Virus record (IMG/VR): IMGVR_UViG_3300046804_002325
Location: 62,001 to 126,000 of that record
Length of the DNA: 64,000 bases
Reading direction: 5' to 3' (one strand)
Source of the DNA: a virus
The position numbers were made by a program, and so were the translations under genes. The notes under the pieces are model-generated. The model worked only from the letters and a program-made list of their open reading frames with translations, was not told the DNA's origin and did not search any database. Below are positions 1 to 64,000 of the stretch, piece after piece. Each line of letters begins with the position of its first letter. Position 1 is the stretch's first letter.

Positions 1-528
1 GTTAACGACGTTGCCATTAACAAGAGTAGGACCACCCAATAGGTCAGTTTCATCAGTTTCAATTGAGATGTTGACACGGATACATTCACGGCCGAGGGTT
101 GCACATACTTGCTCAACCATAAGGGTTTTCCCGTTACCTGACAAGCCAGTAATAAACACAGGGTAGAATGTACCAGAGTTAATAATATTAGAGAGGTCTT
201 TGTAAAATCCAAATGGAACATAATCAGGATATTTTGTGGGAATTGATACATCAGAATCATCAATCAATTTTGGTTGACGAAACTCCAACACTTGTGCCGA
301 TAGTGCAACTTCCATTTCAGGTTCTTGTTCAACAACTTTGGCACCAACAACAGGCAGTTTGTATTGGCCACGGCCGACACGGAACTCCGATTTGGTTGTA
401 ATCCAATAAGGGAATGACAACTTGTTTTTAGTAACAACTTGTTCAATGTTTTCACGGGTAATCACCGCACCAACACCAAACATATCTTCAGCAGCCTTAA
501 CAAAGGCCATTTGGTTTCTATTCAACAT
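1..528 (-). CDS. MoxR/CobS-like AAA+ ATPase, N-terminal part (runs off window)
   Basis: The reading frame opens at the ATG at 528 and stays open to the window edge (176 codons). It carries a clear Walker A motif, GLSGNGKT, near residue 127, followed by an acidic ETDETDLLGG segment, which is the pattern of MoxR/CobS-type ATPases. The first ~110 residues are a phage-specific N-terminal region. The start overlaps the end of the upstream 89-aa gene by 11 bases. T4-like environmental phages often pair such an ATPase with a CobT-like protein; a CobT-like gene lies at 19163-21298. I infer an ATP-driven remodelling role, not cobalt chelation. The C-terminal half (Walker B, sensors) is outside the window. 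Confidence 0.8.
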   Translation of the reverse strand, partial: MLNRNQMAFVKAAEDMFGVGAVITRENIEQVVTKNKLSFPYWITTKSEFRVGRGQYKLPVVGAKVVEQEPEMEVALSAQVLEFRQPKLIDDSDVSIPTKYPDYVPFGFYKDLSNIINSGTFYPVFITGLSGNGKTLMVEQVCATLGRECIRVNISIETDETDLLGGPTLVNGNVVN

Positions 529-787
529 TATTCCAACCTTCAGTTTGTTTGAACGATTTTTCTTGCACAGTTAATTTATCTTTTTGTGTCTTGCGTGGAT
601 TGCCGCACATTCCACATTCGGGGTTTCCACAATCCATTGCATGGTGCTTTGCAAATTTATGAGGTGAACGCTCAACTTCTTTACGGTCCATGCCGTGTTG
701 AAGAGCAATCTTTTGTTGTTTCTTGATTGCTGCTTCTTCACTATGCAGGCGTTTACTTCTTTTATCTTTTTGTTCTTGGTCACTCAT
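518..787 (-). CDS. Small Cys-rich phage protein
   Basis: An 89-residue basic, charged protein with a possible zinc knuckle near residues 48-63: HH followed by DCGNPECGMCGNP, giving three cysteines plus histidines. I know similar small proteins with a CGNP..C..C motif from T4-like phages, with no assigned function. It overlaps the ATPase start downstream and the 81-aa gene upstream by 4 bases, so it is translated from the same operon. Confidence 0.7.
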   Translation of the reverse strand: MSDQEQKDKRSKRLHSEEAAIKKQQKIALQHGMDRKEVERSPHKFAKHHAMDCGNPECGMCGNPRKTQKDKLTVQEKSFKQTEGWNNVE

Positions 788-1029
788 ATTGGCTCCTTGA
801 ATTCATCCATAACTTCCTTGCTTGTGATATCAGGGTTTTGTTTACACATGACATAAGTATCACTTAAAATATATAGAGTAAATTCCCACAGTTCATATGG
901 TGTGAACATATAGTAACCGTTAGGGTCTCTAACGGCACCTGCCTCTTTTGCATAATTGTCAAGTATAGGATAAGGTGGTTGTTTACCAACCACATTTTCT
1001 ATATCCTTTTTTTTGAAGAAATTAAACAT
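784..1029 (-). CDS. Uncharacterised 81-aa phage protein
   Basis: No family is recognised. The N-terminus MFNFFKKKD is a basic amphipathic stretch followed by a Tyr/Pro-rich middle. The stop overlaps the next start by 4 bases and its start abuts the stop of the AAA ATPase at 1029, so it is coupled to both neighbours. Confidence 0.65.
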   Translation of the reverse strand: MFNFFKKKDIENVVGKQPPYPILDNYAKEAGAVRDPNGYYMFTPYELWEFTLYILSDTYVMCKQNPDITSKEVMDEFKEPI

Positions 1030-2156
1030 CAGAACGCATCAAAGTTGTAAGAACGGGTTTTCATACGAGAAAGAATTACGGTCAAACCATTCTTCTCAAA
1101 GATGAATTTGCCTGACTTAGAATCAAACTTAATCAAGTCACCTGCGGCGAATTCTTCATCAATCCAACCATATTCAAGACCAGTTTCAGTTCCTGTCATT
1201 GCTCTCATATCAGCAAGAGAAGGCGCTGTTCCATCTTCATCGTAACCTTTTGGTGCCTTGAAAAACATATTCAAGCTGATATCATCATTTGCCAATGGTG
1301 TACCAGTCCAAATGGATGGACTCAGGCGTTCCGCTTTGTGTTCACCACGGTATGCCTCAACCTCATATGATGTACCACTATCAAACTCTGCCTTCACATT
1401 AAGAATGGTCAATGCTTGGTTTGGTGTTTCATCGTAACGGTTCATTTCTTCAACAGTAGCCTTCAACATATCAAAGTTGAATGCTGAGAATACGGAAGTA
1501 ATGCTCACCAGTTTATCAATGTGTGATTTATTCTTTAGGTTATCTTCACAGTATTCACGGATGAATTCTGAATCCAAACCAGTGAAGTTCAAGTAATAGA
1601 AGATACGACCTGGACGGTTACGCATATGACTATCAACACGCCATTTGTCGTTACAGGTCAACAGGAACAATTTCTTGCTAGAGTAGATACCATCCAACAA
1701 GGTCAACATAGATTCTTGTTGTTCACGGTCATACACTTTTTCAAACTCATCAAACAACACAACACATGGTTGTTCAATAGATTGAATGAATGTATTGAAA
1801 GAATCACCATGCCATGGTGCGTTGATAACAATAGTTGGCACGGCATGTTGTGCAGCCAATTGAATACAGATATTCTTGCTCAACATGGTTTTACCAGAAC
1901 CTTTTTCGCCAGTCAGCAATACACCAGTGGATTTATCACGGTTCAAGAATGTACCAATGATACGGTCGGTTCTTGTTTGAACATCACCATACATTTTCTT
2001 TGGTGAATCAAACGAATCAATTTGTTCAAGGTACAATGGACCTTCCATAGGCATCTGCTTGACCACATAGTTACCAGCAGGCAATGTCTCATGCAAGTCC
2101 ATTGCTTCTTTGGTTGCCACACGGTAAGTATTACCATTCTTCAAAAAATATGTCAT
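1029..2156 (-). CDS. AAA family ATPase
   Basis: A 375-residue P-loop ATPase. Walker A is GEKGSGKT near residue 105 and Walker B is VVLFDEFEKV near residue 160, followed by arginine-rich RNRPGR, which may be the arginine finger or sensor 2. The C-terminal ~120 residues form an extra domain. It is the first gene downstream of promoter 2184-2212 and heads the run towards the MoxR-like ATPase. T4-like phages carry similar ATPases of unknown substrate. Function beyond ATP-driven remodelling is not shown. Confidence 0.8.
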   Translation of the reverse strand: MTYFLKNGNTYRVATKEAMDLHETLPAGNYVVKQMPMEGPLYLEQIDSFDSPKKMYGDVQTRTDRIIGTFLNRDKSTGVLLTGEKGSGKTMLSKNICIQLAAQHAVPTIVINAPWHGDSFNTFIQSIEQPCVVLFDEFEKVYDREQQESMLTLLDGIYSSKKLFLLTCNDKWRVDSHMRNRPGRIFYYLNFTGLDSEFIREYCEDNLKNKSHIDKLVSITSVFSAFNFDMLKATVEEMNRYDETPNQALTILNVKAEFDSGTSYEVEAYRGEHKAERLSPSIWTGTPLANDDISLNMFFKAPKGYDEDGTAPSLADMRAMTGTETGLEYGWIDEEFAAGDLIKFDSKSGKFIFEKNGLTVILSRMKTRSYNFDAF

Positions 2157-2183
2157 AACAAAACTCTCTCAAACAAAAAATGT

Positions 2184-2212
2184 ATTGTAACATGCCAACA
2201 CTAGGTTGGCAA
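2184..2212 (-). promoter_or_regulatory. TTGCCA-type promoter for the AAA ATPase
   Basis: On the minus strand, -35 TTGCCA (2212-2207), a 17-bp spacer and -10 TACAAT (2189-2184). The -35 box and spacer also form an inverted repeat, GCCAAC-CTAGT-GTTGGC, which could be an operator or an RNA hairpin for transcripts arriving from rIIB. Confidence 0.7.
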
Positions 2213-2220
2213 GTTACTTT

Positions 2221-3012
2221 TTAACCAAAATTGGTAACAATGGTGTCTTGTTCTTGGTTCCAAGAATTGGCATTGTCCTGCACAGGAGCGGTAAATTCTA
2301 CCTCATCATCAGGATTTACACCAACTTCACCAACAACCTCATAACGGCAGGCACGACCCTTGCTGTTGTCGTAATCGGTTGGAATGGATACAACATCACG
2401 AGGATTGATTTTAAGAATCATCACACGAGCACCACCAAAGTGGCCAAGATAACCTTCTGAGCAGAAGTGCAAACCAGCCGAGCAGGTTTGTCGTGCATCA
2501 TCATTAACTTGGTTGCGTTCCATCTCCACGATTTGACCAACAGAGTTGTCAAACTTACCAGAGTAAACATCCTTGTAGTCATCACGGACTTTTTTGTATG
2601 CCAAGAAATGACCATCAGGTGTAATTGGCAGGTTATTCTTTTCCAAGAAACCATACAATTCATTTACTGAACGGTACGATGGGTTTTGCATCATGTTGTC
2701 CATGAAGTTAACCAATGGTTCAACTGGGAAACCTTCTTGCAACATTTGCACCATGCGTTTAACAATGGCACCGTGCATTTCAGTACCTTTCCAAAACAAC
2801 TTATCGCCTTGGATTGCCACATTGCCATTGCCATAGTTCAACACGACCTTCTTAGGATCAATAATGTTCTCGACAGTCTGCCAATCGGCAGCCTTGATAG
2901 CATCAACCACTTTTTGATAAGTGATGTGGGTTTTGCTAATTGTATGTGGTTTATTTTTGATAACGACCACAACGTTATTACCTTGAATCAGATACGGAAA
3001 CATTTCAAACAC
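2221..3012 (-). CDS. rIIB: RIIB-like protein
   Basis: A 263-residue homologue of T4 RIIB, recognised from the GHFLAYKKV segment (about residue 133), the Cys/His segment CSAGLHFCSEGYLG (about residue 182) and its place directly after rIIA. In T4, RIIA and RIIB are membrane-associated early proteins that guard against the lambda Rex system and influence lysis and DNA metabolism; the molecular activity is unresolved. Its start overlaps the rIIA stop by 8 bases, so the two are co-translated from the rIIA promoter. Confidence 0.88.
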   Translation of the reverse strand: MFEMFPYLIQGNNVVVVIKNKPHTISKTHITYQKVVDAIKAADWQTVENIIDPKKVVLNYGNGNVAIQGDKLFWKGTEMHGAIVKRMVQMLQEGFPVEPLVNFMDNMMQNPSYRSVNELYGFLEKNNLPITPDGHFLAYKKVRDDYKDVYSGKFDNSVGQIVEMERNQVNDDARQTCSAGLHFCSEGYLGHFGGARVMILKINPRDVVSIPTDYDNSKGRACRYEVVGEVGVNPDDEVEFTAPVQDNANSWNQEQDTIVTNFG

Positions 3013-5182
3013 CTTTCACTGTGTCAATTAAATTAATATACTCACCAACATCACCCTCTTTTGCTGAAGTGGAGAATTTATTGACCAGAGGGTAACGGTC
3101 ACTAAATTCTTTCAGAATTGTTTTATACTTACTAATCAAATCAGTAGCAACGAGCTTTGATTCAATACCAAAAAGTTGCATCAGATTTTTCAATGAACGA
3201 TGTCCACTCATTTCAGGTAGACCAGCCATGTCAGCAAGCAAAATCTTTGCAGGACTTTTATCGTTAACAACAACATCATGCAGTTTTTGGTAATTATACT
3301 CAAAAAGTACATGTCTGTCAAGCGATGAAACAACTTCGGTTAATACCACTTTGTCGGCAATCTTTTCAATATTACCCTTGACAAAGGATTCCACATTCAC
3401 CCAATTCTTCTTGGATTGGATGGCAGGCAGGTCACCTTTACGGACACCATACACTTGAACCTGGAATTCAGGCAGTCTGGTATTCTTCAAACAGGCAACA
3501 AAATCTTGTACAGAATAATAATACTTCATGGAATTCCACAATGGTTGAAAACCTTTCAACGGCATATAGTAATATGTGGTGTTGTCATCAAATTTGTCCA
3601 ATGTATCAGCTGCCCGCCACACATAATCTTTTGAAGAACTATGCCATGCACTGCCGCCACGCTCTTCAACTTTCATAATGTTCACATTTTTACCGAAACC
3701 ATTACCGCCTGATTTGCGTTGGCGTTCATCTAATTGTGATACGACCATGCGTTGTGCATCTGGTGGATTTTGAATGAGGTCATAAAAACCTTTCAAATCC
3801 ATTTCTTTGTTCTTGTCAATTTTATTCAACAAGACAGCATAACGGAAACTAGAATTTTTGTCTGGGTTAGCACGGAAGTGTTGTTTAGCACGCTCTAATG
3901 AACCAACCTTTGTGTCGTTTGCAATGAAGAAAACATTTGGTATTACCGAAAAGGAAATGTATTCCTCTATTTTTGTAGTGCCGTCATCATATTTGTTACC
4001 AAAGTTTTTTGAAGCAATCTTCATGTTCTTGGCAAGTTTTTCGCCACGATAAATGTGAAAACCACTCAATGCAATATTAAATTTGGCTGCATCAGACAAA
4101 CGCATATCAATAGAATAATCACTAGACCATTGTGTCTTAGGTTCAAACAATGGTGTGTTGTTCTTGGAAGCATAATCATTCACAGCAGCAGACCACAACG
4201 CATTGCGTTTCTTGCCATACAGGAATTGTGAACGAGTCCATGCGTTGTCAATCACATCAGCTTCTTTGGCCAATACATCAGTCAACGCATCATTAACTTG
4301 TTGCAACTTGTTTTTAATGGCATCAACAGTTTGTGGAATGTAGGACAAACCTTCACGACTTGCTTGGAAGTCCAACTCACCGATGCCAAATTCCATGACA
4401 AGGCCACATTCCAACAATTTACTCAAACCTTCAAGGTTCTTGTCAGCGTTAGGCACTTCAATCGGATATGCAATATTACCCATCACAGCCACAGAGCGTG
4501 ATGACATAGAAATGGAATGAACACCAGGAATAATGTCCTCGGTTTCATAATCAATTGGAACAATGGTCAATTCACGACCAGTAAATTTTGGTTGTTGTTT
4601 GAACCAACGATAAACCTTTTTGGCCTCATCTTCAAACTTGTAAAAATCGTTGCGTTCATTCACGGAGAATTTAATCTCTACGCCAGCAGGTTCGGTTGTA
4701 TCTTCTTCACCCATCAGAGCAATAGAAGGCACACCATCACCATTAATGAAAGCAGAATAAATGCCTTTGTGGCCATCTTTGATAGCAGTTACGGTGAAAT
4801 TATCCGTATAACTAAATGGAGACTTAGAACCAAGACCAAGGGCGCCAATGAAAGCATTGCTATTAGTCTTAGTGGACTCAAAATAGGTGGTGTAGATATT
4901 GGTGACTTGCTCATGGTTAAGTCCTGTGCCAAAATCACGAATAGAGAAAAATGGTTCTATTGCAGTAGGCAGGTGAACTTCAAAAGGTTCGGTGTTACCT
5001 GCAGCAACATGGGAGTCCACAGCATTGCATGACAATTCACGAATGATGGCTTTAATCTTGTTGGCATACAAACCAGAAGATAGAATGTTAAATGCCTTGG
5101 CAGAATTGCGGATGCGGAATTCACCGATTTCGCCAACATTTGACAATACAGCTTCTGCCTGTGGTGCGTTGTTTAGAATCAT
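3005..5182 (-). CDS. rIIA: RIIA-like protein with GHKL ATPase domain
   Basis: A 725-residue homologue of T4 RIIA. The N-terminal ~200 residues have the GHKL ATPase pattern: the N box around IRELSCNAVDSH (about residue 47), the DFGTG box (about residue 82) and a later GALGLGSKSPF glycine-rich lid (about residue 113). Size matches T4 RIIA (725 aa). Early protein, presumed membrane associated, acting with RIIB. Expression is from the promoter at 5217-5244, which carries the 18-bp palindrome described separately. Confidence 0.9.
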   Translation of the reverse strand: MILNNAPQAEAVLSNVGEIGEFRIRNSAKAFNILSSGLYANKIKAIIRELSCNAVDSHVAAGNTEPFEVHLPTAIEPFFSIRDFGTGLNHEQVTNIYTTYFESTKTNSNAFIGALGLGSKSPFSYTDNFTVTAIKDGHKGIYSAFINGDGVPSIALMGEEDTTEPAGVEIKFSVNERNDFYKFEDEAKKVYRWFKQQPKFTGRELTIVPIDYETEDIIPGVHSISMSSRSVAVMGNIAYPIEVPNADKNLEGLSKLLECGLVMEFGIGELDFQASREGLSYIPQTVDAIKNKLQQVNDALTDVLAKEADVIDNAWTRSQFLYGKKRNALWSAAVNDYASKNNTPLFEPKTQWSSDYSIDMRLSDAAKFNIALSGFHIYRGEKLAKNMKIASKNFGNKYDDGTTKIEEYISFSVIPNVFFIANDTKVGSLERAKQHFRANPDKNSSFRYAVLLNKIDKNKEMDLKGFYDLIQNPPDAQRMVVSQLDERQRKSGGNGFGKNVNIMKVEERGGSAWHSSSKDYVWRAADTLDKFDDNTTYYYMPLKGFQPLWNSMKYYYSVQDFVACLKNTRLPEFQVQVYGVRKGDLPAIQSKKNWVNVESFVKGNIEKIADKVVLTEVVSSLDRHVLFEYNYQKLHDVVVNDKSPAKILLADMAGLPEMSGHRSLKNLMQLFGIESKLVATDLISKYKTILKEFSDRYPLVNKFSTSAKEGDVGEYINLIDTVKGV

Positions 5183-5216
5183 TACAAATGCCTTATATCA
5201 ATCAATCAAAACATCA

Positions 5217-5244
5217 ATTATAACGGAACCATGCCAAATGGCAA
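5217..5244 (-). promoter_or_regulatory. rIIA promoter (TTGCCA / TATAAT)
   Basis: Minus strand: -35 TTGCCA at 5244-5239, 16-bp spacer, -10 TATAAT at 5222-5217; the rIIA start codon is ~35 bases downstream of the -10. The palindrome 5251-5268 lies exactly 6 bp upstream of the -35. The segment TGCCATTTGGCA across the -35 and spacer is itself an inverted repeat. Confidence 0.8.
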
Positions 5245-5250
5245 GTGTTT

Positions 5251-5268
5251 TGTTGTAGGTTTACAACA
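5251..5268. promoter_or_regulatory. Putative operator, 18-bp palindrome (rIIA copy)
   Basis: TGTTGTA-GGTT-TACAACA, a perfect 7-bp inverted repeat. It is one of four copies in the window (others at 22070-22087, 62152-62169, 62872-62889), each 6 bp upstream of a -35 box. Inferred binding site of a dimeric regulator. Confidence 0.7.
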
Positions 5269-5276
5269 GTAATACT

Positions 5277-5474
5277 TTAGTAGTAATAACAGGCGGTCGA
5301 CCTGTCAACCTCCGCCCACATCTCTTTCACATAGGCGATTCCTATGAGTTTCTCTTTGATCCAGTATCGTTCCAACCATACTGTATAATCACCTGCTCTG
5401 GTGGGTGTCCATGCGAATGGAAAGCGTTCCCTATGGTCACCAATCTGGTAGACTGTCTTATCTTTCCACCGCAT
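5277..5474 (-). CDS. Uncharacterised 65-aa protein
   Basis: Aromatic-rich (nine Trp/Tyr in the second half, ending YYY) with no recognised domain. Its start immediately follows the stop of the lipoprotein gene, consistent with an operon. It is the last gene before the rIIA promoter. Confidence 0.55.
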   Translation of the reverse strand: MRWKDKTVYQIGDHRERFPFAWTPTRAGDYTVWLERYWIKEKLIGIAYVKEMWAEVDRSTACYYY

Positions 5475-5756
5475 TTATTGTCCTTCACACTCTGGTGGTA
5501 CAAACCTGCGAGCACGCTTGGCCATATATCTTGCGCCTTGGCGGCATTCAGAAACAACTTCGTCCCAATCATTGTATTTGGTTGCTTGTGGTCCTGCTGG
5601 TAATGCCTTCATACACTCATTGAACAATTCACGTTGTAAACAGGCATTCAAAACAATCACATCATCAGTATCGGATGCAAATGCGGTTGTATCACTTGAA
5701 TGTTTACCGCAAGCAGTTAAGGCCAATACAAACATTACAATTAAAAGTTTTTTCAT
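5475..5756 (-). CDS. Phage lipoprotein
   Basis: A 93-residue protein with a bacterial lipoprotein signal: MKKL start, hydrophobic core, then the lipobox LTAC with Cys at 16. The mature part has four further cysteines (CLQR, C in NECM, SECR, PPEC), which may form disulfides in the periplasm. Predicted to be anchored to a membrane on the periplasmic side. Its start codon overlaps the stop of the 40-aa membrane protein by 4 bases (ATGA). No family recognised; superinfection exclusion or lysis roles are possible but unproven. Confidence 0.7.
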   Translation of the reverse strand: MKKLLIVMFVLALTACGKHSSDTTAFASDTDDVIVLNACLQRELFNECMKALPAGPQATKYNDWDEVVSECRQGARYMAKRARRFVPPECEGQ

Positions 5757-5875
5757 AACAATTTACCTATCCAATTTACAATATGATACACAAGAGGTAT
5801 CAAAAACAAAATCCAAAGAAATGTAACCAAGAAATAGGCAATGTATTTCAATATAGTTGAGATTACATCAAACAT
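5753..5875 (-). CDS. 40-aa single-span membrane protein
   Basis: ATG at 5875, stop TGA at 5753-5755. The sequence begins MFDVISTILKYIAYFL and is almost entirely hydrophobic to about residue 34, giving one transmembrane helix. It overlaps the neighbours on both sides (ATGA with the lipoprotein, 8 bases with the 75-aa gene), which supports real translation despite its size. Function unknown. Confidence 0.6.
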   Translation of the reverse strand: MFDVISTILKYIAYFLVTFLWILFLIPLVYHIVNWIGKLL

Positions 5876-6095
5876 CGTCCATCTCAAATCGTTCTAATAT
5901 AGCACGAGCACAATCTTTAATCACAGCTTCTTCAATTTGACTACGATAGTCTTTGTAATAACATGGAACTTCCAATACGGCCTTGTTGCACTCTTTGATA
6001 ATCAACTCAGCAAAATAAATTAATTGCTTTGTGTTTACATCAGGGTAGTGACTACCGCCTGCCTCTAAGGCCAATTCTTTAATTAGTTGGTTCAT
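5868..6095 (-). CDS. Small phage protein, paralogue of the next gene
   Basis: A 75-residue protein with the pattern MNQLIKELALEAGG ... YFAELIIKECNKAV ... KDCARAI. This small family, with a FAELI(V/I)(R/K)EC core, is common in phages and has no known function. The 68-aa neighbour (6092-6298) has the same layout, so the pair likely arose by duplication. Confidence 0.7.
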   Translation of the reverse strand: MNQLIKELALEAGGSHYPDVNTKQLIYFAELIIKECNKAVLEVPCYYKDYRSQIEEAVIKDCARAILERFEMDDV

Positions 6096-6298
6096 TCTTC
6101 AACTCCAAAATGTTTCTTAACATAGTGACCGGCTGAGAAGGCTTGATATTGATTAACAGTAGCAACATCGGCACATTCCCGAACAATCAACTCGGCGAAC
6201 TTTTCCTTGAATGTGTCAAACCATTCACACCCTTGTGGAGTTATATACTCAGCATATTGTTGAGCCTGTTCAGCAAGTTGTTTAATTCGTTCATTCAT
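6092..6298 (-). CDS. Small phage protein, FAELIVREC family
   Basis: A 68-residue relative of the downstream gene: MNERIKQLAEQAQQYA, then FAELIVRECADVA. Overlaps the downstream start by 4 bases and the DexA-like gene's stop by 8. Function unknown. Confidence 0.7.
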   Translation of the reverse strand: MNERIKQLAEQAQQYAEYITPQGCEWFDTFKEKFAELIVRECADVATVNQYQAFSAGHYVKKHFGVEE

Positions 6299-6866
6299 GT
6301 TTCACTCCATACACCAACATCATGGCGTCCAACAAACAATCATCAATTGGATTATGTTTGGTAATTTCCATCTTTGAATTCCAACCTGGATAATCCACAT
6401 CAGTATAACCATCTTGTGTGTTGTATAGAAAATCAACAGCAGTTCTTACATCACGCCAACGATTGAAATACCATATTGGTGTCAAACCACATTGCTCTTC
6501 AATATCATCCAACACCAATTGGTCTAAGTTACCACGAGCCCACACCCAACATTTTGGATCATTCTTTGATTCTGCCCATTTACGCATGGCTTCATAACCA
6601 TCCTCAAACACACAATCAATCTCATTAGGCACAAATGAAACCTTTTTCACATTGTCGCATTGTTTCTTCCACCATTCCATAGTGGACTTGCCCATGTGCC
6701 GGTTCAATCGTGTATGTTGGTCTTTAACATCAAACTTGGCATAGAAAGCATCATCACGCATTTGTTGTGGTGATGGCTTTTCATCAGGATTGAAATAGAT
6801 AGCGGCCATTGATAGAATGACCGAATCGGATTTCTTACCAAGTGTTTCAACATCAAAGACAAACAT
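6291..6866 (-). CDS. dexA: DexA-like 3'-5' exonuclease (DEDD family)
   Basis: A 191-residue protein with the three DEDD exonuclease blocks: FDVETLG at residues 4-10 (motif I, Asp and Glu), WARGNLDQLVLDD near 109 (motif II Asp) and HNPIDDCLLDA near 174 (motif III, H-x4-D). This is the layout of T4 DexA (exonuclease A), which degrades host or single-stranded DNA 3'-5'. Slightly shorter than T4 DexA (227 aa). Lies in the early small-gene operon. Confidence 0.82.
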   Translation of the reverse strand: MFVFDVETLGKKSDSVILSMAAIYFNPDEKPSPQQMRDDAFYAKFDVKDQHTRLNRHMGKSTMEWWKKQCDNVKKVSFVPNEIDCVFEDGYEAMRKWAESKNDPKCWVWARGNLDQLVLDDIEEQCGLTPIWYFNRWRDVRTAVDFLYNTQDGYTDVDYPGWNSKMEITKHNPIDDCLLDAMMLVYGVKHE

Positions 6867-7063
6867 TAACTATAATCTCCTTGCACAAACGAACGCACAT
6901 AACGAATAACACTTTCACGCTGTTCATCCGTGCCTTGATAAACTTCAAGTGGTGTTTTCATTCCAAAATGGAAGTTTGAACCTGTCCACCATTGCTCAAC
7001 CAATTCTTGGCGACCAAGCAATGATAACAACCATGTATCAATATCTGATTTAATAACTGTCAT
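6866..7063 (-). CDS. Small protein resembling a DUF2384-type antitoxin C-terminal domain
   Basis: 65 residues. The middle, WWTGSNFHFGMKTPLEVYQG, followed by a helical end, resembles the toxin-binding domain seen in Xre/MbcA/ParS antitoxins (pattern N..L.G.TPLE), but no toxin partner is visible. It is adjacent to the DexA-like start and overlaps the kinase stop. The resemblance is by eye and could be chance. Confidence 0.5.
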   Translation of the reverse strand: MTVIKSDIDTWLLSLLGRQELVEQWWTGSNFHFGMKTPLEVYQGTDEQRESVIRYVRSFVQGDYS

Positions 7064-7464
7064 AACAACCTCGCAAATAAGTGGTCAATGTTATATTCAA
7101 ACCGTGCGGCCATTTTAGTCAACACTTCTTCAGGTACATTATGGATATTTCCAAACTGTCCTTGTGCCAATAGAACCTGTGGTTTAATACCAAACTCTTT
7201 TGCAATGTCAAAGTAAGGCAACAACTCAAAAGCTGTGGTGAATGTATTGGACACCACAACAGATTGTCCCATATTCAACATTGATTTAGTTTTATCTTGG
7301 CACCATTGGTGTGCTTCTTTGATACGAGACATATCAAATTTGTATTCACCATCAACCATCCAAAACTGGTCAGTCTCAACGTGCCAATACCAACCAATCA
7401 GGTTCTTAGCAATGGTGGATTTACCTGAACCAGGCAAACCACGAATCAATACTAAACTTGTCAT
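7060..7464 (-). CDS. P-loop nucleotide/polynucleotide kinase-like protein
   Basis: A 134-residue AAA_33-type P-loop protein: Walker A GLPGSGKST near residue 8, then an aspartate-containing VETDQF segment and VVVSNTF typical of the T4 Pnk N-terminal kinase fold and related ATP kinases. I chose the second methionine (7464) because it forms an ATGA overlap with the upstream stop and starts directly on MTSLVLIRG. Substrate unknown; could phosphorylate RNA ends, nucleotides or a small molecule. Confidence 0.75.
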   Translation of the reverse strand: MTSLVLIRGLPGSGKSTIAKNLIGWYWHVETDQFWMVDGEYKFDMSRIKEAHQWCQDKTKSMLNMGQSVVVSNTFTTAFELLPYFDIAKEFGIKPQVLLAQGQFGNIHNVPEEVLTKMAARFEYNIDHLFARLL

Positions 7465-7742
7465 GTCCATGTCCTATGTTTCTCAGCAATCCATTCATTG
7501 CCATCATATTCTTCAATTTGCCATTCAACGCCATCTGGAATTTCCACAATTCTCAAATCGGCATACCTTCCATTAATGGCATCACCATACTGTTCAATCA
7601 ATTCAATCAAAACAGGATCATTTCGTTCAACATCACGATAGTACCAATCTGGATCGGTGATGCCTTTGCGTTCTTTGTAAAGGTCTTGACCCATTTCAGA
7701 AATGCCAAAACCACCATAGCATTTATTAATTACAACTTTCAT
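7461..7742 (-). CDS. Conserved phage protein, MKVVINKCYGGFG family
   Basis: 93 residues. The N-terminus MKVVINKCYGGFGIS is a signature I know from many tailed-phage proteins of unknown function; the rest is acidic and ends with a DGNEWIAEKH stretch. Start overlaps the stop of the upstream tiny membrane ORF (TAATG). Confidence 0.72.
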   Translation of the reverse strand: MKVVINKCYGGFGISEMGQDLYKERKGITDPDWYYRDVERNDPVLIELIEQYGDAINGRYADLRIVEIPDGVEWQIEEYDGNEWIAEKHRTWT

Positions 7743-7846
7743 TACTTACTCCAAAAATTAACCAAACTTAACCAAAACACCACACCAGCAACCATTAATA
7801 TGATGCCGAATGTGATGCCTATGAATTGTGTTACCTGATTAACCAC
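7742..7846 (-). CDS. Tiny hydrophobic ORF (GTG start)
   Basis: Reading frame from GTG at 7846 (an in-frame TTG lies at 7864) to TAA at 7742-7744, 34 residues, with a hydrophobic core GITFGIILMVAGVVFWLSLV forming one transmembrane helix. It fills exactly the gap between its neighbours and overlaps both. No strong ribosome binding site, so support is moderate. Confidence 0.4.
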   Translation of the reverse strand: MVNQVTQFIGITFGIILMVAGVVFWLSLVNFWSK

Positions 7847-8723
7847 AGATTGTATACTCAGCAAGGTTACGCCAATTGGCACCTGCATTGGCACGGATTT
7901 TTGTTACCTGAATCAAGGTACGCAGCGACAACTCTTTCACTTTGTCTTGCAATTCTTCAATCAATGCAATGGCATCATCTTTGAATTGTTTGTTGGTTGT
8001 AGGCATGAATTCACCAGATTGGAGAATAAAGCGCATACGCTCTACCTTTTGTTGTGTGGTCATGGACAGGTCCACGGCCATAGAACGGGTGATAATTGCT
8101 TGGTCAATTTGTGTTGACGCCAAATTGGAGATAAACACCACACGGCCTTTGAATTCAAAGGTTGTAGGCAAATCTTCGTCTTTGATATCGGCACGCCATG
8201 AAATGATACGGCGTGAATAAGAATCCAATGCACCTTTTAACAGGTTCAAAGATACTGGATCTTTCAATACGGAATCACAATCATCAAACACAATCACGCC
8301 ATCTTTGTTTTCATACAACAAACGGTACAAACCTTTAGGTGTAGAATAACCTTTGACAACAACGAATTTGTTTTTGGCAGTCTTGGTGCCAACTTCAAAC
8401 GAATCATCCAGAATGGACATATCTTTGAAACCATTGGCTTCTAGTGTTTTGGTCACGGTATAGGACTTACCAAGACCACCAGGACCAGTGATAATAACAG
8501 AGGGTTGAGCACCTTTGCACAACATGGTTACCATGTCACCAACGAAACCAAAACGCTCATTGATAGAGAAACGGGATTCTTGTGGTGTGGACGCTTCAGC
8601 GGCACTACCTTGCACACCTGCTTTACGCAACACATAATCCATGTGCTCTTTTTTGGTGCGTTTAACAGTTTTGCCGTTGATAATTGCCTGATATTTGCCG
8701 TTTACGAATGTAACTTGTGTCAT
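7839..8723 (-). CDS. AAA family ATPase of T4-like phages
   Basis: A 294-residue ATPase with Walker A GPGGLGKS (about residue 80) and Walker B GVIVFDDCD (about residue 143), then a sensor-1-like VVFISNL segment. The first ~60 residues include a short N-terminal module with a KxIINGK repeat. It is the first gene after promoter 8752-8779. Related ATPases are widespread in phages and are often annotated only as AAA ATPase. It could be a helicase loader or a remodeller; the sequence does not decide. Confidence 0.78.
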   Translation of the reverse strand: MTQVTFVNGKYQAIINGKTVKRTKKEHMDYVLRKAGVQGSAAEASTPQESRFSINERFGFVGDMVTMLCKGAQPSVIITGPGGLGKSYTVTKTLEANGFKDMSILDDSFEVGTKTAKNKFVVVKGYSTPKGLYRLLYENKDGVIVFDDCDSVLKDPVSLNLLKGALDSYSRRIISWRADIKDEDLPTTFEFKGRVVFISNLASTQIDQAIITRSMAVDLSMTTQQKVERMRFILQSGEFMPTTNKQFKDDAIALIEELQDKVKELSLRTLIQVTKIRANAGANWRNLAEYTICG

Positions 8724-8751
8724 GTGTGTGTCCTAATCAATCAATACAAGT

Positions 8752-8779
8752 ATTCTAACACAACCACGCAAAATGGCAA
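8752..8779 (-). promoter_or_regulatory. TTGCCA-type promoter
   Basis: Minus strand -35 TTGCCA (8779-8774), 16-bp spacer, -10 TAGAAT (8757-8752). Directly upstream is AAAGTATTAGG, the element shared with other early promoters, and an inverted repeat CTCCATAATGGAG at 8796-8808. Confidence 0.75.
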
Positions 8780-8815
8780 CCTAATACTTTAGTTCTCCAT
8801 TATGGAGGTCAACTA

Positions 8816-9013
8816 TTATACTGCAACACCCGTAGCAAGGTGGACGGTGGCGGGACCAAATAGGACTCTGGTAGTCAACCAAATGAGGTCTCCGTCTAAC
8901 CCCTGACGGTCTAGGTGACATATATCATCGTCAATATTCCATGGTTGACCTAGCAGGAAACGGAGTGCCGAATCCAAGGTGAAGTCTTCCGCATATGATA
9001 ATTCTAAATCCAT
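8816..9013 (-). CDS. Uncharacterised 65-aa protein
   Basis: Acidic N-terminal half (MDLELSYAEDFTLD) and hydrophobic end (ATVHLATGVAV). No known family. It sits between the 43-aa membrane protein and the promoter at 8752-8779, at the end of a small operon. Confidence 0.5.
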   Translation of the reverse strand: MDLELSYAEDFTLDSALRFLLGQPWNIDDDICHLDRQGLDGDLIWLTTRVLFGPATVHLATGVAV

Positions 9014-9020
9014 AATATTC

Positions 9021-9152
9021 TCACTTTAATGCAACAACTAACAAAAGCACAATAATGGCGAATAACACCAATGTATCGGCAACATCTTCACCATCGGTGA
9101 CCTGTTTGGATGGACTGAGCCATTTATCCAAAAAATCAAAAATCTTTTTCAA
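9021..9152 (-). CDS. 43-aa membrane protein (TTG start)
   Basis: TTG at 9152, TGA at 9021-9023. GGAA lies six bases before the TTG, a good ribosome binding site. The protein begins MKKIFDFLDKWLS, has a short acidic linker and ends in a transmembrane helix TLVLFAIIVLLLVVALK. The start overlaps the stop of the 96-aa gene. Function unknown; likely C-tail-anchored. Confidence 0.6.
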   Translation of the reverse strand: MKKIFDFLDKWLSPSKQVTDGEDVADTLVLFAIIVLLLVVALK

Positions 9153-9439
9153 TGTAATTTCCGTGTGGTGTCAACACCATTCAAAGCATCAACAATTTGT
9201 TGTTGCACTTCTTCAGGCATATCCATAATATCTTCAGCACTCAACAATCGTGTTTCTGACATAAGTTGTTTGGATGTTTTGCCTGCAAACATTTCCATAA
9301 TCTCCGCCTTCAAGGCATCCAATTCTTCCTGTGTGCCTTCAAAATGGTCAAAACAACCAGGTGCAAATACAATCTCTGGTATTGTATCGCCATCAATATC
9401 TTCTGCCACTTTATCGGCAATTTGTTTCTTACGCCACAT
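9149..9439 (-). CDS. Uncharacterised 96-aa acidic protein
   Basis: Rich in Glu/Asp with a helical middle (EGTQEELDALKAEIMEMF). No recognised domain. Adjacent start/stop with the 140-aa gene (single-base overlap) shows operon membership. Confidence 0.6.
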   Translation of the reverse strand: MWRKKQIADKVAEDIDGDTIPEIVFAPGCFDHFEGTQEELDALKAEIMEMFAGKTSKQLMSETRLLSAEDIMDMPEEVQQQIVDALNGVDTTRKLH

Positions 9440-9861
9440 TAGATTCTCTCCACAACAACTTTATCACCAAGTTCCTCACCAAAGGACATATTCTCATAAT
9501 ACACTTTTACCAAACCTTTGCGTTTCAATGATTCAATGATAATGAAACCTGTAAGTTGATTACTTCGGTCAATAAACACATCCAAATCGGCAGCACCATC
9601 CAAACCTTCTGCTGTTGCCAACATTTCAGAGATAATAAGAATATCATCGAGCCGTTTTTCTTTGGATTCAAGCATTTGCACCATTGATTCAACATCACTA
9701 TCACTCAATGATTGTAGAAAATCACCAACTGACATATATGGTGTTTTCATTAGTTTAAGTGCCAATAACTTGGTAACGGATGACATATCATCCGATTCCA
9801 ATACCTTTTCATAATTGATTGTGTAACCCTGAGCATCAAAATCATCAAACATATCATTCAC
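9439..9861 (-). CDS. Uncharacterised 140-aa protein
   Basis: Acidic, helical protein (MNDMFDDFDAQG...), with a repeat of Ser/Asp-rich helices around residues 45-80. No family recognised. Overlaps the 68-aa gene by 8 bases. Confidence 0.6.
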   Translation of the reverse strand: MNDMFDDFDAQGYTINYEKVLESDDMSSVTKLLALKLMKTPYMSVGDFLQSLSDSDVESMVQMLESKEKRLDDILIISEMLATAEGLDGAADLDVFIDRSNQLTGFIIIESLKRKGLVKVYYENMSFGEELGDKVVVERI

Positions 9862-10060
9862 CTTTTATACCAAACAAAGCATCACCAGCATCCTTAGGGA
9901 ATGTGGAACCATACTGTGCAACACGCTCAGTATCTTCATCAACATTCAAACCTGGTACATAACTGATATAATAGCGGATGCCATTATATTCATCATCAGT
10001 CCTTGCAATACCAACACATCCAAACATATTGGTAAACCATAAGATATCCAAAACTTCCAT
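9854..10060 (-). CDS. Uncharacterised 68-aa protein
   Basis: First gene after promoter 10093-10120. Contains a Tyr-rich beta-type segment (YNGIRYYISYVPG). No domain recognised. Confidence 0.55.
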   Translation of the reverse strand: MEVLDILWFTNMFGCVGIARTDDEYNGIRYYISYVPGLNVDEDTERVAQYGSTFPKDAGDALFGIKGE

Positions 10061-10092
10061 AATTAATCCTCATCAAAGGGGCTACACCGTGG

Positions 10093-10120
10093 ATTATATG
10101 CCGATGGTAAACCATGGCAA
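10093..10120 (-). promoter_or_regulatory. TTGCCA-type promoter
   Basis: Minus strand -35 TTGCCA (10120-10115), 16-bp spacer, -10 TATAAT (10098-10093), ahead of the 9854-10060 gene. The spacer contains CCATGGTTTACCAT, a partial inverted repeat. The rest of 10121-10188 holds only a 15-codon open frame that I do not count as a gene. Confidence 0.75.
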
Positions 10121-10188
10121 GCCCCAATTGTGGTAAACTTACATTCGGATACCAAACTCAATTAATAAAATGATTAGGACGGCCATGA

Positions 10189-10404
10189 TTAACAATCTGG
10201 ATCAAAATCATGCCATTCCATTTGCTCTGTTGGTTGACCATCATACAAATCGTTTTCACGAATGTATTGGTCCATGCCATCGGTGTAACCTTCCTCATAC
10301 TGAGCAAACTCAACCGAATCAAAATCGTATGGGTTCATGTTCTCACCAGCGGTGTAACCGTCCTCATAACCTTGGTCATATTCTTTGGTCAACAATTCAT
10401 TCAT
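10189..10404 (-). CDS. Acidic repeat protein, 71 aa
   Basis: Two imperfect copies of a Y(D/E)xGYxDG(Y/M) motif around residues 10-18 and 37-45 in a very acidic protein. Start set at the second in-frame ATG (10404) because GGAG lies six bases upstream. Function unknown. Confidence 0.6.
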   Translation of the reverse strand: MNELLTKEYDQGYEDGYTAGENMNPYDFDSVEFAQYEEGYTDGMDQYIRENDLYDGQPTEQMEWHDFDPDC

Positions 10405-10415
10405 AAAAATCTCCA

Positions 10416-10640
10416 TTAATCCAACAACACCATGTATTCCTCAGGGAAATACTTACGAAACCAATCCAAACCCTTACGGACGGTTTTATAATCACCAATC
10501 ATATTGGCACCGCTGATACAATCATACACGGCCACGGCATCAGGTTCCAACATACAGGACTGGCCTGAAAATGGGTTTTTCACTTCAACTGGTTCGGTAT
10601 CCAGAATCATACAATCAAACGGTAATTTGCGTTTGGTCAT
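10416..10640 (-). CDS. Uncharacterised 74-aa protein
   Basis: Starts MTKRKLPFDCMILDTEPVEV after a good AAAGG ribosome binding site. Overlaps the 58-aa gene's stop by 4 bases. No family recognised. Confidence 0.6.
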   Translation of the reverse strand: MTKRKLPFDCMILDTEPVEVKNPFSGQSCMLEPDAVAVYDCISGANMIGDYKTVRKGLDWFRKYFPEEYMVLLD

Positions 10641-10813
10641 TTCTTGCCTTTCAATTTCAAATATTCATCATCATCTAAATCACGGAGGCCATTGCATGGT
10701 TTGTTAATGGCCTTTTGTGTTGCACGATTGCCTAGTCTAATCAACCCACATCGGCCACAATATACAAACATACCCTTGGCTTGCATGGTACGATTGAAAT
10801 TGTGTCCTTGCAT
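10637..10813 (-). CDS. 58-aa zinc-knuckle-like protein
   Basis: ATG at 10813 directly abuts the stop of the 130-aa gene; TGA at 10637-10639 overlaps the next start. Contains CGRC near residue 19 and a third Cys near 41 in a basic protein that ends KLKGKK. May bind zinc or nucleic acid. Unknown function. Confidence 0.6.
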   Translation of the reverse strand: MQGHNFNRTMQAKGMFVYCGRCGLIRLGNRATQKAINKPCNGLRDLDDDEYLKLKGKK

Positions 10814-11206
10814 TTACCACCACGAATCATAATAAACGGCATCGCCTGCAGCAATGGCATCACGAGCCGCCTGAATGAATTTCAAATCATTGCTCAGCGA
10901 TTCATTATCTGGTGGATTATCACCAAAGAAGAAACCAGTGGTTTGGGGCAACATATTATTCAATAGGTCAAACTGTAAGGCATCCAAATCATGTGGATAC
11001 AACCGAACCTTTTCACAATTAAATGTTTGTGCTGTACCGCCTTTGTTGCGGTACAATTTCTCCATCCAACCATGCAGGTCATGGTGCTTACGCCAATACC
11101 ACAATTCTTCAATATCACGCTCACGGCCATCTTCATCACCACGGATGGTAAGGTCATCAATCACATCATTGGCAGCAACCCGCCAAACAAACATATCTAA
11201 ACCCAT
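10814..11206 (-). CDS. Conserved phage protein, MGLDM..ELWYWRKHHDLHGWM family
   Basis: 130 residues with the signature ELWYWRKHHDLHGWME (residues 34-49), known to me from many phage proteins that are sometimes labelled without basis as a sugar kinase. The pattern of His/Trp suggests a conserved active or binding site. C-terminal half includes a TTGFFFGDN segment. Function unknown. Confidence 0.7.
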   Translation of the reverse strand: MGLDMFVWRVAANDVIDDLTIRGDEDGRERDIEELWYWRKHHDLHGWMEKLYRNKGGTAQTFNCEKVRLYPHDLDALQFDLLNNMLPQTTGFFFGDNPPDNESLSNDLKFIQAARDAIAAGDAVYYDSWW

Positions 11207-11208
11207 CT

Positions 11209-11400
11209 TTACTCCTGTTCCAACTTGTTCAATAATTGTTTCAAGGTTTTAACCAAATCTTTTTTGTAGAATGAGGCGTCAACCACATTACCAAAGATAT
11301 CCTCTAATTGAACACTAATACCAGTTTGTTTTTTTGTCCAAGAAAAGTTAATGACACCATCGGCATCATCATCACATAATCCAACGGTGTGTATTTTCAT
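11209..11400 (-). CDS. Uncharacterised 63-aa protein
   Basis: N-terminus MKIHTVGLCDDDADGVI, C-terminal helix rich in Lys/Leu. Four-base overlap with the upstream gene. No domain recognised. Confidence 0.5.
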   Translation of the reverse strand: MKIHTVGLCDDDADGVINFSWTKKQTGISVQLEDIFGNVVDASFYKKDLVKTLKQLLNKLEQE

Positions 11401-11912
11401 TTCAAAACAATCCCATCGTGGTTGTATTTCTTCTTCAAGAATGCCAAGCAGGCTTCAGGTGTAGGACGGGCAGCTTCTTGCTTGCCATTCCACATAGCAA
11501 TCCACTTATTACGGTCGGCACGATAGAACACGGTGCCATCAGGATGCACGGTTTTGTCACCTCTGACAATAGAACCAACCTTGGTGTTGCCAACCTGTGT
11601 GACAACTAACTTAGCAGCACCTCGCTGTTTTGCCATTTTCTTGCTCGCAGCCTTTGCCTTAACTGGCACCTCATCACTCACCACAAACACAGGTGATTTA
11701 GCGTTAAACTTAGGACCAGTCAATGGACCGCACCATGGGAAGAAACCAACGGCGGTTTTGTCTTTATTGTCTAAGGCATCATTCATATCAATACCACACA
11801 TACCCCATTGGTCGGTTTCTGCATTGTACCAACGATATGCCTTGCCTTGCTTGTCACGGTCGACCAAATACAATGCCGATGCCGTAGGGTTACCAGAAGT
11901 CACAAATTCCAT
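11397..11912 (-). CDS. Uncharacterised 171-aa protein with basic linker
   Basis: Start chosen at 11912: GGAG lies five bases upstream and the promoter -10 ends 23 bases upstream. Two similar beta-type halves, YRWYNAETDQWGM (about residue 26) and FYRADRNKWIAMWNG (about 130), flank a Lys/Ala-rich linker (KAKAASKKMAKQRG). This looks like a duplicated small domain. Function unknown; basic linker hints at nucleic acid contact. Confidence 0.6.
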   Translation of the reverse strand: MEFVTSGNPTASALYLVDRDKQGKAYRWYNAETDQWGMCGIDMNDALDNKDKTAVGFFPWCGPLTGPKFNAKSPVFVVSDEVPVKAKAASKKMAKQRGAAKLVVTQVGNTKVGSIVRGDKTVHPDGTVFYRADRNKWIAMWNGKQEAARPTPEACLAFLKKKYNHDGIVLK

Positions 11913-11934
11913 AATATCTCCAATCAAAACATCT

Positions 11935-11962
11935 ATTATACACGATTCCTAGGTTTTGGCAA
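11935..11962 (-). promoter_or_regulatory. TTGCCA-type promoter
   Basis: Minus strand: TATTAGG element, -35 TTGCCA (11962-11957), 16-bp spacer, -10 TATAAT (11940-11935), ahead of the 171-aa gene. Confidence 0.8.
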
Positions 11963-11999
11963 CCTAATACCAAAGTATTACAACCAATCCGGTCAAGTA

Positions 12000-12188
12000 T
12001 TATTTTGCCGCAAATCGCTCCATCACGGTCGGGGTATACAAACGATTGGTAAGCAAGGTGTGCTCGGTTGCACTCAATACCTTACCGCACTGGGTTTGAG
12101 CCAATACATTCAAACCATAATTATTGAATTTATTGCCTGACAATTCAAACAGCATCATATCCCAAAAAGTTGTATTCACATTTTCCAT
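12000..12188 (-). CDS. Uncharacterised 62-aa protein
   Basis: Starts MENVNTTFWDMMLF, single-base overlap with the upstream stop. No family recognised. Confidence 0.5.
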   Translation of the reverse strand: MENVNTTFWDMMLFELSGNKFNNYGLNVLAQTQCGKVLSATEHTLLTNRLYTPTVMERFAAK

Positions 12189-12379
12189 TATATTAACTCC
12201 TGTTTTGCATTAATTAAACCATTCAAAAATTCTACCTGCTTCTTTTTTGGCAGTTCACCTACAATATACACCAATTGTGATAGTAGGTACTCACCTGCAT
12301 CATCAGAGGATTTTGTTACCTCAAGAAAATGCTGGACTTCTACCTCAATGGTATCAACGGAAAACTTACCTCGCTTCAT
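12188..12379 (-). CDS. Uncharacterised 63-aa helical protein
   Basis: Helical, acidic and lysine-rich, ending LPKKKQVEFLNGLINAKQEL. Next to the 106-aa gene with a 3-base gap. No family recognised. Confidence 0.5.
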   Translation of the reverse strand: MKRGKFSVDTIEVEVQHFLEVTKSSDDAGEYLLSQLVYIVGELPKKKQVEFLNGLINAKQELI

Positions 12380-12382
12380 TTA

Positions 12383-12703
12383 TTATGCGCCTTCATACAT
12401 ATTCAAAAAACCAGGACCAACATCAAACGACACAAAATCATCACCTTGCATACCTTGCTCAGAATAATGAATGTCACTGGCACCAAATGCAACACGGACA
12501 GATTCCAAGAATGCTGGGTCGGTGTAAATCAAGCCATCAGATTCCACATTCCATGTCACTGTGTCAAAATAAACCCGCAACTCACCAAAATCATTGTGCT
12601 GATTGGTATATGGAACGGAATAACCAATAGTTTTTACCTCTTTGATTTTATCCGACCAAAGACCCATGCCACTGGTCACAATTTTATCAAGATAATTCTG
12701 CAT
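12383..12703 (-). CDS. Uncharacterised 106-aa protein
   Basis: Start set at ATG 12703, with GGAG six bases upstream. Starts MQNYLDKIVTSGM; otherwise mixed alpha/beta without a recognisable motif. Overlaps the 74-aa gene by 17 bases. Confidence 0.55.
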   Translation of the reverse strand: MQNYLDKIVTSGMGLWSDKIKEVKTIGYSVPYTNQHNDFGELRVYFDTVTWNVESDGLIYTDPAFLESVRVAFGASDIHYSEQGMQGDDFVSFDVGPGFLNMYEGA

Positions 12704-12911
12704 CACATACTCCAAAATCGTGGGTCAATTCATCTTCGCTCAATGACACCGTATCACGGAATGTATTGAACAAATACAATGGTTCATCCAATTGTAACCA
12801 ATAAGATACCTCGCCACCGTACCTCACTCGGGATTCTTTCACAACACCAACCACGGGATATTCTTTCAAATATAAACCCTTGACCGTGTGTCCATCTTTA
12901 TTCCAACCCAT
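12687..12911 (-). CDS. Uncharacterised 74-aa protein
   Basis: Short beta-rich protein (VKGLYLKEYPVVGVVKESRVRYGG). Overlaps both neighbours. No family recognised. Confidence 0.55.
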   Translation of the reverse strand: MGWNKDGHTVKGLYLKEYPVVGVVKESRVRYGGEVSYWLQLDEPLYLFNTFRDTVSLSEDELTHDFGVCDAELS

Positions 12912-13080
12912 TTTTTACCTCAATTTCATCCAAAGCGTCATAAATGCAGGTATCGGCGAATGACATCAAACGCTCTACCTCATCCAAATCATTTTGGCAG
13001 GCATAATCGTATACCTCAGCCAATATCATCTGAGCATATTCCAACTTTTGCACCAATTTATCTTTGGTAATCTTATCCAT
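12898..13080 (-). CDS. Uncharacterised 60-aa helical protein
   Basis: All-helical acidic protein (KLVQKLEYAQMILAEVYDYA). Single-base overlap with the 86-aa gene. No family recognised. Confidence 0.55.
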   Translation of the reverse strand: MDKITKDKLVQKLEYAQMILAEVYDYACQNDLDEVERLMSFADTCIYDALDEIEVKNGLE

Positions 13081-13340
13081 TAAAATGCACCTTCCAAATC
13101 TTCAATGCGTTCCTTGATATCTGCAATTTCATCCGCATCTACCTCAGGATCCAAACGGTCTAAGTCATACTGCAAGTCCTCAATTTGAGAAGAAACCACA
13201 TCGTTGCAAATCTCACGATAAGCGATAGGATCTAACCTCTTGACAATGTAAGAGCGTGAAAATGTCAGGTTACCGATAACCACATCACCTTCCATATCCA
13301 ACAACTCATCAACCATTTCCATAATGTCTGAATTTCGCAT
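13080..13340 (-). CDS. Uncharacterised 86-aa coiled-coil protein
   Basis: First gene after promoter 13368-13395. The C-terminal 40 residues form a strongly acidic coiled coil (DLQYDLDRLDPEVDADEIAD). Function unknown. Confidence 0.6.
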   Translation of the reverse strand: MRNSDIMEMVDELLDMEGDVVIGNLTFSRSYIVKRLDPIAYREICNDVVSSQIEDLQYDLDRLDPEVDADEIADIKERIEDLEGAF

Positions 13341-13367
13341 TTTTTACCTCATCAAAATATGTTGCCA

Positions 13368-13395
13368 ATTATACAGGTTTTCACCTCATTGTCAA
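13368..13395 (-). promoter_or_regulatory. Sigma70-type promoter
   Basis: Minus strand: AAAGTATTCAGG, -35 TTGACA (13395-13390), 16-bp spacer, -10 TATAAT (13373-13368). The rest of 13396-13469 contains two more AAAGTAT-type repeats in inverted orientation and no gene. Confidence 0.8.
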
Positions 13396-13469
13396 CCTGA
13401 ATACTTTAATACTCCAGTACCTCGCTAGAATACTAAAGTATACAGGTTAGTGTATACTATCTTATTACC

Positions 13470-13670
13470 TCAGAATAAATCCATCTGACCGTTGAAAACC
13501 AAAGTATCAAATTCGTCATCAATACCACGAACCAAATCATTCACATCCTGAATGCCGTAAGACAAAAGTTCTCGTTTCATTGCAACGACAATCGGATCGG
13601 CGTGCCCGTAGGCGTGCAGGTTTTCCTCATATTCACCCAGAATCATACTAATTTCTGACATTTTAGACAT
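13470..13670 (-). CDS. Uncharacterised 66-aa protein
   Basis: GGAG eight bases before the first ATG supports this start. Helical, acidic, ending FNGQMDLF. No family recognised. Confidence 0.55.
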   Translation of the reverse strand: MSKMSEISMILGEYEENLHAYGHADPIVVAMKRELLSYGIQDVNDLVRGIDDEFDTLVFNGQMDLF

Positions 13671-13675
13671 TTTAC

Positions 13676-13804
13676 TTACTCCAATTCAAAAGTGTTACCA
13701 TTTTTATTACAAACCAATAAAGTGTATACGAATTGATCCATTTGATCCTCTCGGAATACTACTTTTTCATCATATCCATCACAATGTAATACCAAAGTTA
13801 TCAT
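13676..13804 (-). CDS. 42-aa small protein
   Basis: ATG at 13804 overlaps the upstream stop (ATGA); TAA at 13676-13678. Sequence MITLVLHCDGYDEKVVFRED onward, a compact beta/alpha small protein. The overlap and codon continuity support translation. Function unknown. Confidence 0.55.
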   Translation of the reverse strand: MITLVLHCDGYDEKVVFREDQMDQFVYTLLVCNKNGNTFELE

Positions 13805-13995
13805 TCTGCCACAACCTTTCCTGTTTTAACCGAATAGTATACATTTTCCAGTTTTGGGTAAACTGCACGAATTTTCATTACATCCGCATGGGTTTTGTAA
13901 CGCTTTCGTGTGTATGTAATACAATCCTTCTCACTTTTGAAATATCCTGTATACTCAATACTTACACCGTCAAAAATTAATTCAAATTGTTTCAT
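13801..13995 (-). CDS. Uncharacterised 64-aa protein
   Basis: Start at ATG 13995, preceded by a GGCGAAAGAAA purine stretch; a longer frame to 14022 overlaps the upstream gene and lacks a site. Basic, with RKRYKTHADVMKIRAVYP. Function unknown. Confidence 0.55.
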   Translation of the reverse strand: MKQFELIFDGVSIEYTGYFKSEKDCITYTRKRYKTHADVMKIRAVYPKLENVYYSVKTGKVVAE

Positions 13996-14149
13996 TTTCT
14001 TTCGCCTTGAATACTTTTTCATTAATTGAAATACAAAGTTCTAAGTTTTCATCAGAATCATCATAAAGTTCTACAATATTCAGCTGGTCATAAATTAATT
14101 CTAATTCTGCCTCAGTGAATACCAAAGTATACATTTTCTGCTGTGTCAT
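13982..14149 (-). CDS. 55-aa acidic early protein
   Basis: ATG at 14149, TGA at 13982-13984. Starts MTQQKMYTLVFTEAELELIY, strongly acidic, first gene behind the tandem promoters at 14173-14200 and 14303-14331. Early leader genes of T4-like phages are often small acidic host-takeover proteins, but no function can be read here. Confidence 0.6.
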   Translation of the reverse strand: MTQQKMYTLVFTEAELELIYDQLNIVELYDDSDENLELCISINEKVFKAKENETI

Positions 14150-14172
14150 AATCTGCTGCGTTAAAAAATTAC

Positions 14173-14200
14173 ATTATACACAAAAACCGAAAAATGGCAA
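14173..14200 (-). promoter_or_regulatory. TTGCCA-type promoter, proximal of two
   Basis: Minus strand -35 TTGCCA (14200-14195), 16-bp spacer, -10 TATAAT (14178-14173), with TTTTGTATTATA upstream. Drives the leftward early operon beginning at 14149. Confidence 0.8.
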
Positions 14201-14302
14201 TATAATACAAAAGTAATCCATCATTGTAATGGAATAAAAAAGTATTCATTTCCAATATTCATTGTTTTTGCACTTCGTGCTTTTGTGCTCATCATGCGTG
14301 GA

Positions 14303-14331
14303 ATTATACTGGGAAAAACGCATTTTGGCAA
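14303..14331 (-). promoter_or_regulatory. TTGCCA-type promoter, distal of two
   Basis: Minus strand GGTACTAGG then -35 TTGCCA (14331-14326), 17-bp spacer, -10 TATAAT (14308-14303). The ~100-base leader to the next promoter includes a 24-codon open frame (not called as a gene) and a GCAC/GTGC hairpin. Confidence 0.75.
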
Positions 14332-14344
14332 CCTAGTACCATAG

Positions 14345-14720
14345 TATTCAAGCATTTTGGTCAACTATTCGCTGTGGATATGCTGTGGATAACTTTACTT
14401 TGTAGATAAAATGTGAATAACTTTTGACCCTTGTGGGTATGCTGTGGATAAGTCGCACCAATAGTCGCAAACTATCGCTAATGCTTTGGTATTAGTCCAA
14501 CTTAGTCTCTGGGTCAGATGCCGGATTAATGCCAAAGTATACAAAAACCACGCAGGTTGAAAACAAAATGACGCTCGATGGTCCAGCCGAGAAACAAAAG
14601 TATGCAGCCCCAGTGTGATCCTGCAAACAAAAGTATTAATCCGGCGGCGACCGATAACCATCAGGCAGGGTCGGATTAGAGCTCCGGCTACCGATTGCTA
14701 TGGGTTGGATTATACACAAA
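14345..14720. other. Candidate replication origin: DnaA-box-like cluster plus iteron-like repeats
   Basis: Non-coding stretch between divergent early promoters. Six same-orientation 9-mers related to the DnaA box (complement TGTGGATAA) start at 14373, 14384, 14401, 14412, 14432 and 14443; those at 14384 and 14443 match it exactly. They form three pairs with 11-bp spacing. To the right, AAACAAAAGTAT occurs twice (14592, 14625), related AAAGTAT motifs recur, and a 10-bp inverted repeat CCGGATTAAT lies at 14521 and 14635. A leftward promoter (14709-14736) points into the block. Origin function is inferred. Confidence 0.6.
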
Positions 14721-14736
14721 CCAGAACCCTTGGCAA
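14709..14736 (-). promoter_or_regulatory. TTGCCA-type promoter firing into the origin-like block
   Basis: Minus strand -35 TTGCCA (14736-14731), 16-bp spacer, -10 TATAAT (14714-14709). No convincing gene follows for 550 bases; the RNA would start with a hairpin (TAATCCG/CGGATTA) and cross the repeat and DnaA-box-like region, so a primer or regulatory RNA is possible. Confidence 0.7.
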
Positions 14737-14785
14737 TATAGCGCAATGGTTCTCATATTGTCCGCTGGAAGAAAAAAGTTTACAC

Positions 14786-14814
14786 TTGCCAAAACCTGCA
14801 AAATCGCCTATAAT
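14786..14814 (+). promoter_or_regulatory. TTGCCA-type promoter, plus-strand early gene 1
   Basis: -35 TTGCCA (14786-14791), 17-bp spacer, -10 TATAAT (14809-14814), with GAAAAAAGTTTAC upstream, a block repeated before the next gene. Confidence 0.8.
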
Positions 14815-14844
14815 TCATCCATGAAATTTGAAAAGGACAGCAAA

Positions 14845-15123
14845 ATGACGGAATTTGAAAAGCAGTGCTACGGTATCAGCCAAGCGACAATCGAGCAGGA
14901 ATATTGCCAGAGCTTGACCGCTCGCTTGTCCGGTCTGGAAATGGTCGCTATGAGCGTGCTGTCGGATGCTCAAGAGCTGATGAGCTGCAACACAGCGCAA
15001 ACCCAGAACCAAGCACGCCAGCATATTAATATTGCAAAATATATCCTGAGCAAGCTCATGGATGATAGGCTGCTGGCTGAAAATGCTAGTAAGGTGCACA
15101 AAATACACGACCGGACTGCTTGA
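14845..15123 (+). CDS. Uncharacterised 92-aa early protein
   Basis: Start at 14845, behind AAAGGACAGC; an earlier in-frame ATG at 14821 would be at the transcript's 5' end without a ribosome site. Helical protein (TEFEKQCYGISQATIEQEYC) with four cysteines/methionine-rich middle. First of five rightward genes from the divergent region. Function unknown. Confidence 0.65.
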   Translation: MTEFEKQCYGISQATIEQEYCQSLTARLSGLEMVAMSVLSDAQELMSCNTAQTQNQARQHINIAKYILSKLMDDRLLAENASKVHKIHDRTA

Positions 15124-15139
15124 AGAAAAAAGTTTACAG

Positions 15140-15168
15140 TTGCCAAAACGGCAATTTTAGGTTAGAAT
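15140..15168 (+). promoter_or_regulatory. TTGCCA-type promoter, plus-strand early gene 2
   Basis: -35 TTGCCA (15140-15145), 17-bp spacer, -10 TAGAAT (15163-15168). The -35 forms an inverted repeat with the spacer: TTGCC-AAAAC-GGCAA. Confidence 0.75.
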
Positions 15169-15199
15169 CCATCCCATGTTGAATTTGAAAGGACAAAAA

Positions 15200-15538
15200 A
15201 TGTCAGCAAAAGCTCCCTCCATGTTGGTTACTGCTCTCAAGCAAGCCCGTATTAATCTTGCCAATGCAAAGCTCGAGGTTCAACGCCTTGCTGCTGGTGT
15301 AAAGCAAGAACGTGAAAACGCCAAGGCTGCGAAAGCAGAAGCCAAGGCCAGTAAGCAGGCTGCTGCTATCGCTAAGGCACAAGCCCGATTGGATAAACTG
15401 CTCGCAAAGCAAGCAGCGCCTGTAGGTGTGAAAGCTCTGAAAGCAAACCGTAAGCCAAGCAAAGCTGTGGTGTACGGCGCCGAAGATAACGCCATAGCCT
15501 CTGCTATTATGGCAAAAAAGGCAAGCGCTGTAAAATAA
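15200..15538 (+). CDS. Ala/Lys-rich basic protein, histone-H1-like composition
   Basis: 112 residues; start at 15200 after GAAAGGAC. From about residue 20 to 75 it is a continuous helix dominated by Ala, Lys, Glu and Arg (KAAKAEAKASKQAAAIAKAQ), then a basic Pro-containing tail. The composition is like bacterial histone-like proteins and suggests DNA or RNA binding, but low-complexity helices can also be coiled coils. It has its own promoter, so it is likely made early and in quantity. Confidence 0.65.
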   Translation: MSAKAPSMLVTALKQARINLANAKLEVQRLAAGVKQERENAKAAKAEAKASKQAAAIAKAQARLDKLLAKQAAPVGVKALKANRKPSKAVVYGAEDNAIASAIMAKKASAVK

Positions 15539-15562
15539 CCCACCGGATGGATGGACAATAGG

Positions 15563-15590
15563 TTGCCATTCCTTCTGGTTCTGGTATAAT
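15563..15590 (+). promoter_or_regulatory. TTGCCA-type promoter, plus-strand early gene 3
   Basis: -35 TTGCCA (15563-15568), 16-bp spacer, -10 TATAAT (15585-15590). The surrounding module (CCCACCGG ... AGGTTGCCATT ... CTGGTATAATTCATTCCATA) is nearly repeated at 15958-16027. Confidence 0.8.
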
Positions 15591-15623
15591 TCATTCCATA
15601 CAAACAAACAAAAGGACAGCAAA

Positions 15624-15845
15624 ATGTTTTCACCATCCGATGACTCTATTTCCGTGGCTGATATGATTGCCGCATTGTCCCGCCTGCCTGCTGATGCTCG
15701 CTTGGTGGTAACCCATTCTGGTTATTATTGCTATGATGACTTTGCTGCAATTTTCACCCCTCGTCCAGTGGACGCTTCTGGCGAGGATTGTGCTGCCGCC
15801 GATGCCGTTGCATATGCTATCGGCCATTCCCACCAGTCCTATTGA
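15624..15845 (+). CDS. Uncharacterised 73-aa early protein
   Basis: Start behind AAAGGACAGCAAA, the ribosome site shared by these genes. Acidic, Ala-rich; resembles small phage proteins with a VxDMIAALSRLPADARLVV opening. No function known. Confidence 0.6.
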   Translation: MFSPSDDSISVADMIAALSRLPADARLVVTHSGYYCYDDFAAIFTPRPVDASGEDCAAADAVAYAIGHSHQSY

Positions 15846-15861
15846 TCCGAAAGGAAGTAAA

Positions 15862-15957
15862 ATGCTCGCAAAATTAGAATCCGTGGTTTTCTCGGTGGTG
15901 ATGGTTGCCGCTGTGGTGGTGTTGGTGTTGGATGTAACCGTGTGGAGAGCAATGTAA
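15862..15957 (+). CDS. 31-aa single-span membrane protein
   Basis: ATG at 15862 after AAGGAAG, TAA at 15955-15957. Nearly all hydrophobic (VVFSVVMVAAVVVLVLDVTV), one transmembrane helix. Sixteen bases after the previous stop, so co-transcribed with it. Possible early host-membrane effector; unproven. Confidence 0.5.
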   Translation: MLAKLESVVFSVVMVAAVVVLVLDVTVWRAM

Positions 15958-15991
15958 CCCACCGGTCGGATGGAATAAAAAAGTATTAGGT

Positions 15992-16019
15992 TGCCATTTT
16001 CAGGAATTCTGGTATAATT
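15992..16019 (+). promoter_or_regulatory. TTGCCA-type promoter, plus-strand early gene 5
   Basis: AAAAGTATTAGG, -35 TTGCCA (15992-15997), 16-bp spacer, -10 TATAAT (16014-16019), the most complete example of the shared upstream element. Confidence 0.8.
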
Positions 16020-16049
16020 CATTCCATAGTAAATCAAAAAGGAATAGCA

Positions 16050-16709
16050 ATGACAGCAGCGACAATAAACAAAATTTCCAAAACCAGCAAGCTTGGTACC
16101 CTTTCATGGTCCCTCCAAGCTATTGAAACCTGTCCCGGTTCGGTTGGTGAAAATGGTGAGCTGGTCGCTGCTTGCTCTGGTTGCTACGCTACCACTGGTT
16201 GCTACAATTTCCCCGATACAAAAAAGGTCCGTGCTGACAATAAAAAGGCATGGCAAGAAGCTGACTGGATCCAGGTGATGGTCAAAGCTTTACAAAAGCA
16301 AACCCACTTCCGTTGGTTTGATTCTGGCGACGTGTATAGCCTCGCATTGGCAGAGAAAATGCTCGCCATCATGGCAGCTACTCCCCATGTAAAGCACTGG
16401 TTACCCACCCGCATGTATAAATTCCCTAAATTCCATAACGTGCTCAATGCCATGCAAGCACTGCCTAATGTAATGGTCCGCTATAGCAGTGACGCTGTGG
16501 ATGGTACCTTTGGTGCAGGCCATGGTAGTACCATTGTGCCAGCAGGTGCACCAGTGCCAGCAGGTGTTACATTGTGCGCCGCCCCAGAGCAGGATGGAAA
16601 ATGCTTGGACTGCCGTGCTTGCTATGACAAAACCGTGGCGGTTATCGGTTATCAGGCCCACGGTAAGAAAATGGCCAAGGTTATTCGTATTGCTGCAGCG
16701 ACAGCTTGA
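16050..16709 (+). CDS. Cys-rich 'gene product 88'-type phage protein
   Basis: 219 residues. I recognise the opening pattern of the phage GP88 family: KLG.LSWSLQAIETCPGS (about residues 14-31) followed by CSGCYATTGCY (43-53) and a late DCRACYDK (about 193). The nine or so cysteines in CxxC-type groups suggest metal or Fe-S binding. A central WFDSGD and HWLPTR segments look like conserved catalytic or binding blocks. The biochemical role of the family is unknown to me. Ribosome site AAAAAGGAATAGC. Followed by a strong terminator. Confidence 0.7.
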   Translation: MTAATINKISKTSKLGTLSWSLQAIETCPGSVGENGELVAACSGCYATTGCYNFPDTKKVRADNKKAWQEADWIQVMVKALQKQTHFRWFDSGDVYSLALAEKMLAIMAATPHVKHWLPTRMYKFPKFHNVLNAMQALPNVMVRYSSDAVDGTFGAGHGSTIVPAGAPVPAGVTLCAAPEQDGKCLDCRACYDKTVAVIGYQAHGKKMAKVIRIAAATA

Positions 16710-16734
16710 GGCACGGCTGGATGGCTGTCGCTTT

Positions 16735-16766
16735 GGGGACCAGTCTGGTGCTGGTCCCCTTTTTTT
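16735..16766 (+). terminator. Rho-independent terminator ending the plus-strand early operon
   Basis: Perfect 9-bp stem GGGGACCAG / CTGGTCCCC with a 7-base loop, followed by seven T residues (16760-16766). The stretch 16767-16895 has no gene; it contains a repeated GGGCCGATGG and unusually GC-rich bases. Confidence 0.9.
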
Positions 16767-16895
16767 GCTGGTAGCAGTGCGGTGAGCAGTATGGGGCCGA
16801 TGGCGGGCCGATGGGGTGGGGGCGTTAACGATAATAAAAAACGTGCCTCCAGGTCAAACTCTTTTTTCCCATTTTTTATTTTTCGGGGCTCCCCT

Positions 16896-17471
16896 TCAAT
16901 ATTCAAAAATTTTTTCTAGGAGGAATTTTTCTCCAGCCCTCGAGCCAACCAGACATTTATGTGGTTTCTCTAATAGGTTACCACTTTCAAATACTGTGGC
17001 ATAATAGTTTTCATTTCCGTTATCTACGGTAGACCACTCATTTTCATCCACATGACAGTTATACACAGAGAAATGCAGAGAATCACCAACTGGACCAAAA
17101 AGAGTTTCTATTGGTTCTTGATGGTACCACATGACAAAGACATACTCAGAGGTTCGTTTACTGTATTTACCGCCCATCCACTTGCAAGATTTTACAGAGG
17201 TAGAATCTACACCTGTAACTTTGATTTCGCATGGACCTGAGGTAAACAGTAAATCTGGGTCTCTGTCGGTCTTGGCCAATACAGTTTCTATTCCGATGGA
17301 GTTAAAATAATTTGCAGAAACGGATTCAAAGAGGTTTGAAATAACTTCAGATTTTATCTTCTTACGGTTTAAATGTGGAAGAACATTACTTGCAATAGTG
17401 GATACTTGGATGCAAATATTTCTCCAGTGGTCTGGTTCATATGGGTTCATCCTAAAGTCTTTAATGTTCAT
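16896..17471 (-). CDS. Putative PD-(D/E)XK nuclease
   Basis: 191 residues. Around residue 72 the sequence DPDLLFTSGPCEIKV fits the PD-(D/E)XK nuclease core: an Asp, ~9 residues, then E-x-K. Upstream helical part (NRKKIKSEVISNLFESV) and a Trp/Tyr-rich C-terminal half are compatible with a restriction-type endonuclease. No methyltransferase partner is near, so it may be a stand-alone host-DNA or repair nuclease. Family assignment is by motif only. Confidence 0.55.
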   Translation of the reverse strand: MNIKDFRMNPYEPDHWRNICIQVSTIASNVLPHLNRKKIKSEVISNLFESVSANYFNSIGIETVLAKTDRDPDLLFTSGPCEIKVTGVDSTSVKSCKWMGGKYSKRTSEYVFVMWYHQEPIETLFGPVGDSLHFSVYNCHVDENEWSTVDNGNENYYATVFESGNLLEKPHKCLVGSRAGEKFLLEKIFEY

Positions 17472-17613
17472 TCTTTTCTTCCAATTGTTTCTGTAAGTAG
17501 TCTACCCATTCCTTGAGGATCTCTACCTTTTTCTCTAAGTCTTCCACTCGGTCTTCCATGTCAGATATCTGACCGGACTGGTGCAAGTCCCACACAAAAT
17601 TAAACGCACCCAT
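17461..17613 (-). CDS. 50-aa coiled-coil protein
   Basis: ATG at 17613, TAA at 17461-17463, overlapping the nuclease start by 11 bases. Residues ~18-48 form a heptad-like coiled coil (EDRVEDLEKKVEILKEWVDY). Short coiled-coil proteins of this kind may be adaptors. Function unknown. Confidence 0.6.
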   Translation of the reverse strand: MGAFNFVWDLHQSGQISDMEDRVEDLEKKVEILKEWVDYLQKQLEEKNEH

Positions 17614-17823
17614 TTATGATACGGTCGTTGTTTCGGTAGAAGTTACGGTCCAGACAGGGTACTGGTGCGGCCAAGTTAGGGGTTGTGGTTGAACCACTGG
17701 GTATTTACCGACTGTGATTTGTAGAGCGGTCACTTGAAGTTGTAGGCCGGTGTTCTCGACCTCTAGGTCATTTGCGTGTAGTTCTAAAAGTTGGGTATAA
17801 ATTTCTTGGGTTAATTGGTCCAT
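17614..17823 (-). CDS. 69-aa coiled-coil protein
   Basis: Start at ATG 17823 after AAGGATACC; a longer frame exists but lacks a ribosome site and overlaps another gene. First half is helical (TQEIYTQLLELHANDLEVEN), second half Pro/Thr-rich. Directly abuts the 50-aa coiled-coil gene. Function unknown. Confidence 0.55.
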   Translation of the reverse strand: MDQLTQEIYTQLLELHANDLEVENTGLQLQVTALQITVGKYPVVQPQPLTWPHQYPVWTVTSTETTTVS

Positions 17824-17860
17824 TTTTGGTATCCTTGGAAAACCGCCGGAGGCGCTTGAG

Positions 17861-18028
17861 TTAATACATGTTGAATCTTTTTGGTTGGCCGCATCTTTCA
17901 CATTGGCAAATATATGCGTAACCAATTGGTAAACCTTGTTGGTTATCTGTATCTCTTACGTTAACTTGGTGTAGAATCTTCCAGCGGTGCCAGCAGCCAT
18001 AAACGATAAAGTCAATTAGTTTGAACAT
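17861..18028 (-). CDS. 55-aa small Cys-containing protein
   Basis: ATG at 18028, TAA at 17861-17863. Starts MFKLIDFIVYGCWHRWKIL and ends with a CQCERCG zinc-knuckle-like motif and basic tail. Overlaps the 46-aa gene by 17 bases. Function unknown. Confidence 0.55.
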   Translation of the reverse strand: MFKLIDFIVYGCWHRWKILHQVNVRDTDNQQGLPIGYAYICQCERCGQPKRFNMY

Positions 18029-18152
18029 GATAAGTCCTGTATAGTTTCACATAGTAGGCAAATCTGACTGGTTCGTGTTCCGGATGTGGAACAAGGTCAC
18101 CATAGATTTCTACCATTTTCTCATAATGTTGTAGGGCTTCTTGGTCTGTCAT
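18012..18152 (-). CDS. 46-aa small protein
   Basis: ATG at 18152, TGA at 18012-18014. Sequence MTDQEALQHYEKMVEIYGDL onward. Overlaps the stop of the 164-aa gene by 4 bases. Function unknown. Confidence 0.55.
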   Translation of the reverse strand: MTDQEALQHYEKMVEIYGDLVPHPEHEPVRFAYYVKLYRTYHVQTN

Positions 18153-18643
18153 ATTGGTGTTCCTGGTTTTAGGTCAACCAATGGTGTGAAGTATCTTTTG
18201 TATAGACCTTCTAGGATGGTCATCACATCTTCTTCATTCATGGCGTTATCGGAATCAATACGGTCTTCCAGTTGCAAGACTTCCCACGAATCGTCAACCA
18301 CATCATACCAAACATAGAGGCAAACTTCTTCTTTTGGTCGGTGTGCAATCATACCACCAAAGGTGAACTGGTACACTTCATGTTCAGGGAATACAAAATC
18401 TTCGGTCAAAGCATCCTTGTGGATAAAGACGGCATAACACTCCATGTTTTTGTTACCGTTTTCGGTGTAACGGTATTCACCATTTTCATCTTCGTCCTCA
18501 AGGTCTGCATAACTCTCAAACATAATCTTCACTTCAGGCATGTCTGAGATATCTTCGCCTCTCACAAGTTCGTCACGGTCAATCCAGGCAGCCTCCATAA
18601 AGGCTTGCACGATTTCACAGTAACGGTCATAATCATAATCCAT
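18149..18643 (-). CDS. Uncharacterised 164-aa acidic protein
   Basis: Start at ATG 18643 after AAGGACTG. Very acidic (EDEDENGEYRYTENGN), with a beta-rich middle (YQFTFGGMIAHRPKEEVCLY). No family recognised. One base separates it from the MazG-like gene. Confidence 0.6.
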   Translation of the reverse strand: MDYDYDRYCEIVQAFMEAAWIDRDELVRGEDISDMPEVKIMFESYADLEDEDENGEYRYTENGNKNMECYAVFIHKDALTEDFVFPEHEVYQFTFGGMIAHRPKEEVCLYVWYDVVDDSWEVLQLEDRIDSDNAMNEEDVMTILEGLYKRYFTPLVDLKPGTPI

Positions 18644-18644
18644 T

Positions 18645-18935
18645 TTACAGTCCTTCAATAGTTGACCAAGTTTTCAGTTTCTCTCGTTTCTTCTTCCGAG
18701 CAAGGTTCACTTGTTCATCTGATATTATACACTTTTCCACCATAATGTCAACCATGGCAAGGAGGTCTCCCACTTCTTCCTCTAGGCTTTCCTTGTTGGT
18801 CTTTAGACTAACAGGATGTTGTGATTCAAAACCGAAACGGAAGATTTTAGAAATTGCTTGGGTAACTTCTGCACACTCTTCCTGTGCGATGCAAAAGACT
18901 TCCTTGATTTGATTATCCATTGCTGATGTGCTCAT
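18645..18935 (-). CDS. MazG-like nucleotide pyrophosphohydrolase
   Basis: 96 residues with the MazG/all-alpha NTP-PPase pattern: AQEECAEVTQAISKIFRFG (about residues 17-35) and SLEEEVGDLLAMVDIM (about 50-65), supplying the ExxE and ExxD metal-binding residues. Enzymes of this fold hydrolyse NTPs, dNTPs or related nucleotides to monophosphates. Phage MazG proteins have been proposed to alter host nucleotide signals or pools. A second family member is at 28706-29065. Confidence 0.78.
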   Translation of the reverse strand: MSTSAMDNQIKEVFCIAQEECAEVTQAISKIFRFGFESQHPVSLKTNKESLEEEVGDLLAMVDIMVEKCIISDEQVNLARKKKREKLKTWSTIEGL

Positions 18936-19152
18936 TCAATAATGTGGGTGCTGAGGTATCACCACCTCGGACAAAATCTTCTGCCAAATCTTCGGCAGCA
19001 GATTCATTCTTCAATGTGGTTCTTTGAATTGGTTTGCCGTTGATATACATGGCAACTTCCCAAACATCAAGTTCTGATGCCCACTCACTTCTACGCAACC
19101 TTGTGACGGTGGCTCTACGGTCACCTTCATAGTATTCTGAATAAATTTCCAT
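18913..19152 (-). CDS. Uncharacterised 79-aa protein
   Basis: Beta-type N-terminal half (RRATVTRLRRSEW...WEVAMYINGKPI) and helical end. Overlaps the MazG-like start by 23 bases and lies 10 bases after the CobT-like gene's stop upstream boundary. No family recognised. Confidence 0.55.
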   Translation of the reverse strand: MEIYSEYYEGDRRATVTRLRRSEWASELDVWEVAMYINGKPIQRTTLKNESAAEDLAEDFVRGGDTSAPTLLNEHISNG

Positions 19153-19162
19153 TTTTTACTCC

Positions 19163-21298
19163 TTACGAAATCAATCCAATAAAACGATTCAATACAACAC
19201 GACTTGTGATTTTGTTTCCAGTATACTTACTGAATGCTGAAACCATACCACGAGTGGTTGCATTTTCCTTGAACTCAAGTTCTTCTTCATCATCAGTATC
19301 TAGGCCATTTGACCGTAACAGATAATAGTCATCAAAACCGGTACTTGTCACAACGGCATAGTTTTCTTTTCTAAACTTCTCTTTCACAACGGTATCATCT
19401 GTTTGACCAGGATAGAAGTAACTGAAACGATTTGAAATGTCTTTTGATTCACACACAAAGAAACCAATCACATGTGAGTTGGTGCGTTTCTTCAACAAAC
19501 GAATGAAACAATCAGTCTGTGCCATCAACATACTAGAATAGTAAAGGCCTGCTCTACCGTTTCTTTCAAACACTTCTTCGTTTCTAGTTTTAGGATCACG
19601 GATGACCATATGTGTAAATGCAGCCTTTGTTGGATAATATGGACCATCATACATATCAAACAAACAACTACCTTCACCATCAGTTAGAAAAACAGTGTTC
19701 ACAATTTGTAAACGATTTTTCTTCTGGAAGTCAGGTACAATTTCCATGGCAGCGATAACACACTCATTCAATGGTGTACCACTCATACGCAAGAACCATG
19801 GTGTCAAAGAACGGTTCAAACATTCTTTTGCAATACCACCAAACTTCATCATTGCAGCTGCACCAGTGATAAATTCATTGGCTGTCATTCTACTTGACAA
19901 CAAATTAACCATACCAAATTCACCACAATACACATCACCAAGTTTTGCTGCTGGTTTGTAGAGAAATTCTCTGTCACTAGATTCAATGAAACAATAAACT
20001 TCGTATGGAATGTTAACCTTCTTACAGAACATCACCAGGTTCAACAGTTGTTTCACTGTATTACCAATGTGTCGTGACATAGAACCTGACCAATCCAAGA
20101 ACATAACAAGTCCGTGTGATTGACCGTGAGGCACAACAGTGATTTTCTTAAACAAATCTTCGTTAAAATTGAATGAATAGATTTTACTCAGGTCTAAATC
20201 ACCAGTTTTTGCAGTTGAAGCACGCTTCATTTGGTCGGCATTCTTGCGGAGTTCAAATTCTTTCACAAGGTACGACACAACCTTTGCGGATTCACGGCGG
20301 TAATTGATAAAATCTTGCCGATTGATTGTAAAACCTTCAGTCTCACACTTCAAATAAAGTGTTTTGTAGTCAACAACGCCTTTTTTGATGTCATATTCAG
20401 GCACATTTACATAAACATACTTGGATTGACCTTTGTCAAACAGTTGATGTTCATTTTCCTTGTATGCTTCATCAGTAAATGAACGAATTTCTTGTGGAGG
20501 TGTCTTACGATTTTCATTACGACCAGCTCCTTGTGTGCCTACACTGCCACCAACTTCATCTTTGGTCTGTTTTTCTTCTTCGCCTTCGTTTTCTTCACTA
20601 TCACCTGAAGAATCTCCACCTTCTCCTTGACGAGCATCAACGGTAATGTCTGCTGGTTGTTCACCTTCACTTTCATTTTCATTGGTTCCATCACCATCAT
20701 CATCAGTTAAGACAGCAACTGTTAATGTTTTTACTTCCTCTTCATCTTCCATGTTCATAAAATCACAAATTTTCTTTGTAACTTCAATCACATCATCATA
20801 AGTTTCAGTTGATTCTACTTCGGAAAGCAGTTCACGCTCTTTATCGGAGAATTTAATAGTCAATCCTGCACCAATTTTACAATGCAAGTTGATTCTATCA
20901 ACAAAATTGTATGCGTTTAGGTCTTTACCTTCTGTACCAAAGAAGTTTTTCTCATACAGTTCATCATAAGCACGAAAGAAAGGTGCTTTGATACCAGGAT
21001 ATTTGTTTTTAATCTTGCGTTCAATGCGTGAATCTTCAACAATGTTCACCACATTCATATTAATTTTATCAGCAATGGCTTTTTTCATGCCATCATATGG
21101 TGTGTATAGTGCATGGCCAACTTCGTGACCCATAAACAAATCATAAACATCTTTGGAAATCTTATTGTCCAAGATTGGCACAGTCAACACACGAGTTTCA
21201 ATGTTAAAACTTGCTGTTTGTACTCTGTCTTGCTGAATACGCAAGTCTTCCGTAGCCATCAACTTGGCCAATAGTGATTTTGTTTCAAGTAAACTCAT
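19163..21298 (-). CDS. CobT-like protein with metalloprotease-like and VWA domains
   Basis: 711 residues. The N-terminal part has a gluzincin-type HEVGH (residues 58-62) and a downstream VEDSRIERK that can supply the third ligand (about residue 87). A long acidic Glu/Asp-rich linker follows (about 200-260). The C-terminal part has a von Willebrand A MIDAS, FLDWSGSMS (about residue 402). This is the architecture of CobT-like proteins that partner MoxR/CobS-type ATPases; such an ATPase lies at 1-528. I infer a metal-dependent remodelling or maturation complex, not cobalamin synthesis. Stop/start with the AbrB-like gene overlap by one base. Confidence 0.8.
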   Translation of the reverse strand: MSLLETKSLLAKLMATEDLRIQQDRVQTASFNIETRVLTVPILDNKISKDVYDLFMGHEVGHALYTPYDGMKKAIADKINMNVVNIVEDSRIERKIKNKYPGIKAPFFRAYDELYEKNFFGTEGKDLNAYNFVDRINLHCKIGAGLTIKFSDKERELLSEVESTETYDDVIEVTKKICDFMNMEDEEEVKTLTVAVLTDDDGDGTNENESEGEQPADITVDARQGEGGDSSGDSEENEGEEEKQTKDEVGGSVGTQGAGRNENRKTPPQEIRSFTDEAYKENEHQLFDKGQSKYVYVNVPEYDIKKGVVDYKTLYLKCETEGFTINRQDFINYRRESAKVVSYLVKEFELRKNADQMKRASTAKTGDLDLSKIYSFNFNEDLFKKITVVPHGQSHGLVMFLDWSGSMSRHIGNTVKQLLNLVMFCKKVNIPYEVYCFIESSDREFLYKPAAKLGDVYCGEFGMVNLLSSRMTANEFITGAAAMMKFGGIAKECLNRSLTPWFLRMSGTPLNECVIAAMEIVPDFQKKNRLQIVNTVFLTDGEGSCLFDMYDGPYYPTKAAFTHMVIRDPKTRNEEVFERNGRAGLYYSSMLMAQTDCFIRLLKKRTNSHVIGFFVCESKDISNRFSYFYPGQTDDTVVKEKFRKENYAVVTSTGFDDYYLLRSNGLDTDDEEELEFKENATTRGMVSAFSKYTGNKITSRVVLNRFIGLIS

Positions 21299-21588
21299 TA
21301 TTTTTTCTCAGTAATTACAAGGACATTGCCTGTAGGCGTTTGTTCTACTTCCATATTCAACACCGTGCCTTCACTCCAACCTTTTAACATGAGCAATTCA
21401 TCAGGAAAAGTCAAAATTGCATCGCCTGTGCCATCATTCGCTTCTTCAATGCTAGTTGACCAAGTTTTTCCGTAATTTTCTAAGTCATTTTCCCATTGTG
21501 ACATGATTGCCCAGCGTTTGGTTGCTTGCGAAACAGGCTCCCAATCAATTTTCGTAGATTTTTGCTCTGTGTTTTGGTTTTCGTTCAT
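21298..21588 (-). CDS. AbrB/MazE-like DNA-binding protein
   Basis: 96 residues. The C-terminal half, GDAILTFPDELLMLKGWSEG, then TVLNMEVE and VLVITEK, matches the swapped-hairpin AbrB/MazE fold (pattern .. LP.ELL...GW..GD.L). Phage proteins with this domain are probable transcription regulators or antitoxin-like factors. It directly precedes the CobT-like gene and has an extra N-terminal helical region (WAIMSQWENDLENYG). Candidate binder of the palindromic operator sites, purely as a hypothesis. Confidence 0.65.
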   Translation of the reverse strand: MNENQNTEQKSTKIDWEPVSQATKRWAIMSQWENDLENYGKTWSTSIEEANDGTGDAILTFPDELLMLKGWSEGTVLNMEVEQTPTGNVLVITEKK

Positions 21589-21682
21589 ATTTTACCTCAT
21601 TTTTATGAGCCTGTACAGGCTTGATTGGTGTCCGACACACAGGTCGTTTCAATTCTACAACAAAATTAATTTTCCTTTTCAT
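21545..21682 (-). CDS. 45-aa basic phage protein
   Basis: ATG at 21682, TGA at 21545-21547. Starts MKRKINFVVELKRPVCRTP and ends in KYERKPKHRAKIYEN. Short basic proteins with an HKN..Y.RK core are frequent in T4-like phages. It overlaps the AbrB-like start by 44 bases in another frame. Function unknown. Confidence 0.55.
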   Translation of the reverse strand: MKRKINFVVELKRPVCRTPIKPVQAHKNEVKYERKPKHRAKIYEN

Positions 21683-21683
21683 T

Positions 21684-22013
21684 TTAACGCCTCATGCTTG
21701 AGATTTCCACTGCTTCCTCTTTCTTAAACACAGGAACAGCGTTTGATTTGTGCAAAGTTGCAATACCGAGCACTTTATCACCAGTGTATACTTTCGGTTC
21801 TGCTTTAGTGGCAGCAACATTACCGGTATTTAATGATGGAAAGTGCTTAGTTTCACGGCCGGCAGGTGCCGACAGTTTATAAGTGAATTTTTGTGGAGTG
21901 GATTGTATGACTTTGGTTGGTTTGTGTGAATCCAACCATTTTTGATATTGCTCACGCTCGGCTTTTGGTGCAAGCTTGCGCTTTGATTTAGGTGTGCGAG
22001 TATAAATCATCAT
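21684..22013 (-). CDS. Conserved phage protein, APAGRETKHFPSLNT family
   Basis: 109 residues; GGAG seven bases before ATG 22013. Contains segments known from a widespread tailed-phage family: a basic N-terminus, SAPAGRETKHFPSLNTG (about residues 50-66), YTGDKVLGIATLHKSN (about 77-92) and the C-terminal EISSMRR. Function unknown; conserved small basic proteins of this type may bind DNA. First gene behind the promoter with a palindromic operator. Confidence 0.7.
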   Translation of the reverse strand: MMIYTRTPKSKRKLAPKAEREQYQKWLDSHKPTKVIQSTPQKFTYKLSAPAGRETKHFPSLNTGNVAATKAEPKVYTGDKVLGIATLHKSNAVPVFKKEEAVEISSMRR

Positions 22014-22035
22014 AACAAATCTCCTGTATGCGTAT

Positions 22036-22063
22036 ATTATAACATAATCAGGAGATTTGTCAA
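22036..22063 (-). promoter_or_regulatory. Consensus promoter with upstream palindrome
   Basis: Minus strand -35 TTGACA (22063-22058), 16-bp spacer, -10 TATAAT (22041-22036). The palindrome 22070-22087 lies 6 bp upstream of the -35, as at rIIA. Confidence 0.85.
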
Positions 22064-22069
22064 TTATTG

Positions 22070-22087
22070 TGTTGTTTACCTACAACA
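22070..22087. promoter_or_regulatory. Putative operator, 18-bp palindrome (22013-operon copy)
   Basis: TGTTGTT-TACC-TACAACA, one arm position off perfect symmetry and flanked by a further G:C pair. Second of four copies. Confidence 0.65.
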
Positions 22088-22094
22088 CTAGGAA

Positions 22095-22289
22095 TTAATA
22101 CATTTCTCTTACTTTTCGGCGAGCAGGTTTTTGGTAGTATAACTCCTCATCCTGCATCATTCTATCATAATCGTAATTGGTTAACTTTTTTGATGGATCA
22201 TGTTTACCACTACGCTTGCGTTTTTGTGAATATTCATAATCATCATTATAATCCGCATTTTTACGGAACTTAGCCACAAACTTCGACAC
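22095..22289 (-). CDS. Uncharacterised 64-aa basic protein
   Basis: Very basic and Tyr-rich (KRKRSGKHDPSKKLTNYDYD). Ends at 22095, just upstream of the operator. Possible nucleic acid binder; no family recognised. Confidence 0.55.
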   Translation of the reverse strand: MSKFVAKFRKNADYNDDYEYSQKRKRSGKHDPSKKLTNYDYDRMMQDEELYYQKPARRKVREMY

Positions 22290-22298
22290 TACTACTCC

Positions 22299-22670
22299 TT
22301 AATCAATAACTTGAAATGTAATTCCTCTAATTTTTGTTTCTGGCATATTATGCATATCATGCTTAGAAACATATGTTATAACTGCCTGAGGATAAAACAG
22401 TTTAACGGCCTTTAATAAGTTACAATCTGTGCCATCAGCATCATTGTAACGAACTATCTCATCAACACACTTTAATCCTTGTAACAATTCTTGTCTATCG
22501 TCATAACGATTATAAAGTGTGCCTGTTTTCATATGTGTTGCTATATCAGAATTCAAACCAACAATTAACCAATCACCTTGAGCTCTACATTTCTGTAAGA
22601 ATCTCAAATCTTCAACTCTCAAAATATCATAATCACCTGATGTAACGATTATTCTATCTTTTGGTATCAT
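22299..22670 (-). CDS. Cytidylyltransferase-like protein with degenerate HxGH motif
   Basis: 123 residues. The opening IIVTSGDYDILRVEDLRFL and GDWLIVGLNSD (residues 34-44) follow the nucleotidyltransferase fold of RfaE-C/TagD enzymes (G.FD.LH.GH ... GD.LIVGL.SD). However, the catalytic HxGH is replaced by RVED, so nucleotidyl transfer is doubtful. It may bind a nucleotide without catalysis. Overlaps the next gene by 4 bases. Confidence 0.65.
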   Translation of the reverse strand: MIPKDRIIVTSGDYDILRVEDLRFLQKCRAQGDWLIVGLNSDIATHMKTGTLYNRYDDRQELLQGLKCVDEIVRYNDADGTDCNLLKAVKLFYPQAVITYVSKHDMHNMPETKIRGITFQVID

Positions 22671-23092
22671 GGTAATAGATTTGGAAATGCCTCTTTAACA
22701 AATTTATATGTTAGACCTTTTACATGCAGGTCTTTTTGGAAAATACCCAAAACTACTTCTGCTTCTCTTGGTTCAATTGATTCTAAAATCTGAATCAACA
22801 ATTCATTTCTTCTTTTTTCAGTCAACGATTCTGCCGTAGGATCACCAACTCTAAACATATACAACCTACGCAGTTGTGAGTTCAAACTATCATGTGTGAT
22901 TCCTGGAAGCATGTCCGTTGGAATTTTATAATTTTCTGGAAGTTCTTTTACCTTCCATTGGAAATCTGGATGATATGTTAACTGCAAAACATCTACCAAA
23001 ACTTTTGAAAGGTTGCGTTCAATAACACCCATTCTTGCTTCTTTGGTTTTTGCTTCCTCAAACTCATCAAAAATTTCATACAAAGCCTTCAT
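22667..23092 (-). CDS. Conserved T4-like phage protein (DUF6433-like)
   Basis: 141 residues from ATG 23092, which overlaps the RNase H stop (TGATG) and has GGAG upstream. Helical protein with the block LIQILESIEPREAEVVLGI (about residues 101-119). I recall similar proteins in T4-like environmental phages next to rnh, as a domain of unknown function; it also resembles the N-terminal helical part of some phage DNA ligases. Function unknown. Confidence 0.65.
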   Translation of the reverse strand: MKALYEIFDEFEEAKTKEARMGVIERNLSKVLVDVLQLTYHPDFQWKVKELPENYKIPTDMLPGITHDSLNSQLRRLYMFRVGDPTAESLTEKRRNELLIQILESIEPREAEVVLGIFQKDLHVKGLTYKFVKEAFPNLLP

Positions 23093-23955
23093 CAAAATTC
23101 TCCAATCACATCCATAAGATTTTTCAGTTTATTAGCAATGAAATAGTCCAAAATCTTACCTTTAGGTGCAGGTTTGGTTTCATCATAAGTATTTATGATT
23201 TTACTTTGAATATCACTTGGAATGTTTCGTAGGTCAATCAAGGTACTATTACGAGAATAACCAATCTTGGCTTCCTCATCATATTGTGTAATATCTTCAT
23301 TCAGGTATTTTTCTAATCTACCTTCTGTCATGCGTTTCTGTCTAATGTCACGCACGAATGTATCTCCAGGTGACATGATGTTTGGAATACCATCACCTGC
23401 ATCGCCACCAATGATTTTAATTTTCAATTCATGTAGTGGATTGTCCGACACAACAAATTTCTTTTGTGTTGGATTGTATTGTTTGACTGTAAATGGTGTT
23501 CTACCATTGTACATCTGTAATTGCAAGAAGTCACCATCACTGGAGATGATTAGAATATCCTCATGCATAATGTGACGAGGCACAAGTGTACCAATAATGT
23601 CATCCGCTTCGGCACCTTCAACATCAATCACTTTGTATGGGAAATTGTCTTTGAGTTCTTGTTTGAACTTAGACAACATATCAAAGATTAGATGCCAATC
23701 TAAATCTGATTTAGCACGTGTCTTTTTACGACCTGCCTTGTAATGTGGAAAGAAATCCTTGCGCCAATATTTACGATTGTCAGCACAGAGTACAACTTCA
23801 CCATATTCTTTACGGAAGTTCTTTAGGTGTGTTCGGATAATATTCAAAACCATGTGGCGAATTAGGTCTTCCTCTAATTTCACTTTTGGTTTTGCGTTGG
23901 CAATTTGAGCCATGAGGCCTGCCAATAAGACTTGGTTTAAATCAACAAGAATCAT
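23092..23955 (-). CDS. rnh: RNase H / 5'-3' flap exonuclease
   Basis: 287 residues of the FEN-1/T4 RNase H family. Metal-binding acidic motifs are visible: MILVDLNQ at the N-terminus, the conserved ADNRKYWRKDFFPHYKAGR block (about 58-76), EGAEADDIIG (about 113-122), SSDGDFLQL (about 138) and GGDAGDGIPN (about 184-193). T4 RNase H removes RNA primers and flaps from Okazaki fragments. It sits with primase and RNR genes in the DNA-metabolism block. Confidence 0.92.
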   Translation of the reverse strand: MILVDLNQVLLAGLMAQIANAKPKVKLEEDLIRHMVLNIIRTHLKNFRKEYGEVVLCADNRKYWRKDFFPHYKAGRKKTRAKSDLDWHLIFDMLSKFKQELKDNFPYKVIDVEGAEADDIIGTLVPRHIMHEDILIISSDGDFLQLQMYNGRTPFTVKQYNPTQKKFVVSDNPLHELKIKIIGGDAGDGIPNIMSPGDTFVRDIRQKRMTEGRLEKYLNEDITQYDEEAKIGYSRNSTLIDLRNIPSDIQSKIINTYDETKPAPKGKILDYFIANKLKNLMDVIGEF

Positions 23956-23979
23956 AATAACTTTCAGTAGTTTTACATA

Positions 23980-24324
23980 TTATACTGCAAAACTGTTCCA
24001 TTTGGCAAATACATCATCCACCAGTCGGTGTGATGTGGTGGTTTTCCTGGTAACCATACCATACCAATCATCTTTAATCATTCTGCTGATATATTCACGG
24101 GGTTCAGACAAAACGCCTTGGAATTTATCCAGGTCTGTCATTTCATCTTCTTCGTTCAATCTGAAAAGGATAATTTCATAGGAATCTCCGGCCAAACCGA
24201 CATCCAACTTTTCTCCCATTTCTTTGTACTTTGCCACTTCTAATTTTACCTGATTGTCATCTTCAGGATGTGGTACAAAAAAGATGGTATCATAATCTTC
24301 AATCTCACGCAAAACGTCTAACAT
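23980..24324 (-). CDS. Uncharacterised 114-aa protein
   Basis: Acidic alpha/beta protein (MLDVLREIEDYDTIFFVPHP, then KFQGVLSEPREYISRMI). No family recognised. Overlaps the GIY-YIG-like gene by 7 bases. Confidence 0.55.
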   Translation of the reverse strand: MLDVLREIEDYDTIFFVPHPEDDNQVKLEVAKYKEMGEKLDVGLAGDSYEIILFRLNEEDEMTDLDKFQGVLSEPREYISRMIKDDWYGMVTRKTTTSHRLVDDVFAKWNSFAV

Positions 24325-24731
24325 TGTAATCCTTTAATGTGTGATTTTCTCACTCTTACCATAATCCAGGTATTGTAATACTCATCACTCTCTAACGCAC
24401 CATTAACGAACTGCTCTTTTGCTTCAAGATAACCACACTCACCTTTGGATTTGCACAAGTGTATAATCTCTCGCTTGAACTGTTCACGACCGTGCATTAT
24501 AACATCTTTTTTCAGTTCCTCGTTGGATCCGTAGTAAGTTTGCCAATCCGAGGAAACCTTGTGTTTCTTTTTCTTGCCTTTTACTACTTTTGTCTTAGAG
24601 CTGTAGAAAAATTTCTTACCAATGTATTTTTTGTTATTGGTCAGATTGGTGATTAGGTAAACAAAACCATAATTCTCACCAATCTGTTCTTCTGTGAAGT
24701 CTTTATTATCGTGTATCCAGTTTATTCCCAT
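24318..24731 (-). CDS. GIY-YIG-like nuclease
   Basis: 137 residues. GFVYLITNLTNNKKYIGKK (about residues 22-40) is a GIY-YIG-type motif (GFVY ... YIG), followed by a basic segment and Glu-containing C-terminal YLEAKEQF. Such single-domain GIY-YIG proteins occur in T4-like phages, some as free-standing homing endonucleases (Seg type), others conserved in place. Its stable position in an operon with overlaps on both sides favours a resident nuclease. Confidence 0.68.
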   Translation of the reverse strand: MGINWIHDNKDFTEEQIGENYGFVYLITNLTNNKKYIGKKFFYSSKTKVVKGKKKKHKVSSDWQTYYGSNEELKKDVIMHGREQFKREIIHLCKSKGECGYLEAKEQFVNGALESDEYYNTWIMVRVRKSHIKGLQC

Positions 24732-24907
24732 TTTAAATCATCGTCATCCAAATCATCGTCCTCTATATAGTCTTCGGTGATTTCTTCAATCTTTTCACCG
24801 CAGAAAGGACAATGTTCTGGTAATTCAGATGATACAAGTTGCTCAACATAAGCAACTTCATAACTTGATTCACAATTTAGGCATTCGCCTGTAATTAACT
24901 TTGACAT
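24722..24907 (-). CDS. Small zinc-ribbon protein
   Basis: 61 residues with two CxxC pairs, CLNC (about 9-12) and CPFC (about 33-36), then a very acidic tail ending LKWE. A one-zinc ribbon likely used for protein or nucleic acid contact; function unknown. Confidence 0.7.
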   Translation of the reverse strand: MSKLITGECLNCESSYEVAYVEQLVSSELPEHCPFCGEKIEEITEDYIEDDDLDDDDLKWE

Positions 24908-24916
24908 AAGGTCTCC

Positions 24917-25903
24917 TTAATGAGCCCAAACATCACCCCATGTTCCTTGTTGAGCACCTTTTGCATAATCTGTTGCACGATTCTCAAAGAAGTTGGTATG
25001 AGTTGGAGCATTAATCATTTCCTCAACCCATGGAAGAGGATTTCTTTTTACTTTAAAGATACCCTTCATACCAAGACCAATCAATCGGCGGTCAGCGATG
25101 TAACGAATGTATTTCTTAACATCTTCACTTGTTAAGTCTTCCATTTGATTTACACCAAAAGCCAAATCAATAAACTTATCTTCAAGTTCAACCATCTTCT
25201 CTGCAATAGTGTAGATGCTGCTCTTCAATTCATCGTTCCAGATTTCGGGGTTCTCGTTTATATATGTTTTAAACAATTTCATCATATTCTCAGCGTGCAT
25301 CGTTTCGTCAACGATGGACCAAGTAACGATTTGACCCATACCCTTCATCTTGCCATGCCGTGGGAAATTCAACAACATAATGAATGAGGAGAACAACTGC
25401 ATACCTTCAGTAAATGCGGAGAATACAGCAATGTGACGAGCTGTGTTTTCTTTTGTACCATTCTTAGATGATAAGTCTAACACATAATCGTGTTTGTCTT
25501 TCATTTCTTGGTATTCCAAGAATTCACTATATGTTGTTTCTGGTAAACCAAGAGTTTCAATCAAGTGACTGTATGCAGCAATGTGTAAGGCTTCACGAGC
25601 AGCAAAACCCATCAACATCATCCTAATTTCAGGCTGAGGAAAATAAGGAAGATAATTCCGTACATAACCACCAGCCACGTCAATATCACCCTGTGTGAAG
25701 AACCTGAATATATGCGTAAGAAAAAGTTTCTCATCTTTAGTTAACTTTCTTTTCCAATCTTTTTCATCTTCCAACATTGGAACTTCTGTGTGGAGCCAAT
25801 GTGATTGTTCATGCTTTAACCACGCATCGTATGCCCATGCATAGTTGAAAGGTTTGAAATTACTTCTTTCGTCTGTAACTCTTGAATTTACTTTTTTAAT
25901 CAT
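24917..25903 (-). CDS. nrdB: Ribonucleotide reductase beta subunit (class I)
   Basis: 328 residues. Diiron ligand region FLTHIFRFFTQGDIDVAGG, AAREALHIAAYSHL (about residues 101-114, Glu, His, Tyr) and VDETMHAENM (Glu and His, about 198-207) match class Ia/Ib beta subunits; the tyrosine just after EALH is the likely radical site. Works with NrdA (26904-28694) to make deoxynucleotides. Thioredoxin-like gene follows upstream within the same operon, as expected for an electron donor. Confidence 0.92.
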   Translation of the reverse strand: MIKKVNSRVTDERSNFKPFNYAWAYDAWLKHEQSHWLHTEVPMLEDEKDWKRKLTKDEKLFLTHIFRFFTQGDIDVAGGYVRNYLPYFPQPEIRMMLMGFAAREALHIAAYSHLIETLGLPETTYSEFLEYQEMKDKHDYVLDLSSKNGTKENTARHIAVFSAFTEGMQLFSSFIMLLNFPRHGKMKGMGQIVTWSIVDETMHAENMMKLFKTYINENPEIWNDELKSSIYTIAEKMVELEDKFIDLAFGVNQMEDLTSEDVKKYIRYIADRRLIGLGMKGIFKVKRNPLPWVEEMINAPTHTNFFENRATDYAKGAQQGTWGDVWAH

Positions 25904-26147
25904 TCAGCCAGTCCTCTAGTTGTTTTAGTGATTGCATACCGACCAATCTTTTCATTTCTGTGTTACCATTCAACATAACAAGTGTTGGTACACCACGAAC
26001 ACCATAATCCATTGCAACCTCTGTGTGTACATCAATATCTACAACTTCGATTGGTATATTTGTGTTTATACTTTCTAAATTTTTTGCCAACATCTTGCAT
26101 GGACCACACCAAGATGCTGTAAATCTCAATACTCTTTTGTCGTTCAT
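25896..26147 (-). CDS. Thioredoxin-like protein
   Basis: 83 residues with the thioredoxin active site WCGPC (residues 13-17) and the cis-proline VPTLV (about 53-57). Shorter than cellular thioredoxin, as in other phages. Placed between nrdB and nrdA, it is the probable reductant of the phage reductase. Confidence 0.85.
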   Translation of the reverse strand: MNDKRVLRFTASWCGPCKMLAKNLESINTNIPIEVVDIDVHTEVAMDYGVRGVPTLVMLNGNTEMKRLVGMQSLKQLEDWLND

Positions 26148-26266
26148 TTTTCTTCCTTTTTCTTTTCAATTGGTGGTGGTGCATATGGTTCAATCACATA
26201 ATGATTTGCACTCCACCATCCTAATGCTGATAAAAAACCAATTATAATATATTCTGCTACTAACAT
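26144..26266 (-). CDS. 40-aa membrane protein
   Basis: ATG at 26266, TGA at 26144-26146, overlapping both neighbours. N-terminal transmembrane helix (EYIIIGFLSALGWWS) followed by a Pro-rich and Lys/Glu tail. Small membrane proteins at this locus are known to me from other T4-like phages. Function unknown. Confidence 0.6.
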   Translation of the reverse strand: MLVAEYIIIGFLSALGWWSANHYVIEPYAPPPIEKKKEEK

Positions 26267-26904
26267 CAAGCCTCCATTAATCTATTAACAAAATCCAATA
26301 ACAACTGATGTTGTTCTCCATTATGATACTTATTCTTCATCCAACTATATTCTTCATACCAATGTGGTTGACTTTCTGGATGACATCCAATTAAGCCAAC
26401 ACGACCTTGTATTATTGCCATTGCATCACCATTCATATATTTGGCAATAGTATCATAATAACCAGGACCAAATGCACAACCGTCATAGAAGAACATATGT
26501 TTTTCTTCACCCAACCATTCTACCTTTAGATTCTTAGCATGTGGTCTTCTTGTATCGGTATTTGGCCTAGTAATGTATTGCTCTACGTCAACATTATGTA
26601 AAATATTAAAATAATCACGGCCAGCCCAATAAGCACCCATGCAAATTCCCAAATAACGGCCGCCATTACGAATAAAATCATAAATGCGGTTCCGATTATT
26701 TTTAAGCAAAGAGTCAAAGCTGTCGCTGTCACCCAGACCACCAGGGAAAGCAACAATATCGACATTATCAAAGAAATCATCTTCTAGTTCGTGTTTAGTG
26801 AAAATCTTAAAGTTGTAATGTTCACCAAGTGCTTTGATAATGCCGTTACCTGATTGCACCGAGCATTTCGGCTGGTGCAGGAACAATGCTATAGTTGGTT
26901 TCAT
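26266..26904 (-). CDS. Class I glutamine amidotransferase-like protein
   Basis: 212 residues. The nucleophile elbow GGRYLGICMGAYWAG (about 81-95, Cys) and GCHPESQPHWYEE (about 173, His and Glu) give a catalytic triad as in BPL_N/class I amidotransferases. It overlaps nrdA by one base. Substrate unknown; could release or move ammonia, or act as a hydrolase. Its place among RNR genes suggests nucleotide-related work, which is inference. Confidence 0.72.
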   Translation of the reverse strand: MKPTIALFLHQPKCSVQSGNGIIKALGEHYNFKIFTKHELEDDFFDNVDIVAFPGGLGDSDSFDSLLKNNRNRIYDFIRNGGRYLGICMGAYWAGRDYFNILHNVDVEQYITRPNTDTRRPHAKNLKVEWLGEEKHMFFYDGCAFGPGYYDTIAKYMNGDAMAIIQGRVGLIGCHPESQPHWYEEYSWMKNKYHNGEQHQLLLDFVNRLMEA

Positions 26905-28694
26905 TAACCCTCACAAGCAATACAATCATTACCTTGTGCAATTTGTGTCATATCAAGTTCTTTAATAACCTCACGTTCAATACGCTTAGATACTTTATCT
27001 GCCTTAGCAAGTTTCTCACTACGGCAATAATATAATGTTTTCAATCCTTGTTTCCATGCCAAGAAATGTACGGCATGAATATACTTCAAATGACTATCTG
27101 GACGGAAGAACACATTTAGTGATTGTGCTTGGTCGATGTATTGTTGACGGTCAGCTGCGTGTTCAATCACCCATCGTTGGTCAATTTCCATGGATGTTTT
27201 GAATACATCCTTAGTATCATCGTCCATCCATGTCAAGTGTTGAACTGAACCATCATTAGCAATGATAGAAGACCAAACTTCATCAGCCCAACCTTCAGAG
27301 TGTTTCTCAGATTCTTTTTGAATAATTTTATCCAAGTATCTGTTCTTGTTTAGAAATGCTCCAGATAGAGTATCCTGACGGTAAGCATTAGCACGCCAAG
27401 GCTCGACACTAGGGCTAGTATTTCCCAAAATGATAGACGAAGAAGCATTTGGAGCAATAGCCATAAGATGACTGAAACGGAAGCCAGTGCCCACAGCATC
27501 GGGTGCTTCACCACGTTCCAAACCGAGTTGAACATTCGCATCGTCTAATCCTTTTCTGATTGTTTTGAAGATGTTGTTGTTGACTGATTTTGCAATGGCT
27601 GATTCAAAGGCCACATTCTTTCGCTGCAAATAAGCATGGAAACCCAAAGCGCCAATGCCAATAGAACGTTCACGGCTAGCAGAATACTTGGCACGAGCGA
27701 TACTGTCAGGAGCATTATCAATAAAATACTGTAAGACGTTATCAAGCATTTCTGCCACGTCCCGTAGAAAAAGTGCATCATTCTTCCACTCATCATAGGT
27801 CTCCAAGTTTAATGACGATAAACAACAAACAGCTGTTCTCTTTTCGTTTGTTGGTAAAATAATTTCTGAACATAGATTGGATTGATGTACTTTCAATCCT
27901 TTATCTTTCAACCATTGTGGTAACATACGATTACTTGTATCAATAAAGTGTAAGTATGGTTCACCCGTATGCATACGCAAATCAATTAGTTTTTCCCACA
28001 ACATCTTTGCTGATACAGTTTCACGCACTTCACCACTATTTGGATCAATTAGTTGCCAATCATCATTGGCTTGTGGATCCAACATACAGCGTTCAATGAT
28101 TTCCATGAACGCATCAGGAATGTTTACACCATGGTGGAGATTCAAACAACGAACATTTGGATCACCAGTTGGTTTTCTCATCTCAAGGAAGGGAATAATA
28201 TCAGGATGGCTGATATCAAGATAAGCAGCGTAGCTTCCACGGCGAGTACGGCCTTGACGGTATGCGAGACTAGATGCATCGTAAATTTTGAGGTGCGGCA
28301 TAACACCAGTGCTCTTATCATCCGAGGAACGAATACCGAAGCCAATCCCAACCCCGCCGCCAAGCATACTAAGCCAATTAGTTTCACTAAGATTATCAAC
28401 TAAACCCTCCGCTGTATCTTCAATAAAATTTAAGAAGCATGAAATAGGCATGCCACGTTTACTACGACCATAAGAAAGAATTGGTGTAGAATAACTGAGC
28501 CAATGTTTAGAAGAATAATCATATAAACGCTGAGCATGAGCAGCATCTGTACCGAATGCTGATGATACATACGCAAATCTTTGTTGTGGTGATGTTTCAT
28601 CCTCACGCATATACGATTCTTTTAATCGTTTGATGCCCAACTCATCAAATAGTTTGTCTCTCTCCAAATCTATTTTAATTCCCATATATTCCAT
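26904..28694 (-). CDS. nrdA: Ribonucleotide reductase alpha subunit (class I)
   Basis: 596 residues, shorter than E. coli NrdA (761): the N-terminal ATP-cone regulatory domain is missing. Catalytic features: PISCFLNF (first redox Cys, about 84), the NLCSEI radical Cys (about 272), CCLSSLNL (second redox Cys, about 286) and the C-terminal CIACEG thiol pair. AAGGA precedes the ATG. Lack of the cone predicts weak overall dATP feedback, which suits a phage driving dNTP synthesis. Confidence 0.92.
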   Translation of the reverse strand: MEYMGIKIDLERDKLFDELGIKRLKESYMREDETSPQQRFAYVSSAFGTDAAHAQRLYDYSSKHWLSYSTPILSYGRSKRGMPISCFLNFIEDTAEGLVDNLSETNWLSMLGGGVGIGFGIRSSDDKSTGVMPHLKIYDASSLAYRQGRTRRGSYAAYLDISHPDIIPFLEMRKPTGDPNVRCLNLHHGVNIPDAFMEIIERCMLDPQANDDWQLIDPNSGEVRETVSAKMLWEKLIDLRMHTGEPYLHFIDTSNRMLPQWLKDKGLKVHQSNLCSEIILPTNEKRTAVCCLSSLNLETYDEWKNDALFLRDVAEMLDNVLQYFIDNAPDSIARAKYSASRERSIGIGALGFHAYLQRKNVAFESAIAKSVNNNIFKTIRKGLDDANVQLGLERGEAPDAVGTGFRFSHLMAIAPNASSSIILGNTSPSVEPWRANAYRQDTLSGAFLNKNRYLDKIIQKESEKHSEGWADEVWSSIIANDGSVQHLTWMDDDTKDVFKTSMEIDQRWVIEHAADRQQYIDQAQSLNVFFRPDSHLKYIHAVHFLAWKQGLKTLYYCRSEKLAKADKVSKRIEREVIKELDMTQIAQGNDCIACEG

Positions 28695-28705
28695 ATTTTT
28701 CCTTA

Positions 28706-29065
28706 TTATTTTTTCAGAATACTCTTAATGTCTGGTGGCGTCCACCCTTCTGGTTTGAGTACTTTACCATCTTCTCTTTTTTCTACTTTGCCACTTGCAC
28801 TAATTTTAGCCAAGTTACTACGAGCAACTTCGTCCCAAACTGCTTGTTGTGGAATTTTTAATGTGTGTTCTAGTCCTTCAATCACCCATTTCAAATCAGC
28901 ACATGCATCAGCAATTTCAACCATATCACGATTACCAAAAGCAACCATCAACTCTTTATATTCTTCAATAATTAAACCCATATAAAGATTTGCTTGAGCA
29001 CCAAAATCAGAAGCGTTTTGGTCACACGCATACATGAATTTCGCTACATCGTCCCTACTATTCAT
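28706..29065 (-). CDS. MazG-like pyrophosphohydrolase (second copy)
   Basis: 119 residues. IIEEYKELMVA (about 32-42) and EIADACADLKWVIEG (about 50-64) supply the metal-binding acidic residues of the all-alpha NTP-PPase fold; the C-terminal segment ends in KVLKPEGWTPPDI, typical of the phage subgroup. Overlaps thyX by 8 bases. Possible dUTPase-like or pool-cleaning role alongside ThyX and RNR. Confidence 0.8.
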   Translation of the reverse strand: MNSRDDVAKFMYACDQNASDFGAQANLYMGLIIEEYKELMVAFGNRDMVEIADACADLKWVIEGLEHTLKIPQQAVWDEVARSNLAKISASGKVEKREDGKVLKPEGWTPPDIKSILKK

Positions 29066-29705
29066 TTACAAACTCCTTAATCATAGGAAATATTGGTTCA
29101 ATTACATTAGCACAAGCTATTGCAATTTCTTGGTGTTCTTTTTGTGTTCCGTTAGCTGAACGGAGTTGTATATAGTGAACCCAAGAACGAAGCGTTCCAT
29201 TCATGTACATGCGTGATTTAGTCATGCCTTCAGGCAACACCGAGCGTGCTTGTTCTTTGGCAATTCCTTTGTCCAATGCAAATTGATATGCATCCTGTGC
29301 GGTGCGTTGTACAATCAGTTGATAGTTTTCCCACCATGCTTCCAGAGCCTGATTTTCATTCTTAATAGAATTTTGACGGTTCTTATTATCTTGTAATCTA
29401 GCTTCACGGGTTTCAAAACCGAGTTGTGATGCATCTGCATATCGTTGGCTGAATTCTTGGAAAGAGAACGAACGGTGTCTTAGGATTTGTCTTGCGATAT
29501 CACGGGTCGTATCAATTTCCAAACACACGGAAACCATCTCCAATGGACTCCAGTGTTGATTCTTAATCAGATATCTAACCAACTTTTCCGCTGTATCGGT
29601 GTTATCCTGGTTACTTGGATTTGACACCCTTGCACAGTACGCTATTTGTTCCAAGAGGTTGCGACCTTCAGGGTCTTGCGAATAATTAATTAATTTCACT
29701 TTCAT
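29058..29705 (-). CDS. thyX: Flavin-dependent thymidylate synthase
   Basis: 215 residues from ATG 29705. The ThyX signature RHRSFSFQEFSQRY is present (about residues 75-88), with HWSPLEM (about 47) and the C-terminal RSWVHYIQLRSANGTQKEHQEIA block. ThyX makes dTMP from dUMP using FAD, NADPH and methylene-THF. It replaces the T4 td (ThyA) enzyme. Start chosen over an upstream in-frame codon because it follows the primase stop (TAATATG). Confidence 0.93.
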   Translation of the reverse strand: MKVKLINYSQDPEGRNLLEQIAYCARVSNPSNQDNTDTAEKLVRYLIKNQHWSPLEMVSVCLEIDTTRDIARQILRHRSFSFQEFSQRYADASQLGFETREARLQDNKNRQNSIKNENQALEAWWENYQLIVQRTAQDAYQFALDKGIAKEQARSVLPEGMTKSRMYMNGTLRSWVHYIQLRSANGTQKEHQEIAIACANVIEPIFPMIKEFVNE

Positions 29706-29706
29706 A

Positions 29707-30726
29707 TTATACTTTCTTCCAGTTAACAAATTCCATCTTGGCTCTCAGATTTACGAATGTATTTTTACTTATAAAATCTTGGATTTCGTCTGGTGAGAAA
29801 CCATTCAAAATCATTTCATTGATATCTTTTTCTTCAATCATTTCAGGCCAAATAACCACATTATAATGTTCCTCGATGGCTTTTTCAAGCTGTTTACAAA
29901 TATCTTTATTGCGAGGTTCATTGTCATATACCAATACCAACTTAGACTTATCAATCAATCTTGATGCTGCTTGTAGGTTGGAGTCCGCAGTTGCAACGGC
30001 ATTCTCCAAGAACATAGAATCAATAGGTCCTTCGGTGACATACACTTTTTTATCTTCGTCATCCAAAACAACTCTGTCCATTCCAAAGAGTTTGTAATTG
30101 TCTTTGTCAATCTTTACTGTAATGTAACGGAGTTTAGATTCACCCAGCGCACGACCTTGGAATGCTACGAGATTTTTATCTTCATCATAGAATGGTATCA
30201 CCAATCGTGGATCATCTTCTTTGAGGCCATCTTTTTCAATCTTCATGTCTTCCACAAATTTCTTAAAGTCTTCCGCATAGAAAAGACTTGCGTGGAAAGT
30301 TTCGGGAATTTGGCGTTTTAACACATACTGTTTTGCGTAGTGTTCCTCATCTAAACTTGCAATAGATGGTAAACCAATCTTCTCTTTGAACACAGGTTTC
30401 TCTTTGAATTCCTCAAAGTTTGGTTTTTCTCGATTGGATGTTGCATTGTCGGCATTCTTATACCTTTCCAATGCATACTCTTTACATAGAGTTTCATCCA
30501 CTCTTTCCAGAAAATTATAAAAGTTTGTGGATGCGCCACAATTATGGCACATATAAAAGTAATTGTTCTTTTTGGCAAAAACATAACCACGAGCTTTGGT
30601 TTTATTTTTGCTAGAGTCGCCACAAAGAGGACACCTGAAATTATACAGGTCGGTCTTCTTCTGTGTGAATTTTTGAAGTTTAGGGGATACCCTCAGTAAG
30701 AAGGTACGGTCAATAAAAACAGACAT
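29707..30726 (-). CDS. 61: DNA primase, T4 gp61 type
   Basis: 339 residues. N-terminal zinc ribbon CPLCGDSSKNKTKAR...CHNCG (about residues 32-63), then a TOPRIM domain with TEGPIDSMF (about 231-239) and VLVYDNEPRNKD (about 265-276). Layout and size match T4 gp61. It makes RNA primers and works with the gp41-type helicase (49866-51257). Confidence 0.9.
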   Translation of the reverse strand: MSVFIDRTFLLRVSPKLQKFTQKKTDLYNFRCPLCGDSSKNKTKARGYVFAKKNNYFYMCHNCGASTNFYNFLERVDETLCKEYALERYKNADNATSNREKPNFEEFKEKPVFKEKIGLPSIASLDEEHYAKQYVLKRQIPETFHASLFYAEDFKKFVEDMKIEKDGLKEDDPRLVIPFYDEDKNLVAFQGRALGESKLRYITVKIDKDNYKLFGMDRVVLDDEDKKVYVTEGPIDSMFLENAVATADSNLQAASRLIDKSKLVLVYDNEPRNKDICKQLEKAIEEHYNVVIWPEMIEEKDINEMILNGFSPDEIQDFISKNTFVNLRAKMEFVNWKKV

Positions 30727-30741
30727 AACAAAAATAACAAA

Positions 30742-31176
30742 TTAGTTTAACAATTTCGTTATTATATCAAATTTTATGTGAGAAAACAACCATGCTAGGA
30801 CTAATATACCGCCGGCAGCCATCCATTTCCATTCCAAAATCTTTTTCAATTCGGAATCTTCTTTCTTATTGTGTTCAGCAATATCTCTACGCAGGTTTTC
30901 TATTTGTTCCATAATTCTGCGTTCGGTTAATTCCAGTTTATCGGTAAAGTTTCTGTCCACCGTTGTTATTCTGGAATGTAACTCTTTGATGTCACCCACA
31001 GTATCTTTTTTTCTTTCGTCCATGTCATCGTAGATTTGGTTGACCATACGGTCTTGATTATCCATTAGTTTTTCAATAACCTTGTCCATTTTATCACACA
31101 AAGAAGTAATCGTGGCGACCTGAGTTTTCAGGACACCAACATCTACTTTTAATTGTGTGTATTCTTGGTCAACCAT
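30742..31176 (-). CDS. Coiled-coil protein with C-terminal membrane anchor
   Basis: 144 residues from ATG 31176, eight bases after the upstream stop; a longer frame (to 31245) lacks a ribosome site. Residues ~1-105 are predicted coiled coil (several heptads around KMDKVIEKLMDNQD), followed by a transmembrane helix (WMAAGGILVLAWLFS) near the end. Located at the head of the lysis block, so a membrane-lysis or superinfection role is possible but not shown. Confidence 0.6.
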   Translation of the reverse strand: MVDQEYTQLKVDVGVLKTQVATITSLCDKMDKVIEKLMDNQDRMVNQIYDDMDERKKDTVGDIKELHSRITTVDRNFTDKLELTERRIMEQIENLRRDIAEHNKKEDSELKKILEWKWMAAGGILVLAWLFSHIKFDIITKLLN

Positions 31177-31184
31177 GGTTATTA

Positions 31185-31382
31185 TTATTTCTTGTCCGGT
31201 ATTTTTGTACCTTCTAGTTTTTTGTGGACTTTTATTGTTTTGCATGTTTGTTGTGGCTTACCGTCTTTGCCGACAAGAACTTTACCGTCTTTACCAGTTT
31301 TATCGACACAGACTTGTTTTTCTTCAGCTGCAAAAACGGATGTTGCAACCAACAATGCTATCAACGCAATAATCTTTTTCAT
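31185..31382 (-). CDS. Small secreted protein
   Basis: 65 residues with a classical signal peptide: MKKIIALIALLVATSVFA, cleavage expected after FAA. Mature part has two Cys and a KTGKDGKVLVGKDGKPQ repeat-like stretch. Periplasmic; function unknown. Confidence 0.65.
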   Translation of the reverse strand: MKKIIALIALLVATSVFAAEEKQVCVDKTGKDGKVLVGKDGKPQQTCKTIKVHKKLEGTKIPDKK

Positions 31383-31384
31383 TT

Positions 31385-31603
31385 TTAATCCTTCTTTGTA
31401 AATTTTTCAGAGGCGGTAAAACCTAGCCCCGCAATCACAATGTACATCATGGAATCTAATGTATGAACACTTACAGAATATTCTGTATATAGTTCAGTCA
31501 AAAAAGCGACAGCACACAATAGAAATGCAAGAAGTGTGACAACTCTCTTGCTGCTCACACTTCCGTTAGTGCCATCACCTAATAAACTATTTAACCAGTT
31601 CAT
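31385..31603 (-). CDS. Two-span membrane protein, holin candidate
   Basis: 72 residues with two hydrophobic helices (VVTLLAFLLCAVAFLTELY and MMYIVIAGLGFTASE) and a short basic C-terminus (KFTKKD), a class II holin-like layout. Its neighbours are an endolysin and spanin-like genes, so holin is a reasonable but unproven guess. Confidence 0.55.
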   Translation of the reverse strand: MNWLNSLLGDGTNGSVSSKRVVTLLAFLLCAVAFLTELYTEYSVSVHTLDSMMYIVIAGLGFTASEKFTKKD

Positions 31604-32064
31604 CGTTCAGGATGTGGTGGTTGAACAGGTGCTTCTTTGCCACCAAAACCCGCAACAACTTGTGTTGATACAGTAACTGGAGGTTGTGTAGTCATTTGGC
31701 CAAAGGTTGCAGTTGGAACTGCAGCTTGTGTTGGCGCAGGATTTGACACCACTACTGGAGTAGGAGGTCTTTCCCATCCTTTGTTTGCAGCTTGTAATGC
31801 AGCTTTCTGTGCATCTTTATCACCACCAGCCAACATGATACCTGATAATGTACCAGTTAAGAATGTTGCGATAGGTACAATCAGTTCAAAGAACTTCTGG
31901 TCGATTGGTGAAATAGCGTTCAATGGTTGTGTCACAAAGATAAGTGAGTACAATACCACGAATACGATACCAGTCAATGTCAATGATAAACAGATACCAA
32001 TAAAGAATTTCAGACGAGCCATTAATTGCTCTTCTGTGTATAAGAAGTCGTTATTATTTTCCAC
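31600..32064 (-). CDS. Membrane protein with Pro-rich tail (GTG start)
   Basis: 154 residues. Start set at GTG 32064: AAGGAG lies six bases upstream and it overlaps the previous stop only slightly, while the longer frame would overlap by ~90 bases. Two transmembrane helices (FFIGICLSLTLTGIVFVVLY and ELIVPIATFLTGTLSGIMLA) and a Pro/Thr/Val-rich C-terminal tail. Possibly a holin or lysis regulator. Confidence 0.6.
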   Translation of the reverse strand: MENNNDFLYTEEQLMARLKFFIGICLSLTLTGIVFVVLYSLIFVTQPLNAISPIDQKFFELIVPIATFLTGTLSGIMLAGGDKDAQKAALQAANKGWERPPTPVVVSNPAPTQAAVPTATFGQMTTQPPVTVSTQVVAGFGGKEAPVQPPHPER

Positions 32065-32338
32065 AGGTTGCTCCTTGTGCAGCAGGCGCTGGAGTAGTTG
32101 TTTGAGTTTGTCCATCTTTTGGTGGTCCTTGTCTTGGGTCACGTTGACCTTTGAAGATGTGTTCAGGGCATGTTCTAGTCACATCACACAAAGGCATTTT
32201 ACAAAAATCCTTGTCCCAGTTTGTTGGGTCTTGACAAGGATATCTAAATCTATCACCACTGAAAACTGCCAAACCTATTGGCAACAGCAACAACAGAAAT
32301 AACCATCTTACTAATTTTAAGTCATTATGTCCAGACAT
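32054..32338 (-). CDS. Cys-rich membrane-anchored protein
   Basis: 94 residues from ATG 32338 after GGAGG. N-terminal helix (WLFLLLLLPIGLAVF) then a Cys-rich domain: PCQDPTNWDKDFCKMPLCD and TCPEHIF. Proteins with a C-DP-NW...C..P.C pattern occur in T4-like environmental phages. Likely periplasmic with disulfides. Function unknown. Confidence 0.65.
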   Translation of the reverse strand: MSGHNDLKLVRWLFLLLLLPIGLAVFSGDRFRYPCQDPTNWDKDFCKMPLCDVTRTCPEHIFKGQRDPRQGPPKDGQTQTTTPAPAAQGATCGK

Positions 32339-32339
32339 A

Positions 32340-32954
32340 TCAACCTCCAAATACGTGTAATGCGTGTTCGTAGTGTTTGATACGGTCATCTAGTCCTATT
32401 GTACCACCATTTATGCGTTTTGTCATGGTAACAATATCACCGGAATCGGCATATTGATTTAACTTATTTGTTTCCCAGAACCAGCAAGCAGATTGTGCAG
32501 CACCTTCAAATGTCTGCATATATTCTGATGCTTCTTCTGGTGTAATACCAAGTGATGCGGCAAACCAAGTATAGTTTTCTTTACCTGTAACTTGGATCAA
32601 TCCACGACCACAGTATTTCCATCCATCACCAGATTCTTCTGGTCCGTTACCCATGCGTGAAGCATAAACACGGTTAGCAATCTTTTCTGGCTTGTTTGCG
32701 TACTGTGCAGCCAACTCATCTGTTGGAAAGTACTTTGGAAATACTTTGCGTAGACTTGCTGCTTTGTAATTTAAGTTCTCAGCCAACCAAACGAAATTGC
32801 CTGATTCGTGAGCACATTGTGCTAAGAATGAAGCCATGCGTTTTGGTGTGTTGATTTCGTAATCCGGTAACAACTGACTCAAGGCATTGTGCCATTGGTT
32901 GATGTATGGATTTTTGGGAAGTAATTCTTTTAGTTGTTCTTTTGTTAATTCCAT
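32340..32954 (-). CDS. GH19-type endolysin
   Basis: 204 residues of the glycoside hydrolase 19 (chitinase/lysozyme) family: AHESGNFVWLAENLNY (about 48-63, catalytic Glu in HES), GDGWKYCGRGLIQVTG (about 107-122) and the late NGG. It cleaves peptidoglycan glycan chains during lysis. No signal peptide, so a holin is needed for export. Confidence 0.9.
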   Translation of the reverse strand: MELTKEQLKELLPKNPYINQWHNALSQLLPDYEINTPKRMASFLAQCAHESGNFVWLAENLNYKAASLRKVFPKYFPTDELAAQYANKPEKIANRVYASRMGNGPEESGDGWKYCGRGLIQVTGKENYTWFAASLGITPEEASEYMQTFEGAAQSACWFWETNKLNQYADSGDIVTMTKRINGGTIGLDDRIKHYEHALHVFGG

Positions 32955-33238
32955 TATTTCACACTTTCAAATATGCGTTTCTGAACTTGATACCATTCAA
33001 TCCAAGCATCATTTTTCACAGCACATTCGTAGTATGATGAATAATTAAGAATCACATTGCCGGCCACATCACTCAGTTTGGCATCTTCTTTTAGTTTTAA
33101 TAATTGTGGACAGGGTTGCATAGAATATTTAGGTGGTTCTGGGAACTTGGCAGTCACCGGAACAGTAGTAGAACAACCAGTTAGTATGAAGAATACCAAA
33201 ATAAGAGCCAATACCATATAGGATCTTGTTATGTTCAT
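32954..33238 (-). CDS. Rz1-like outer-membrane lipoprotein (spanin)
   Basis: 94 residues with a lipoprotein signal (lipobox LTGC, Cys about 22), then a Pro-rich stretch (PVTAKFPEPPKYSMQPCP) as in o-spanins. It overlaps the upstream i-spanin-like gene by 4 bases. Together they would fuse inner and outer membranes at the end of lysis of a Gram-negative host. Confidence 0.7.
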   Translation of the reverse strand: MNITRSYMVLALILVFFILTGCSTTVPVTAKFPEPPKYSMQPCPQLLKLKEDAKLSDVAGNVILNYSSYYECAVKNDAWIEWYQVQKRIFESVK

Positions 33239-33669
33239 TTTGGTGCCTCCGCAGCATCATTCAATGCTTTGATAAACTCTTTTGGTATAATACATTGGTT
33301 ATCATACTTAGTCACTTCACGGTCAATGTATTGTTTCACAAGAACTTGTTTTTCAACAATCTTTGTTTTTGATTCTTGTGTTTTGTTGTCTATCTTGTTG
33401 TTTGCTTCTTTTGATTCCTGTTCAGCCTTTGCAACCTTGGCTTCCATTTCATGTACACGGTCTAACCATGCATTATTATCATAGATTGCACCAGACATGA
33501 ATGTGCCAATAACAATTGCAGCAATAGACCCCAATTGAATTGGAGTCTTGTACATGTATACAAAAGGAACGGGAATATATTTAATTAGATACGTTGCAAG
33601 GTAACCAATTACGCCTGCAAGTAGAATGCCATAAAAAATCCAATCAGGTAACCATTTCAAAATCCACAT
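33235..33669 (-). CDS. Rz-like inner-membrane spanin
   Basis: 144 residues: N-terminal membrane segments, then a long coiled coil (about 75-120, AKVAKAEQESKEANNKI) and a basic/Cys C-terminal end. Pairs with the adjacent Rz1-like lipoprotein. Two or three hydrophobic helices at the start are more than in lambda Rz (one), a deviation worth noting. Confidence 0.65.
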   Translation of the reverse strand: MWILKWLPDWIFYGILLAGVIGYLATYLIKYIPVPFVYMYKTPIQLGSIAAIVIGTFMSGAIYDNNAWLDRVHEMEAKVAKAEQESKEANNKIDNKTQESKTKIVEKQVLVKQYIDREVTKYDNQCIIPKEFIKALNDAAEAPK

Positions 33670-33670
33670 T

Positions 33671-34021
33671 TTACACCTTTGGTTGTTTTCTAGTGAACAT
33701 GCCTTTTAATAGAGGATTGCGTTTCTTTGAAACACCTGGTTCTCTTTGTGCTGATGGTAAACGAGCATCACCTGTTCCTGCAACACCTGCAACAGAGTTT
33801 GTTGGTGCAGCTGCAAATTCTTCACCAATATTATCTCTAGCATTTTCATAACTCTTTGCCTTTGCTTCGGCAGCACCACCATGACCAAACATTTTTTCAC
33901 GAGCAGACTGTTCGTAGTTTGATTTGGCTTTGTGTGTTAAGTGTTCTTTTTGTCTAGAAATTTCCGCAGAATCATTTGCTTTTGTTGCTTCTGGACCCAA
34001 GTATTGTTTAAAAGTTTTCAT
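33671..34021 (-). CDS. Head-associated protein candidate with MKTFKQYL N-terminus
   Basis: 116 residues from ATG 34021, in a TGATG overlap with the upstream stop. N-terminus MKTFKQYLGPEA resembles the T4 capsid-targeting sequence MKTYQEFIAEA of internal head proteins. The rest is Ala/Lys/Glu-rich and probably disordered. I infer a small internal head protein. Immediately followed by another protein with the same N-terminus. Confidence 0.55.
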   Translation of the reverse strand: MKTFKQYLGPEATKANDSAEISRQKEHLTHKAKSNYEQSAREKMFGHGGAAEAKAKSYENARDNIGEEFAAAPTNSVAGVAGTGDARLPSAQREPGVSKKRNPLLKGMFTRKQPKV

Positions 34022-34419
34022 CAGCAATTCCACTTTCTCAGAGATTTATTAATGCGTGAATCTGGATCATTTGCTGTCTTTGCTGAAGTCAAACGCTTCT
34101 TCATACCTGACATTCTAGCACAGAATGATTTGCGGCGATTTGCTGCTTTAGAACCTGGTTTCAACTTAGATGGTTTTGTTGTAACAGCAGTCTTTAGTTT
34201 AGAACCTGGGTTTTCTCTACGATATGATTCTACACCTTTTTGGTTCAAACCACCTTCTGGGTTTTTACCTTCTTTGCGTTGCCATGCAGCAGATTCATCG
34301 ACAGAATCTTCTTTTATTTCCTCACATGAACCAGGTGAGTATGGTTTCTTACCTTTGACAGGTTTGTAACCGGTCCAGCAGCGGCCTTTTTCATCCAAGT
34401 ATTGTTTAAAGGTTTTCAT
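34021..34419 (-). CDS. Head-associated protein candidate, DUF6321-like
   Basis: 132 residues, N-terminus MKTFKQYLDEKGRCWTGYKP. The C-terminal segment SFCARMSGMKKRLTS and DPDSRINKSLRKWNC match a domain of unknown function known from T4-like environmental phages. Same MKTFKQYL targeting-like N-terminus as its neighbour. Four-base overlap with the 128-aa gene. Confidence 0.65.
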   Translation of the reverse strand: MKTFKQYLDEKGRCWTGYKPVKGKKPYSPGSCEEIKEDSVDESAAWQRKEGKNPEGGLNQKGVESYRRENPGSKLKTAVTTKPSKLKPGSKAANRRKSFCARMSGMKKRLTSAKTANDPDSRINKSLRKWNC

Positions 34420-34802
34420 ATCTTTTTTAGTATTTCTAATATGTCATCATTTAATGGTATATCACTTGTGTGGATATTCTTCCCTTTAATACCATAAATC
34501 ATATCTGGCATAATATTCAGATACGACAGGAAAGATTTCAGTATATCATAATCTCTTTCATCAATCTTATAGAACAAAATTCTTGCAGTTGCTTCTGTTC
34601 CAAAAACGTTGTTCAATAATATGATGTGGTTCAATATTAAACGTTCCTTAAGTGACTTGGTCACTTTATATCTTCTGAATAATCTCTTTAGATACTTGGT
34701 TCGTTTAATATCTCCCTCAAATTCTGACATAATACAATGTGGTGAACTATAACACTTCATCGCATACATCACAAAATTATCTTCATTCAATTCGTCAAAC
34801 AT
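34416..34802 (-). CDS. Conserved T4-like phage protein, FDELNEDNF family
   Basis: 128 residues starting MFDELNEDNFVMYAMKCYSS, with basic helical middle (KYLKRLFRRYKVTKSL). Widely conserved in environmental T4-like phages beside structural genes; function unknown to me. First gene downstream of the terminator 34811-34824. Confidence 0.65.
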   Translation of the reverse strand: MFDELNEDNFVMYAMKCYSSPHCIMSEFEGDIKRTKYLKRLFRRYKVTKSLKERLILNHIILLNNVFGTEATARILFYKIDERDYDILKSFLSYLNIMPDMIYGIKGKNIHTSDIPLNDDILEILKKI

Positions 34803-34803
34803 A

Positions 34804-34824
34804 TTATAAAGGGGCCGAAGCCCC
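34804..34824 (-). terminator. Rho-independent terminator with UUCG loop
   Basis: Minus strand GGGGC-TTCG-GCCCC (34824-34811) followed by TTTAT. It closes the transcript of the structural gene at 34831-35697. Confidence 0.85.
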
Positions 34825-34830
34825 TATTAA

Positions 34831-35697
34831 TTAGGCGTCAGGTAATGTAATATCGTCTGAACCATCACCTTTAACTTCGGAGATAGCTACAAGAGTTTCA
34901 TATTGAACACGACCAGCACGACCACCAGCACCAACAGTTTTTAAGTTCCAACCAATGTGTGTTGCGTGTTCTGCACCACCTTGTGATTGACTTAAACCAC
35001 GACTAGCAATACCTGTTGCACGAGTTGCGTCAACGATTGTGAAATATTGACCTGTACCACCAGTTGTAGTCAAGTCGATAACAATGTTGTTTGCAGCATT
35101 AGCAGCAGTTGTAGACAATGAGAACTTGTTGGCTGTTTGTGGTGCAACATAGTATGTTGTTCCGTTCAACAAACCACCAATGTTAGCAGAACCGTTCCAG
35201 TTGAATATTAGAGCAGCGCCGTTTGCTTGGCCGTGGCCTGTGTACATGATTGTATCGTTAGCAGCAACAACTTGTCCTGTTGGAACTGTCAAAACAGGTA
35301 CTTGAAGTACAACTGTTGGATCAGATGTGTAACCAGAACCTACGTTAGTGATAGTGATGTTTGTAACTTCGCCACCAGCAACAGTTGCGGTAGCTGCAGC
35401 AGAAGAACCACCGCCACCAGAGAATGTAACTGAAGGTGCTTCAACATATCCACGTCCTTGATTAGACAAAGATACATCAGTGACATTATCGCCACCAGAA
35501 GTTGTTTCTGTAGCATCTACCATGAACAAACCAACTGTTGTGTCTTGTGTATATGCTTCAAATTGTGTATTTCCATACAACAGTGCAACGTTGGCAGCAG
35601 TTGGGCCTGATGCTGACGGAATGTTGTGGTTAATAATTGTGTTAACGGCCCAATATGGAGCGTTAGCTGCGTTGTCGTTGTTTCCCCAAGATGACAT
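34831..35697 (-). CDS. Virion structural / decoration protein
   Basis: 288 residues, Gly/Thr/Ser/Ala-rich beta protein. Two copies of a G(R/S)GY motif with beta flanks ([20 protein letters not shown] about 76-95 and [14 protein letters not shown] about 118) suggest repeat beta-hairpins as in fibre or head-decoration proteins. The C-terminal [15 protein letters not shown] is a signature I know from structural proteins of T4-like environmental phages. Likely late; AATAAATA, close to the T4 late promoter, is at 35732-35739. Confidence 0.7.
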
Positions 35698-35731
35698 TTA
35701 TATTTCTCCTTTTAACCGAGGGTTATGTTAC

Positions 35732-35739
35732 TATTTATT
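35732..35739 (-). promoter_or_regulatory. T4-type late promoter candidate
   Basis: Minus strand AATAAATA, one mismatch to TATAAATA, about 35 bases before the start of the structural gene, whose ribosome site is AAGGAG. Confidence 0.5.
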
Positions 35740-36917
35740 TAAACACTTTTCTGTGAATTTCCAGACTGTTTACGCATCTTCATCATTGGGTCGATTTCGA
35801 TGGTATCACGAGGTTCTCCCGTCATAGTCTTACCGCCTGTCAAAACCGCTGCGGCTTGTGGTGCTTCTTTTGTTAAGGAATCAGCATCCAATTTCTGAAC
35901 TTTTGGTTTTTTACCCAAAGGTGCAGTAGATTTACCTTCTTTTTCGTGGTCATAAAGTTCTTCACTCATACCTTTTTTCTTGTAAATAGATTTAATGATA
36001 CGAGCAGACTTAGACATTTGAATCAATTTTTTGTTCTTGTCTTTTGGTGCAACATCATCAGGTGTGTTTGCACCATCACCAGGTTGAGCACATGCAGCCA
36101 TAGGTTCCATGTTTTCTTTTACTGGTGGTGTTTGTTGTTGTTTCTCACGAGCTGCACGAGACTGGTCTTTCAACTCACGTTCTTGTTTTGCTTTTTGTAG
36201 AGCCTTGGCCATGCGTAGTGCAGCAGAACCTTCTTGTAATGGTGTACCTTCAACTTCAACAGAATCGGCTGTATATTTTCCACCTTCGGAAGGATCAACA
36301 CCTTTAGGCAATCCAATCACATTTCTTTTCAATGTTCTACTAACAACTTTTTCCATACCTTTGTTGCGTTTTTGTTTGATAGCTTTTGGTACGGTTCCAG
36401 TCTTATCATATTTCTGTGCGTGTGCTGCTTTGAAATAACGGTGTTGTAATTCAACAGAAATTTCATCTAAGCGTTCAGACTCAATTTCTTCTTTAACAAT
36501 AACACCATATTGGTTCATTGTTAGTGTACCTTTGCCACGCATACTGATAAGTCTTTCAACCATGTTGTGTAGATTAACATCAGACTTCAATTCTTCACGA
36601 GCAAATTCCAACACACGAATCAACAACGGAATGTCAAATGTGACCGTGTCTTTTTTGTCAACTGCTTCAGACATGTGGTCCATTTTCCACTTATTAAATT
36701 GACCTGTTTTGGAATGAGCAACTTTTTGGTCTTTTGTCACATACTGTGGATTGATACCTCTAGACTTTAGGTATTTGGCCAACAAACCAGAAGGATTACC
36801 TTTTGATTCGGCAATATTAGCCTTCGCAGACCATGGATCACGAGGATCCGTTCCGAATGTGGATGGTTGACCCACATTCTTCTTAACAATATTTTTAATT
36901 GTTTGAGACTTAGACAT
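35739..36917 (-). CDS. Conserved head-region protein of T4-like phages
   Basis: 392 residues. A conserved block FDIPLLIRVLEFAREELKSD then LHNMVERLI (about residues 94-125) is familiar from a protein family in T4-like environmental phages. The remainder is basic and low complexity, with conserved islands (RHRYF..AHAQ, SARIIKSIYKK). It may be internal to the head or a head core component; not proven. Confidence 0.6.
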   Translation of the reverse strand: MSKSQTIKNIVKKNVGQPSTFGTDPRDPWSAKANIAESKGNPSGLLAKYLKSRGINPQYVTKDQKVAHSKTGQFNKWKMDHMSEAVDKKDTVTFDIPLLIRVLEFAREELKSDVNLHNMVERLISMRGKGTLTMNQYGVIVKEEIESERLDEISVELQHRYFKAAHAQKYDKTGTVPKAIKQKRNKGMEKVVSRTLKRNVIGLPKGVDPSEGGKYTADSVEVEGTPLQEGSAALRMAKALQKAKQERELKDQSRAAREKQQQTPPVKENMEPMAACAQPGDGANTPDDVAPKDKNKKLIQMSKSARIIKSIYKKKGMSEELYDHEKEGKSTAPLGKKPKVQKLDADSLTKEAPQAAAVLTGGKTMTGEPRDTIEIDPMMKMRKQSGNSQKSV

Positions 36918-36918
36918 A

Positions 36919-38370
36919 TTACTTGTTACCTAATTCTTTTTTAACTTTTTTCATAGCTGTGCGAGCTATGTGTTTAACTCTAGACATAGGTGTGTGAACT
37001 GCACCAGACTTATCTTTTACATCTGGTGAAGATGTTGTGTTGTATGGAGGATCAAAAGGAACATTGTCCAAAGGTTGTTTACCTTCTTTGACTTCTTCCT
37101 TTTCTTTTGGTTCTTCTTTTTGTTTACCACCACCGTAACGAGTGCCTAGTTTAACACCAGAACCACCTGATGGTTTAGGACCAGACTTCACTTTTTCTTG
37201 TGCAGTCTTAACCATATCGTCCCAACCTTCATTCAAGTTTTCGTCACGAATTCCATGTTTCTTTTTCAACTTGGCCATTTCGGTTTTGTGGTGTGGTGCA
37301 TCTTCTGGACCAGCATATTCACTATGTGCTACGTGATGGTCAGAATGACTTACCATATCATCAGCAACTTTATTGCCGTGATGTTTACGGACATGGTTTT
37401 CAATAGCTGTTGCGGCATGTTGAGCATGTTTGACGCTATCACTGCCAGAACCATAACCTTGGTCTGCCCAATATGAATGTTGAGCGTGTTTATGCCATAG
37501 ACCAGATAAAGTCATTTTGTCCATTTTACCTTCGTCTAAAATTTCAACTTCTTCGACAGTATCTTCTTTCGTCAACTTGTCAGTTGCCTTAGAGATACCA
37601 CTGATGCGTTTAGCAGCCATATCACCAGCCTTTGCACCTGTTGACCACTTCTTGTTTGCAATAGAATCACCAATGGCGAAACCATGTACTGCTGTATCTT
37701 TAGATGCTTTCTTAATGTATGAACCTAGTGTTGACTTTTTCAATTCATCAATCTGTTCAACTTCTTCGTTGCGTTGTTTTGCATAGTAAGCACCCAATGC
37801 CATTTCTTTGCGTTTGGCTTTAGATTTGCCTGCAAACTTAGGATTGTCTGAATGAACGAAATCGTGAATCCATTTACCAGCAGAAGCATCCTTAGACAAC
37901 ACTTCATTAATCATCTGGTCGATGATAGAATTTTCATCATGTTCTTCTTTGAATTTTTTCAGTGACTTTTTTCCACGCAAGATTTTGAAGTCTTGTGCAT
38001 CAATCTTATTGTTGTGGTTTTTGTCAATCTTGTGTTGATTGCCTTTTAGTGCTTCGTCAACTTGTTCAGTATCTTCTTTGGTTAAACGTTCAACCGCTTT
38101 GCCGATACCTGCGTGACGCTTTTGAGCTATGCTATTGAATTTATCGGCAAGACGAGTATTTGATGCTTTTGTTCTGTCTGTCTTAGCCTTAGTCGCAGCA
38201 GTTTGGAAGTCGGCACCAAGTTTACGAGAAGCACTAGCATCTCTTGCTGCACTTTTAACATAAGATCCTAGAGTTGACTTCTTCAATTCGTCAAGTTGTT
38301 CTACTTCTTCTTTTTTCAGAATGGAATCAACTGTGCTGGCTACAGAATCTTTTTTATTGAAATTAATCAT
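36919..38370 (-). CDS. Repetitive head-associated protein with EF-hand-like loop
   Basis: 483 residues. Two copies of a ~90-residue module start with VEQ(L/I)DELKKSTLGSY (about residues 23 and 206) and end with a KLTKED or RLTKED motif. Between them, DKNHNNKIDAQDF (about 117-129) fits an EF-hand calcium loop, followed by an ILRGKK stretch. Then a HQ-rich region and a basic C-terminus. Such proteins occur near head genes of T4-like environmental phages; internal packaging or core role is inferred. Confidence 0.6.
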   Translation of the reverse strand: MINFNKKDSVASTVDSILKKEEVEQLDELKKSTLGSYVKSAARDASASRKLGADFQTAATKAKTDRTKASNTRLADKFNSIAQKRHAGIGKAVERLTKEDTEQVDEALKGNQHKIDKNHNNKIDAQDFKILRGKKSLKKFKEEHDENSIIDQMINEVLSKDASAGKWIHDFVHSDNPKFAGKSKAKRKEMALGAYYAKQRNEEVEQIDELKKSTLGSYIKKASKDTAVHGFAIGDSIANKKWSTGAKAGDMAAKRISGISKATDKLTKEDTVEEVEILDEGKMDKMTLSGLWHKHAQHSYWADQGYGSGSDSVKHAQHAATAIENHVRKHHGNKVADDMVSHSDHHVAHSEYAGPEDAPHHKTEMAKLKKKHGIRDENLNEGWDDMVKTAQEKVKSGPKPSGGSGVKLGTRYGGGKQKEEPKEKEEVKEGKQPLDNVPFDPPYNTTSSPDVKDKSGAVHTPMSRVKHIARTAMKKVKKELGNK

Positions 38371-40148
38371 TTGGTATCTCCGTTTTTCTTCTTATTTTTG
38401 ATGTTGGTATAACCTATTTTGTCTTTTGGGTTTTCCATCGGTTCTTTATTTGTAGACCCATTCAAGACACCACCAACACCCATTTCTGAATCTGATGGAT
38501 CATTATGAGATTCTTTTAATTTATTTCTAAACGAACTGAATCTAAATTCTTCTCTGTATGTTACATCGCCTAATCCTGACATTGGGTATACTGTTCCCTG
38601 TTGGCGTGTATCAAACTCTTGTCCAACACCAGAGACATTTCTCAATCTCTGGTTAACTGTTGGTGCATCCGAAAATCTTTTCTTCTTTACACTTTCTTTG
38701 TCTTTGTTGAAGTTTTTCTCTTTTTCTTCGGTGTAGGTTTTGAAGATGTAACTTCCTCGCTTTTTATTTCCGTCCCACTTGATGTTGTCGGCGTTGGAGT
38801 CTCCTGCACGATTGTCGGCTGGGATATCTCCTGGACCTTCTGCTCTTGGTCCAGTTTTACTAAATCGGCCGGCAGACTTTCCTTCTTTGAGCCTTTGAAT
38901 AAATCTAGAATCTTTTTTAACATGTTTATCTTCCTCATAAAGAACTGTAATCGAATCATTGGTATTTAGCTTACCGTGACTTTCTAACCATATGTATGCC
39001 GTTTCGTCATACACCTTTTCATCCATGAACCAACTCAACTTTTGGTATGTTTCGGTAATGTCTTCCTTAATATCTTCATAAGAAGAACTATTGTTGAAGG
39101 TGATGAATTTGTTGAAGTTTTGACGATATGCTTCCTTGCAGGACTGTGCAAGTTCCCACTTCTCTTGTCTTACAGTTTCGGCAATCATCTTTGTCAATTT
39201 TTCATTTCTGGACTGACTTGCTTCGTTTGTGGTGTCAACAAACACCATCGCTGTACTATAACCAAGTTCTTCCAGTTCTTCTTTAATTGTAATCAAACGA
39301 GTGTGGTCATCCGCAGGACCATTAATAATCAACGGACCACGGTTGCGAATCGCTTCTCTACGGAAGTCATTTGATTTTTCGGACAGTTGTTTTTTGTCCA
39401 TCAGATACTGATATGCCTGTACAGAATTCAATTCTACTGCTTTCTGTTCATTGATGGCTTCACGGATGATAACATCTTTACCAGAACCTGGACCACCTGT
39501 GACAAAGATTGCACGGAACAAACCACGATTGTAGTTTTCGTTCAATCCCATGCCTTTACGCACATCACGGAACAATTCACGAGCTTGTTTCTCTGGTACA
39601 TGCGATGGAATACCCTTTTTGAATTCACCAAAGTTATTATTGGTTGCATGTTCACGCATTTTAGAAGCAGACATGCCCTCTGCACCTTCAGCATCAGGAT
39701 CACGGTGACCGGCAGACTTGACATCAATTTTTTTGAAATTGTATAGTTTTCCCGGACCTACACCGTTGTATTGATTCAGTTTCTTTTCATATTCTGGAAT
39801 ACGGTCTGAACCTGCAACCATAATTAGATGGTCGTGGCCTGCTTGATTTAATGCAGCTGCATGTTGTAGAAAAGTTGGTTTTTCTTTAGAAGATGTGGAT
39901 ATGTTTGTATTAGGAAAGAAGCGTTTTGCGTGTTTGAGTTTGGTAGCGGCCTCTAGTGGATTCTTTTTGGCATCAACAGAGTGTGATATAATCACATGGT
40001 GTGTTGCGTTATAATCTTTAGCAACTTGTTTAACTTTGTCGACCAACTTTTCGTGACCGATGGTTGGAGGATTCATTCGGCCAAAAGCCATGACAACCGG
40101 TTTATGGGTTGCCGAATCTTCGTTGATTTTTTCTAAAAACTTCTTCAT
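38367..40148 (-). CDS. Bifunctional nucleotidyltransferase / P-loop kinase
   Basis: 593 residues. Residues ~15-160 contain the nucleotidyltransferase motif GRMNPPTIGHEKLV (HxGH type: TIGH) as in NMN adenylyltransferase-like enzymes; residues ~200-400 contain FVTGGPGSGKDVI (Walker A) and a kinase-like DTTN segment. N-terminus MKKFLEKINED resembles head-targeting sequences. The C-terminal ~200 residues are charged, and a second reading frame overlaps them (38687-38923). Possible NAD or RNA-end metabolism; environmental T4-like phages carry relatives. Confidence 0.72.
   Translation of the reverse strand: MKKFLEKINEDSATHKPVVMAFGRMNPPTIGHEKLVDKVKQVAKDYNATHHVIISHSVDAKKNPLEAATKLKHAKRFFPNTNISTSSKEKPTFLQHAAALNQAGHDHLIMVAGSDRIPEYEKKLNQYNGVGPGKLYNFKKIDVKSAGHRDPDAEGAEGMSASKMREHATNNNFGEFKKGIPSHVPEKQARELFRDVRKGMGLNENYNRGLFRAIFVTGGPGSGKDVIIREAINEQKAVELNSVQAYQYLMDKKQLSEKSNDFRREAIRNRGPLIINGPADDHTRLITIKEELEELGYSTAMVFVDTTNEASQSRNEKLTKMIAETVRQEKWELAQSCKEAYRQNFNKFITFNNSSSYEDIKEDITETYQKLSWFMDEKVYDETAYIWLESHGKLNTNDSITVLYEEDKHVKKDSRFIQRLKEGKSAGRFSKTGPRAEGPGDIPADNRAGDSNADNIKWDGNKKRGSYIFKTYTEEKEKNFNKDKESVKKKRFSDAPTVNQRLRNVSGVGQEFDTRQQGTVYPMSGLGDVTYREEFRFSSFRNKLKESHNDPSDSEMGVGGVLNGSTNKEPMENPKDKIGYTNIKNKKKNGDTK
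38687..38923 (-). CDS. Overprinted 78-aa basic protein within the nucleotidyltransferase gene
   Basis: ATG 38923 has AGGA nine bases upstream. The frame, shifted against the large gene, encodes MLKKILDLFKGSKKESLPAD, a Thr/Pro/Ser-rich middle and a strongly basic tail (KKKRKTSTKTKK). Composition is protein-like rather than a random shadow. The large gene is low complexity here, which would allow overprinting. Possible small head-core-type protein. Confidence 0.45.
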   Translation of the reverse strand: MLKKILDLFKGSKKESLPADLVKLDQEQKVQEISQPTIVQETPTPTTSSGTEIKSEEVTSSKPTPKKKRKTSTKTKKV

Positions 40149-41338
40149 ATATTCCTGATTCCAGCAAAGTTTCTGCGTGAGAATTCTTGACGGTTAACAA
40201 ACTTGTCAGATTCTTTACCGTGGTGAAATACATATCCTTCTGGATTTGCAGCCTCACCACCATGTTCATGTTGAAATTCTTGGTGTTGGTTCATAACATG
40301 AATCAATGTGTCTTTTGCTTTTTGTAGGTGACCATGCATCTTAAATAGATTGTTGTAATGTTTCTTATTGCGTTCAATCTTATCTAGTTCACCTTTTAAC
40401 TCTGTTTGCTTGGCCTTACGGTTCTTTTCAACTTTGAGTTTATCAATTTCTTTGTTTTTCTTTGTTTCCAACCAGTTTTTGAAGTTTGTGTGATTGGCTT
40501 CTTCACCAGTTCTAACTGTGTGGTTCATATAAGTTTCTAAGGCACCACCAACACCATGGTGTGTGGAAGTACCTGCGTACATATCATTTTCATGTGTATC
40601 ATGCACAGACTGTGCCATTTTGATATGTTTGTCGAATGCCTTTTGTTCTTCTGGACTGAAATGAACTTTAGATGTGTCCATTCTAGGATCAACCGAGAAT
40701 ACGTCTGGATGTTTACCAAAGTTTTCGTGGTCTACCTCATGGTTTGCATTTAGACTTGCAGCATTCTTTCCTTGATATGAAAGGTGTGTAACAACACCAA
40801 TCTTGGCCTTGTCAACTGCGGCCTTGTGTGTTCCGTGTGCGGTGTATGTTAGACCTGACGGATTAGGATGGAAAGAAGTTCCACCATCTTTTGACTTTTG
40901 TTTGTCCTCTTTTGAGAACATCATATCACCTTGGTAAACACCTTGTTTTGGTGCAACCTTTGGTAGGTGTTGTAATGCGTCTTTTAATTTTTTGACAAGA
41001 CCCGGTGCGTGACCATGGTTCTTCTCAATGTCTTTTGGTGTGTAGTTTATCTTAGGTGTCTTGTTGAATGCTGATTTTGAAGCAACAAAGAACTTGCCAT
41101 TTTCTGGGTGATGGCCATAAACGATTGCTGGAGAACCGTCATACTTAGTCGTTAGTTCAGAAGTCTTTTTACCTGCCTTGATGTGTTCGGCTGCGGCCTT
41201 TAGTGACTTGATTGCGTGCTTTGCACCCTTTTCACCATTTTGCAAGGGACGGTCTTCCACATGCGTCAAATGTTTAATCTGACGGCTCGCACCTTCGTCC
41301 TCAGCTTGCTCTTTTAAGAAAGTCTTGAAAGTTAACAT
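40145..41338 (-). CDS. Nucleic-acid-ligase-like protein (DUF6267-like)
   Basis: 397 residues. TTKYDGSPAIVYGH (about residues 64-77) matches motif I of ATP-dependent ligases/nucleotidyltransferases (KxDGxP), VYQGDMMF (about 142) resembles motif III, and NPEGYVF (about 365) motif IV, with KFVNRQEF near the end. N-terminus MLTFKTFLKEQAEDEG resembles T4 head-targeting peptides. Start overlaps by 4 bases with the NTase-kinase. I infer an RNA or DNA ligase-like enzyme that may be packaged. Confidence 0.65.
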   Translation of the reverse strand: MLTFKTFLKEQAEDEGASRQIKHLTHVEDRPLQNGEKGAKHAIKSLKAAAEHIKAGKKTSELTTKYDGSPAIVYGHHPENGKFFVASKSAFNKTPKINYTPKDIEKNHGHAPGLVKKLKDALQHLPKVAPKQGVYQGDMMFSKEDKQKSKDGGTSFHPNPSGLTYTAHGTHKAAVDKAKIGVVTHLSYQGKNAASLNANHEVDHENFGKHPDVFSVDPRMDTSKVHFSPEEQKAFDKHIKMAQSVHDTHENDMYAGTSTHHGVGGALETYMNHTVRTGEEANHTNFKNWLETKKNKEIDKLKVEKNRKAKQTELKGELDKIERNKKHYNNLFKMHGHLQKAKDTLIHVMNQHQEFQHEHGGEAANPEGYVFHHGKESDKFVNRQEFSRRNFAGIRNI

Positions 41339-41386
41339 TAATGAATTTACCTTTAGATATGCAACACACTTTGGTTGCCGTAAGGT

Positions 41387-41394
41387 TATTTATA
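41387..41394 (-). promoter_or_regulatory. T4-type late promoter TATAAATA
   Basis: Exact TATAAATA on the minus strand, 49 bases before the ATG at 41338. It implies a gp55-like late sigma factor encoded elsewhere. The leader also has a GCAAC/GTTGC hairpin at 41361-41379. Confidence 0.75.
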
Positions 41395-41398
41395 ACAG

Positions 41399-41427
41399 AT
41401 TATAACACAACCGGTCTAATCTGGCAA
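41399..41427 (-). promoter_or_regulatory. TTGCCA-type promoter next to the late promoter
   Basis: Minus strand -35 TTGCCA (41427-41422), 17-bp spacer, -10 TATAAT (41404-41399). With the late promoter it gives the 41338 gene both early-type and late-type signals. Confidence 0.7.
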
Positions 41428-41450
41428 ATGTTGGATTCGATATATACGCT

Positions 41451-42131
41451 TCAATAATGTTCGATTTGACCATTTCCGGCCAGCCAACCCCAACAATATA
41501 ACCTGTCAAACTCGACCAGGTATTTCTCCGGAATGTTTAGGAAATGTCCATGTTCGGTATCCGGCACAACATTATTTGACAAATCTTTTAGGATTTCTTG
41601 CATAACCATAAGGTATGCGTCTAGTAATGAAGTGCAAAAGGAGAACATTCTGGTTATAAAGAGGTGTGTATTTGGATTATGCCAAGATACGATGCGTTTC
41701 TTAAACACAAATTTACCAAACAAATTATCATAATGTGAAATATCGAAACCATCTTCAAGTTCAGACCTAGCCGAGAATTTGAAGATTCTTTTAACATCTT
41801 TTAACAAGTTGTTTTGTTTTAATACTTGAAGTGTAGAAAACATCAAACAGTTTTCGCCATGACTTTTCAATCCATTTACTGCACAGAACCTGACATTTGG
41901 TTCTTCCGACATGTCAATATAGTAGTTGCATAATGAAGCAATAGCCTCTTTCTCTAGGTCTGTGACAGGCCTAACGGACACATCTGAAAAAGCGATAATT
42001 GCTTCTGGTACTTTTTCTCTTAACGATTTTAATGTGGCAATAGTTTGCGAAAACCTTTGGTCATCACTAAATGCACCCATTGTTGGTTTGAGTGCGGAAG
42101 TTACGATGAATAGGTTTTTATCTGGTATCAT
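41451..42131 (-). CDS. Uncharacterised protein of the glycan cluster
   Basis: 226 residues, start overlapping the HAD-fusion gene by 4 bases. Begins MIPDKNLFIVTSALKP and contains RFSQTIATLKSLREKVPEA, a layout like that of GT-A-type glycosyltransferases or sugar-modifying proteins, but without a clear DxD motif. Context (five carbohydrate genes follow) suggests a glycan role. Confidence 0.5.
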   Translation of the reverse strand: MIPDKNLFIVTSALKPTMGAFSDDQRFSQTIATLKSLREKVPEAIIAFSDVSVRPVTDLEKEAIASLCNYYIDMSEEPNVRFCAVNGLKSHGENCLMFSTLQVLKQNNLLKDVKRIFKFSARSELEDGFDISHYDNLFGKFVFKKRIVSWHNPNTHLFITRMFSFCTSLLDAYLMVMQEILKDLSNNVVPDTEHGHFLNIPEKYLVEFDRLYCWGWLAGNGQIEHY

Positions 42132-43153
42132 AAGAAATCACTTAGGTTATCCGAATCCCGTTTGATGTTGATTGCCTCAGCTCGTGGATATGGATTTGCG
42201 TTGTTGTAATCATTGATTAGTATGCGTCTTGAGTTCTGCAAACCTTCAATCAAGGTGAAACTCATAAAACCTAAGTCATATAGCATTTGACGAGTTTCTG
42301 CTCTGTACTGTGGTTCTCTTGCTGTAGTAAAGATGAACTGAGCACCTTTGGCCTGCCACTCCAACAATCGTTTGATATTGTTTTGTAATGGAACAACAGG
42401 TTTCTTGGCTTCCAAGTCCAGTCTGGATTGTGCTTGAATGATTGTACCGTCAATATCACAGAAGATAACAGGTTTATCATTATGTTCAAACCAATCTTGT
42501 GCGGTGCCAACATCAACATAGTTGGTCACATGTTTTTCGGTGAAGATTTGCATATTGTGTATGCAACGACCAATCACATCAGAAACAAACACTTCTCTTT
42601 CGGTAGTAAGAGATTCAAAGGCTTGTTTGTACATCATTGCTGATGAGAACTTATAACCACCAACACAGAATGTATTAGACACAACTTCTTTCTCTACGAT
42701 ATCGTAAATGATACCATCATTATTTGCAATCGTAAAAGACTTAGATGAAAGTTTCTTCAACACCTCATGTTGTGATACATTAGACACACAAACATAATTG
42801 CCTTCTGTAAAGTCATGTTCAAAATAACTGTCACAGTCTTTGATAAAGATTTCAGATGTGTGTAAACCAGCTTGCTGAATGATTTGGTATACTGTGTCTG
42901 CTGGACCACGGGTTGGTTTATCAATAATCACAAAATTGATATTATCCATCCATTCGTGTTGGATTTGTTTAATCACATCATACTTGTCTTGGTGTTCTTT
43001 TAGAATACCAATGTGTATACGATAACCACGCTGCCTGTAGGAACGCAAGGCATTCATCAACATCATATCACCCTTGTAATCATACAAGAGATATTTTGGT
43101 TTCATGTCTGGGAATCTGGTAGACAGACCAGCTGCTGGTACAATTATTTCCAT
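42128..43153 (-). CDS. Sugar nucleotidyltransferase fused to HAD phosphatase
   Basis: 341 residues. N-terminal NTP-transferase: PAAGLSTRFPDMKPKYL (residues 6-22). C-terminal HAD domain: FCDIDGTI (about 231-238) with TTAREPQY (about 273). Such NTase-HAD fusions occur in capsule or LPS-type gene clusters that make NDP-sugars and control sugar phosphates. Supplies activated sugar to the neighbouring glycosyltransferases. Confidence 0.78.
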   Translation of the reverse strand: MEIIVPAAGLSTRFPDMKPKYLLYDYKGDMMLMNALRSYRQRGYRIHIGILKEHQDKYDVIKQIQHEWMDNINFVIIDKPTRGPADTVYQIIQQAGLHTSEIFIKDCDSYFEHDFTEGNYVCVSNVSQHEVLKKLSSKSFTIANNDGIIYDIVEKEVVSNTFCVGGYKFSSAMMYKQAFESLTTEREVFVSDVIGRCIHNMQIFTEKHVTNYVDVGTAQDWFEHNDKPVIFCDIDGTIIQAQSRLDLEAKKPVVPLQNNIKRLLEWQAKGAQFIFTTAREPQYRAETRQMLYDLGFMSFTLIEGLQNSRRILINDYNNANPYPRAEAINIKRDSDNLSDFL

Positions 43154-43887
43154 AGTCTATTAATCTCTCTCAAAATAAATTCACGCTCAAAATCACCTTC
43201 TTTGGTATGTAGATACACTCTCAACAACATCAGAATCAAAACATTATCATTGAAGGCATCTGGATAACACTCTCGCAATGTATCCTGGATGTTCTGTAAC
43301 TTGAAGTCTAGTTTCGCATCACTATGACGGAGAAACCATTTACATTCCAAGTCCTGGCGAAGTTTGGCCACATCAAACACCCACGAATCATACTCAACTG
43401 TCACCGCATCTATCATATGGAAACCTGGATCGGTATAAATGATATTCTCTAAGGTCAGGTCACCATGATACATTGATTGTGGTATATTTTTCGGCAACTT
43501 TGCAATCAGTTGTTCTTTGGTGAATGGTAAACCTTCATGTGAATCCAACCATGCCAATTTTTGATAGTATGTTTTCGTGTAGTCTTTGATTATACTATTT
43601 TCAGAGAAACAGTCAAGTGTAACCAGTAAGAACTCTTGCAACTTTGTGGAAGTATTATGTAGTAGATAGTTTTTCATATCTAAACCATGAATGTATTCCA
43701 TCTCTAAGGTTTGGTTCAGGTATGTGTATATTTCAGGAACAGGATAACCAGACTTGTATAAGGCACTCAATCGTTCATAATTTCTATCAACATTTTTGAA
43801 TTTGCGTACCCATAATCCAGAATCATTTTCCATCAAAGTCACTTCACTACCAGAATGACCTTTCAACTCTTTTAAGATTTTCGCCAT
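43144..43887 (-). CDS. Aminoglycoside-phosphotransferase-fold kinase
   Basis: 247 residues. Catalytic loop YHGDLTLENIIY (about 139-150) and metal-binding MIDAVTVEYDSWVFDVAKL (about 157-175) are APH/choline kinase-type motifs. Probably phosphorylates a sugar or other small molecule in the cluster. Overlaps the downstream gene by 10 bases. Confidence 0.75.
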   Translation of the reverse strand: MAKILKELKGHSGSEVTLMENDSGLWVRKFKNVDRNYERLSALYKSGYPVPEIYTYLNQTLEMEYIHGLDMKNYLLHNTSTKLQEFLLVTLDCFSENSIIKDYTKTYYQKLAWLDSHEGLPFTKEQLIAKLPKNIPQSMYHGDLTLENIIYTDPGFHMIDAVTVEYDSWVFDVAKLRQDLECKWFLRHSDAKLDFKLQNIQDTLRECYPDAFNDNVLILMLLRVYLHTKEGDFEREFILREINRLWK

Positions 43888-44549
43888 TCTTCAATATCGT
43901 CCCTAATCAAAGAATGCCATGTGCCGTTGTAGTTTCCTGGTGGGAATGGATTGTTCATATTAACATACACAAGGTTCTCTCCGTGGAGTCCATGTTCATG
44001 TAAGTTGGCTCTCATCATATCTTCACCAATAAATTGATTGCCTGCATTATAATACTTGTCAAGGTTTAGAAAAGTTGACATATACTTCATCATGGTTTGT
44101 TTTGAACCAAATGCAAACTGGTCATTACCAAAATCTCTTTCTGGTACCATACGACAATTTGGAATATACAACTTGGTATTGTCAAGTTCTTCAAAAGGAA
44201 TCTTTACATTCAAAGCATAGTCTGTACGAGCCTTAATAACCCAATCATAATCACCATGAATCAAAGTACTGCACATATACATTGAGTATAACATTCTGTA
44301 TGTGAATCGTGGTGGATGTCTCTCTGCGTTAGGTGTATTTGTATATTTTGAATCAAAGTCACCAACAGGTGGTTCTTCAAAAACATAATCGAGTGGTTTA
44401 TAGGTATGAAGTAATTCATTTCCTTCATCCATGTGCCAAGTATGAATGTAAACATCCACATCATAATGGTCTAAAAGGTTACGCTTGTAGTATTCGTAAC
44501 CTTTTTCAAAACTTCTGGCTTGACCAGAGAAACATAATGCAATTTTCAT
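43872..44549 (-). CDS. Glycosyltransferase-like protein
   Basis: 225 residues from ATG 44549 (ATGA with the upstream stop). Opening MKIALCFSGQARSFEKGYEY, then DYDWVIKARTDYALNV (about 102-117) with RTD as a DxD-like sugar-nucleotide site. The GQ.R pattern is shared with the next gene, so the two are related glycosyltransferases of an unclassified GT-A group. Confidence 0.65.
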   Translation of the reverse strand: MKIALCFSGQARSFEKGYEYYKRNLLDHYDVDVYIHTWHMDEGNELLHTYKPLDYVFEEPPVGDFDSKYTNTPNAERHPPRFTYRMLYSMYMCSTLIHGDYDWVIKARTDYALNVKIPFEELDNTKLYIPNCRMVPERDFGNDQFAFGSKQTMMKYMSTFLNLDKYYNAGNQFIGEDMMRANLHEHGLHGENLVYVNMNNPFPPGNYNGTWHSLIRDDIEEWRKS

Positions 44550-45250
44550 CTTTGTAAATATACAGGTAAATTTGTTGTATGATATGTATGACCGTTCATA
44601 ATGATGTTTCTCATCAACATCAGATGCGGACAATATCTGGTTTTAATGTGTGTTTGTATATCTTGTTCAGGATATTTCTTAACATTCCTCAACCAATCCA
44701 AGAACTCTGGTTCCCACGGTGTTGAATGTAATCTCTCATAATCTTTATATAAGAAGTAACTTTTGGTCATTGACATTGGCATAATAGCAAAAATATCAGA
44801 GATTAGATTGTATGATTCTTCTTCTGGTGTTATGATTCTATCAACAGAATGAAACATAAACATTTGTTTGAAACCAATATCATAACGACAGTAAACAACC
44901 ACATCATAATCTTGGTTGACCATTTGAAGTGCCGCATCTCTACTGTAATTCATAGAAGCATTGCCTGCAAGTTTATCTTCGTTAGGTCCTTTTGGATTGG
45001 CAGACAAGATGCGTTCTTCAATATGTTTGAATTCATCCATAAGACTATCAGTTATTGGTTGTTGAAAGATTCGTTTTGGTTGTAGTCTATCTTTCACCTC
45101 ATGGAACTGTCTTAGATTTTCCTGTTCATCCTCAACTCCCCACAGATGTGCATACACATCCAACTCATTCGTATCAATGAACTCTTTTAGTCTAGGCCAA
45201 GTATTATCGAATGTACGATACTGGCCTGATATCACCATGCACTTTTTCAT
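44546..45250 (-). CDS. Glycosyltransferase-like protein
   Basis: 234 residues from ATG 45250 (ATGA). MKKCMVISGQYRTFDNTW opening and YDVVVYCRYDIGFK (about 110) with a DxD-like RYD. Same family as its downstream neighbour. Probably adds sugar to a phage or host surface molecule or to DNA. Confidence 0.62.
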   Translation of the reverse strand: MKKCMVISGQYRTFDNTWPRLKEFIDTNELDVYAHLWGVEDEQENLRQFHEVKDRLQPKRIFQQPITDSLMDEFKHIEERILSANPKGPNEDKLAGNASMNYSRDAALQMVNQDYDVVVYCRYDIGFKQMFMFHSVDRIITPEEESYNLISDIFAIMPMSMTKSYFLYKDYERLHSTPWEPEFLDWLRNVKKYPEQDIQTHIKTRYCPHLMLMRNIIMNGHTYHTTNLPVYLQR

Positions 45251-45810
45251 TTGATCCAGTACCAAACATCAGATTCTGTGATTTGAATTGTTTTACCAAC
45301 TTTTGCGGCAAACTCATCAGCTGCTTGACGAACACCAGGAATGGCATTGTAATCGTGACCTGCAAAGATGCCACCTTCTTTTAATTTTGGATAGTAGTTT
45401 GCACAATCTTTGGTCAACTGGTCATATTCATGTAGACCATCAATAAAGATTAAATCAAAGAAATTATCGAAAACACGCTCTGCAGCATCATCAGAATATT
45501 CACGCAACAAAGCAAAACGGTTCTTGTAACCAGACAATCTATTCATAAATCGTTCATAAACAACTTCACGTTCATTCAAGTTATTGCCATTCCAATCAAT
45601 ATAGTTGACATAAGGATCAATACCAGTTAAAGTAAGGTGTGGATTGCTGTCCAACAAAAATTGTGTAGTGTCACCAATATCACAACCAATCTCGAGCACT
45701 TTTGGATTTTGCATCTTTGCAACCATGGCACCTAGGCCATAACCAGAACACTTGAATATTGGTTGACCGAAAGCCTGTGTCTCGGTGTTAAATGTAATAA
45801 TATCACTCAT
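45247..45810 (-). CDS. Class I SAM-dependent methyltransferase
   Basis: 187 residues. SAM motif I VLEIGCDIGDTTQFLL (about residues 38-53), GIDPYVNY (motif II) and FFDLIFIDGLHEYDQ (about 114-128) fit Methyltransf_24-type enzymes. In glycan clusters these often methylate sugars. Four-base overlap with the glycosyltransferase. Confidence 0.82.
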   Translation of the reverse strand: MSDIITFNTETQAFGQPIFKCSGYGLGAMVAKMQNPKVLEIGCDIGDTTQFLLDSNPHLTLTGIDPYVNYIDWNGNNLNEREVVYERFMNRLSGYKNRFALLREYSDDAAERVFDNFFDLIFIDGLHEYDQLTKDCANYYPKLKEGGIFAGHDYNAIPGVRQAADEFAAKVGKTIQITESDVWYWIK

Positions 45811-45812
45811 AG

Positions 45813-46679
45813 TTAAACCTTATATGTAAAATAGTTTTCAGGATCTTTTTGTTTGTATTTCAATTGAATGAATTTTTTCCATTCTGGTACACGGTCATAT
45901 TGATGTACTATGTAGAATGTTTTGCCGTTGGCAGTTTTAACCACTCCATCTTCCATGATTGGTTCTTCTTCTAATAGATTTGGTCTGAATGAATCAATCT
46001 TTGATGGATCAACAACTGTGCCTGCTTGACATGCCCAACCGGTATTCATATCTGCCTTCATCACCACATTTTTATATGGTTGTGTATTAATTAACACATT
46101 GAAAACTGCTTGGTCAACAATTGGGATTGGACGATTGGTACCATTGGTAAAGATATTGAATACCAAATCTTTCATGTATTCTGCTGAACCACCTAAGACG
46201 CCAACATTATAAATTGTGTTGTCTTTGAATAGATTGTGTACATATGGTCCATAAGCCTGCAATAAGTTTTCGTTGCCCCAAGATTCATCTTTATATTTCA
46301 AACATTCTGAACCAGCAACGAGTTGATTCATGTCTCTGACACCGATGTTGTGGTAGTCCAAAAACTCAAATGGATTTTTCTGAAAATAAACATCTTTCAC
46401 ATCAGTTGTGATGACATATTCATAATCTTGCCAGTTCTTTTCTAAGAAATCGTAGATTGATAAGAATCGTAATACGTGTACTGGAATGTTTGCCTGTGGC
46501 ATTTCAACAATGTGAAAATTGTTGTTCAGGAGCCATTGTCTAGTTTCAACTGATGCATTACCAACACACATTACCTTGTCAGCGTCAGGCATTTGTTCAT
46601 TGATAGACAACACCCAAGGTTTCAATTCATTTATTCCATAATTGGTACAACCGCCAATTATGAGGTTCTTTTTTGCCAT
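45813..46679 (-). CDS. Glycosyltransferase-like protein
   Basis: 288 residues. LIIGGCTNYGINELKPWVLS start, with the DVKDVYFQKNPF segment (about residue 91-102) acting as a DxD-type motif and GVLGGSAEYMKDLVF later. GT-A fold expected. Part of the glycan cluster; acceptor unknown. Confidence 0.65.
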   Translation of the reverse strand: MAKKNLIIGGCTNYGINELKPWVLSINEQMPDADKVMCVGNASVETRQWLLNNNFHIVEMPQANIPVHVLRFLSIYDFLEKNWQDYEYVITTDVKDVYFQKNPFEFLDYHNIGVRDMNQLVAGSECLKYKDESWGNENLLQAYGPYVHNLFKDNTIYNVGVLGGSAEYMKDLVFNIFTNGTNRPIPIVDQAVFNVLINTQPYKNVVMKADMNTGWACQAGTVVDPSKIDSFRPNLLEEEPIMEDGVVKTANGKTFYIVHQYDRVPEWKKFIQLKYKQKDPENYFTYKV

Positions 46680-47377
46680 GGTAAAACTCCATTATATTTT
46701 TTGTTCATAATATCATTGCCGTAGAAGAAGAATTCTGGTTTAACAGAACCTTCATTTCCAGCAAGTCTGTAATTCACACTATATTCACATGTGCAATCGT
46801 AGTTCTTAAAGTGTTGAGATAATATATTCAACCAAACTCTATCTTGGCCCCAACCGCCGTGCCATACTTGTGCCAATTTTATCGCAATTTGAGTTTTAAG
46901 GCAATAACAATTAGTATCTATGTGATTATAATCACCACTAAAGACTGGCCATTTGCCTAATGATTCACAGTTATCATTGACCAGAAACTTACCTTCTTTA
47001 TCACATATCTTGCGTAAGGAATAAGTCCAATCAAGTCCCAAAACTTTGATATTGTCTATACACAACTGAACATGATTGGGGTCCAACCAACAGTCCTGGT
47101 CGAGATATAGTACATACTCGGTGTTGATTAGGTGTGTGAATGCTGCGTAGATTCGGTGTCCATAGAAACCGTTAGCACCCACATTAACTGGCAAGTAACC
47201 AAATTTCATTCTTGGATTACCAGCATATTCATCACAAATCACTTTTACTTTACCATAATGTTGTTGACCATCACATACAACATAACAATCGGTAAGATAA
47301 CTTTGATTCAATACACTTTCAATAGCTTTCCTTAACTCTGGTGCACCAGTAGTCGGAATAATCACAGTCGCAGTCAT
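46658..47377 (-). CDS. Family 2 glycosyltransferase
   Basis: 239 residues. MTATVIIPTTGAPELRKAIESVLNQS is the GT2 N-terminal pattern, with LYLDQDCWLDP (about residue 90-100) as the DxD metal site and WGQDRVW (about 177). Transfers sugar from NDP-sugar. Last gene of the glycan cluster before the conserved 89-aa gene; overlaps the downstream gene by 22 bases. Confidence 0.78.
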   Translation of the reverse strand: MTATVIIPTTGAPELRKAIESVLNQSYLTDCYVVCDGQQHYGKVKVICDEYAGNPRMKFGYLPVNVGANGFYGHRIYAAFTHLINTEYVLYLDQDCWLDPNHVQLCIDNIKVLGLDWTYSLRKICDKEGKFLVNDNCESLGKWPVFSGDYNHIDTNCYCLKTQIAIKLAQVWHGGWGQDRVWLNILSQHFKNYDCTCEYSVNYRLAGNEGSVKPEFFFYGNDIMNKKYNGVLPWQKRTS

Positions 47378-47380
47378 AAA

Positions 47381-47650
47381 TCATCCTCTAGTCAGTTTTT
47401 TAATCTTTTCTATTTGTTTTTCCAATGCAGGTTTGCGATTAGGCCAATATATGTATTCTTTATCTCCAGTGTCACGGAGTTTTTCCAGGAATGGAATGAT
47501 TATTTTTTCTAAATCTTCAAGTCTCTTTTCATATTCAGTTGAAGTTTCATCTTTGGCAATTTCAGCATGGCGTTTGATTTTTTCTTCATATTCTGCTGCT
47601 GATATGGCAGAGAAACCAAAATCATCATCACTATCAATCGTATGTTTCAT
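47381..47650 (-). CDS. Conserved T4-like phage protein, 89 aa
   Basis: Acidic start (DSDDDFGFSAISAAEYE), coiled-coil middle (KRLEDLEKIIIPFLEKLRD) and KEYIYWPNR near the end, a block shared with small proteins of T4-like environmental phages. Function unknown. Confidence 0.65.
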   Translation of the reverse strand: MKHTIDSDDDFGFSAISAAEYEEKIKRHAEIAKDETSTEYEKRLEDLEKIIIPFLEKLRDTGDKEYIYWPNRKPALEKQIEKIKKLTRG

Positions 47651-47652
47651 AA

Positions 47653-48732
47653 TTATAGGTAAGAGTAATCACACATCATACGGGTTGGGTAACCGTCACC
47701 ACCTTGCGTATCACGTATGTTTAGTTTAAGAATGTAATGACCTGTTTCAATTTCCATATCAATACGCTTGCCTGTTCCTGATTTACCACCATAGTAAACG
47801 GTACAAGATTTTGGTGTTGCTGCTTCTTCCATATACTTTTCATCAACTTCATAAACTTCTGTCTTGCCAGTTAATTTGTGTACGATGGTGTATCCATGGC
47901 CAACACCAGATTTCAGAAAGTCTTTCAAGTCTTTCTTTTGTTTGCCTGACATTGTTTTCCAAATATCCTCAACATAACCCTTTTTGAGTTTGCCATTATA
48001 AATGTCACAGAATAGTGCATCATTAATGTTGAACATATCTAAAATTTTTAATCCATCTTTATTTTTAATTCTACCAGTTTTGATTTCTGCTGGAGAAAGA
48101 ACTGTACGAACACCAGAGTTGAAGAATGTAACTGTACCACCAGTTTTCAAACTCAAATAAATCTCTTTCTTTTTATCACAAATCAAAGTAATATCTGTAA
48201 CAACTGGACCTAAATTGTTATTCATTACTGGAATTTTGGATGATATTAAAACTTTTGGTGAGAATATGAATGGTCGTTTATTGTTTAGTTCACCAACCAT
48301 TTTAACTTCCAACGATTTGCACTTGTCCAATTTATGTAACTTAACAATATCTGCAACAGCATCGGCCAGTTTTGTGTCGGTGATTTTTCCACCGGCCCAC
48401 CAAGTTTGAATTGCCTCAGCAAGTTGTCCTTCGTAAAGATTACCTTTGTTTTGTACACCACGACCACCAGCAGAACCCGAACCAAACTTCATTGTTATTT
48501 TGGTGACCTTGGCTTCCCTTTTAATTTTTGCCAAGTCGATATCAGTTTGTAAATCTCTGGTGACATTAATCTTGCTGATTGCTTTCGGATCAATGTTGAT
48601 TGGAGTTGGCACCTTACTGAACTTACTTTTTAGATATGCAAAGACATTGATTATTTCATCAATCTTAGCCTTGTCACCTTTCAAGGTTTGTTTAATTTCT
48701 GTTGCAGTTGTTGGGAAAAATGTATAAGCCAA
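47653..48732 (-). CDS. Conserved phage protein with nuclease-like core
   Basis: 359 residues. Start set at TTG 48732 with GGAG six bases upstream, giving MAYTFFPT. The middle segment VVTDITLICDKKKEIYLSLKTG (D ... S-x-K) looks like a degenerate PD-(D/E)XK core, preceded by GNLYEGQLAEAI. Known from environmental T4-like phages without function. A late-type GATAAATA lies at 48757-48764. Confidence 0.6.
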   Translation of the reverse strand: MAYTFFPTTATEIKQTLKGDKAKIDEIINVFAYLKSKFSKVPTPINIDPKAISKINVTRDLQTDIDLAKIKREAKVTKITMKFGSGSAGGRGVQNKGNLYEGQLAEAIQTWWAGGKITDTKLADAVADIVKLHKLDKCKSLEVKMVGELNNKRPFIFSPKVLISSKIPVMNNNLGPVVTDITLICDKKKEIYLSLKTGGTVTFFNSGVRTVLSPAEIKTGRIKNKDGLKILDMFNINDALFCDIYNGKLKKGYVEDIWKTMSGKQKKDLKDFLKSGVGHGYTIVHKLTGKTEVYEVDEKYMEEAATPKSCTVYYGGKSGTGKRIDMEIETGHYILKLNIRDTQGGDGYPTRMMCDYSYL

Positions 48733-48756
48733 TTTGCTCTCCAATAAAGATACACA

Positions 48757-48764
48757 TATTTATC
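48757..48764 (-). promoter_or_regulatory. T4-type late promoter candidate
   Basis: GATAAATA on the minus strand, 25 bases before the proposed TTG start of 47653-48732. Confidence 0.45.
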
Positions 48765-49869
48765 TGATAATTTGAATCTCTTTTCCAGAAGTCCAAATCT
48801 CAAGTTCAGTTCTCAAACGACCTTCATTGTGAAGTGTTGCATACCGATTGACGGCCTTGTTTCTCCACCATTCAACGAGGTTTGCCAGTTTGTGTTTTTC
48901 ATAGTTTTCACCAGGAATAAGAACATCAGTCTTACAGTTCACATAATCGACCATATTCTTAAACCCATAGTCACTGATGTAATACCGTTTCTGTTCAGTT
49001 AGACCTTTGGCCTTTTCAATAGTCTTATTGAATGCTTCACCTTCTTTGGTGCCTTTGAGTGCTGCTTTGGTCAAAGAAATGATTTTCATGGAAATTTTGA
49101 GTTTCTTACTAGAGGCATCTTTATCAACCAATGGACCTGTAATCTTTTCAACATAATCACGCAGTTCTGTATAAGGTTTACCGTGCATCATAGGCAAAAA
49201 GTCTGAGTCTGTCAAGCCCTTGTATCTAATAAATGGTTTCATACCATCATACTGAGATACTGTCTTAGAACTTCCGTATAAACTGGTAGTTTCAAACAAA
49301 CACAGATTCATATCATACTTCTTGTTCACAATCTCACGGACTTCATGTGAAGTACAGATTGCAGCCAACAGTTTACCACCAAGGTAATTGTAACCGAATG
49401 GTTGTGCAGGAACAATAACAAAACCCATCATTGCAGAGTTATTGAATCGTTTACCCCACTCAGGTTGTTGTGTGAAGACCTGTCCTAACATATCATTTCT
49501 AGGTTTACAATTAATCACTGGTGAACCAAGGCGAATGAAACCAACGAATTTTCCTGTGTTTGTTTCTTTTACTGCTAATTTAACATTACGACCAACAGGT
49601 GCAATATTGATATGTGATGATGTAATATTGAGTAGTGTTTCCCATGTTGATGTGGGTATTTCACACACTTCAAAATTCATATCTTTCGGATGCATGGTGA
49701 AATCTTGAAACAAATCTTCTTCTGGTCCAAAACCAGGAATTGAAGTTGGCATATTTTCCAAGTCATTCAACTTCTGGTCACGCATGTATTCATCAATACG
49801 GTCAAAGTTACTAAAATAATCTTCAAATGCCTTGGCACAATGCAAGGCTTCATCAAAACTCAATTTCAT
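48760..49869 (-). CDS. DUF4338/DruA-like protein
   Basis: 369 residues. The segments GFIRLGSPVINCKPRNDMLG, then MGFVIVPAQPFGYNYLGGKLLA and CLFETTSLYGSSK resemble the DUF4338 family, to which the Druantia anti-phage protein DruA belongs. T4-like environmental phages carry this gene as a stable part of the replication block. Its role may be in DNA processing. The link to Druantia is a family resemblance, not function. Confidence 0.6.
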   Translation of the reverse strand: MKLSFDEALHCAKAFEDYFSNFDRIDEYMRDQKLNDLENMPTSIPGFGPEEDLFQDFTMHPKDMNFEVCEIPTSTWETLLNITSSHINIAPVGRNVKLAVKETNTGKFVGFIRLGSPVINCKPRNDMLGQVFTQQPEWGKRFNNSAMMGFVIVPAQPFGYNYLGGKLLAAICTSHEVREIVNKKYDMNLCLFETTSLYGSSKTVSQYDGMKPFIRYKGLTDSDFLPMMHGKPYTELRDYVEKITGPLVDKDASSKKLKISMKIISLTKAALKGTKEGEAFNKTIEKAKGLTEQKRYYISDYGFKNMVDYVNCKTDVLIPGENYEKHKLANLVEWWRNKAVNRYATLHNEGRLRTELEIWTSGKEIQIIR

Positions 49870-51257
49870 ACTTTAAATCCATCAAACGATTTCTTTTGTG
49901 GTTTTTCTCTGTTACCAAATGTATTTAATGGCTTGTCCTGACCAGCATCAGTCAAACCATCTTGACCAGATTGTTCAATATCATACAATCTCATCTTTGC
50001 TCTGTCAATACCTAGTGTGAATCGTTTGTAATAACCTGGATCATTATAACGATTCTTCAACTGTTTGACCATAATCTGTCCCATTTCTTCTAGTTCTTCA
50101 GATGAAATAAGAGCAAACATCAAGTCTGCGGTAGCTGGCAAACCAAAAGATTCACTTGTGTCCTCCAACCCTGGATCGGATGAACTATATCCGCTTCGTG
50201 TAGTTTGTGTAGCAGAAACGACTGGTACTCCGAACTCAACGGCAAGACCTCGCAATTCCTCTGCGATTGCTTTGACATAGGTATAACTATTAATGTTGGC
50301 TCCTGCTTTGATCCTAGAACTACAACAAATATTAAGGTAATCAATGAAAATAATATCAGGTACAAAAGACTTTTTAAGGTTAAGTTCGTTAAGTAAAGTC
50401 CTAAAGTGCGTAGCCGAGGCAGATGCAGTTGGATACTCTTTGATGATAAGTTTTCCCACAGTCTTTTCACGGAGTTTTTGAATTCGTTTATCATATAATT
50501 CCTTGGACAAATTTGTTAGTTCGTCCATAGTCACATTCAACAAGTTTGCATCTATGCGTTCGGCAATTCTTTCTTCTGACATTTCCATTGTGATATACAA
50601 AACATTTTTGCCTTGAGACATACAACCAGCAGCAACATGACACATAAAAAGAGACTTGCCGACACCCGTACCAGCCAAGGCGATATTGAGTGTTTTAGCT
50701 GGAAGTCCGCCTTTGGTGATTTTATTAAAGAACTCAAGGTCGAATGGGATTCTTTCTTCATGTCTGTGATAGAAGTCGAATCGGTCATCTGAATTCTCCA
50801 AATAGTCGTGACCAACAGAATTATCAAAAGATATGGCTAACGCATCTGATAATAATTTTGGTATTGCACCTTTGTCGTTAGTCTTGTCTTTGCCGTCAAG
50901 GATAGAAATTGAGCCAAGAACCGCATTGTATATTGCTTTTTCTTGGCAGAATTTTTCGGTTTTATCAGTGAGCCAGTCAAGTTTAGATTCCTCTGATTTA
51001 GCTGAAACAATTTCTTTGAGATTAGATTCACACTGTTCCACTTCTTCATCTGTGAGATTTCGTTTCTCTTTGATGGCCAATCCAATTGCTTCAATAGTCG
51101 GCGGGCTATTGTATTCCTCAACGAACTTGGACACCTCTGTAAAGATAGTGCGGTCAACTCTGTCCGTGAAATATTCACCTTTAAGAAAGGGTAGGACTTT
51201 GCGTAGGTATTCTTCATTGTAAATCAGATTCTTTAGAATCGTCTGTTCCAGTTTCAT
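49866..51257 (-). CDS. 41: Replicative DNA helicase, T4 gp41 / DnaB type
   Basis: 463 residues from ATG 51257, with AGGA upstream. DnaB-type helical N-terminal domain, then Walker A AGTGVGKSLF (about 198-207), Walker B FIDYLNI (about 310), the H4-type SATQTTRSGYSSSD (about 351) and an arginine-finger region. Hexameric 5'-3' helicase working with the gp61-type primase. Overlaps the 109-aa gene by 44 bases. Confidence 0.9.
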   Translation of the reverse strand: MKLEQTILKNLIYNEEYLRKVLPFLKGEYFTDRVDRTIFTEVSKFVEEYNSPPTIEAIGLAIKEKRNLTDEEVEQCESNLKEIVSAKSEESKLDWLTDKTEKFCQEKAIYNAVLGSISILDGKDKTNDKGAIPKLLSDALAISFDNSVGHDYLENSDDRFDFYHRHEERIPFDLEFFNKITKGGLPAKTLNIALAGTGVGKSLFMCHVAAGCMSQGKNVLYITMEMSEERIAERIDANLLNVTMDELTNLSKELYDKRIQKLREKTVGKLIIKEYPTASASATHFRTLLNELNLKKSFVPDIIFIDYLNICCSSRIKAGANINSYTYVKAIAEELRGLAVEFGVPVVSATQTTRSGYSSSDPGLEDTSESFGLPATADLMFALISSEELEEMGQIMVKQLKNRYNDPGYYKRFTLGIDRAKMRLYDIEQSGQDGLTDAGQDKPLNTFGNREKPQKKSFDGFKV

Positions 51258-51543
51258 CAATAATTTCCTGTTCAATATTGTTGGACATTAATTGTACCAA
51301 CAGGTCACCAATGTAGTTCTTAAAGTCGGCATCTTTCTCTAACTTGTTTGGCTTCATAACTGGTGATTCTATCACATCATAAGCAAAAAGTAAATAGACC
51401 TGTTCACCTTCTTCTTTAAATTTAACTTTACCATATTTGTAAACGGTATCTTTATATGTACCGGTTAAAAACCTGATATGTACACCTTCATTAGAATCTT
51501 TCGGATAAATGAAGCAATAATCAATACCTTCAATCAACTCCAT
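51214..51543 (-). CDS. Conserved replication-block protein, 109 aa
   Basis: From ATG 51543 after GGAG. Beta-rich (GVHIRFLTGTYKDTVYKYGK) with an acidic C-terminus (EIIDETGTDDSKESD). A conserved small protein between uvsX and gp41 in T4-like environmental phages; function unknown. Confidence 0.65.
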   Translation of the reverse strand: MELIEGIDYCFIYPKDSNEGVHIRFLTGTYKDTVYKYGKVKFKEEGEQVYLLFAYDVIESPVMKPNKLEKDADFKNYIGDLLVQLMSNNIEQEIIDETGTDDSKESDLQ

Positions 51544-52600
51544 TTGTTGTCTCCACATCAAATGTTTCTTCAATATCACCTGCAAGAATTTCTGTTGATG
51601 CTACACGATACTTGCTCTCAACAAATTGTTGAAATGCTTTGTTCTTTAGTATTGGCAACCAGAATGCTGATGTATTGGTTTCTTTTTCACGGTATTTCTT
51701 TTCTTCTACAACACCATCTTCATCAACACGTTGATACCAACCATTAGATGGTTTGATTACATGTTTAGATTCAAGTGCAAGGTCAAGTAAGCCAGACCAC
51801 TTGCTAATGCCACCGTCATGCAATACAGTAACAGGGATTTTAGATTTTTCACGGACATATCTAGATTTTTCTACGTTTATGACAAAGTTGTAACCAACGA
51901 TTTCAGTACCTTCTTTTTCTTGTTGACGACCGATAATGAAAATATTATCAGCAGAGTAATATGAACCAGTACCACCACCAACGATATCTTTGGGGAACAT
52001 ACCGATTTCTTTGTATGTGTGATTGACAACAATCATTGGAATGTCTTTCAAAGACAAGTGTGGTGTTACCATACGGAACAAAGACTTCACTTGTTTAGCA
52101 CGAGACATATCAGCAACTGATTTGCCATCCAATGCATCATCAACTTCTTTCTTTGATGCCAAGTTACCAATAGAATCAATAACAATAATCAATCTGTCAC
52201 CACGTTCAAGATTGGTCAACTGTGCCATCACATCAAACTTCAACTGCTCAATATCTGTAAGAGGAGTATGCAAAACACGATTTGTATCAATACCGAATGA
52301 GTCAAAATAGGACTGAGGAGTACCAAACTCAGAATCGTAGAATAAAAGCGCAGCATCTTCATATTTGTCCATGTATGATTTGGCCATCAATAAAGAGAAT
52401 GCTGTCTTAAAGTGTTTGGATGGTCCTGCCCACATCGTAAGACCTGGTGTTAGACCACCATCTAGTTTACCTGACAGTGCAATGTTAACTGCTGGTACTG
52501 CCGTTGGAATCATGTCCTTATCTGTAAAGAACTTTGATTTGGATAGAATAGCAGATTCTTTGATGCTACTATTCTTTTTAATTTTGTCAAGAATGCTCAT
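51530..52600 (-). CDS. uvsX: UvsX RecA-like recombinase
   Basis: 356 residues. Walker A is the UvsX-type GPSKHFKT (about 59-66) and Walker B RLIIVIDSIGNL (about 136-147), with MIVVNHTYKEIG (about 189) as the strand-exchange/sensor block and a GGGTG L2-like loop. Mediates recombination-dependent replication and repair. Confidence 0.93.
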   Translation of the reverse strand: MSILDKIKKNSSIKESAILSKSKFFTDKDMIPTAVPAVNIALSGKLDGGLTPGLTMWAGPSKHFKTAFSLLMAKSYMDKYEDAALLFYDSEFGTPQSYFDSFGIDTNRVLHTPLTDIEQLKFDVMAQLTNLERGDRLIIVIDSIGNLASKKEVDDALDGKSVADMSRAKQVKSLFRMVTPHLSLKDIPMIVVNHTYKEIGMFPKDIVGGGTGSYYSADNIFIIGRQQEKEGTEIVGYNFVINVEKSRYVREKSKIPVTVLHDGGISKWSGLLDLALESKHVIKPSNGWYQRVDEDGVVEEKKYREKETNTSAFWLPILKNKAFQQFVESKYRVASTEILAGDIEETFDVETTNGVD

Positions 52601-53808
52601 TTATTTTCCTTTTCACGAAACGAATATGGTTCATCATAGTCATACTTAGGTTCAAGTCTCTTACTTGTTATTGCTGGCATAGTTTCGCCAGTTATTTCAT
52701 CAAGCACAATTACATTTTCTTTTTCAATTTCAATGGTATTGTGTTTTGTTTCTTCTTCGGTTAATGTTACCTCTTCTACACTTTCAGGTATGTGAGGCAT
52801 TGGTTTTAGGTTTTTAAAGTGTATGAAGGGTTCATGTAAATACTTACGGCTGATTTTTTCTTGCAACTCTTTGTTAGCCTGCATAATCAAATCAAACATT
52901 TCCGCATGGCTGATGCTAACATTACCAGTTTCTTCGTCTGTTACGACAATCTCTGGTACTACATTTGCAACCTCTTGTGCAATAATACCAACATGTTCAG
53001 GTTCTCTAACTAGTTCTGTTGGTTGACCTTTCATAAAATCGTCCCATACTTTGTTTCGTACGGGTTTTTTCTCTGCCATTGACATATTGGCTGCAATCAA
53101 TAACAATACTGCCAACGGATCAAATACAACCATAATCAACATAATGACAAGGCGAACAGCCTTATCAATAATGTCTGCTTCACCAGAACCGTAGATTAAT
53201 TCGGCCACGTATTTAATTGGGCCGAAATCGCTTTCCACTTTCTGTAACTCATTTTGTAACGGGAACTTTTCTTCAGTGAGTTGAGAAATTGTTTTCTGGT
53301 AGGCTTCGTTCTCAGCCTGTATTCGACTGCGTTCCTTTTGTTGCGACCTTCGTATGACCACGGAGTTAGCGACACCTTTTTCATCGCTGCTGCGGCCCAT
53401 AGTTTGGTCGACCATATCATCCATCTGTTTAATAATCTTGCGGTTATCATCTAAATTTCCTTTTGCAACTCTAATCTTTTCGTCAAGTAATTGCACCTTG
53501 GCTGCCAATGGTGCTGTGTCAGAAGAATGTTCCAAGTGTGCCTTGGACAAATAACCAAAGATACCCATACTGGTAATCAACATCAGAATGACTGATGCTG
53601 CCGTTAGGTATACTCTCATACCGATATGTGTTTCTTTCCAGTTTCTATACAACCAAGATACCGTTACAAGTTTGGCACCTTCAAGTACCGAACCCATAAT
53701 GATAATTGGCCAGAATGAACCTGGAAAGATTGCTGCCAGTCCAATAACTGAATAGTAAGCTGCAACACCAGATAAAGCCAGTGCTGTCAGAAATGTTAAT
53801 AGTGTCAT
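52597..53808 (-). CDS. Multi-span membrane protein with S74-chaperone-like segment
   Basis: 403 residues. N-terminal ~100 residues hold three or four transmembrane helices (LTALALSGVAAYYSVIGLAA; WPIIIMGSVLEGAKLV; VYLTAASVILMLITSMGIFG), then a coiled-coil region and another helix (LVIMLIMVVFDPLAVLLLIA). Near residue 274 EHVGIIAQEVANVVPEIVV resembles the Peptidase_S74 intramolecular chaperone. Lies between uvsX and pol genes, start overlapping pol by 4 bases. Function unknown. Confidence 0.6.
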   Translation of the reverse strand: MTLLTFLTALALSGVAAYYSVIGLAAIFPGSFWPIIIMGSVLEGAKLVTVSWLYRNWKETHIGMRVYLTAASVILMLITSMGIFGYLSKAHLEHSSDTAPLAAKVQLLDEKIRVAKGNLDDNRKIIKQMDDMVDQTMGRSSDEKGVANSVVIRRSQQKERSRIQAENEAYQKTISQLTEEKFPLQNELQKVESDFGPIKYVAELIYGSGEADIIDKAVRLVIMLIMVVFDPLAVLLLIAANMSMAEKKPVRNKVWDDFMKGQPTELVREPEHVGIIAQEVANVVPEIVVTDEETGNVSISHAEMFDLIMQANKELQEKISRKYLHEPFIHFKNLKPMPHIPESVEEVTLTEEETKHNTIEIEKENVIVLDEITGETMPAITSKRLEPKYDYDEPYSFREKENK

Positions 53809-56339
53809 CCGAAAAAGTCTTCCAAAGAATTAGTTTTTTCTGTTTTCCAACCCATACAGTTTAGAATAACCTTAATTGGTTCCAGAAACGCTTTATCGAA
53901 TTGTACATCATAATCAATAACCTCGTCAAGCCCAAATTCTTTAGGAATTCTGGACGGGAAAGATACCACATCTTCTTTGAAATGATTTGGTAGTTTCAAA
54001 TAGGTGAATTTAATCTTTTCACCTTCTTGTATTTTTGGGTATTTCTTTTCCAAACCCATCAGTTTTAGATGGTGGTTATACATGATGGCACCACGCACAT
54101 GGATTGGTGTGCCTTTTTTGTACAATGTTACCGAATCGGAATAATTATTTAAGCCATTCAGTCCACGAGGAAAAGATATTTCTTCTGGTGGTAATGTTTT
54201 AAATTCTTTTCTAAATTCGGCAATAAAGTCTTGCACATCAGATTCGGTACCAGTCATCATCAACTTAACAGATTTCCACATCTTTTCACGGATGGCCGAT
54301 GGTGTTGATGACTTAATCATTTCCAAACCCATGACTTTAATCTTAGGTTCGGCATATTGCACACCTTCGTTGTTATACACATTTAGAATATAACGCTTCT
54401 TGGCAGTCCATACACCTTTGTCAGACAAACCTTCACGTTTCATTTGCATCTTTTGAGCATAAGCGTTAACGTATTGAGCAAGTTCAGTGTAAGCTTTATC
54501 AATAAAAGGTTGAAGTTTATCCTCGCAGATTTTATCCATGATGGTGATGATCCGAGGAGTATCAGATTGGTTTTGAACAAACTTGTCCATAAGAGGACCA
54601 AGCTTAAGATAGATTGAGTCAGTATCGGACGCAATAACATAATCAACTCCTTTTGTACCAACCAATTTGTTCATGTATTCATTTATTTTGCCTTCAATCC
54701 AACGAATCGAGAGCTGGCCTGCTGTAGTGACTCCCAGAGCCATGCGTAGGTCATAAAACCTAAAATACTGGCTTCCCAAAGCACCGTAGGCGGAATTAAG
54801 TGATACCTTCTTTGCGAGTTGTAGGTTGTCGTATCTTGCGATTCGTTTTTCAATGTCGTATTTTTTGCTTGCGTCTTTTTCATTTTCATACTCCTGTTTT
54901 GCCTGAAGCATTAACTTCTTAAACTTCTTACGGTCTTCGTACATTTCTTCCATCATCTTAGGCAAGAAACCTTGCATGTCTGTACGGAAGAATTGACCAT
55001 TTGGTGTAATGGTCACACCATCCAGATTTGATAAATCAACGGTCTTAGACAACAATTTATCAACACTTACACCCTGTGAAAGAATATCACGCATTTCTTG
55101 TGTGTAATTTTCTGGTTCAATCAATGTTTCTGGACTGATGTTGTATTGCATCATCAAGTGAGGATACAAACTGTTCAAGTCAAACGATGCAACCCATTTG
55201 TGAGCACCAACTTGTGGTTCTTTCACATATGCACCTTCAAATGCCGAATCTTTATCCTGCACTTCACGGGGTGGTACAATAATGCCTTTGTTGAACAAAT
55301 AGGAATAAGTCATCGAATCCCACATACGGGTCTGTGCAAACACATCTTCATAGTTACACTTGGTGTCATAGGCCAAAGTGAGTGCCAGTTCTAACAACTT
55401 CAACTTATCTTCCAACTTCAAAATCAACTTAACGTCTTTGATGTTGTATTCAATAAATTTCTGATAGTTCAAACGATACAGTTGGTGTAGGTTATCATAC
55501 TCATCGTATGAAATCTTACCTTCACCAAGTTCTACTTGTGCAATGTTATCCAAACGATAAGATTCTTGTGACTTACCACCTGGCGCATACCATTTGTAGA
55601 GTTCAATATAATCAAGTGATTCGACACCAACAAATCCATACGCAATCATTTGTCGACCATTAATTACAGTCTTGCGTTCAGAAATATAATTCCATGGCGA
55701 CAACTTCTTGACCAAATCTTCACCAAGAATTTTACGAAAACGATTTACAAGATAGGGAATATCAAAGAACTTGGTGTTCCAGCCGGTGATAACATCGGGA
55801 CATTTTTGAATCCATAGTTCCAAGAATTGTTTGCAAAGTGAATATTCATCTTTACACTTGACATAAATCTCATCACCTTGAGTAACATAATCACCACAAC
55901 CAAACACATATGTTGCACCGTTCAGATAGGTAATTGCAATGGCTGTAATTGGTTCGTTGGCTTGATATGGATCAGGGAAACCATTTTCTGAACCAACCTC
56001 AATATCGACAATGCCGATAGAGATTTTTTCCATCTCCCATTCAATCATATCTGGATGTTGGTCTGCAATAAATGCATACGCATATCTGGTGTTGCCGTAA
56101 ATCTTAGGCATACCAGGAATACCATCATACTTTTTGAAGAAGTCTTTTGCTTCGTTGATATCGTCAAACTTTTTGCGTTCTAACGGTGTGCCATCCAAAG
56201 TTTTGTATTGACTAGGTTTCTTTGTTGGTAAGTATAAAGATGGTGAATAGTCAATTCGTTGTTTGACACGTTTACCATCCATAAAACCACGGTAAAGAAT
56301 ACCATTGCCAAAGTTTTGGACATTAGTATAAAAATCCAT
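53805..56339 (-). CDS. 43: Family B DNA polymerase, T4 gp43 type
   Basis: 844 residues, slightly shorter than T4 gp43 (898). Exo I motif VDIEVGSENGFPD (about 110), Exo III-type YNIKDVKLI (about 296), Pol A SFDLNSLYPHLM (about 391), Pol B KKVSLNSAYGALG (about 517) and Pol C ASDTDSIYLK (about 579). 3'-5' proofreading and 5'-3' polymerase. Preceded by the LSm-like 101-aa gene and promoter 56683-56711. Confidence 0.95.
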   Translation of the reverse strand: MDFYTNVQNFGNGILYRGFMDGKRVKQRIDYSPSLYLPTKKPSQYKTLDGTPLERKKFDDINEAKDFFKKYDGIPGMPKIYGNTRYAYAFIADQHPDMIEWEMEKISIGIVDIEVGSENGFPDPYQANEPITAIAITYLNGATYVFGCGDYVTQGDEIYVKCKDEYSLCKQFLELWIQKCPDVITGWNTKFFDIPYLVNRFRKILGEDLVKKLSPWNYISERKTVINGRQMIAYGFVGVESLDYIELYKWYAPGGKSQESYRLDNIAQVELGEGKISYDEYDNLHQLYRLNYQKFIEYNIKDVKLILKLEDKLKLLELALTLAYDTKCNYEDVFAQTRMWDSMTYSYLFNKGIIVPPREVQDKDSAFEGAYVKEPQVGAHKWVASFDLNSLYPHLMMQYNISPETLIEPENYTQEMRDILSQGVSVDKLLSKTVDLSNLDGVTITPNGQFFRTDMQGFLPKMMEEMYEDRKKFKKLMLQAKQEYENEKDASKKYDIEKRIARYDNLQLAKKVSLNSAYGALGSQYFRFYDLRMALGVTTAGQLSIRWIEGKINEYMNKLVGTKGVDYVIASDTDSIYLKLGPLMDKFVQNQSDTPRIITIMDKICEDKLQPFIDKAYTELAQYVNAYAQKMQMKREGLSDKGVWTAKKRYILNVYNNEGVQYAEPKIKVMGLEMIKSSTPSAIREKMWKSVKLMMTGTESDVQDFIAEFRKEFKTLPPEEISFPRGLNGLNNYSDSVTLYKKGTPIHVRGAIMYNHHLKLMGLEKKYPKIQEGEKIKFTYLKLPNHFKEDVVSFPSRIPKEFGLDEVIDYDVQFDKAFLEPIKVILNCMGWKTEKTNSLEDFFG

Positions 56340-56342
56340 TAA

Positions 56343-56648
56343 TTAACCTGTGATGATTTGTTGAGAACCTTCACCAGAAAACATGCGTTTGTATTCTTCA
56401 ACCAATGGTTCATCTGGTTCATACGCATAAACCACATGTAAAGGTTCCAAAAATACTGTCGATACCTTATCCATGCTTGCCAATGACGGGAAAGGTTGAA
56501 ACCCCATGGACGGTTGGCCGCCGGCAATTTGTGAGGGAAACATTCTTAGTGTGACTGCTCCGGTCATCTGAATACGACCTTCTGGAGTGGTGGTGTGTTG
56601 ACCGATGATTTCTTCGCCGGTAACGAGTTTAAGTGCCATGACTTTCAT
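56343..56648 (-). CDS. Sm/Hfq-like small protein upstream of DNA polymerase
   Basis: 101 residues from ATG 56648 after AAGGATC; a longer frame beyond it lacks support. Begins MKVMALKLVTGEEIIGQ, the pattern of an LSm beta-barrel, ends GEGSQQIITG. Short LSm-like proteins directly upstream of gp43 occur in T4-like environmental phages. Possibly RNA binding, maybe a translational regulator analogous to T4 RegA, by position only. Confidence 0.58.
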   Translation of the reverse strand: MKVMALKLVTGEEIIGQHTTTPEGRIQMTGAVTLRMFPSQIAGGQPSMGFQPFPSLASMDKVSTVFLEPLHVVYAYEPDEPLVEEYKRMFSGEGSQQIITG

Positions 56649-56669
56649 ATTGATCCTTGTCAAAAATTC

Positions 56670-56677
56670 ATAAATAC
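56670..56677 (+). promoter_or_regulatory. T4-type late promoter candidate (plus strand)
   Basis: ATAAATAC preceded by TTC, close to TATAAATA, about 85 bases before the plus-strand gene at 56761. Confidence 0.4.
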
Positions 56678-56682
56678 ATGTA

Positions 56683-56711
56683 ATTATATATGATTTTGTC
56701 TGGACATGCAA
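56683..56711 (-). promoter_or_regulatory. Candidate promoter of LSm-like gene and DNA polymerase
   Basis: Minus strand -35 TTGCAT (56711-56706), 17-bp spacer, -10 TATAAT (56688-56683). The -35 lies inside a hairpin GGACAT/ATGTCC (56702-56718), a possible operator. Confidence 0.55.
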
Positions 56712-56760
56712 GATGTCCGTGCGTTGTTTACCATCTGACAACATCATTTTCCCTGAATAA

Positions 56761-57528
56761 ATGGATCCACTAACATTATTTGCGCTTGCAAACGGTGCGG
56801 TTTCCGCTGTAAAAGCCGGTTGCAAGTTATACAAAGACATTAAAGGTGCGGCCGGTGAGGTCAAAGACGTTCTCAAAGACCTTGATGAACAGTTCAAAAA
56901 ACTCCATCCGCCGGATAAACCTGCAACTGTTGAACAAAAGAAACAGTTTATTGAAGAAAAGGAACGAATCAAGAAATTGAATCAATCGGATCCTGGGGAT
57001 GCCTACGACCAGATTGCTGAACAACTTTCTGTTTATTTTGAAAATTATGCTAAGTGTATTGCTATATTTGAACAAGAAGAAGCAAGAGCGCAAGAAGTTT
57101 ATGCTGGTGAAGCATCAGTTGGCAAGCGTGCGTTACAACGTGTTGTTATGCGTAAGAAGTTGGAACACATGGGTGTTGAACTTCGTGAATTGTTAGTGTA
57201 TCAATCGCCACCTGAACTTGGTGCATTGTATACTGATGTTTCTGAAATGATGGAAAAAATCACCAAGGAACAAACAGTAGCAATCGCTAAGAAAATGAAA
57301 CAGGAACAGGTTGATGCTGAAAGAAGAAAAAAAAGATTACAAAGATTAAGAATAGAAATTGCGTGGGGTATAAGTGTTATTGTTATGGTAGCTACGATTA
57401 GTTTTTCTTTTGCAATGTTGATTGAAGACCGTATACAAAAATATCCGCATTTGGGTGATGGATGGATACCAAAAACAGAAGAACAGCGTAGAATAGAAGC
57501 TTTACCTAAACGATACATAGGAAGATAA
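56761..57528 (+). CDS. Conserved T4-like membrane/coiled-coil protein
   Basis: 255 residues. Opening MDPLTLFALANGAVSAVKAG, then AGEVKDVLKDLDEQF are known to me from a conserved family in T4-like environmental phages. Long helical region (about 50-190), then a transmembrane helix (WGISVIVMVATISFSFAML, about 203-221) and a short tail. Divergent from the polymerase operon. Function unknown. Confidence 0.65.
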   Translation: MDPLTLFALANGAVSAVKAGCKLYKDIKGAAGEVKDVLKDLDEQFKKLHPPDKPATVEQKKQFIEEKERIKKLNQSDPGDAYDQIAEQLSVYFENYAKCIAIFEQEEARAQEVYAGEASVGKRALQRVVMRKKLEHMGVELRELLVYQSPPELGALYTDVSEMMEKITKEQTVAIAKKMKQEQVDAERRKKRLQRLRIEIAWGISVIVMVATISFSFAMLIEDRIQKYPHLGDGWIPKTEEQRRIEALPKRYIGR

Positions 57529-57671
57529 TGTTAAAAGACATAACAGGTTGGTTATTAAAACAAGGTATACTTTTCGCAACACTTTTAATTAACTTATTAT
57601 CCGCAGGCATCACAGTTTTGGTTTATTTGTTGATTGCATATTGTGTTGCGTGGTGGGATAAAAATACATGA
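57528..57671 (+). CDS. 47-aa membrane protein
   Basis: ATG 57528 overlaps the previous stop (TAATG); TGA 57669-57671 overlaps the next start (ATGA). One long or two short hydrophobic segments (ILFATLLINLLSAGITVLVY). Function unknown. Confidence 0.6.
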   Translation: MLKDITGWLLKQGILFATLLINLLSAGITVLVYLLIAYCVAWWDKNT

Positions 57672-58312
57672 AGAAATTTATTACATTAATTGCTTTATTA
57701 TCATCGTTGAATTGTTTTGCTGGTAATGAAATTACTGCCAAAAGTTGGATTGTGTCCTCACAGGGACAAACCTTGCGTGGAGAAAATACTACGGAAGTTC
57801 GGTCAATCGCAAGTATTACAAAACTGGTGACCGTTATGGTCTATGTGGATGCATACAAAAGTGTTACATCCAAAAAGTACCAGGAACTCATCCAACGAAC
57901 TCTGGTATCATCTGACAACCATGCAGCGAATCGTTTGTGTAATGACTACCCAGGCGGTCGGAGTGATTGTATTTTTATGATGAATTTGAAGGCAAGGGAA
58001 CTAGGTTTGACCCAGACCAAGTTTGTGGACCCAACCGGATTATCTGTGTTTAATATCAGTAATGCGGAAGAGTTAGTTAAGATTGTGGAGGCTGCCAGTA
58101 AATATCCTGAAATTGTGAAAGCATCCAACACAAAAAATAGAAACACCAACCCGTTGGTTGGTAAACACCACTTCAAAGTAAGTAAAACTGGATTTATAAA
58201 TGCTGCTGGTGGTTGTATTGTTGCAATGACCGACCAGAAAATTGTGGTGATTCTAGGAAGTAAAAACACTCACACTAGAATACCTGAACTAGAAAAGTTA
58301 TTGAAGATATAA
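57668..58312 (+). CDS. Penicillin-binding-type peptidase (S11, D-Ala-D-Ala carboxypeptidase/endopeptidase fold)
   Basis: 214 residues with a signal peptide (MKKFITLIALLSSLNCFA). The three active-site motifs of serine penicillin-binding enzymes are visible: SITK (SxxK, about 49-52), SDN (SxN, about 82-84) and KTG (about 170-172). Expected in the periplasm, trimming or cutting peptidoglycan cross-links. Shorter than cellular PBP5 (no C-terminal domain or anchor). Likely alters host wall during infection or helps lysis. Confidence 0.82.
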   Translation: MKKFITLIALLSSLNCFAGNEITAKSWIVSSQGQTLRGENTTEVRSIASITKLVTVMVYVDAYKSVTSKKYQELIQRTLVSSDNHAANRLCNDYPGGRSDCIFMMNLKARELGLTQTKFVDPTGLSVFNISNAEELVKIVEAASKYPEIVKASNTKNRNTNPLVGKHHFKVSKTGFINAAGGCIVAMTDQKIVVILGSKNTHTRIPELEKLLKI

Positions 58313-58510
58313 TTATTCTGAGAAATCAGGTTTCATAATAACCTTCTCGTCAAATTCTCTTTTGATTCTTTCAAACTCATCATCTTCAGCACGAGCATCA
58401 TCTTTTTCTTGTGGTGTTTTCTTACGAAATATGGCATCATAGTTATCACCAAAAGTTTTTTGGTCTACACTAAATGGCCTTGGACTAGAACCTTTACCAC
58501 CATCCGACAT
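58313..58510 (-). CDS. Conserved small phage protein, 65 aa
   Basis: Acidic (ARAEDDEFERIKREFDEK), with a DAIFRKK motif (about 25-31) I associate with T4-like phage proteins next to structural or chaperone genes. Convergent with the S11 peptidase: the two stop codons abut. Function unknown. Confidence 0.6.
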   Translation of the reverse strand: MSDGGKGSSPRPFSVDQKTFGDNYDAIFRKKTPQEKDDARAEDDEFERIKREFDEKVIMKPDFSE

Positions 58511-58511
58511 A

Positions 58512-58751
58512 TTACTCTCCGTAAATTAAAACAACATGTTCAATTCTAAGGACATAATGTTCACCTGACTTGATTGCGCCATTCCAATTTAGTAAAACAA
58601 TATCACCAACAGAAACTTCATCAACATCAGGACCAATTGCAATAACTTTTGCACGGTCTGGTTCTTCAGAACTTTTTAGGACAATTCCAGAAGCAGTTGT
58701 TGTTTCTGCTGCAATTCGTTCCACAATAATCTTGTCATGTAATGGTCGCAT
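58512..58751 (-). CDS. GroES/gp31-like co-chaperonin
   Basis: 79 residues. RPLHDKIIVERI (residues 2-13) and SGIVLKSSEEPDRAKVIAIGP (about 21-41), then VGDIVLLNWN match GroES; the segment after SSE is the mobile loop. Shorter than T4 gp31 (111 aa) and GroES (97 aa). It would cap host GroEL for folding of the major capsid protein. Immediately downstream of tRNA-Met, so probably transcribed with tRNAs. Confidence 0.85.
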   Translation of the reverse strand: MRPLHDKIIVERIAAETTTASGIVLKSSEEPDRAKVIAIGPDVDEVSVGDIVLLNWNGAIKSGEHYVLRIEHVVLIYGE

Positions 58752-58768
58752 AATGTCCTTAATAAAAA

Positions 58769-58845
58769 TGGTTGCAGTGGTTGGACTCGCACCAACGACC
58801 TCCGAGGGTATGAACCTGGTGAGATGGCTTCTTCTCTACACTGCT
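58769..58845 (-). tRNA. tRNA-Met (CAT), initiator-like
   Basis: 77 nt, CCA encoded. Acceptor GCAGTG/CACTGC with an unpaired first position (A1, A72), as in initiator tRNAs; anticodon loop TTCATAC. T-loop TGCGAGT is unusual (G at position 55). One mismatch in the anticodon stem, and the three G:C pairs typical of initiators are missing, so initiator status is uncertain. Confidence 0.75.
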
Positions 58846-58850
58846 ACAAA

Positions 58851-58915
58851 TGGAGCGGGAAACAAGATTCTCACTTGTATATTGGGTGGACCCCAACATT
58901 GTTAAAAACTCCCGC
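58851..58915 (-). tRNA. Degenerate tRNA-Gly-like gene (TCC), D-arm lost
   Basis: 65 nt, CCA encoded. Acceptor GCGGGAG/TTCCCGC, U73 and T-arm (ACAAG/CTTGT) are intact, but the D-arm is reduced to ~11 nt and the anticodon loop GGTCCAC lacks U33. Probably a decaying or specialised second glycine tRNA. Confidence 0.55.
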
Positions 58916-58923
58916 ATAAAACT

Positions 58924-58997
58924 TGGAGCGGAATATCAGAATCGAACTGATAACTCTAACTTGGAAGGATAGCGTTTTGCCACTAAACTAATTCCGC
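58924..58997 (-). tRNA. tRNA-Gly (TCC)
   Basis: 74 nt, CCA encoded, acceptor GCGGAAT, anticodon loop CTTCCAA, T-loop TTCGATT, U73 as expected for glycine. Confidence 0.93.
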
Positions 58998-59005
58998 ATG
59001 TATGT

Positions 59006-59034
59006 ATTATATATCAAAAAATTTGTAGAGTCAA
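59006..59034 (-). promoter_or_regulatory. Promoter inside the tRNA array (before Gly, Gly-like, Met, groES-like)
   Basis: Minus strand -35 TTGACT (59034-59029), 17-bp spacer, -10 TATAAT (59011-59006), starting ~10 bases before tRNA-Gly. Confidence 0.75.
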
Positions 59035-59058
59035 TAGTTTTTTTTAAAATATACCGTT

Positions 59059-59132
59059 TGGTGCCCCGTGACAGAATCGAACTGCCAACCTCTGATTACA
59101 AAACAGATGTTATACCACTTAACTAACAGGGC
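59059..59132 (-). tRNA. tRNA-Thr (TGT)
   Basis: 74 nt, CCA encoded, acceptor GCCCTGT/ACGGGGC, anticodon loop TTTGTAA. Confidence 0.92.
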
Positions 59133-59137
59133 AAATT

Positions 59138-59211
59138 TGGAGCGGGTAGCGAGAATCGAACTCGCAAATAAACCTTGGCAAGGTTTCAGGTTACCTTTAC
59201 ATCATACCCGC
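59138..59211 (-). tRNA. tRNA-Gly (GCC)
   Basis: 74 nt, CCA encoded, acceptor GCGGGTA, anticodon loop TTGCCAA, U73. Confidence 0.93.
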
Positions 59212-59220
59212 AAAAGAGTT

Positions 59221-59249
59221 ATTATATATGCTCCACAATCATTTGTCAA
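59221..59249 (-). promoter_or_regulatory. Consensus promoter inside the tRNA array (before Gly-GCC)
   Basis: Minus strand -35 TTGACA (59249-59244), 17-bp spacer, -10 TATAAT (59226-59221), in the 46-base gap between tRNA-Leu(TAA) and tRNA-Gly(GCC). Confidence 0.8.
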
Positions 59250-59257
59250 GCATTATT

Positions 59258-59347
59258 TGGTGCGACTGGCCGGAATCGAACCGGCACGACCCTTTCGGAA
59301 TCTTCGGATTTTAAGTCCGATGCGTCTACCTATTTCACCACAGTCGC
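59258..59347 (-). tRNA. tRNA-Leu (TAA)
   Basis: 90 nt, CCA encoded, long variable arm as normal for leucine, anticodon TAA, A73. Confidence 0.93.
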
Positions 59348-59351
59348 AAAC

Positions 59352-59426
59352 TGGTCCGGCGTGCAGGAATCGAACCCACATTAAAAGGGTAGAAGCCTTC
59401 TGTATTATCCATTATACTAACGCCAG
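59352..59426 (-). tRNA. tRNA-Arg (TCT)
   Basis: 75 nt, CCA encoded, acceptor CTGGCGT/ACGCCGG, anticodon loop CTTCTAC. Reads AGA/AGG, rare in many hosts. Confidence 0.9.
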
Positions 59427-59431
59427 TTGTT

Positions 59432-59508
59432 TGGTGCCCCAAGCGAGAGTCGAACTCGCAAAATTTGGTTTCTAAGACCAACACGTATACCAATTCCGTC
59501 ATCGGGGC
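59432..59508 (-). tRNA. tRNA-Leu (TAG) with short variable loop
   Basis: 77 nt, CCA encoded. Leucine-type D-arm (ACGGAATTGGTATACGT) and A73, anticodon loop CTTAGAA, but only ~5 nt in the variable region where leucine tRNAs normally have a long arm. Confidence 0.85.
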
Positions 59509-59522
59509 AAATAAATAATCTT

Positions 59523-59711
59523 ATGTCAGAATTCAAATCAGCAGAACCTAATCTTTGGCGATATGCCGCAACTCAACCATACATTGATAGAAAATCATAT
59601 GTATGTGAGAAAACTTTTGCGCCATCTTTTCCTAAAAAAGAAAATGTTCCATTTGAACGAACTGAAATAAAACAACTTGGTGCTCCAAGAAAGAATCGAA
59701 CTTTCATTTAA
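59523..59711 (+). CDS. Plus-strand 62-aa ORF inside the tRNA array
   Basis: ATG 59523 to TAA 59709-59711. MSEFKSAEPNLWRYAATQPY opening and a protein-like middle; the last ~10 residues read the antisense of tRNA-Thr(GGT). AATAAATA, close to a late promoter, lies 6 bases before the ATG. It is the only gene in this orientation in the array and explains the 169-base gap between tRNAs. Moderate support. Confidence 0.4.
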   Translation: MSEFKSAEPNLWRYAATQPYIDRKSYVCEKTFAPSFPKKENVPFERTEIKQLGAPRKNRTFI

Positions 59712-59751
59712 TCCTTACCATGGATTTGTTTTGCCATTAAACTATAGGAGC
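59678..59751 (-). tRNA. tRNA-Thr (GGT)
   Basis: 74 nt, CCA encoded, acceptor GCTCCTA, anticodon loop ATGGTAA. Second threonine isoacceptor of the array. Confidence 0.9.
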
Positions 59752-59752
59752 A

Positions 59753-59829
59753 TGGTACCCAAGGTGGGATTCGAGCCCACAAAAACATGTGTTTGAGACA
59801 TGCACGTTTACCTATTTCGTCACTTGGGC
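59753..59829 (-). tRNA. tRNA-Leu (CAA) with short variable loop
   Basis: 77 nt, CCA encoded. Anticodon loop CTCAAAC; leucine-like D-arm (GACGAAATAGGTAAACGT) but a ~5-nt variable loop. G1:U72 closing pair. Confidence 0.85.
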
Positions 59830-59832
59830 ATT

Positions 59833-59908
59833 TGGTGCAACCTAGAGGAATCGAACCTCTTTCAATGGTTCTTCAGACCACCGCTATGACCACATCAGCT
59901 AAAGTTGC
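59833..59908 (-). tRNA. tRNA-Phe (GAA)
   Basis: 76 nt, CCA encoded, acceptor GCAACTT/AGGTTGC, anticodon loop CTGAAGA. Confidence 0.92.
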
Positions 59909-59912
59909 ATAT

Positions 59913-59987
59913 TGGTGCATCGTGAGAGGATTGAACTCCCGACCTTCGCCTTGTAAGGGCGCAGCTCTACCGCTGAGCTAACGATGC
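59913..59987 (-). tRNA. tRNA-Val (TAC)
   Basis: 75 nt, CCA encoded, acceptor GCATCGT, anticodon loop CTTACAA, T-loop TTCAATC. Confidence 0.93.
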
Positions 59988-59992
59988 ATATT

Positions 59993-60067
59993 TGGGGAGA
60001 TATAAGAGAATCGAACTCTTGATAACGGAATCACAACCCGTGGTTTTACCACTAAACTAATATCTCC
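59993..60067 (-). tRNA. tRNA-His (GTG)
   Basis: 75 nt including G-1 opposite C73, the histidine identity pair, and encoded CCA. Anticodon loop TTGTGAT. Confidence 0.93.
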
Positions 60068-60070
60068 ATA

Positions 60071-60556
60071 TTATTGTAATGCTTCCTGTTCTGCCAAAAT
60101 TCTTTTCAGTCTGTCAGCACAGAAACTTGCAGCAGGCGCATCTGGTTTAACCATAGGTGTCATGTTACATGTACCTTTGATATAACCAATTGCTTGTTGT
60201 ACCACACATGAACTGCCGTGCATATCATCTTTATTTAAGTCCAAATGAACTTCAACATGATAATCTTCTAACACTTCAGCTAATGATTGGAACAATTCTG
60301 AAACCTTATATACTTCTGTCATCAGACGCATAGCAGGTTTACTTTTCTTGTGGTCATAATCTAATTCACGGTCAACATAACCGAAAATTTTACAACCATG
60401 GCGGCCATCAATATGAACTACGACAGCCAAAGCATAATCAGCATACCAAACGCCGTTAACACGGATACGTTCAGAGTCAGCACCCAAATAAACTTTCGTA
60501 TCTGGTCCTTGGTTTGCAAGGAATTGTTTGACTTCTTGTATGTCGAAATTTCTCAT
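60071..60556 (-). CDS. RNase H-like protein (DUF458/YkuK type)
   Basis: 161 residues from ATG 60556 after AAAGGTG; the longer frame would read through two tRNA genes. VYLGADSERIRVNGVWYADYALAVVV (D and acidic residues) and VEVHLDLNKDDMHGSS fit the DUF458 RNase H-like fold, with likely metal-binding acids DS, E and D. A plausible role is nucleic acid cleavage or RNA processing within the tRNA operon. Found inside tRNA clusters and elsewhere in phages. Confidence 0.68.
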   Translation of the reverse strand: MRNFDIQEVKQFLANQGPDTKVYLGADSERIRVNGVWYADYALAVVVHIDGRHGCKIFGYVDRELDYDHKKSKPAMRLMTEVYKVSELFQSLAEVLEDYHVEVHLDLNKDDMHGSSCVVQQAIGYIKGTCNMTPMVKPDAPAASFCADRLKRILAEQEALQ

Positions 60557-60576
60557 ATCAATCACCTTTCTATAAA

Positions 60577-60650
60577 TGGCTCCCCGCCAGGGAATCGAAC
60601 CCCGTCCAAAAGTTTTGGAGACTCTTGTGCTACCGGAACACTTGCGGGAA
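60577..60650 (-). tRNA. tRNA-Trp (CCA)
   Basis: 74 nt, CCA encoded, acceptor TTCCCGC/GCGGGGA, G73 and anticodon loop CTCCAAA, both tryptophan features. First gene after the RNase H-like ORF's ribosome site in the transcript. Confidence 0.9.
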
Positions 60651-60657
60651 ATAAATC

Positions 60658-60732
60658 TGGTACCCCGTGTAAGAATTGAACTTACGGCCAATGCCTTATC
60701 AAGACACTGCTCTACCACTGAGCTAACGAGGT
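60658..60732 (-). tRNA. tRNA-Ile (GAT)
   Basis: 75 nt, CCA encoded, acceptor ACCTCGT/ACGGGGT, anticodon loop TTGATAA. Confidence 0.92.
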
Positions 60733-60936
60733 AAAATGCTCTGACATCCTGCGGCGGTAATTATAGTGTATCATCTCTTGGGTTTCCCCGCAAATCTCAC
60801 ACACCCTCCACCCGCTTCCCGACCAGGACCGCTCTCGTGCTGCCAACGGCCTTTCGGTTTAAAGACTACCACCCGTGTATATCATTACACTTCTCATCCT
60901 GCGGGTCACAGTAGTGGTTGACGAGACCACACGTTC
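60733..60936 (-). ncRNA. Long structured spacer between tRNA-Arg(ACG) and tRNA-Ile
   Basis: 204 nt, markedly more GC-rich than the genome. Contains GTGG/CCAC, ACCCGC/GCGGGT and CCG/CGG helices and a repeated GCAGGATG. No open frame of note. Other gaps in the array are 1-9 nt, so this is a likely separate RNA. Confidence 0.5.
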
Positions 60937-61011
60937 TGGAGGGCAATGAGAGAATCAAACTCCCGTTTCAAGGTTCGTAGCCTCGTGTATTATTCACTAT
61001 ACGAATCGCCC
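60937..61011 (-). tRNA. tRNA-Arg (ACG)
   Basis: 75 nt, CCA encoded, acceptor GGGCGAT, anticodon loop CTACGAA. T-loop TTTGATT departs from TTCRA. Confidence 0.85.
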
Positions 61012-61015
61012 ATGT

Positions 61016-61090
61016 TGGTGGTTCAGGTGAGAATCGAACTCACACAAGGCACCGTATGAAGATGCTGCACTGCCACTATGCTACTGAACC
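61016..61090 (-). tRNA. tRNA-Met (CAT)
   Basis: 75 nt, CCA encoded, acceptor GGTTCAG/CTGAACC fully paired, anticodon loop TTCATAC. Elongator methionine, or lysidine-type tRNA-Ile2, which sequence alone cannot separate. Confidence 0.88.
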
Positions 61091-61096
61091 GAAATT

Positions 61097-61171
61097 TGGT
61101 GGACCGTGAGAGAATCGAACTCTCACCTGAGGCTTGCAAAGCCACCGTGCTCCCATTATCACTAACAGCCC
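61097..61171 (-). tRNA. tRNA-Ala (TGC)
   Basis: 75 nt, CCA encoded, acceptor GGGCTGT/ACGGTCC, anticodon loop TTTGCAA, one mismatch in the anticodon stem. The G3:U70 alanine identity pair is present. Confidence 0.92.
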
Positions 61172-61220
61172 AAATAACTTACTACTTATCTCATTGTACG
61201 CCGCAAGTTAAGGCGAGATA
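61172..61220 (-). ncRNA. Short structured spacer between tRNA-Pro and tRNA-Ala
   Basis: 49 nt. TATCTC ... GAGATA closing helix with an inner CGCC/GGCG stem; an alternative TAACTT/AAGTTA pairing exists. No gene fits. Confidence 0.4.
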
Positions 61221-61296
61221 TGGTCTCCGTAGAGGGATTTGAACCCCCACTGCTTGGTCCCAAACCAAGAGCGCTACCAGGTTACGCTATACGGAG
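61221..61296 (-). tRNA. tRNA-Pro (TGG)
   Basis: 76 nt, CCA encoded, acceptor CTCCGTA/TACGGAG, anticodon loop TTTGGGA. Confidence 0.94.
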
Positions 61297-61301
61297 AAAA
61301 A

Positions 61302-61377
61302 TGGCTCCCTAGGTATGGATCGAACATACGACATCTTGATTAACAGTCAAGCGCAACTACCTCTGTGCTACTAGGGA
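61302..61377 (-). tRNA. tRNA-Asn (GTT)
   Basis: 76 nt, CCA encoded, acceptor TCCCTAG/CTAGGGA, G73, anticodon loop CTGTTAA. Confidence 0.94.
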
Positions 61378-61462
61378 ATAAAATCTTGAAAGTTCCGATA
61401 TCACCCATCGTCACTAACAACCGTTGAGTAACCATGCATCAAAACAAGATTACTGTTTGCCT
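61378..61462 (-). ncRNA. Structured spacer between tRNA-Asp and tRNA-Asn
   Basis: 85 nt with closing helix AATCTTG/CAAGATT (61445-61451 with 61382-61388) and inner partial stems. Possibly an excised small RNA; no open frame. Confidence 0.45.
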
Positions 61463-61537
61463 TGGCGGTCCCAAGGGGTAACGATCCCCTTCTTTATGCG
61501 TGACAGGCATACGTGCGTCCATGAACACTTTGAGACC
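61463..61537 (-). tRNA. tRNA-Asp (GTC)
   Basis: 75 nt, CCA encoded, acceptor GGTCTCA/TGGGACC, G73, anticodon loop CTGTCAC. T-loop ATCGTTA differs from the usual TTCGANN. Confidence 0.88.
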
Positions 61538-61623
61538 TAAATTGGTGCAGGGCTTTCACCTGCTGCTAATCAAACCGGGTTACGGTGATTAATCTGCCTT
61601 GATTATTCCTCAAGGACTTTTAT
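61538..61623 (-). ncRNA. Three-hairpin spacer between tRNA-Tyr and tRNA-Asp
   Basis: 86 nt with three stacked hairpins: CCTTGA/TCAAGG, TAATC-ACCG/CGGT-TGATTA and GCAGG/CCTGC. The last hairpin is followed by ACCA, as if a tRNA-like 3' end, but no acceptor stem can be drawn. Confidence 0.5.
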
Positions 61624-61708
61624 TGGTGGAGACGGTGTGAGTCGAACACACAATGCCAGAGGCGGCGGATTTACAGTCCACTGGGGTTACCAATTTTCCT
61701 ACATCTCC
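61624..61708 (-). tRNA. tRNA-Tyr (GTA)
   Basis: 85 nt, CCA encoded, long variable arm as usual for bacterial tyrosine, anticodon loop CTGTAAA, A73. Confidence 0.94.
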
Positions 61709-61717
61709 ATAATTGTT

Positions 61718-61792
61718 TGGTAGGTCCACAGAGAATCGAACTCTGATTTACTGGTTAAAAGCCAGTTACTTTAGCCGTTAAGTTATGAACCC
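61718..61792 (-). tRNA. tRNA-Lys (TTT)
   Basis: 75 nt, CCA encoded, acceptor GGGTTCA/TGGACCT with G1:U72, anticodon loop CTTTTAA. Confidence 0.93.
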
Positions 61793-62005
61793 ATCTACCA
61801 TATTAAATCACACTAGGGTGTCACAATCGTTTCTCACCGAGACTTCTCACGGCACCGTCTGCCGATAAGATTGTGTCCACATTACAAGTCAACTAATTCC
61901 AGCACCATCGGAGGGCTTCATGTAAACTTATTCAGCGTGGGTCGGCACCCATCTTGCTACCAAATAAGCCACCTACTGGAGTTGATAACCTAATGCAATT
62001 TAATA
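61793..62005 (-). ncRNA. Large structured spacer between tRNA-Glu and tRNA-Lys
   Basis: 213 nt closed by a perfect 8-bp helix TATTAAAT/ATTTAATA (62005-61998 with 61808-61801). Inside: CACAATC/GATTGTG, CGGCA/TGCCG, CTTATT/AATAAG, TGGGT/ACCCA and CCAG/CTGG with AACT/AGTT. Multi-branched; no open frame. Strong candidate small RNA. Confidence 0.6.
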
Positions 62006-62080
62006 TGGTACACGGTACGAGAATCGAACTCGTCTTTCCGCCTTGAAAGGGCAGCGTCCTAACCGATAGACGAACCGTGC
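62006..62080 (-). tRNA. tRNA-Glu (TTC)
   Basis: 75 nt, CCA encoded, acceptor GCACGGT/ACCGTGT, anticodon loop CTTTCAA. First tRNA after one boxA-like leader. Confidence 0.93.
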
Positions 62081-62082
62081 AT

Positions 62083-62123
62083 ATTAACTCTACAAATTTT
62101 TAAAGAACAAGATGTGTATTGTA
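62083..62123 (-). repeat. Duplicated tRNA leader with boxA-like element, copy 1
   Basis: 41 bases identical to 62803-62843. Minus strand reads from the -10 TACAAT into GTTCTTTAAAAATTTGTAGA, matching the boxA/anti-termination core of rRNA leaders. Placed directly before tRNA-Glu. Confidence 0.7.
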
Positions 62124-62145
62124 TCACAACCACATCTTTTGTCAA
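62118..62145 (-). promoter_or_regulatory. Promoter of the second tRNA transcript with upstream palindrome
   Basis: Minus strand -35 TTGACA (62145-62140), 16-bp spacer, -10 TACAAT (62123-62118); palindrome 62152-62169 is 6 bp upstream of the -35. Confidence 0.85.
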
Positions 62146-62151
62146 CCATCA

Positions 62152-62169
62152 TGTTGTAAAATTACAACA
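62152..62169. promoter_or_regulatory. Putative operator, 18-bp palindrome (tRNA-Glu promoter copy)
   Basis: TGTTGTA-AAAT-TACAACA, perfect 7-bp arms. Confidence 0.7.
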
Positions 62170-62174
62170 CAACT

Positions 62175-62251
62175 TGGAGTAGGTGACAGGAATCGAACCT
62201 GCATAAAATGGATTTGCAATCCACGGCCTAACCGTTCGGCTACACACCTAC
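62175..62251 (-). tRNA. tRNA-Cys (GCA)
   Basis: 77 nt, CCA encoded, acceptor GTAGGTG/CACCTAC, U73 and anticodon loop TTGCAAA, as expected for cysteine. Confidence 0.93.
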
Positions 62252-62257
62252 ATTGTT

Positions 62258-62349
62258 TGGTACCAGCGGTGAGAATCAAACTCACTCAAGAACGCTAATC
62301 TGGCGCTAAAAGGTGTATAAGACCTCTCTGACTACCAAGTCTCGCTGGC
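62258..62349 (-). tRNA. Class II tRNA with anticodon TAT (Ile AUA by decoding)
   Basis: 92 nt, CCA encoded, acceptor GCCAGCG/CGCTGGT, T-arm GTGAG/CTCAC. The anticodon loop CTTATAC gives TAT, yet there is a long variable arm (GCGCC ... GCG), which normal isoleucine tRNAs lack, and the D-loop is only 4 nt. Amino acid identity is therefore uncertain. Confidence 0.6.
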
Positions 62350-62352
62350 ATT

Positions 62353-62441
62353 TGGTGGAGACTGTGGGAGTCGAACCCACTCGCCGTATCACTACAACGA
62401 CAGATTAGCAATCTGCTGCATTACCATCCTGCCCAATCTCC
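62353..62441 (-). tRNA. tRNA-Ser (GCT)
   Basis: 89 nt, CCA encoded, long variable arm, anticodon loop TTGCTAA, acceptor GGAGATT. Confidence 0.93.
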
Positions 62442-62550
62442 ATAAATATTTTGTTAGACTGATTAACTAGCTCGGAAGGATGCCAACTTTGATAGTTTTG
62501 CTAGTTTCCTATCAAACTTGTTGAAAGCCAAATTCCCAGTCTAACGCAAT
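62442..62550 (-). ncRNA. Pseudoknotted structured RNA between tRNA-Ser(TGA) and tRNA-Ser(GCT)
   Basis: 109 nt. Closing helix GTTAGACTG/CAGTCTAAC (9 bp, 62545-62537 with 62461-62453). Internal hairpin TTTGATAG/CTATCAAA (62516-62509 with 62495-62488) extended by CAAC/GTTG. Its 13-nt loop carries AACTAGC (62506-62500), complementary to GCTAGTT (62471-62465), giving a 7-bp pseudoknot. No coding potential. Confidence 0.65.
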
Positions 62551-62642
62551 TGGCGGAAAGCAGAGGAGTCGAACCCCATCCCATTTCTGAGAACCTAGTT
62601 TTCAAGGCTAGTCGCCGGACCATCCCAGCTGCATTACTTTCC
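62551..62642 (-). tRNA. tRNA-Ser (TGA)
   Basis: 92 nt, CCA encoded, long variable arm, G73 and anticodon loop CTTGAAA, acceptor GGAAAGT/GCTTTCC. Confidence 0.93.
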
Positions 62643-62722
62643 ATATAGAAACACACTAACACGGCTACCACACCTTATGATGTCCTGTGACCGCACTTCA
62701 GGTTAGATAATGTGTTTTTATA
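62643..62722 (-). ncRNA. Structured 80-nt RNA between tRNA-Gln and tRNA-Ser(TGA)
   Basis: Lies exactly between two mature tRNA ends, so it would be released by tRNA processing. Terminal helix of 11 of 12 pairs (TATAAAAACACA/TGTGTTTCTATA), then CTAAC/GTTAG and inner CCTG/CAGG and ACA/TGT stems. No open frame. Confidence 0.6.
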
Positions 62723-62796
62723 TGGCACCCCCACTTGGAATCAAACCAAGACTAACAAGTTCAAAGCCTGTTGTGCTATCACTACACCATGGAGGA
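62723..62796 (-). tRNA. tRNA-Gln (TTG)
   Basis: 74 nt, CCA encoded, anticodon loop CTTTGAA, G73 and an unpaired first position (U1:U72), both in line with glutamine identity. Confidence 0.9.
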
Positions 62797-62802
62797 ACAA
62801 TT

Positions 62803-62843
62803 ATTAACTCTACAAATTTTTAAAGAACAAGATGTGTATTGTA
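62803..62843 (-). repeat. Duplicated tRNA leader with boxA-like element, copy 2
   Basis: Identical to 62083-62123 over 41 bases, 720 bp away. Directly before tRNA-Gln, first gene of the array. Confidence 0.7.
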
Positions 62844-62865
62844 ACAGAATCAAAGAATCTGGCAA
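62838..62865 (-). promoter_or_regulatory. Main promoter of the tRNA array with upstream palindrome
   Basis: Minus strand -35 TTGCCA (62865-62860), 16-bp spacer, -10 TACAAT (62843-62838); palindrome 62872-62889 is 6 bp upstream. Confidence 0.85.
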
Positions 62866-62871
62866 CTACAC

Positions 62872-62889
62872 TGTTGTTTTGAAACAACA
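62872..62889. promoter_or_regulatory. Putative operator, 18-bp palindrome (main tRNA promoter copy)
   Basis: TGTTGTT-TTGA-AACAACA, perfect 7-bp arms. Confidence 0.7.
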
Positions 62890-62892
62890 AAC

Positions 62893-62924
62893 AAAAAACC
62901 CTAGTAGATTTCTCTTACTAGGGT
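62893..62924 (-). terminator. Rho-independent terminator upstream of the tRNA array
   Basis: Minus strand ACCCTAGTA/TACTAGGGT 9-bp stem (62924-62916 with 62906-62898) then TTTTTT (62898-62893). Ends the small RNA starting near 63094. Confidence 0.85.
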
Positions 62925-63094
62925 CTTGTGTTTGGAGTCTTTTTAGAACTTCTGTTTTCAGTTCTCCATCTTCACACAAAACCCGAGCGACCATGAGCCA
63001 TTATCGGCACTATTAATGGTGCGATACTCTGGCTGCAACGTAAAGGGTTTATGGGATATGAGAGACACTTTTTTCTTTCTAAAAAATTAAATAT
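62893..63094 (-). ncRNA. Independent structured RNA with possible attenuator
   Basis: About 200 nt between promoter 63101-63129 and terminator 62893-62924, with no convincing gene. Helices: GCAC/GTGC, CCATTA/TAATGG, AGAACT/AGTTCT and GGAG/CTCC. A GGGTTTTGTG stretch (62980s) can pair with CACAAGACCC, which contains the terminator's 5' arm, so an anti-terminator form is possible. Confidence 0.6.
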
Positions 63095-63100
63095 GTTTGT

Positions 63101-63129
63101 ATTATATAGTAAACTTGGCACCTTGGCAA
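63101..63129 (-). promoter_or_regulatory. TTGCCA-type promoter of the small RNA
   Basis: Minus strand -35 TTGCCA (63129-63124), 17-bp spacer, -10 TATAAT (63106-63101). Confidence 0.8.
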
Positions 63130-63153
63130 GCGGTTTTTGAAAATATTTTTTAA

Positions 63154-63657
63154 TTATTTCCACCTAATTGGTTCGGAGACCACGGGTAGATTTGGATTTT
63201 TGAATCCGTGGAAGACTTCCCACAGACATTCTTGTACAGCAAACTTGGTCAAAAGACCTGCTTCACGACCATGAGCATCTATTTCCCATGGATGTTCCCA
63301 ATAATCTACCTTATCAGAATCTATGCGTTTACCTCTCCACATGGACAGGTCATCATTCGTTTCACCACAGATTAGTTGCTTGACATGCACCATTTCATGT
63401 GCAAGTGTGGAGAGTATGGTAGATGCACCTAGACCAGGATGAACCTCAATTAGAAACTGTCGAGGTTGATTTCTTGTATTGTAACCTTCCGCACCACATG
63501 ATCCATAATTGTCCAACTTGGCATCAAAACGAACAATCGTGGTACAATTATTTCTTATTCTGGAATTTGTTATCAATTCTTTAGCGAAAAATTCGGTTGC
63601 CCGTACAATGTAAGGCTTAAAGTATTTGTCAGGACAGTTGTAGACTTTTACTTGCAT
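63154..63657 (-). CDS. SprT-like zinc metalloprotease
   Basis: 167 residues. Zinc motif LAHEMVHVKQ (HEMVH, about residues 86-90) with a downstream acidic/His segment (YWEHPWEIDAHGREAG, about 119-134) that supplies the third ligand. SprT-type domains can process DNA-protein cross-links; phage versions are common in T4-like genomes. Just upstream of the dCMP deaminase stop. Confidence 0.75.
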   Translation of the reverse strand: MQVKVYNCPDKYFKPYIVRATEFFAKELITNSRIRNNCTTIVRFDAKLDNYGSCGAEGYNTRNQPRQFLIEVHPGLGASTILSTLAHEMVHVKQLICGETNDDLSMWRGKRIDSDKVDYWEHPWEIDAHGREAGLLTKFAVQECLWEVFHGFKNPNLPVVSEPIRWK

Positions 63658-63665
63658 AAGCCTAT

Positions 63666-64000
63666 TTAGATTTGCTCTACTTTTACTCCTGCTTTTTCCA
63701 GGAATCGTAGGCCACTTTCACTGCGATAAGTGTTACGGTAATAGACAGAACTGATACCAGATTGGTAAACCAGTTTGGCACAGTCCAAGCAAGGTGCATG
63801 AGTGACAAACAAAGTAGAGCAAATGCCAGATTCATTTGATTTTGCCAGCTTAGCGATTGCATTAGTTTCAGCATGAAGTACCTCCGGTTTAGTTGTTAAT
63901 AAGGTAACGCCACCCTGAACCTTTTCTTCGGTTTCACAGTTGTTATCCCAACCGGATGGCATTCCATTGTAACCAATAGAAATGATGCGGTCATCTTTTA
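63666..64000 (-). CDS. cd: Deoxycytidylate deaminase (partial, start outside window)
   Basis: At least 110 residues, open to the window edge; ISIGYNGMPSGWDNNC precedes the internal ATG at 63962. Zinc site HAETNAI (about 30 residues after MPSGW) and APCLDCAKL are the HAE/PCxxC motifs of T4 dCMP deaminase, which makes dUMP for ThyX. C-terminal end complete at 63666. Confidence 0.9.
   Translation of the reverse strand, partial: KDDRIISIGYNGMPSGWDNNCETEEKVQGGVTLLTTKPEVLHAETNAIAKLAKSNESGICSTLFVTHAPCLDCAKLVYQSGISSVYYRNTYRSESGLRFLEKAGVKVEQI

Follow-up and report, generated by a model that had tools for sequence, protein, structure and literature searches.

Described systems and the phage locus

T4-like phages are the model for replication independent of the host initiator, and we know of no need for DnaA in T4 itself. 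The T4 origins oriE, oriF, and oriG are located at transcription divergences; oriE comprises an early promoter and 12-nt direct repeats of ill-defined role, and oriF a promoter followed by an AT-rich unwinding element, the site of an R-loop (PMC3016281). In E. coli oriC, the arrays R5M-t2-I1-I2 and C3-C2-I3-C1 hold weak DnaA sites lying in one direction and separated by gaps of exactly 2 bp, the gap and the common direction letting DnaA spread from a strong site (PMC4451416). Lambda is an earlier case of a phage origin on which DnaA acts via transcription (PMC3985674), the T5 injection stop region comprises repeats and DnaA boxes (PMC13250531), and predicted origins with DnaA boxes have already been described in single phages (PMC11512268). 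Our search of the open-access literature turned up no description of such arrays for T4-like phages.

The locus described here is found in a virus record of 176,978 bp, of which bases 62001-126000 (64 kb) form the window, whose numbering is used throughout unless the record is named. It is non-coding, situated between leftward and rightward small genes, and carries six DnaA-box-like sites in three head-to-tail pairs:

14373..14392, plus strand: box pair 1, TGTGGATAT / TGTGGATAA, 11-bp register
14401..14420, plus strand: box pair 2, TGTAGATAA / TGTGAATAA, the second box being the conserved one
14432..14451, plus strand: box pair 3, TGTGGGTAT (two mismatches) / TGTGGATAA, 11-bp register

The initial annotation had placed six sites here, all facing the same way and paired at 11 bp; all six 9-mers were recovered on the plus strand, with starts at 14373 (TGTGGATAT), 14384 (TGTGGATAA), 14401 (TGTAGATAA), 14412 (TGTGAATAA), 14432 (TGTGGGTAT), and 14443 (TGTGGATAA), and the spacing is exact in each pair, the partners being 11 bp apart, i.e., with a 2-bp gap between the 9-bp sites. 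Successive pairs start 28 and 31 bp from each other. Every pair is made of one strong box (TGTGGATAA or TGTGAATAA) and a weaker partner. The count of two exact DnaA boxes holds for the strongest box, TGTGGATAA, alone and has to be raised to three when the consensus TGTGNATAA (TTATNCACA) is used, two of the remaining sites having one mismatch and TGTGGGTAT two. Two occurrences of TTATACACA, at 14174 and 14710, were rejected as extra boxes, as they are the -10 elements of leftward promoters. An ORF running across the array on the minus strand (14395-14661) is not a gene, the indels of a relative not being multiples of three.

The phage sites resemble the E. coli oriC arrays in lying one-way, with 2-bp gaps and strong beside weak (PMC4451416), and within the pairs the same-direction boxes are in the cooperative register. 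Unlike at oriC, the pairs are set apart by gaps of 8-11 bp (17- and 20-bp register), with neither an unbroken run nor a second, opposed array; moreover, the phage site has phage promoters and a lineage-specific block as neighbours, and host DnaB/DnaC would in principle not be needed.

The six-site array is real and not a product of chance. The pair pattern TGTNNRTAWNNTGTNNRTAW has three matches in the window versus 0.03 expected, a number reached in 0 of 100 shuffles, and there is no match outside the array in the whole record. In 300 second-order Markov simulations of the window the densest 80-bp stretch held 4 boxes, up to one mismatch per box being allowed, versus five in the array, and three 11-bp pairs never occurred, the largest number being 2; the pair pattern was written from the array itself, so the shuffle and simulation figures are post hoc, and the conservation and collection-wide tests presented below, being independent of that origin, weigh more. 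It is the cluster, as in an oriC-type origin, that goes beyond chance: single TGTGGATAA sites number four genome-wide, two of them in the array, versus four for the reversed control, which is the chance level. Two further TGTGGATATGC sites, which lie in the record at 132.4 and 162.9 kb, were discarded as singletons without a paired box.

Conservation of the boxes in relatives

Motif conservation in relatives, proposed in the initial annotation as a check, is borne out by the array of a 94%-identical relative and by boxes at the corresponding place in more diverged ones. The nearest relative, IMGVR_3300046779_001269 (L208), whose gene 88-like protein is 94% identical, has at the same place and on the same strand TGTGGATAA, TGTGGATAA, TGTGAATAA, and TGTGGATAA, that is, four exact boxes, and retains TGTGGGTAT too. 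Its pair 1 position is occupied by TGTGGATAA/TGTGGATAA, a 10-bp deletion in pair 2 removes the weak TGTAGATAA and leaves TGTGAATAA, and both boxes of pair 3 are retained. At the position of pair 3, L132 has TGTGGATAA/TGTGGATAA, and the 20-mer of pair 1, TGTGGATATGCTGTGGATAA, is identical in the diverged relative G008 (L214).

A wider sample was formed by contigs encoding, with 48-59% identity, a neighbouring 711-aa protein (annotated as a 'peptidase' in Kyanoviridae) and picked without regard to boxes. Arrays or pairs lie 3-7 kb past the 711-aa gene and on the strand opposite to it, as in the window, in L132, L143, L161/L162, L175, L182, and L193/L194, and in the other orientation relative to this gene in L146/L148/L149 and L157; the array is thereby retained in lineages ca. 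49-55% identical in the 711-aa gene. Strict 11-bp pairs number five in 33 non-redundant loci, with none at 11 bp in ten Markov replicates. Counted by record, a strict pair is present in 7 of 13 relatives, at one locus each, and the reversed pattern in none. The array varies from 2 to 6 boxes across relatives, about half of those sampled having no strict pair, and both the studied phage and its 176-kb relative carry one array locus per genome. No box cluster was found in the 22 kb examined around the homologue of the 711-aa gene in cyanophage S-CRM01 and Pelagibacter phage HTVC008M.

The flanking module

The array is part of a module: to its left lie a leftward sigma70-like promoter and, farther out, the AT-rich stretch, and to its right, in this order, the conserved block, a second leftward promoter, and a rightward promoter. 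Its elements outside the array, together with the adjoining promoter, are as follows:

14173..14200, minus strand: leftward promoter of the next leftward small gene, its -10 element giving a spurious TGTGTATAA 'box'
14200..14249, no strand: AT-rich stretch, candidate unwinding element, the least stable 50-mer near the array (99.8th percentile of the window)
14303..14331, minus strand: PL1, leftward sigma70-like promoter (TTGCCA-17-TATAAT), with a match here in 7 of 7 module loci
14501..14522, plus strand: core of the conserved non-coding block, CTTAGTYTSWRGGTSMGATKCC, the wider block spanning about 14478-14610
14709..14736, minus strand: PL2, leftward sigma70-like promoter (TTGCCA-16-TATAAT), in 6 of 7 loci
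14786..14814, plus strand: rightward sigma70-like promoter (TTGCCA-17-TATAAT) of the rightward early genes, in 5 of 7 loci

Measured from the block, the leftward promoter is found at -174 to -198 (7/7 loci), the second leftward promoter at +190 to +223 (6/7), and the rightward promoter at +259 to +285 (5/7), while the AT-rich minima of most module relatives fall at about -180 to -310. The small genes diverge from the module in all six loci checked. The predicted PL1 transcript heads into the AT-rich stretch, and that from PL2 would traverse the block and then the array. The reading of the AT-rich stretch as an unwinding element carries the caveat that such a character is expected at promoters anyway; the distance between the boxes and the least stable duplex is 120-170 bp, and a consistent polarity of weak duplex was not found across viral arrays, the 5' side being the weaker in 23 of the 61 listed. 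The cumulative GC skew, falling along the leftward genes, halts at the array, a change that is local and tracks gene direction.

The block is almost invariant among the window, L208, and L132. A scan of IMG/VR with CTTAGTYTSWRGGTSMGATKCC alone gave six viral contigs, all six with same-strand DnaA boxes 48-117 bp upstream; L208, L218 (the contig of L132), and L220 (that of L194) were relatives known beforehand, and L217 and L219 are alike, so fewer than six of the contigs count as independent support. A structured RNA in the block was rejected on comparative evidence despite a strong hairpin in the window (about 14481-14540, z -4.8): RNAalifold over ten relatives gave no consensus structure, Rfam no match, and the stem is absent in L217 and L219, whose arms are direct repeats in place of inverted ones.

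Two other observations concern this region. A ACCAAAGTATACA-like motif, possibly a regulator site, occurs in many copies on both strands between 13400 and 14650, near promoters and in the block. The contig of the 176-kb close relative ends at about window position 16425-17460, which places an assembly break just right of the module.

Judged by anatomy only, the module resembles T4 oriE, with direct repeats at a conserved place, a transcription divergence, a composition shift, and an early-type promoter (PMC3016281); the repeats of the module are recognisable as DnaA boxes. A promoter with an A+T-rich stretch downstream, PL1 in this case, is what it shares with oriF and oriG, the origins of the R-loop type, again by anatomy only, the module promoters looking sigma70-like rather than MotA-type. 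A search for MotA gave no match in the phage, but the control search was equally silent. The module joins features of the oriF type, PL1 pointing into the AT-rich stretch, with those of the oriE type, the repeats being DnaA boxes. The most economical reading would make it a phage origin and a region of early control, both operated by host DnaA.

Gene content and host

The phage encodes a T4-type DNA polymerase, ca. 50-52% identical to cyanophage polymerases, a gp59-like helicase loader, and a DnaB-like helicase. The initial annotation had allowed for a similar binding protein; a phage-encoded one is not supported, as the C-terminal DNA-binding domain of DnaA (PF08299) has 0 matches in the phage genome, the controls being positive in 10 genomes.

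A cyanobacterial host was considered and rejected. No match to psbA was found in the phage, and cyanobacterial DnaA boxes are mostly TTTTCCACA (PMC4674748), both of which make a host with the TTATCCACA box likelier than a cyanobacterium. A scan of genome contigs gave a sole, distant match, in a gammaproteobacterial MAG. The window also carries 27 clustered tRNA genes on the minus strand (58769-62796) and, as judged by eye, a series of proteins of glycosyltransferase-like and sugar-nucleotide-like character on the same strand (42128-47377), possibly involved in surface or DNA modification.

Tandem DnaA arrays in other viral contigs

A four-box tandem pattern occurs in at least 120 stretches of IMG/VR and its reversed version in none. 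The 120 listed stretches fall into at least 73 families without shared flanks, many of which hold more 11-bp-spaced boxes than the search pattern required. Lactococcus 949-like phages, Proteus and Salmonella T5-like phages, T7-like enterobacterial phages, and microviruses are among the named carriers in the matches listed. In the array-bearing contigs L008-L127 the boxes are head-to-tail, with 11-bp spacing, and mostly intergenic. Among the matches listed, 56 of 61 testable arrays lie outside ORFs of at least 100 aa, as against 19% of random positions, and in 18 of 41 the GC skew turns from negative to positive at the array (random, 19%), the reverse being seen in 4. The DnaA C-terminal domain is absent from 50 of 50 other array-bearing viral records, which makes them unlike host oriC/dnaA contaminants; presumably, these viruses rely on host DnaA. 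Tandem DnaA arrays are thus common in viral genomes.

Function of the array

Host DnaA is well supported as the ligand by the box sequence, orientation, 2-bp gap, and conservation, and very probably binds the array. The initial annotation named its recruitment by the phage as one option, of which the ligand has gained this support, the functional step being a matter of inference. It is decidedly improbable that the sites are bound by some other protein, of the phage or of the host, which recognises a DnaA-like sequence, as at plasmid iterons or the oriE repeats: T4 oriE does have evenly spaced direct repeats with no recognised ligand in a syntenic, divergently transcribed region (PMC3016281), and the conserved block here is likewise without a known one, but 17 of 25 boxes lineage-wide are exactly TGTGGATAA, the spacing fits DnaA oligomers, and the recurrence of this array type in the many families without shared flanks points to a shared host ligand.

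If host DnaA is bound, it might act on transcription alone, activating or repressing PL1, PL2, and the rightward promoter and timing the early genes to host DnaA-ATP, with no origin involved. DnaA is a known promoter regulator (PMC8203912), conserved sigma70-like promoters flank the array on both sides at similar offsets, and lambda has footprinted DnaA sites near pO and DnaA-stimulated transcription at ori-lambda (PMC3985674). We consider this account rather unlikely, given that the nearest box is separated by about 40 bp from the PL1 -35 element, on its upstream side, that the boxes shift in number and exact position among relatives, which is unusual for promoter-contact sites, and that the account does not by itself cover the conserved block. 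In the meeting of DnaA sites, promoters, and an (inferred) replication start the locus resembles lambda ori/pO-pR (PMC3985674). Lambda differs in the number of DnaA-box-like sites, two near pO against six in tandem here, and in having an initiator, O, of its own, whereas for the present locus none is known. Sequestration, the other option of the initial annotation, would make the array a multi-copy sponge drawing DnaA off host oriC and halting host initiation. In E. coli, DnaA amounts to about 200 molecules per origin, and the mioC region, when carried on a plasmid, titrates about eight (PMC5835720), so up to six sites per genome could matter in a hundred phage copies; the small non-coding DnaA-box clusters datA and DARS of E. 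coli are similar in kind, yet lack the phage promoters and origin-like setting of the module. Pure titration is nevertheless unlikely, as the boxes are confined to a single locus, with the chance level elsewhere, and a sponge needs neither the promoters nor the block of the conserved module. T4-like phages, besides, generally stop host replication by other means. For a DNA-entry signal it can be said that the T5-type injection stop signal, a phage non-coding region with repeats, has DnaA boxes as one of its described features (PMC13250531), and that T5-like phages are among the array carriers. The phage group and context are different here, the site being internal to a 177-kb record, amid small early genes. 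We know of no two-step DNA transfer in T4-like myoviruses, and this role is very hard to credit.

Anatomically, an origin or a region of early control is a better fit than a pure sponge, given the single locus, divergent early transcription, conserved promoters, AT-rich neighbour, and lineage-specific block. The conserved row of boxes suggests that the phage borrows host DnaA, probably to start its own DNA copying. That the region functions as a replication origin is, in our estimate, an even matter, the phage's having replication proteins of its own counting against it; the wider proposal, of a host-DnaA platform around which a conserved module of early origin and control functions is arranged in this T4-like phage, seems to us just as evenly balanced.

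In such an origin, host DnaA would first occupy the two or three strong boxes and then spread head to tail onto the weak neighbours, 2 bp apart and on one helix face. Together with transcripts running left from PL1 and PL2, bound DnaA would weaken the duplex of the adjacent AT-rich stretch; the opening could take the form of a DnaA bubble or, as at T4 oriF, of an R-loop. Phage gp59, gp41, primase, and polymerase could enter there and start the first replication round or rounds, after which recombination-dependent replication would take over.

It is a tentative proposal, somewhat short of even likelihood, that a T4-like lineage turned an early origin into a host-DnaA-operated, oriC-like one, combining a DnaA array, an R-loop promoter, and a lineage-specific block, and that similar 11-bp head-to-tail arrays are widespread and largely unrecorded in phage origins. 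If the array is a conserved DnaA platform, some T4-like phages would couple their first replication round or early transcription to the host initiator and its ATP state. It also suggests, as a hypothesis, which ligand could act on a class of phage direct repeats that, like those at T4 oriE, are described as having an ill-defined role (PMC3016281).
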